Positions 1 through 14,296 of a stretch of 14,296 bases of DNA are shown piece by piece. A program made the position numbers and the translations under genes. The notes under the pieces were generated by a model. The model saw only the letters and a list, made by a program, of their open reading frames with translations, was not told the DNA's origin and ran no database searches. The DNA is from Candidatus Latescibacterota bacterium. GTDB taxonomy: Bacteria > JAAXHH01 > JABIQT01. The stretch lies in contig JABIQT010000921.1 of the NCBI GenBank assembly GCA_018667995.1, positions 1-14,296 of the forward strand, in the 5' to 3' direction. How positions within the stretch are numbered: position 1 is the stretch's first letter; each line of letters starts with the position of its first letter.

Positions 1-530
1 CGCAGTACAGCCTGCCCCGTAGTGACATCAGTACTGATGGGAAAGACCGCGGGGTCGATATAAATACGATCCAACGGCACATCTGCCGACGTCAAGGTAT
101 CAATCAATGAGCTGGCCATTTCTACCCTGTCGTCTGCGCTGGTGGGATATCCATTTTCGTCCATGCAGAGCGCGACTATTCCAGTCTGGTACTCAATCAC
201 CAGAGGTAGAATCGCGTCCACCCGGTCTTTTTCGTTCGTGATGGAGTTGATCATCGGCCTCTTCTGGCAACGGGGTAGAGCTGTTGCCAAGGCTTTTGGA
301 TCGGGACTATCCAGGCAGAGAGGAACATCTGTGACATCCTGTATCACATCAACCAGCCAGGAAAGATATACCTCTTCAAATTCAGCTACGCCGCCATTGA
401 CATCAAGGCAAGCTGCTCCGGCCTCGGTCTGCCGTGTGGCTGACCGCTGAATTCGCTCCGAGTCCTGCTTTTTCGCCGCTCGGGCTATGGGCTTTCTCGT
501 ACAGTTAATCTGTTCACCTATCAGAAACAT
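1..530 (-). CDS. Pterin-binding methyltransferase (AcsE/MetH-pterin/CmuB-like), 3' end beyond window
   Basis: This probably transfers a methyl group between methyl-tetrahydrofolate and a corrinoid protein in the cytoplasm. Only the first 176 residues are visible, because the frame is still open at base 1; AcsE-type enzymes are about 260 residues, so roughly a third is missing. Motifs expected of the pterin-binding TIM barrel occur in order: GEQIN (5-9), LDVNGG (42-47), CLDSP (72-76), INS (94-96), CMDENG (122-127) and IDP (158-160). The ATG at 528-530 is preceded by AGGTGA (535-540). That string also holds the stop codon of the upstream MetF-MetV gene, leaving 4 nt between stop and start, so the two are very probably translationally coupled. 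The family includes AcsE, the MetH pterin domain and CmuB/MtrH-like enzymes, and which exact acceptor it uses cannot be told. The family call is firm; the partner is inferred. Confidence 0.85.
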   Translation of the reverse strand, partial: MFLIGEQINCTRKPIARAAKKQDSERIQRSATRQTEAGAACLDVNGGVAEFEEVYLSWLVDVIQDVTDVPLCLDSPDPKALATALPRCQKRPMINSITNEKDRVDAILPLVIEYQTGIVALCMDENGYPTSADDRVEMASSLIDTLTSADVPLDRIYIDPAVFPISTDVTTGQAVL

Positions 531-534
531 GCGC

Positions 535-2097
535 TCACCTTTCTGTCGATTCTTCGTCCTGGGACAATGCCTCGACCTCCTGGCGTCGATGGTAGTTATC
601 GATGCCGGCCAGGCGGTTGGCCATCGAGTTCGTCCGGTTCAGAGACCAGTCCCTCGGTGGGACCAGTGTCCTTGCGAACTTCCTCGGATCCTGCATGGCG
701 GAAATGGTATACTGATAGGCTAATGTCCAGACGCAAGGCTGTTCGGCGTCAACCTCACAGGAGCCATCAGGCCGAGCCCCTCCGCAGGGACCGTTTCGGA
801 GTTCTTTGTAGCAGCGCCCCATGGAACAGCCGGCATATGCCAGATGATCCTGAATACAGTCGCCGCACCCCACACATCCGAGGTGACTCTTTTTAAACCG
901 GCGCGCTTCTCCCAGCATCGCATACCAGAGTCCGTGGCGCCACTCGTCTCCTTCGGGTGGCGTCCCGTTTATCCCCAGGCGCTTCTGTAGAAAATGGGCA
1001 CCCGAGGACTCATCGTCAATAAGCATCCGATTGGCCACCAGACAAATCTTCTGGGCTAGCTTAACTTCTCGATCGCCCTGACCCAACTGATAGGCAGTAC
1101 TGTCGTCACTCAAACCATCCTCACCAAGCGGGAAGAGATAGAACTCTTCAGGATGGGTGGCAACGAGTTCGTCCATCCGGCTGCGCCACGTGTCACCGAT
1201 GGCATCAGCCTTTTCTATGATAGTTGCAATATCCTTGTATTTAAGCCCAAAGCCACCGATGTGGGCGCCGGCAAATCCGAGCGATTTCACAGCGGCTACC
1301 ATGAGCGCTGCCCGCTCGAGCCTGTGGGGTTTCTTTTCTTTTTTCAGCTTTTCAAGAACACCATCGGGCATGACACAGCCAGCGATCCGTCCCTGCTGCA
1401 TCATCTTTCCAATGGTGGCGGTGGGAACATACACACTAGGAATTACCGGTACGTGGTCCAGCTCTTCGCGTTTCATGTACTGTTTCAGTTCGTACAGTTT
1501 TCGAAGGTTGTATCCAAGTTGCGTGATGATGAATCGCGCTCCGACGGCGATCTTCAATTCGAGCTTGTAATACTGCATCATCTGGTCGGATTCGCGGAGT
1601 TTGTACGGGCTTACCACAGCCCCAGGGAAGAAATCAAACGGCTCGGGGGCTTGATCCTCCGAGTCCTTGCTCTCCCGCAGGCTTTTGATCAGATCCAGAA
1701 TCAGTACCGAGTCCAAATCGTAGACCGGCTTAGCGAGGCCACCGAAGCCTTCCTGGGGAGCATCGCCTGTCAGCGCCAGGATATTCTCAGCACCGAGCCC
1801 AGCCAGACCGTGTAGCCTGCCTTCAATGAAATTTCTGTTGTCGTCCTTACCCGTGAGATGGGTAATAGGCGTCAGGCCACGATCCGTAATGGATTCCACG
1901 ACAAACTCAGGAGGCAGCGCGGGACGTCCTCCGGGAAGATCGGTGACACTGATCACCTTGACGCCTTCATCCGCCTTAGCAGCATCATCTATGAACTTAT
2001 GGAAGTCCGGGACATCGTGATCCCGTCCAAGAACCAGCTCCACTGAATACACAAAACGCCCCTGATTCAGGGACGATCGAAACTCATTAACAACCAT
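535..2097 (-). CDS. metF: Methylenetetrahydrofolate reductase with fused MetV-type C-terminal domain
   Basis: This flavoenzyme should interconvert 5,10-methylene- and 5-methyl-tetrahydrofolate. Residues 1 to about 300 form the MetF TIM barrel (YSVEL near the N terminus, LTGDAP near 105-110). The C-terminal part carries eight cysteines at 408, 411, 414, 424, 429, 438, 447 and 455. This pattern matches the MTHFR C-terminal (MetV) domain, which is a separate subunit in acetogens and binds metal or Fe-S there. The protein is 520 residues from the ATG at 2095-2097, preceded by GGGAAGG 9 nt upstream (2107-2113). An in-frame GTG at 2113-2115 would add six residues but lies inside that ribosome binding site, so the ATG is preferred. 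The gene is co-directional with the pterin methyltransferase 4 nt downstream. The fusion suggests an electron donor other than plain NAD(P)H, by analogy to MetFV complexes; that part is inference. Confidence 0.9.
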   Translation of the reverse strand: MVVNEFRSSLNQGRFVYSVELVLGRDHDVPDFHKFIDDAAKADEGVKVISVTDLPGGRPALPPEFVVESITDRGLTPITHLTGKDDNRNFIEGRLHGLAGLGAENILALTGDAPQEGFGGLAKPVYDLDSVLILDLIKSLRESKDSEDQAPEPFDFFPGAVVSPYKLRESDQMMQYYKLELKIAVGARFIITQLGYNLRKLYELKQYMKREELDHVPVIPSVYVPTATIGKMMQQGRIAGCVMPDGVLEKLKKEKKPHRLERAALMVAAVKSLGFAGAHIGGFGLKYKDIATIIEKADAIGDTWRSRMDELVATHPEEFYLFPLGEDGLSDDSTAYQLGQGDREVKLAQKICLVANRMLIDDESSGAHFLQKRLGINGTPPEGDEWRHGLWYAMLGEARRFKKSHLGCVGCGDCIQDHLAYAGCSMGRCYKELRNGPCGGARPDGSCEVDAEQPCVWTLAYQYTISAMQDPRKFARTLVPPRDWSLNRTNSMANRLAGIDNYHRRQEVEALSQDEESTER

Positions 2098-2162
2098 TTT
2101 GTGAGTCCTTCCCACATAAGATTAAGGTCGAGATCGTTAAACTTTGGAGCGCAAGAAGTGTG

Positions 2163-2192
2163 CCATATTGCGTGATAGAAATAGCAATATGG
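2163..2192. promoter_or_regulatory. 9-bp perfect inverted repeat in the leader of the metF-like gene
   Basis: CCATATTGC at 2163-2171 and its exact reverse complement GCAATATGG at 2184-2192 are separated by 12 nt. The element lies 65-95 nt upstream of the reductase start codon. It could be an operator for a dimeric regulator or an RNA hairpin in the leader transcript. There is no adjacent T-run, so it is not a standard terminator. Its role is inferred from position only. Confidence 0.5.
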
Positions 2193-2456
2193 TGCATCGT
2201 TAATCGAAAATGTGGCACTGCTTTTGTTACTTCCAACAGGCAAGGCACCACGCATATATAGCTGCAAATTTGATGGAAGACGCGTGAACAGATGGCCGTA
2301 AGTGACCAGTGGTACTGCTTTAAAGGAACCTATGTGAACAACTGCTTCGTCGACACATCGCAAGATCTCGACGCCAGATCAATCCCGAGTTTACCTAAAT
2401 CGCAGGAGACCACTCCAAATCATTGCGATTGTCACCCGAAAATCAGAAAATACGAC

Positions 2457-2552
2457 GACAGTCTGTCAATGCTCCGACCCGAAACAGGAGCTCGAATGAC
2501 ATTCTGTCAATTTTTCGTTTCGGCCCCCATCTTCTGTTGACATTCTGTCAAT
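2457..2552 (+). promoter_or_regulatory. Three palindromic operator-like repeats at exact 41-bp spacing
   Basis: Copies of GACANTCTGTCAAT start at 2457, 2498 and 2539, each 41 bp from the next, about four DNA turns, so they lie on the same face of the helix. The core is an inverted repeat that improves toward the gene: GACA-N3-TGTC (2457-2467), TGACA-N3-TGTCA (2497-2509), then TTGACA-N3-TGTCAA (2537-2551). The sequence between the cores is not conserved, which argues for protein binding sites rather than a duplicated segment. The last copy ends 27 nt before the start codon of the first UroD-like gene. A repressor or cooperative activator of that operon is the natural reading. The binding protein is not identifiable. 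Confidence 0.75.
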
Positions 2553-2579
2553 AGTTTCGATCAGTTTGAGGAGTCAGCG

Positions 2580-3842
2580 ATGTCAGTAGCGACAGAGGTG
2601 AACAATACATCGAGCGTGCGGCCCAAAGACAGACTCGTGCTACGTGATCTTGCTTGTCGCGTTGCGGAGATCGCGGCACTGCCGGTCATGGCAGAACGAA
2701 GGGCGACCTGGAAACGGCACAACAGTCTCGAAAGAGTACGCCCGATGATCCTGATTTTCCCTGAAGGCTCCTGGCGAGAGCTTATCCCGCAAGATACGTT
2801 GATCTGTGAAGATGACACGGCAAGGTCCATAGAATTTGAACTGCGAAGAAGGATTTACACCCACGAACACTTCAGTGATGATACGGTGATCGAGGATCAA
2901 TGGGTGGTGAACAGCACCGTGATCGATAGTGGTTGGGGTGTCGAAACACGTCATAAATCCAGCCATCAAGACACTGGCGCATGGGGGTTCGACCCGGTGA
3001 TCAAAACCAGGGAGGACTTGCAGAAACTCAGTTTACCAGTGGTCCACTATGATCGGATAACCACCGAAATGAATCTTTCCATTGCTCATGAGTTATTTGG
3101 GGACATCCTGAGCGTGAAGCCCAAAGGCATAGGCAATATCTCTTTCCATCTCATGGCGGTCTACACCAAACTGCGCGGCCTGCAGCAGGTATTCATGGAC
3201 ATGATCGAGAATCCTGAAATGCTCCACGAAGCCATGGCGTTTCTGGAGCGGGGCTACCGCCAGCGAGTTGAACAGTACGAATCATTGAATCTGTTGAGTC
3301 TGAACAACGATGGCACCTATCACTCTTCGGGCGGCGTAGGCTATTCCTCCGAATTGCCTTTAAAGGACGCAGATCCCGAGCACGTTAGACCGAAAGATAT
3401 CTGGGCGTCTGCCGAGTCACAAGAGATGGATCCCGTATCCCCGGACATGCACAAGGAGTTTGTGATGCAGTACGAAAAGCGACTGTTGGCGCCTTTCGGT
3501 CTCAATGGATATGGCTGTTGTGATAATCTGACGCATAAACTCGAACATGTGCTGGAGATTCCGAATATCCGTCGTATCTCTATCGCTCCCTGGGCGGATG
3601 TGGATCTGTGCGCCGATCAGCTTCGAGGCGACTGCATCTTCTCGTGGAAGCCGAAGCCTACCCACCTGGTCGGTGCCTTCGACGAAAGTGCTCTCAAGAA
3701 ATACATCAAACACACACTCGAGGTGACGTCTGGATGCGTCACCGAGATGATCCTGAAGGACACCCATACTTGTGAAAACGAGCCCGAGCGGTTCACACGT
3801 TGGTCGTCTATTGCCCGTGATCTCGTAGAAAAGCACGCCTAA
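2580..3842 (+). CDS. UroD-superfamily protein, long divergent form (420 aa), probable methyltransferase
   Basis: This is a member of the uroporphyrinogen decarboxylase/cobalamin-methyltransferase TIM-barrel superfamily, though divergent and longer than the usual 320-350 residues. It lacks the RQAGR substrate motif of HemE, so haem synthesis is unlikely. Two cysteine-bearing spots resemble the zinc-site positions of MtaA/MtbA-type enzymes: GYGCCDN with C313 and C314, and THTC with H396 and C398. The middle H-x-C or H-x-D motif of relatives is replaced by the CC pair. The start at 2580 is well supported by TGAGGAG (2567-2573) six nt upstream. It leads a set of three UroD-like genes, 31 nt before the second, and sits directly behind the three palindromes. 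A role in methyl transfer from a small substrate is inferred from the family and the folate enzymes next door; the substrate is unknown. Confidence 0.75.
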   Translation: MSVATEVNNTSSVRPKDRLVLRDLACRVAEIAALPVMAERRATWKRHNSLERVRPMILIFPEGSWRELIPQDTLICEDDTARSIEFELRRRIYTHEHFSDDTVIEDQWVVNSTVIDSGWGVETRHKSSHQDTGAWGFDPVIKTREDLQKLSLPVVHYDRITTEMNLSIAHELFGDILSVKPKGIGNISFHLMAVYTKLRGLQQVFMDMIENPEMLHEAMAFLERGYRQRVEQYESLNLLSLNNDGTYHSSGGVGYSSELPLKDADPEHVRPKDIWASAESQEMDPVSPDMHKEFVMQYEKRLLAPFGLNGYGCCDNLTHKLEHVLEIPNIRRISIAPWADVDLCADQLRGDCIFSWKPKPTHLVGAFDESALKKYIKHTLEVTSGCVTEMILKDTHTCENEPERFTRWSSIARDLVEKHA

Positions 3843-3873
3843 CGCGGCCTCCAAGATACTCCAGAAAGCAATC

Positions 3874-4848
3874 ATGCAGCCACGCGAAAGAGTCATTGAA
3901 GTCATATCCCACAGAAAGCCGGACCGAATTCCGGTGTACGGATGGGTAAGAGCCAACCTGGAATCACAAATCACGAAAGCATTTGGCTCTGTCGAGGCCT
4001 TTGAGGACAGGTATGAGTTCGACTACTCCCATATATTTGGTGGTCCTTCCCCCTACGACCAAAAAGCCGTCGAGGTACTGCGTGATGAGGGCGGTGGCAT
4101 GCTGGAACCGGCGGCCCTGATGGAAATGTCGTTGACCGACCCCAATACGGAGGCGGCCTACCAGAATATCCGCGAGGCTGTGGCCCACCACAAGACACAG
4201 CGGGGCCGGTTCGTATACGTGCAGACCCCAGGCATCTTTGAATGCCTGAACGGCGTTTTCGGCATAGAGAACCACCTGCTCTATCTTGCCCTTTACGAGG
4301 AGGATCTTCATCAGGTCTATGCGCGGCAAGCGGAGTGGAACCGGACTTTTGCAGGAAACTGCCTGGATCTTGGTGTGGACATGATTCATGTCTCAGATGA
4401 TTGGGGTGGCCAGAACTCGCTTCTCTTCAGTCCCGACACCTGGTGGCGCCTCATATACCCGTACCACAAGGTAACCTGCGATTATGTGGCTGATAGAGGC
4501 GGTTATGTCAGCCTTCACAGCGACGGGAATATCTCCGCACTTATGGACGGTATCGTTGATCTGGGATACGACGTGGTGCATCCCTATCAGGAGTCCGCGG
4601 GGATGGACCTGGTCGAATACAAGAAAACGTACGCTGATAAGTTCGTCGTTATGGGTGGACTGGATGTCCAGACAACCATCGGATTCGGTCGTTACGACCA
4701 CATAGCACGAGAACTGAACCGAGTGGTTGATCTGTTCAAGGAGGGGGGCCTGCTCCTCTGCACGACTCATTTTGTTCAGGACCACTGCACCATCGAAGAG
4801 TTGACCTTCGCATTTGACACGATCCATGAACTCGTCCGGTCCGAATAG
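3874..4848 (+). CDS. UroD-superfamily methyltransferase-like protein (324 aa)
   Basis: This cytoplasmic TIM-barrel protein of the uroporphyrinogen decarboxylase superfamily has the usual length. The N terminus (PRERV, KPDRIPV) is typical of the non-HemE members found in corrinoid methyl-transfer clusters, and the HemE RQAGR motif is absent. It has LHSDGN with H215 and D217, and C305 in DHCT near the C terminus. These are the three positions that hold zinc in MtaA/MtbA-type enzymes, with aspartate replacing the first cysteine. The gene starts 31 nt after the first UroD-like gene and ends 39 nt before the third; its ribosome binding site is weak, so it is probably read on the same transcript. 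A role as corrinoid-dependent methyltransferase is inferred. A degradative lyase or decarboxylase role cannot be excluded. Confidence 0.8.
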   Translation: MQPRERVIEVISHRKPDRIPVYGWVRANLESQITKAFGSVEAFEDRYEFDYSHIFGGPSPYDQKAVEVLRDEGGGMLEPAALMEMSLTDPNTEAAYQNIREAVAHHKTQRGRFVYVQTPGIFECLNGVFGIENHLLYLALYEEDLHQVYARQAEWNRTFAGNCLDLGVDMIHVSDDWGGQNSLLFSPDTWWRLIYPYHKVTCDYVADRGGYVSLHSDGNISALMDGIVDLGYDVVHPYQESAGMDLVEYKKTYADKFVVMGGLDVQTTIGFGRYDHIARELNRVVDLFKEGGLLLCTTHFVQDHCTIEELTFAFDTIHELVRSE

Positions 4849-4887
4849 GCAAATCACCAGCAGCAGGGCTCACACTCGGAAACCCAT

Positions 4888-5859
4888 ATGACGCCTCGCA
4901 ACAGGTTCATCTCAGCACTGCAGTGCAAACCCCTCACAGGTCTTGTGCCGCACTTTGAATTGGTTTTCTATCTGACCATGGAAGCATTCGGAAAGGTACA
5001 TCCGAGCCATCGCAATTATGGGCAGTGGTTCCAGATGACCGATCGGGAACGTCACCTGCACCGCATGGACATGGCTAATATCTATGTGGATACGGCAGAA
5101 CGATACAATCACAGCGCCATCTTCTTACACCCCAACCCCAGCGGTCTCGACGAATTACTTCAACTGATCGATTGTGTGCGGGAGATATCCGGCGACACCT
5201 ATTTCCTCATGATACATGGCGACGCGACTTACGGTGTGCCTTCCGGATCAGATATGATGGACTTTATCGAGCGGATCGCTGACGAACCCGAGAAAGTGAA
5301 ACAGGAGGCCGAAGACCAAGTCAACGAAGCGCTGACGAAGGCCGAGAAAATCTCGCAACATGGGGGATTGGACGGTTTTGCGCTGTGTACAGACTACTGT
5401 TTTAATACCGGCCCATTCTTGAGTCCCAACATGTTCTCTGAATACGTCACACCTTATCTTGCCCGCCTGACCCGTGGATATCGGGACATGGGATTCTATG
5501 TGATCAAGCATACGGACGGCAATATCATGCCGATACTGGACCAACTTGTGGACACGGAACCACACGCGCTCCACTCTCTTGACCCGCAAGGCGACGTGGA
5601 CCTGACCGAGGTAAAAAGCCTTGTGGGCGGCAGAGTTTGCTTGATCGGAAACGTGCACTGCGGATTCCTTCAAACGGGTACAGAAGAGGAGGTCGTGAGA
5701 AACGTCTCCGACACGCTGAAAGCAGGCATGTCCGGTGAAGGATATATCTTTTCGACCTCCAACTGCGTCTACACAGGTTTGCCGCTTGCCCGCTACGAAC
5801 TAATGCACAAAATCTGGATGAATGAGGGTGTTTATCGCGGCGACATTGTCCCTGCGTAA
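4888..5859 (+). CDS. UroD-superfamily methyltransferase-like protein (323 aa)
   Basis: This third member of the superfamily is clearly not a recent duplicate of its neighbours: N terminus and loops differ throughout. PRNRFISAL opens the protein as in many methyltransferase-cluster UroD proteins. KHTDGN supplies H208 and D210, and SNC supplies C293 as the likely metal-site residues. GNVHCG near residue 255 is an additional His/Cys pair. The HemE RQAGR signature is absent. The gene follows the second UroD-like gene by 39 nt and ends 133 nt before the Rrf2 regulator, so it probably closes the operon, although no clear terminator is visible. Its likely role is methyl transfer to or from a corrinoid or folate carrier, inferred from family and context. 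Confidence 0.8.
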   Translation: MTPRNRFISALQCKPLTGLVPHFELVFYLTMEAFGKVHPSHRNYGQWFQMTDRERHLHRMDMANIYVDTAERYNHSAIFLHPNPSGLDELLQLIDCVREISGDTYFLMIHGDATYGVPSGSDMMDFIERIADEPEKVKQEAEDQVNEALTKAEKISQHGGLDGFALCTDYCFNTGPFLSPNMFSEYVTPYLARLTRGYRDMGFYVIKHTDGNIMPILDQLVDTEPHALHSLDPQGDVDLTEVKSLVGGRVCLIGNVHCGFLQTGTEEEVVRNVSDTLKAGMSGEGYIFSTSNCVYTGLPLARYELMHKIWMNEGVYRGDIVPA

Positions 5860-5894
5860 CCATGTGGTGTTTATTCCGGCAGGAAACCATCAGC

Positions 5895-5911
5895 ATATGT
5901 TCTTGACATAT
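5895..5911. promoter_or_regulatory. Inverted repeat overlapping a TTGACA box upstream of the Rrf2 gene
   Basis: ATATGT (5895-5900) and ACATAT (5906-5911) form a perfect 6-bp inverted repeat with a 5-nt spacer. The right arm overlaps a consensus-like TTGACA (5903-5908). A second promoter candidate lies downstream around 5939, so this may be an operator or one of two promoters. Assignment rests on sequence alone. Confidence 0.4.
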
Positions 5912-5919
5912 CGGACCAA

Positions 5920-5945
5920 TCTATCTTTTATTAATCAATATTATG
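5920..5945 (+). promoter_or_regulatory. Shared promoter/operator element, copy 1 (Rrf2 gene)
   Basis: TCTATCTTTTATT (5920-5932) followed by AAT and CAATATTATG (5936-5945). The same 13 bp and nearly the same -10 block recur at 6450-6472 in front of the cytochrome operon. TATTAT at 5939-5944 is a plausible -10 box. Two copies in front of an Rrf2-family gene and its neighbour fit an autoregulated operator. Confidence 0.6.
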
Positions 5946-5992
5946 CAAATTTCAGACCGAATAACCAACAGCACTTCCGGATCCGACCAAAT

Positions 5993-6415
5993 ATGTTTTC
6001 CCGCGCCTGCGAATATGCAATTCAAGCCCTGATTGATCTGGCCGAACGGCCGGTTGGCGTGCACGTGCCGGTCAAGGAGATAGCAGGTCACTGCAATGTG
6101 CCCTACCATTTCCTGGGAAAGATCGTGCAACAACTGTCCAAGAATGGCGTGCTCTCGTCGGCAAAAGGACCACGTGGCGGCATCACGCTGGCAGCCCCTC
6201 CGGGGGAGATCACGTTGCTCCGTATCGTGGAAGCCATAGACGGTCTTGATGTGGCCACACGATGTGTGCTGGGACATCCTTCCTGCCATGATAAGAGTCC
6301 TTGTCCGCTCCATGTTGAATGGGGCAAGAACAGGGAACAGATCATGAAGATGCTGACGGAGAGATCGCTGGAGGATCTGGCAGCGGAGTACCGGGCCAAC
6401 AAGGCGGTCGTTTGA
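5993..6415 (+). CDS. Rrf2-family transcriptional regulator, probable Fe-S sensor
   Basis: This small winged-helix regulator belongs to the IscR/NsrR/RsrR family and is 140 residues, the usual length. The N terminus (FSRACEYAIQAL) and the wing motif KGPRGG are diagnostic. Three cysteines at 91, 98 and 104 match the spacing and position of the cluster ligands of IscR-type proteins, so it probably carries an Fe-S cluster and senses redox state, oxygen, NO or cluster supply. The frame is open upstream to 5822, but that would overlap the UroD-like gene and add residues foreign to the family; the ATG at 5993 gives the canonical start. It lies between the C1 genes and the cytochrome operon, and a shared sequence element stands before both itself and that operon. 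The exact signal is not deducible. Confidence 0.92.
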   Translation: MFSRACEYAIQALIDLAERPVGVHVPVKEIAGHCNVPYHFLGKIVQQLSKNGVLSSAKGPRGGITLAAPPGEITLLRIVEAIDGLDVATRCVLGHPSCHDKSPCPLHVEWGKNREQIMKMLTERSLEDLAAEYRANKAVV

Positions 6416-6449
6416 TCTGTCCTTAACCGCTTAAAATATAAAAGAGTCT

Positions 6450-6478
6450 TCTATCTTTTATTCAATATAATGTTATAT
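6450..6478 (+). promoter_or_regulatory. Shared promoter/operator element, copy 2 (cytochrome operon), with TATAAT
   Basis: TCTATCTTTTATT (6450-6462) then CAATATAATG (6463-6472). TATAAT at 6466-6471 is a perfect -10 box, and no good -35 is visible 17 nt upstream, as expected for a regulated promoter. ATATAA-TG-TTATAT (6465-6478) is also a perfect inverted repeat over the -10. Compared with the copy before the Rrf2 gene, 22 of 23 positions match after a 3-nt gap. Confidence 0.65.
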
Positions 6479-6494
6479 ATTTTAACCCACCGGA

Positions 6495-8591
6495 ATGTAC
6501 ATGGATCAGAACGAGGAAAAGACAGTGGCCGAACCGGAACTCACCCGGAGTCAGCGGATAGCCAGAGAATGGCGCGCGCGGCTTGCGGTTGCCGTTGTAG
6601 CACTGCTGATCTTCGAATCCATTACCGGTCTCTCCATCTATTTCCTCCCCTTCAGTGTGACAAATCAGTTTGCCGTCCTTCTCCACACCGCCGCTGGATT
6701 GCTGGTAATCGTACCCTATGCCTGGTATCAGATACGCCACGCGCTGTTGTCCAGACGCCTACCAATGACCGGCACAAAGTTTCTGGGTTACGCGGCACTC
6801 GCGGCCGTGTCGGTGTGTGTGATTTCAGGCATAGCCGTTACCTATGAATCCGCGTTTTCAGTTCGAATGAGTACTGCCTGGCAACTGGTGCATACGCTGA
6901 GTGGCTTCGTCAGCATAGCGGTGCTCGTACCTCATATCGGCCTCATTCTTCTCCGGTACAGATCTCATCACACAGCCGACCAACTTGTTAATGCGGCACA
7001 GCGGGCATTTGGCCGGGGAGTAGCCACTTGGTCCGTTGCTCTTCTAGGAGTAACGGCACTCGTCATATACGCCTATACACCCGTACAGCTTCGCAACGAA
7101 TTTCCTGAGGACTACAGCTGGAAGTACGGCAAGAATCCATTCGCGCCCAGCCTCGCCATGACCTCAACAGGTGGCGCCTTCGATCCGGAGTCCATGGCGA
7201 ATTCTGAGACTTGTGGCACAGCCGGTTGTCACGAGCAGATCGTAGAGGAATGGCTACCAAGCGCCCACCGCTACGCAGCCATGGACAAGGCCTTCCAGGC
7301 GATCCAGGCGACCATGGCAGAGAATAACGGCCCCGAGTCCACCCGGTACTGTGCTGGATGCCATGATCCGATCTCACTATTCTCCGGTAACAAGACCGTC
7401 TACACCGACGAGCTCACACAACCGCATGGATACCAGGAAGGCATCTCCTGCATCGCTTGTCATTCCATAGCCCGGACCGATGTGAAAGGGAATGCGAACT
7501 ACATCATGGTCCAACCGACCCGGTATGTCTACGAATTAGACAAAGGACCGACGGCCAAGTTCATCAGTGACTTTCTGATTCGAGCTTATCCCGAGAATCA
7601 CAAGAAGAGTTTTGCAAGAGATCTGTACAAAACTCCCGAATTCTGTGGCGCCTGCCACAAGCAGTTTATCGACAAAGAGATCAACAATGTGGGCTGGGTC
7701 CAGCTTCAGAATCAGTATGACAATTGGCGACAAAGCCGCTGGCATAACCCCGATGATCCGGAACGTTCCATCACCTGTCGTGAGTGCCACATGAGACTGA
7801 ACACCTCATTCGATCCGGCCGCCGGTGACCGGACCGACTTCAATCGTACCGCTTCTGATGGAAAACACCGGGACCATAGATTCATCGGTGCAAACCAGTT
7901 TATTCCCGAGCTGCACAATCTACCGGGCGCCGACAAGCAAGTGGCGATGACGGAGGAGTGGCTACGTGGCGATACAGTCATTCCCGAGATCGCCGACCGA
8001 TGGATGACGGGCCCTGCCATTCCCCTGGAGATCCTCGCACCACCGAATGCGGCTCCTGGTGAGGAGATCTCTCTGAAAGTAGTGCTCACAAATAACAAGG
8101 TCGGCCACGATTTCCCCACGGGGCCCCTTGATATCATCCAGGCCTGGGTTGACCTGAAGGTGACCGACAGCACGGGCAAGGAAGTCTACCGCTCTGGGGC
8201 CCTGAACGATCGAAACTTTATTAAAGAGGGTTCCTTCATCTTCAAAGCAGAAGGAATCGATCAATACGGCAACCTGATCGATAGACACAACCTCTGGGAG
8301 ATGGTGGGCGCACGCTTTCGCCGATCCCTGTTTCCCGGCTTTTCAGATGCCGCCGAGTTCAGCTTCTTCTGCCCCGCTACTATTCAATTACCGGGAGAGA
8401 TTCTGGAGACCGAACAGGACCACAAATTCCAGGTCTCCGAGGATCAGAGAGAAAACCTGCATGTGACGGCAAGGCTCCGGTATCGCAAGATTGATCAGTT
8501 TCTCATGAATGTCATGTTTGGCGAAGAGTCCGGTCTCACCACACGTATTACGGACATTTCCAGCGACTCTCTTACCATACAGATTCGCTAG
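6495..8591 (+). CDS. Membrane cytochrome: five-helix b-type-like domain fused to pentahaem cytochrome c domain
   Basis: This is a probable quinol-linked electron-transfer protein of the inner membrane with a large periplasmic part. Five hydrophobic helices (about 29-51, 58-80, 95-117, 129-153, 176-194) carry histidines in or at the ends of helix 2 (H64, H82) and helix 4 (H133, H147), a layout suggesting two b haems. The periplasmic part has five haem-c sites: an unusual CX4CH (C240, C245, H246) and four CXXCH (C286, C319, C384, C428), in a cytochrome c554-like arrangement. A C-terminal beta-rich domain contains GHDFPTG with H538. ATG codons at 6495 and 6501 are both possible; numbering uses 6495, while the GGA just before it fits the 6501 start slightly better in spacing. 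It is the first gene of the operon and follows the shared promoter element. Electron direction is not known. Confidence 0.85.
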   Translation: MYMDQNEEKTVAEPELTRSQRIAREWRARLAVAVVALLIFESITGLSIYFLPFSVTNQFAVLLHTAAGLLVIVPYAWYQIRHALLSRRLPMTGTKFLGYAALAAVSVCVISGIAVTYESAFSVRMSTAWQLVHTLSGFVSIAVLVPHIGLILLRYRSHHTADQLVNAAQRAFGRGVATWSVALLGVTALVIYAYTPVQLRNEFPEDYSWKYGKNPFAPSLAMTSTGGAFDPESMANSETCGTAGCHEQIVEEWLPSAHRYAAMDKAFQAIQATMAENNGPESTRYCAGCHDPISLFSGNKTVYTDELTQPHGYQEGISCIACHSIARTDVKGNANYIMVQPTRYVYELDKGPTAKFISDFLIRAYPENHKKSFARDLYKTPEFCGACHKQFIDKEINNVGWVQLQNQYDNWRQSRWHNPDDPERSITCRECHMRLNTSFDPAAGDRTDFNRTASDGKHRDHRFIGANQFIPELHNLPGADKQVAMTEEWLRGDTVIPEIADRWMTGPAIPLEILAPPNAAPGEEISLKVVLTNNKVGHDFPTGPLDIIQAWVDLKVTDSTGKEVYRSGALNDRNFIKEGSFIFKAEGIDQYGNLIDRHNLWEMVGARFRRSLFPGFSDAAEFSFFCPATIQLPGEILETEQDHKFQVSEDQRENLHVTARLRYRKIDQFLMNVMFGEESGLTTRITDISSDSLTIQIR

Positions 8592-8604
8592 AGAGAAGGA
8601 ACGG

Positions 8605-10404
8605 ATGAGTATCCGAAAACGAGTTTTGGGCATGTTCCTAACCTTAGCCTGCATAATATTGCCGGGCCCGGTCACTGCGCTGGTGTTGGACGGTAAAGTC
8701 ATTGACGGTAAAGATCCCGTTGAAGGCGCCCGCGTACGTATTCACGGCGATGCCATATTTGTGCTGACGGACGCACAGGGCGAGTTCCACCTGTCCACTC
8801 CCGTCGAGGCAGCAGGATCAATCGTGGTGACGGCAGGCAAGTTGGGATGGGTCACAGGCGGTGTTAAGATTACCAAAAACACCTCATACACGACCATCGT
8901 GATCACGCCGGTTCCCGATGAGGATGATCCGGATTACGATTTCATCACGCCGCACAAGTCACTGGTGGACCTGCGCGACGAACCGGATCAGCTGCGAAAA
9001 CTCCGAATGCGTTCCCACGCCACCTACCGGGAAAACTGCAATATCTGTCACTTCGAGCCGACCTGTTTCCTTTGCCATCGAGATATCTATGACCAGTGGA
9101 GCACTTCTTTCCACTCCCAGTCAGTAACCGATCCCTGGGTCCAGCAGTTGTACACAGGAATGGACGCTGAGGGCTCGCAGAACACGGGCCCCGGATACCG
9201 AATTGACAACCCGAACGATGTCGGCAACTGTGCAGACTGTCATGCCCCATCGGCAGCGATCAACGCACCCGGAAAGACGGATCTGCGCGTCGTCTACAAC
9301 CGTGGAGTTACCGTATACCCTACCTCCATAGGCTACAAATCGACGGAGCGAACAGAGATTGAGAAGAAGGCCGGCAGCGTGAACGCATCAGGGGTACACT
9401 GCGATTTCTGCCACAAGATCAAATCCGTTGAGGTAAACGATAGGCCTGGTGTGGACGGCGCCATCGCACTGACGCGTGCAAACATGAAGGACGTGCCTGG
9501 GACCATACAGGGCAAGCTGCCGACCATGTTCGTCTACGGTCCCTTCGACGATGTCGTGGATTTCTCACCTGTATCCATCCAGGCAGTAACTTCTCCCATG
9601 GTTGCGAGCTACAATCCCATCTACACCAGCAGTGACTACTGCTCCGCCTGTCATCAACATCGCTCGGACAACGGCCTACCGCTCATCAATACCTACGAGG
9701 AGTGGAAGAATAGCCCATATGCCGAGGCTAGCATCGAATGTCAGGCATGCCACATGCAGCCGGATCTTGAAATGGCGAGAGGTACTGTGGTAACGGGAGA
9801 CGCTGAGAAATACTGGGCGCCTATTGAGTCCAGAGATATGGAAACGGTGAAGCGACACGACTTTCTCGGCGGTCACAAAAACATGATGGCAGGAGCCGCT
9901 GCCCTCCGTATCGAAACCCGCCAGGATAACGGCCAGCTCCGGGTTCGTATCGGTGTAGAGAATGTCAATACAGGTCACCACATACCCACCGGAATCGCCA
10001 TTCGTAACATGCTGCTATTGGTGACCCCCGTACTAGCCAGTGGTGACACCTTGGAGTTTACCGGCCAGAACGTCGTACCGGAGTACGGAGGGATGGGGCC
10101 CGTTGAGTCAGGCAACTATGCCGGCTATCCCGGAAAAGGCTTTGCCATGGTCTTTGGAGATGACGAGGGCAACTCGGCAGTCATGGACTGGCAGGCCACA
10201 CGCATACTCGAAGACACGCGCATTGAAGCTAAGACCACTGATATATCCGAATACTTCTTCAAATTACCCGCGACGCCATCGCCCATCTCCATCCATACCC
10301 ACCTCATATACCGTCGCGCGTACAAACCCCTGGCAGACATCAAGAAATGGGAACTGGAAGACATTCCGGTATCGTCCGACGTGACCGTGATCACCATGAA
10401 ATAG
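8605..10404 (+). CDS. Exported hexahaem cytochrome c with N-terminal regulatory-like beta domain
   Basis: This is a periplasmic or surface electron carrier of 599 residues. A signal peptide is clear (RKR then a hydrophobic run, probable cleavage after VTA near residue 25). Residues 26-105 resemble a carboxypeptidase-regulatory-like/CnaB beta domain (VIDGKDPVEGARV, TDAQGEFHL), unusual on a cytochrome. Six CXXCH sites follow with first cysteines at 145, 154, 209, 266, 346 and 379. The C-terminal part has GHHIPTG (H458, H459), matching a motif in the preceding protein, so the two are related beyond the haem sites. The start at 8605 is set by AAGGA (8596-8600) and by the signal peptide; the frame extends upstream into the previous gene but that part is rejected. 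It follows the membrane cytochrome by 13 nt and probably takes electrons from or gives them to it. Confidence 0.87.
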   Translation: MSIRKRVLGMFLTLACIILPGPVTALVLDGKVIDGKDPVEGARVRIHGDAIFVLTDAQGEFHLSTPVEAAGSIVVTAGKLGWVTGGVKITKNTSYTTIVITPVPDEDDPDYDFITPHKSLVDLRDEPDQLRKLRMRSHATYRENCNICHFEPTCFLCHRDIYDQWSTSFHSQSVTDPWVQQLYTGMDAEGSQNTGPGYRIDNPNDVGNCADCHAPSAAINAPGKTDLRVVYNRGVTVYPTSIGYKSTERTEIEKKAGSVNASGVHCDFCHKIKSVEVNDRPGVDGAIALTRANMKDVPGTIQGKLPTMFVYGPFDDVVDFSPVSIQAVTSPMVASYNPIYTSSDYCSACHQHRSDNGLPLINTYEEWKNSPYAEASIECQACHMQPDLEMARGTVVTGDAEKYWAPIESRDMETVKRHDFLGGHKNMMAGAAALRIETRQDNGQLRVRIGVENVNTGHHIPTGIAIRNMLLLVTPVLASGDTLEFTGQNVVPEYGGMGPVESGNYAGYPGKGFAMVFGDDEGNSAVMDWQATRILEDTRIEAKTTDISEYFFKLPATPSPISIHTHLIYRRAYKPLADIKKWELEDIPVSSDVTVITMK

Positions 10405-10425
10405 CAGTTTCCACGAAAGACTAAG

Positions 10426-12276
10426 ATGGCAACGAGAAGACAGCGACAGCTCCATTGGACGATCGGATTGACCACAGCGGCAATCGTCGTTTCTGCAATT
10501 GCCATTTTCAATCGGTCCCTGAATCCCAGCGGGTCCGGCGATGAAATAACGCAACTCTCCGAAATCGCCAGGGCCCTCATGAGAGACCTTCCGGACGACC
10601 ATCCCAACGTGACGTTTACAGACGCTACCACCTCCGCGGGTGTATCATTTGTTCATTTCTACGGGGATCGGACTACCAGACTGCCTGAAGATATGGGGTC
10701 CGGCGCAGCATGGGGCGATTATGATAATGACGGCGACAGTGACCTGTATTTCGTGAACACATCGGGAGCGCTCGCGCTCACGCCGGCACAACGTCAGGAC
10801 TCCCCGGCACGCAATATGCTCTACCAAAACAACGGGGACGGCACATTCGATGACGTAACCGATAAGGCAGCGGTCGGTAGTCATGCTATGGGAATGGGAG
10901 CCACGTGGGGCGATCACGACAATGACGGTGATCTGGACCTGTATGTGACCAACTTCGGGCGGAATATCCTGTACGACAATAACGGCGACGGCACGTTCTC
11001 CGACTTCACATCGAGAGCTCGGGTCGATGGAAATAGCGATGGGTTCTGGTCGGGCGCGGTCTGGTGTGATTATGATCGTGACGGAGACCTTGATCTTTAT
11101 GTCTGCAACTATGTCGGCTATAGTGATCAACTCAGTGAACTGGGAACCGCATCCCCCCAATATGGAGCACTAGTGCCCTACACCCTTAATCCGTCCTCTT
11201 ATGATCCCCTTCCCAATGTGCTCTACCGCAACAACGGAAATGGCACCTTCACAGATGTGGCGAAGCAGGCCGGCGTTGACAACCCCGAGGGGAGAAGTCT
11301 CGGCGCAGTTTTCTGTGATCTCGACAACGATGGATGGCAGGATCTTTACGTGGCGAACGATGTTTCCGAGAGCAAGCTGTATTGGAACCGTGGAGACGGA
11401 ACTTTTGAGGACGCAAGCGCGATAACCTGGGCCGCAGACTATCGTGGAGCAATGGGAATAGCCGTCGGTGATTGGGAGAACGACGGTGATTTCGACATCT
11501 TCAAGACACATTGGATAGCCCAGGAAAATGCTTTCTACAACAACCTGACCGAAGACATGAACGATATGATCGACCGCGGCTCAAAGGGCGGCGTTCCGGA
11601 GTTTCTAAGGTTTACCGACCTGGCTGACCGATATGGCCTCGGAGAGATATCATTAGACATGGTTGGCTGGGGAACGGGGTTCATGGATTACGACAACGAT
11701 GGACGACTCGACGTGTTTATCGTCAATGGCAGCACCTTCGAAAACCGGGAAGACACCCGCAAACTGATACGCCAGCCCAACATGCTATTCTGGAACAGAG
11801 ATTCCGAAGAAGGTTTCTACAATGTTACATCAGTTAGCGGAGACGCGCTTCAGAAGGCCAACGTGGGCCGGGGTGCTGCTTTCAATGACTATGATATGGA
11901 CGGCGATGTAGATATCGCCATAGTATCCAACGGCGAGGCCGCGGTGCTGCTGCGAAACGAAAATCCCAACGCCCATCAGTCTATCACCGTGAGACTGCAC
12001 GGCACCATAAGCAATCGATTCGCCGTGGGCGCGCGAGTCACGGTCAGCGCGGACTCAACGCGGCAGGTTCAGGATGTCGGATCAGGCGTATCCTACCTCT
12101 CGTTCGGTGGCCACGATCTGGTCTTTGGCCTTGGGAGGTATAGTCAAGCCGATTCCGTAAGTGTGCGATGGCCCAACAGCGACGAGCAGATTATCACGAA
12201 CATCGCATCAAATAGTCTGGTCGAGATCACGGAACAGAACGGGTATACGCTATCGCAGAGGAGCCTCACCCAATGA
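10426..12276 (+). CDS. FG-GAP/VCBS repeat protein with C-terminal ASPIC/UnbV domain (CRTAC1-like)
   Basis: This is a beta-propeller protein, 616 residues, anchored by one N-terminal helix or uncleaved signal (RRQRQ then about 12-29) and facing the periplasm or outside. Seven calcium-binding DxDxDGxxD-type repeats begin at D98, D163, D215, D298, D349, D421 and D488, the usual count for a seven-bladed propeller. Residues about 518-604 form the ASPIC/UnbV domain (RFAVGARV, VGSGVSYLS, VRWP). Such proteins are frequent in Planctomycetota, Acidobacteriota and related groups and are usually uncharacterised. It lies 21 nt after the hexahaem cytochrome and overlaps the TPR gene by 4 nt, so it is part of the same electron-transfer operon, possibly as scaffold. 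It has no catalytic motif I can name. Confidence 0.9.
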   Translation: MATRRQRQLHWTIGLTTAAIVVSAIAIFNRSLNPSGSGDEITQLSEIARALMRDLPDDHPNVTFTDATTSAGVSFVHFYGDRTTRLPEDMGSGAAWGDYDNDGDSDLYFVNTSGALALTPAQRQDSPARNMLYQNNGDGTFDDVTDKAAVGSHAMGMGATWGDHDNDGDLDLYVTNFGRNILYDNNGDGTFSDFTSRARVDGNSDGFWSGAVWCDYDRDGDLDLYVCNYVGYSDQLSELGTASPQYGALVPYTLNPSSYDPLPNVLYRNNGNGTFTDVAKQAGVDNPEGRSLGAVFCDLDNDGWQDLYVANDVSESKLYWNRGDGTFEDASAITWAADYRGAMGIAVGDWENDGDFDIFKTHWIAQENAFYNNLTEDMNDMIDRGSKGGVPEFLRFTDLADRYGLGEISLDMVGWGTGFMDYDNDGRLDVFIVNGSTFENREDTRKLIRQPNMLFWNRDSEEGFYNVTSVSGDALQKANVGRGAAFNDYDMDGDVDIAIVSNGEAAVLLRNENPNAHQSITVRLHGTISNRFAVGARVTVSADSTRQVQDVGSGVSYLSFGGHDLVFGLGRYSQADSVSVRWPNSDEQIITNIASNSLVEITEQNGYTLSQRSLTQ

Positions 12277-13166
12277 GACGAAACCTGGGTGTTCCGACAT
12301 ACCTCGCGGGTGCCTTCATCATAGCCTTCCTGGGAATCACGCTGCTAAAGGGAGATACGGATCCAAAGGATACAGATGATGCCACAGCGTACTCGGATAC
12401 GCGAAAGGCTCAGATTGATGGATTCTGGCGTCTCTATTCAGCGGCGTCAGATCAACGTCGCAATGGGGACCTCGAAACAGCGGCGAAGACCTATGGTGAA
12501 GCCCTGACGATGAATGAGCGACATGAAGACACGCTCTATTACCTGGGCAATTCGCTCGCACAGCTTTCACGGCACGTCGAGGCGATCGACGTCTTTGAGA
12601 AACTGGTCTCGGTCAATTCTCTTAGTGCGAGAGCACACTTTCAAATGGGAACGATTCGGAGTAATACCGCCTCTGGGGATCTTTTCGATCTCGATGCGGC
12701 TGAGCAGGAGTTTCAGCGAGCATTGGAGATTAACCGGGAGGAAAGTGCTCCCGTTCAGCGGTTGGGTGAGATCGCACTTGCAAAGGGGCAGTCAGCAAAG
12801 GCGATGCGACTCCTTGGCGATACGATCCGAACCAACGAGAAGGCCGTTGGGGCCTATGTCCTACTGGGCTATCTGCGGTGGGAGCAAGGCGACAGAGACA
12901 AGGCTCGCCAACTGATGAACCAGGCCAGAGCACGTACCGGCATTGAGACAACGCCCACCGGCGTCGCAGGAGAAGGAGATACACTTCCTGGACAGCTTCC
13001 CAACATTCGGCGAATTGGATTGTTTACGCAACATGTTCAAGCTGCGATTGCCGACTCTGTTGATGCTTCACCCTCTGAAGTCGAGACACGGTATTCTGAA
13101 CTCCATCGTCATATCAAAGATGTGGGATCCCGATGGAGAGAATCGCAATCCAAGCGGTCAGGGTGA
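12273..13166 (+). CDS. Membrane-anchored TPR protein
   Basis: This 297-residue protein has an N-terminal helix (about 7-25) followed by at least four and probably five tetratricopeptide repeats between residues 50 and 220 (for example AAKTYGEALTMNE, HVEAIDVFEKLVSVN, AEQEFQRALEIN, KARQLMNQA). It is likely a protein-interaction scaffold on the outside of the inner membrane. Its ATG overlaps the stop codon of the ASPIC/UnbV gene (ATGA at 12273-12276), a sign of translational coupling and of joint function. The C-terminal 70 residues (after GIETTPTG) show no recognised domain. Its role in assembly of the cytochrome complex is inferred from context only. Confidence 0.88.
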   Translation: MRRNLGVPTYLAGAFIIAFLGITLLKGDTDPKDTDDATAYSDTRKAQIDGFWRLYSAASDQRRNGDLETAAKTYGEALTMNERHEDTLYYLGNSLAQLSRHVEAIDVFEKLVSVNSLSARAHFQMGTIRSNTASGDLFDLDAAEQEFQRALEINREESAPVQRLGEIALAKGQSAKAMRLLGDTIRTNEKAVGAYVLLGYLRWEQGDRDKARQLMNQARARTGIETTPTGVAGEGDTLPGQLPNIRRIGLFTQHVQAAIADSVDASPSEVETRYSELHRHIKDVGSRWRESQSKRSG

Positions 13167-13186
13167 GCAGTCTTCAAGGATTCTTT

Positions 13187-13210
13187 GTGGGCTTGGCTGC
13201 GCCATCCCAC
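13187..13210 (+). other. Stem-loop in gap before the Fe-S membrane protein gene
   Basis: GTGGG and CCCAC (13187-13191, 13206-13210) enclose a second nested pair, GGC and GCC (13195-13197, 13201-13203). No T-run follows, so it is not a standard terminator. It may attenuate read-through or protect the transcript end; it could also be chance. Confidence 0.35.
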
Positions 13211-13283
13211 GGAAATGTAAATCAAATAGAGTAGCAAGGCACGACAGCAACTGAGCCCATAGCGCTCGGAAGAAAAGGAAACG

Positions 13284-13290
13284 GGAGGAG
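13284..13290 (+). promoter_or_regulatory. Strong ribosome binding site that sets the start at 13294
   Basis: GGAGGAG lies immediately before AAA and the ATG at 13294, among the strongest ribosome binding sites in the window, while the upstream genes of the operon have weaker ones. It supports the start of the Met-rich protein and suggests high or independent translation. Confidence 0.7.
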
Positions 13291-13293
13291 AAA

Positions 13294-14296
13294 ATGGGAC
13301 ATGACGGAATGGGGATGGATCAGGATATGATGGATATGATGGGAGGAATGCCAGACGGACTGGTTTTTGCCACAGTCCTGGCACTCATCATAGTATCTGT
13401 AGTGTTGGCCGCCGGTCTCAATCTCAGGACGAATTCTTCGGGCCAAAATAGATACTGGACCTTCGATCTGCTCACCATACCCGCTGTGGGGCGGTTCTTC
13501 AAAAGCAGATTCTTTCAATTCTCACTTCAGTTACCCGTCGTATTGATCTTCCTCTTCACTATTCTCGTGGGGCTCTTCGGGAGTCAGCTAACGGCCAAGA
13601 ACGCCGCACCGCTTCTGACCTGGACTATCTGGTGGGCTGGGCTGATCCTCATCATTCTGCTCCTTGGTAAATTCTGGTGCATCGTCTGCCCCTGGAACGC
13701 ATTGGCGCAATGGATAGAGAGACTCACATTCTGGAAGACCTCCTCCGCCAAGCTGTCCCTGGGTCTGAAGTGGCCCACCAAGTGGCGCAACATCTACCTG
13801 GCCACAGGACTATTCATAGCCCTCACGTGGCTGGAACTGGGATACGGCATCACATTCAGTCCGCGGATGACGGCATACTTCGCTATTCTCATGATCGTCA
13901 TGGCAGTCGTGAGTATCCTGATCTTCGAGCGCCAGTCATTCTGCCGCTATGCCTGTCTCGTAGGTCGGGTCAGCGGAATGTACGCGTTGTTTTCGCCGCT
14001 GGAGTTGAGAAGCAGTGATCAGCAGGTGTGCAAAACCTGCGGCACAAACGACTGCGTAAACGGAAACGAGAAAGGTTACGGGTGTCCTACCTCTCAGTAT
14101 CTGGGTACCATGGATACCAATACCTACTGCATTCTCTGCTCCGAGTGCATTAAGACCTGCCCCCACGACAACGTGAGTGTAAACATACGACCATTCGGAG
14201 CCGACCTGAAAGACCACACCAAAGGGCAGGCTGACGAAGCGTATCTCGTCATCGTGATGCTCAGCATGACGGTGTTCCATGGACTCACCATGACCC
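13294..14296 (+). CDS. NapH/NosR/CcoG-like polyferredoxin membrane protein, Met-rich N terminus, 3' end beyond window
   Basis: This inner-membrane electron-transfer protein probably passes electrons across the membrane through Fe-S clusters. The frame stays open to the end, giving 334 residues so far. Hydrophobic helices are visible at about 22-42, 78-98, 110-126, 168-186, 193-211 and starting at 316. Between them are the two cysteine loops of this family, CIVCP (C129, C132) and CRYAC (C217, C221). Then come two cytoplasmic-type clusters: an irregular one (C246, C249, C254, C264) and a canonical CX2CX2CX3CP (C279, C282, C285, C289). The first 22 residues contain eight methionines plus His and Asp, resembling copper-binding Met-rich segments. 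It is 127 nt after the TPR gene and on the same strand. NapH, NosR, CcoG and PceC-type proteins are all possible relatives; the partner enzyme is not visible. Confidence 0.85.
   Translation, partial: MGHDGMGMDQDMMDMMGGMPDGLVFATVLALIIVSVVLAAGLNLRTNSSGQNRYWTFDLLTIPAVGRFFKSRFFQFSLQLPVVLIFLFTILVGLFGSQLTAKNAAPLLTWTIWWAGLILIILLLGKFWCIVCPWNALAQWIERLTFWKTSSAKLSLGLKWPTKWRNIYLATGLFIALTWLELGYGITFSPRMTAYFAILMIVMAVVSILIFERQSFCRYACLVGRVSGMYALFSPLELRSSDQQVCKTCGTNDCVNGNEKGYGCPTSQYLGTMDTNTYCILCSECIKTCPHDNVSVNIRPFGADLKDHTKGQADEAYLVIVMLSMTVFHGLTMT

Follow-up and report, generated by a model that had tools for sequence, protein, structure and literature searches.

CbcL of the Geobacter inner membrane is a b/c quinol oxidoreductase with six helices and nine c haems (PMC9129911). 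The pentahaem cytochrome (PHC) family takes in Geobacter ExtKL and the PHCs of cable bacteria, and both ExtKL and archaeal nanowires, themselves PHC relatives, have been tied to extracellular electron transfer (PMC11976967). Genes encoding CRTAC1-type FG-GAP proteins flank hydrazine-synthase-like clusters (PMC12758564). Features of these systems recur in five consecutive genes (g1 to g5) on a contig from a Candidatus Latescibacterota metagenome-assembled genome (MAG). As in CbcL, a predicted transmembrane dihaem b domain is joined in g1 to a periplasmic multihaem c domain, a likeness of architecture. Unlike CbcL, which has no reported ASPIC partner, g1 has about five helices, five c haems, and a PHC fold. 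Both g2 and the periplasmic part of g1 have sequence and predicted fold in common with the pentahaem c552 of Thermochromatium tepidum (5ze8), including an Ig-like C-terminal domain; relative to c552, g2 has an additional N-terminal haem and a carboxypeptidase-regulatory-like domain, while g1 has an additional dihaem-b membrane domain.

The window analyzed here corresponds to a whole contig, 14,296 nt in length, from a fragmented MAG (6.06 Mb, 1165 contigs, 85% complete). Sequence to the right of position 14296 is therefore missing, and neither the rest of g5 nor anything beyond it was found in its own assembly. The phylum is sampled by 16 genomes, its named relatives being MAGs labelled Latescibacterota, Gemmatimonadetes, Zixiibacteriota, or "uncultured bacterium". 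Recomputation of ORFs and gaps reproduced the arrangement described in an earlier sequence-only reading, with all five genes on the + strand and the first four spaced by 13, 21, and -4 nt (an ATGA overlap); 127 nt separate g4 from g5. The proposal that they form one operon was supported. Promoter- or terminator-like sites between the genes did not exceed chance level in a scan of the window. A gene for an Rrf2-family regulator (5993..6415, + strand, 140 aa; PF02082, E 3.4e-32; TIGR00738, 109 bits) lies 79 nt upstream of g1 on the same strand and may head the g1-g5 operon, a membership that we infer; judged by its C-X6-C-X5-C motif, the protein is a probable [Fe-S] sensor. Positions 3-5859 of the window hold a methyl-transfer locus, with three consecutive URO-D/MtaA-like methyltransferase-type genes on the + strand and a MetF/MetV-like gene and a pterin-binding methyltransferase-like gene on the - strand. 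From sequence comparison, structural models, and conserved gene order, and with slightly better than even confidence, we read the operon as a quinol:multihaem-cytochrome electron-transfer module of the cytoplasmic membrane, with the propeller and TPR proteins as its scaffold.

The first gene, g1 (6495..8591, + strand), encodes a 698-aa protein that is, as had been read from the DNA, a b/c fusion, here of a membrane b-type cytochrome with a periplasmic pentahaem c domain. About five hydrophobic helices at the N-terminus are followed by one CX4CH motif (240), four CxxCH motifs (286, 319, 384, and 428), and an Ig-like C-terminal domain. Shuffling at constant composition gave ~0.006 CxxCH motifs on average, hence the haem motifs of g1 and g2 are not due to chance. 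Across an alignment of six homologs from five phyla, H64 and H82 in the second helix and H133 and H147 in the fourth were invariant; in a broader set of 23 relatives, H133 was invariant and H64 nearly so. H64/H82 (TM2) and H133/H147 (TM4) are candidate ligand pairs, placed as expected of two b haems, and g1 thereby carries the four histidines on two helices looked for in a CbcL-like b/c quinol oxidoreductase. By analogy, we propose that g1 works like this type of enzyme. An AF2 model of g1 (pLDDT 81.6) matched the fold of 5ze8 (E 3.2e-12), and a DUF4405 match fell under the cut-off. The genome holds further g1-type genes: that at L133 has a TPR-like tail, and that at L135 repeats the g1-ASPIC pair, an ASPIC gene following it directly.

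Directly downstream, g2 (8605..10404, + strand; 599 aa from the ATG at 8605) encodes a predicted exported cytochrome c. The six haems assigned to it earlier were confirmed by six CxxCH motifs (145, 154, 209, 266, 346, and 379), located between a signal-peptide-type hydrophobic N-terminus with a carboxypeptidase-regulatory-like (transthyretin-like) domain and an Ig-like C-terminal domain. Similarity to 5ze8 was evident in sequence (E 2.6e-16), profile (6.8e-28), and fold (8.5e-20). Judged by haem spacing, predicted fold, and Ig-like C-terminal domain, g2 is a member of the PHC family with one extra haem. Assignment of g2 to ExtKL itself (NF040886) was rejected at 60.7 bits, under the curated cut-off of 250, a cut-off that g1 did not reach either. 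In Chloroflexota (L078, L092, and L109), proteins containing 11 haem motifs in ~965-995 aa resemble two fused PHC units.

Each of the 15 genomes of the same order, as well as the window's own, encodes a g2 paralogue, a hexahaem c with 57-61% identity. Wherever the contig was long enough, its cluster contained genes for PorV, a TonB-type outer-membrane protein, and a large protein of cell-surface type, together with TPR and ASPIC genes. As a candidate extracellular pathway, this cluster is preferable to the window operon. In this phylum-wide cluster (L038 on contig C219 of the same genome; L039-L048), the surface-like protein has ~1075 aa and the TPR protein 536 aa, and genes for an NHL protein and a 179-aa protein are present as well. 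Elsewhere in the genome (contig C997, L049:1385-3328), a pentahaem PHC protein ends in a type IX secretion sorting domain, from which we expect that this cytochrome is probably exported to the cell surface. The sequence-only reading had suggested a surface electron conduit. In such a conduit, g1 would oxidize quinol, g2 would be exported to serve as an external wire or terminal cytochrome, and g3 and g4 would aid its crossing or attachment to the outer surface. The company of the 61% paralogue (TonB-type protein, type IX PorV, surface-like protein, TPR, and ASPIC), the sorting domain of the L049 protein, and the link of ExtKL and archaeal nanowires to extracellular electron transfer (PMC11976967) all speak for such a conduit. 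However, the window ORFs, up to position 14296, include no porin, outer-membrane barrel or other outer-membrane protein, and no PorV, g2 lacks both a type IX sorting domain and a clear lipobox, and no outer-membrane partner is in view for the g1-g3 core of other phyla. A strict porin-cytochrome conduit was rejected for want of a barrel among these ORFs, and we consider the broader conduit unlikely.

The third gene, g3 (10426..12276, + strand), encodes a CRTAC1/ASPIC-UnbV propeller in which both defining domains score above their cut-offs, FG-GAP_3 (PF13517) with E 3.7e-44 (149.6 bits versus 26.9) and UnbV_ASPIC (PF07593) with E 1.2e-16 (60.7 bits versus 23.4). It also matched the CRTAC1 structure (PDB 9etn; E 1.5e-18). 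Proteins of the ASPIC/UnbV (CRTAC1) type occur widely in environmental bacteria and are not known to have an assigned function. The overlapping g4 (12273..13166, + strand) encodes a TPR protein, identified by TPR models and by an orthologue (48% identity) at L140. Both g3 and g4 are predicted to have a single N-terminal hydrophobic transmembrane anchor. As in the hydrazine-synthase-like clusters, a gene of ASPIC/CRTAC1 type here adjoins others that encode periplasmic haem proteins. Homologs of HZS alpha and beta-gamma are encoded in those clusters, whereas the window encodes no HZS subunit, and the hydrazine-synthase-like interpretation prompted by that work (PMC12758564) was rejected.

The operonic link between ASPIC, TPR, and multihaem cytochrome genes put forward by the sequence-only reading recurs in other phyla. 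A profile search of 384 genomes recovered g1 relatives in 34. For the close g1 subfamily, eight loci were read (L181, L182, L183, L185, L187, L189, L203, and L204), six from the 384-genome sample and two added, spanning four phyla besides that of the window (the count draws on complete genome lists for the phyla of G000, G081, G158, and G044, none of which includes G363). At all eight loci, the next same-strand gene after g1 encoded a g3-type ASPIC protein, scoring 488-644 bits to g3 and closer to g3 than to the other ASPIC protein of the phylum. A g4-type TPR accompanied it in five of the eight, as a C-terminal fusion to the ASPIC protein in L181, L182, L187, and L204 and as a separate gene in L183; g1 of L204 carries a frame break that is probably an assembly error. 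The concerned genomes that were counted encode about 7-21 ASPIC domains each, so that chance adjacency of g1 and ASPIC genes would be well under 1% per locus. Distances among g1 and g3 proteins were also correlated (r 0.87, permutation p 0.0002), which is no independent proof since shared vertical descent gives the same result. In more distant g1 relatives, the b, pentahaem, and TPR parts form one chain, with an ASPIC gene adjoining in L134, L178, L179, L190, L191, and L193 and none in L180, L184, L188, L192, and L194.

The families of the components are known, but the g1-ASPIC-TPR combination is apparently undescribed: no account of it was found in the literature searched (ASPIC/UnbV with multihaem cytochromes), most subscription literature being out of reach. 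Tentatively, and with a little less than even confidence, we suggest that g1, g3, and g4 represent a new class of membrane quinol-cytochrome oxidoreductase, present in at least five phyla, in which the ASPIC/FG-GAP propeller is obligate and the TPR part usual, which could serve various terminal enzymes and to which the phylum of the window adds a PHC/NapH-related pair. If true, this would be the first respiratory role for the widespread ASPIC/UnbV proteins. The fixed pairing of ASPIC protein and b/c cytochrome in five phyla suggests a testable role for the former within an electron-transfer complex, either as a subunit or as a docking partner. Poorly known phyla, among them that of these Latescibacterota-labelled MAGs, would also gain a candidate for the quinone link in their respiration.

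No catalytic subunit could be recognized among the window genes, in agreement with the sequence-only reading, and a molybdopterin alpha subunit beside g1-g3 was absent from the window. In type II DMSO-reductase-family (DMSOR type II) operons, a family that includes perchlorate reductase and ethylbenzene dehydrogenase, homologs of g1-g3 are the closing genes at two loci from two genera of one phylum (L189 and L203). There, genes for a cytochrome b and a 6-haem c are followed by DMSOR type II alpha, beta, gamma, and delta (the chaperone) and then by the g1-g3 pair; L203 adds a Rieske protein, and its operon is headed by an Rrf2 gene. No other enzyme association was found for the g1-g3 core, and in both loci the enzyme genes precede g1 instead of following on the right, the position that had been considered for the window. 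No enzyme was evident beside the core in L181, L182, and L185. Since the core resides in a molybdoenzyme operon in another phylum, here too it most likely serves a redox enzyme encoded elsewhere.

In the quinol:cytochrome module that we favor, (mena)quinol would exchange electrons with the dihaem-b membrane domain of g1, and the b haems would pass them to the pentahaem c domain on the periplasmic side. As a soluble PHC-family hexahaem protein, g2 would be the next carrier after g1, toward a terminal enzyme. Anchored in the membrane, g3 and g4 would lie on the periplasmic face and act as scaffold or docking partners of g1. For g5, a membrane Fe-S protein that possibly interacts with copper, we envisage either a second Fe-S route in the membrane or the maturation of a copper or haem partner. 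The module would thus feed, or drain, a redox enzyme that acts in the periplasm or outside the cell and whose gene lies elsewhere. In L189 and L203, g1 need not be the quinol donor, because these operons already carry a bc-type complex.

Flow in the opposite sense, from a periplasmic dehydrogenase through the chain to quinone via g1, appears rather improbable. Cytochromes are reversible, and the molybdoenzyme family beside g1-g3 in L189 and L203 spans reductases and dehydrogenases, ethylbenzene dehydrogenase being among the DMSOR type II enzymes; yet the solved structure closest to the alpha subunit is perchlorate reductase (5e7o), a reductase, and no linked dehydrogenase is in view in the window.

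The last gene, g5 (13294..14296, + strand, open at the contig end), encodes a polytopic membrane Fe-S protein (PF12801) with a Met/His-rich N-terminus, MGHDGMGMDQDMMDMMGGM, followed by a polytopic membrane part with Fer4_5. Membrane helices, CxxCP-type motifs, and two four-cysteine [4Fe-4S] motifs are shared with NapH/MauN proteins. Unlike these, the g5 orthologue is 518 aa long at full length (L140:1135-2688, 69% identity to g5) and has a Met-rich N-terminus and extra helices, and one locus (L145) holds both types side by side. With 36 bits against a cut-off of 213 (TIGR02163), NapH/MauN proper was rejected for g5; of its earlier description as a Met-rich NapH-like protein, the Met-rich start and the relationship to NapH hold. 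The order g4-g5 is kept, at 48% and 69% identity, in G001 (L140), which belongs to another family of the window's phylum. L140 is the only relative carrying the region to the right of g5; its next gene (L140:2757-3472) reads, by eye from the translation, as the N-terminus of a glycyl-radical enzyme, and relatives of that gene in the genome of the window are only 29-38% identical.

In Desulfobacterota (Deltaproteobacteria/Desulfobacteraceae labels; L064, L065, L067, and L068), a g2-type pentahaem c shares an operon with a g5-type protein fused to an N-terminal cupredoxin domain (NosZ/CoxB-like, CuA-like). CcdA- and TlpA-type genes lie between the two in L065, L067, and L068, while L064 has no clear CcdA or TlpA. 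Both g2 and g5 are absent from the g1-g3 operons of other phyla. Synteny of all five genes was found in none of 15 relatives and 384 sampled genomes, the five-protein set being seen once, although parts of it recur outside this genome, namely g1-g3(-g4), g2-g5, and the g4-g5 order. As the g1-g3 and g2-g5 pairs occur in separate operons elsewhere, the window combines two modules that are otherwise found apart, b/c cytochrome with ASPIC and TPR, and PHC-type c with the NapH-related protein. The single assembly proposed earlier is accordingly retained as a joint operon here and not as one conserved unit.

The Desulfobacterota operons also bear on whether the window encodes a redox maturation or NO/metal-stress system instead of a respiratory chain. 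The association of g2-type c, CcdA, TlpA, and cupredoxin (CuA-like)-g5 fusions in L065, L067, and L068, the Met-rich N-terminus of g5, and an Fe-S-type Rrf2 regulator that may head the operon would suit such a function, which we nonetheless judge very improbable: the dihaem b and five c haems of g1 are costly electron-transfer machinery, and the g1-g3 core has no neighboring thiol genes. The operon of L064, L065, L067, and L068 additionally encodes a carboxypeptidase-regulatory-like protein. At L145 (G010:C133), the neighbors of the g5-type gene encode a true NapH, a pair of NapG-like ferredoxins, and a molybdoenzyme resembling NapA/Fdh.
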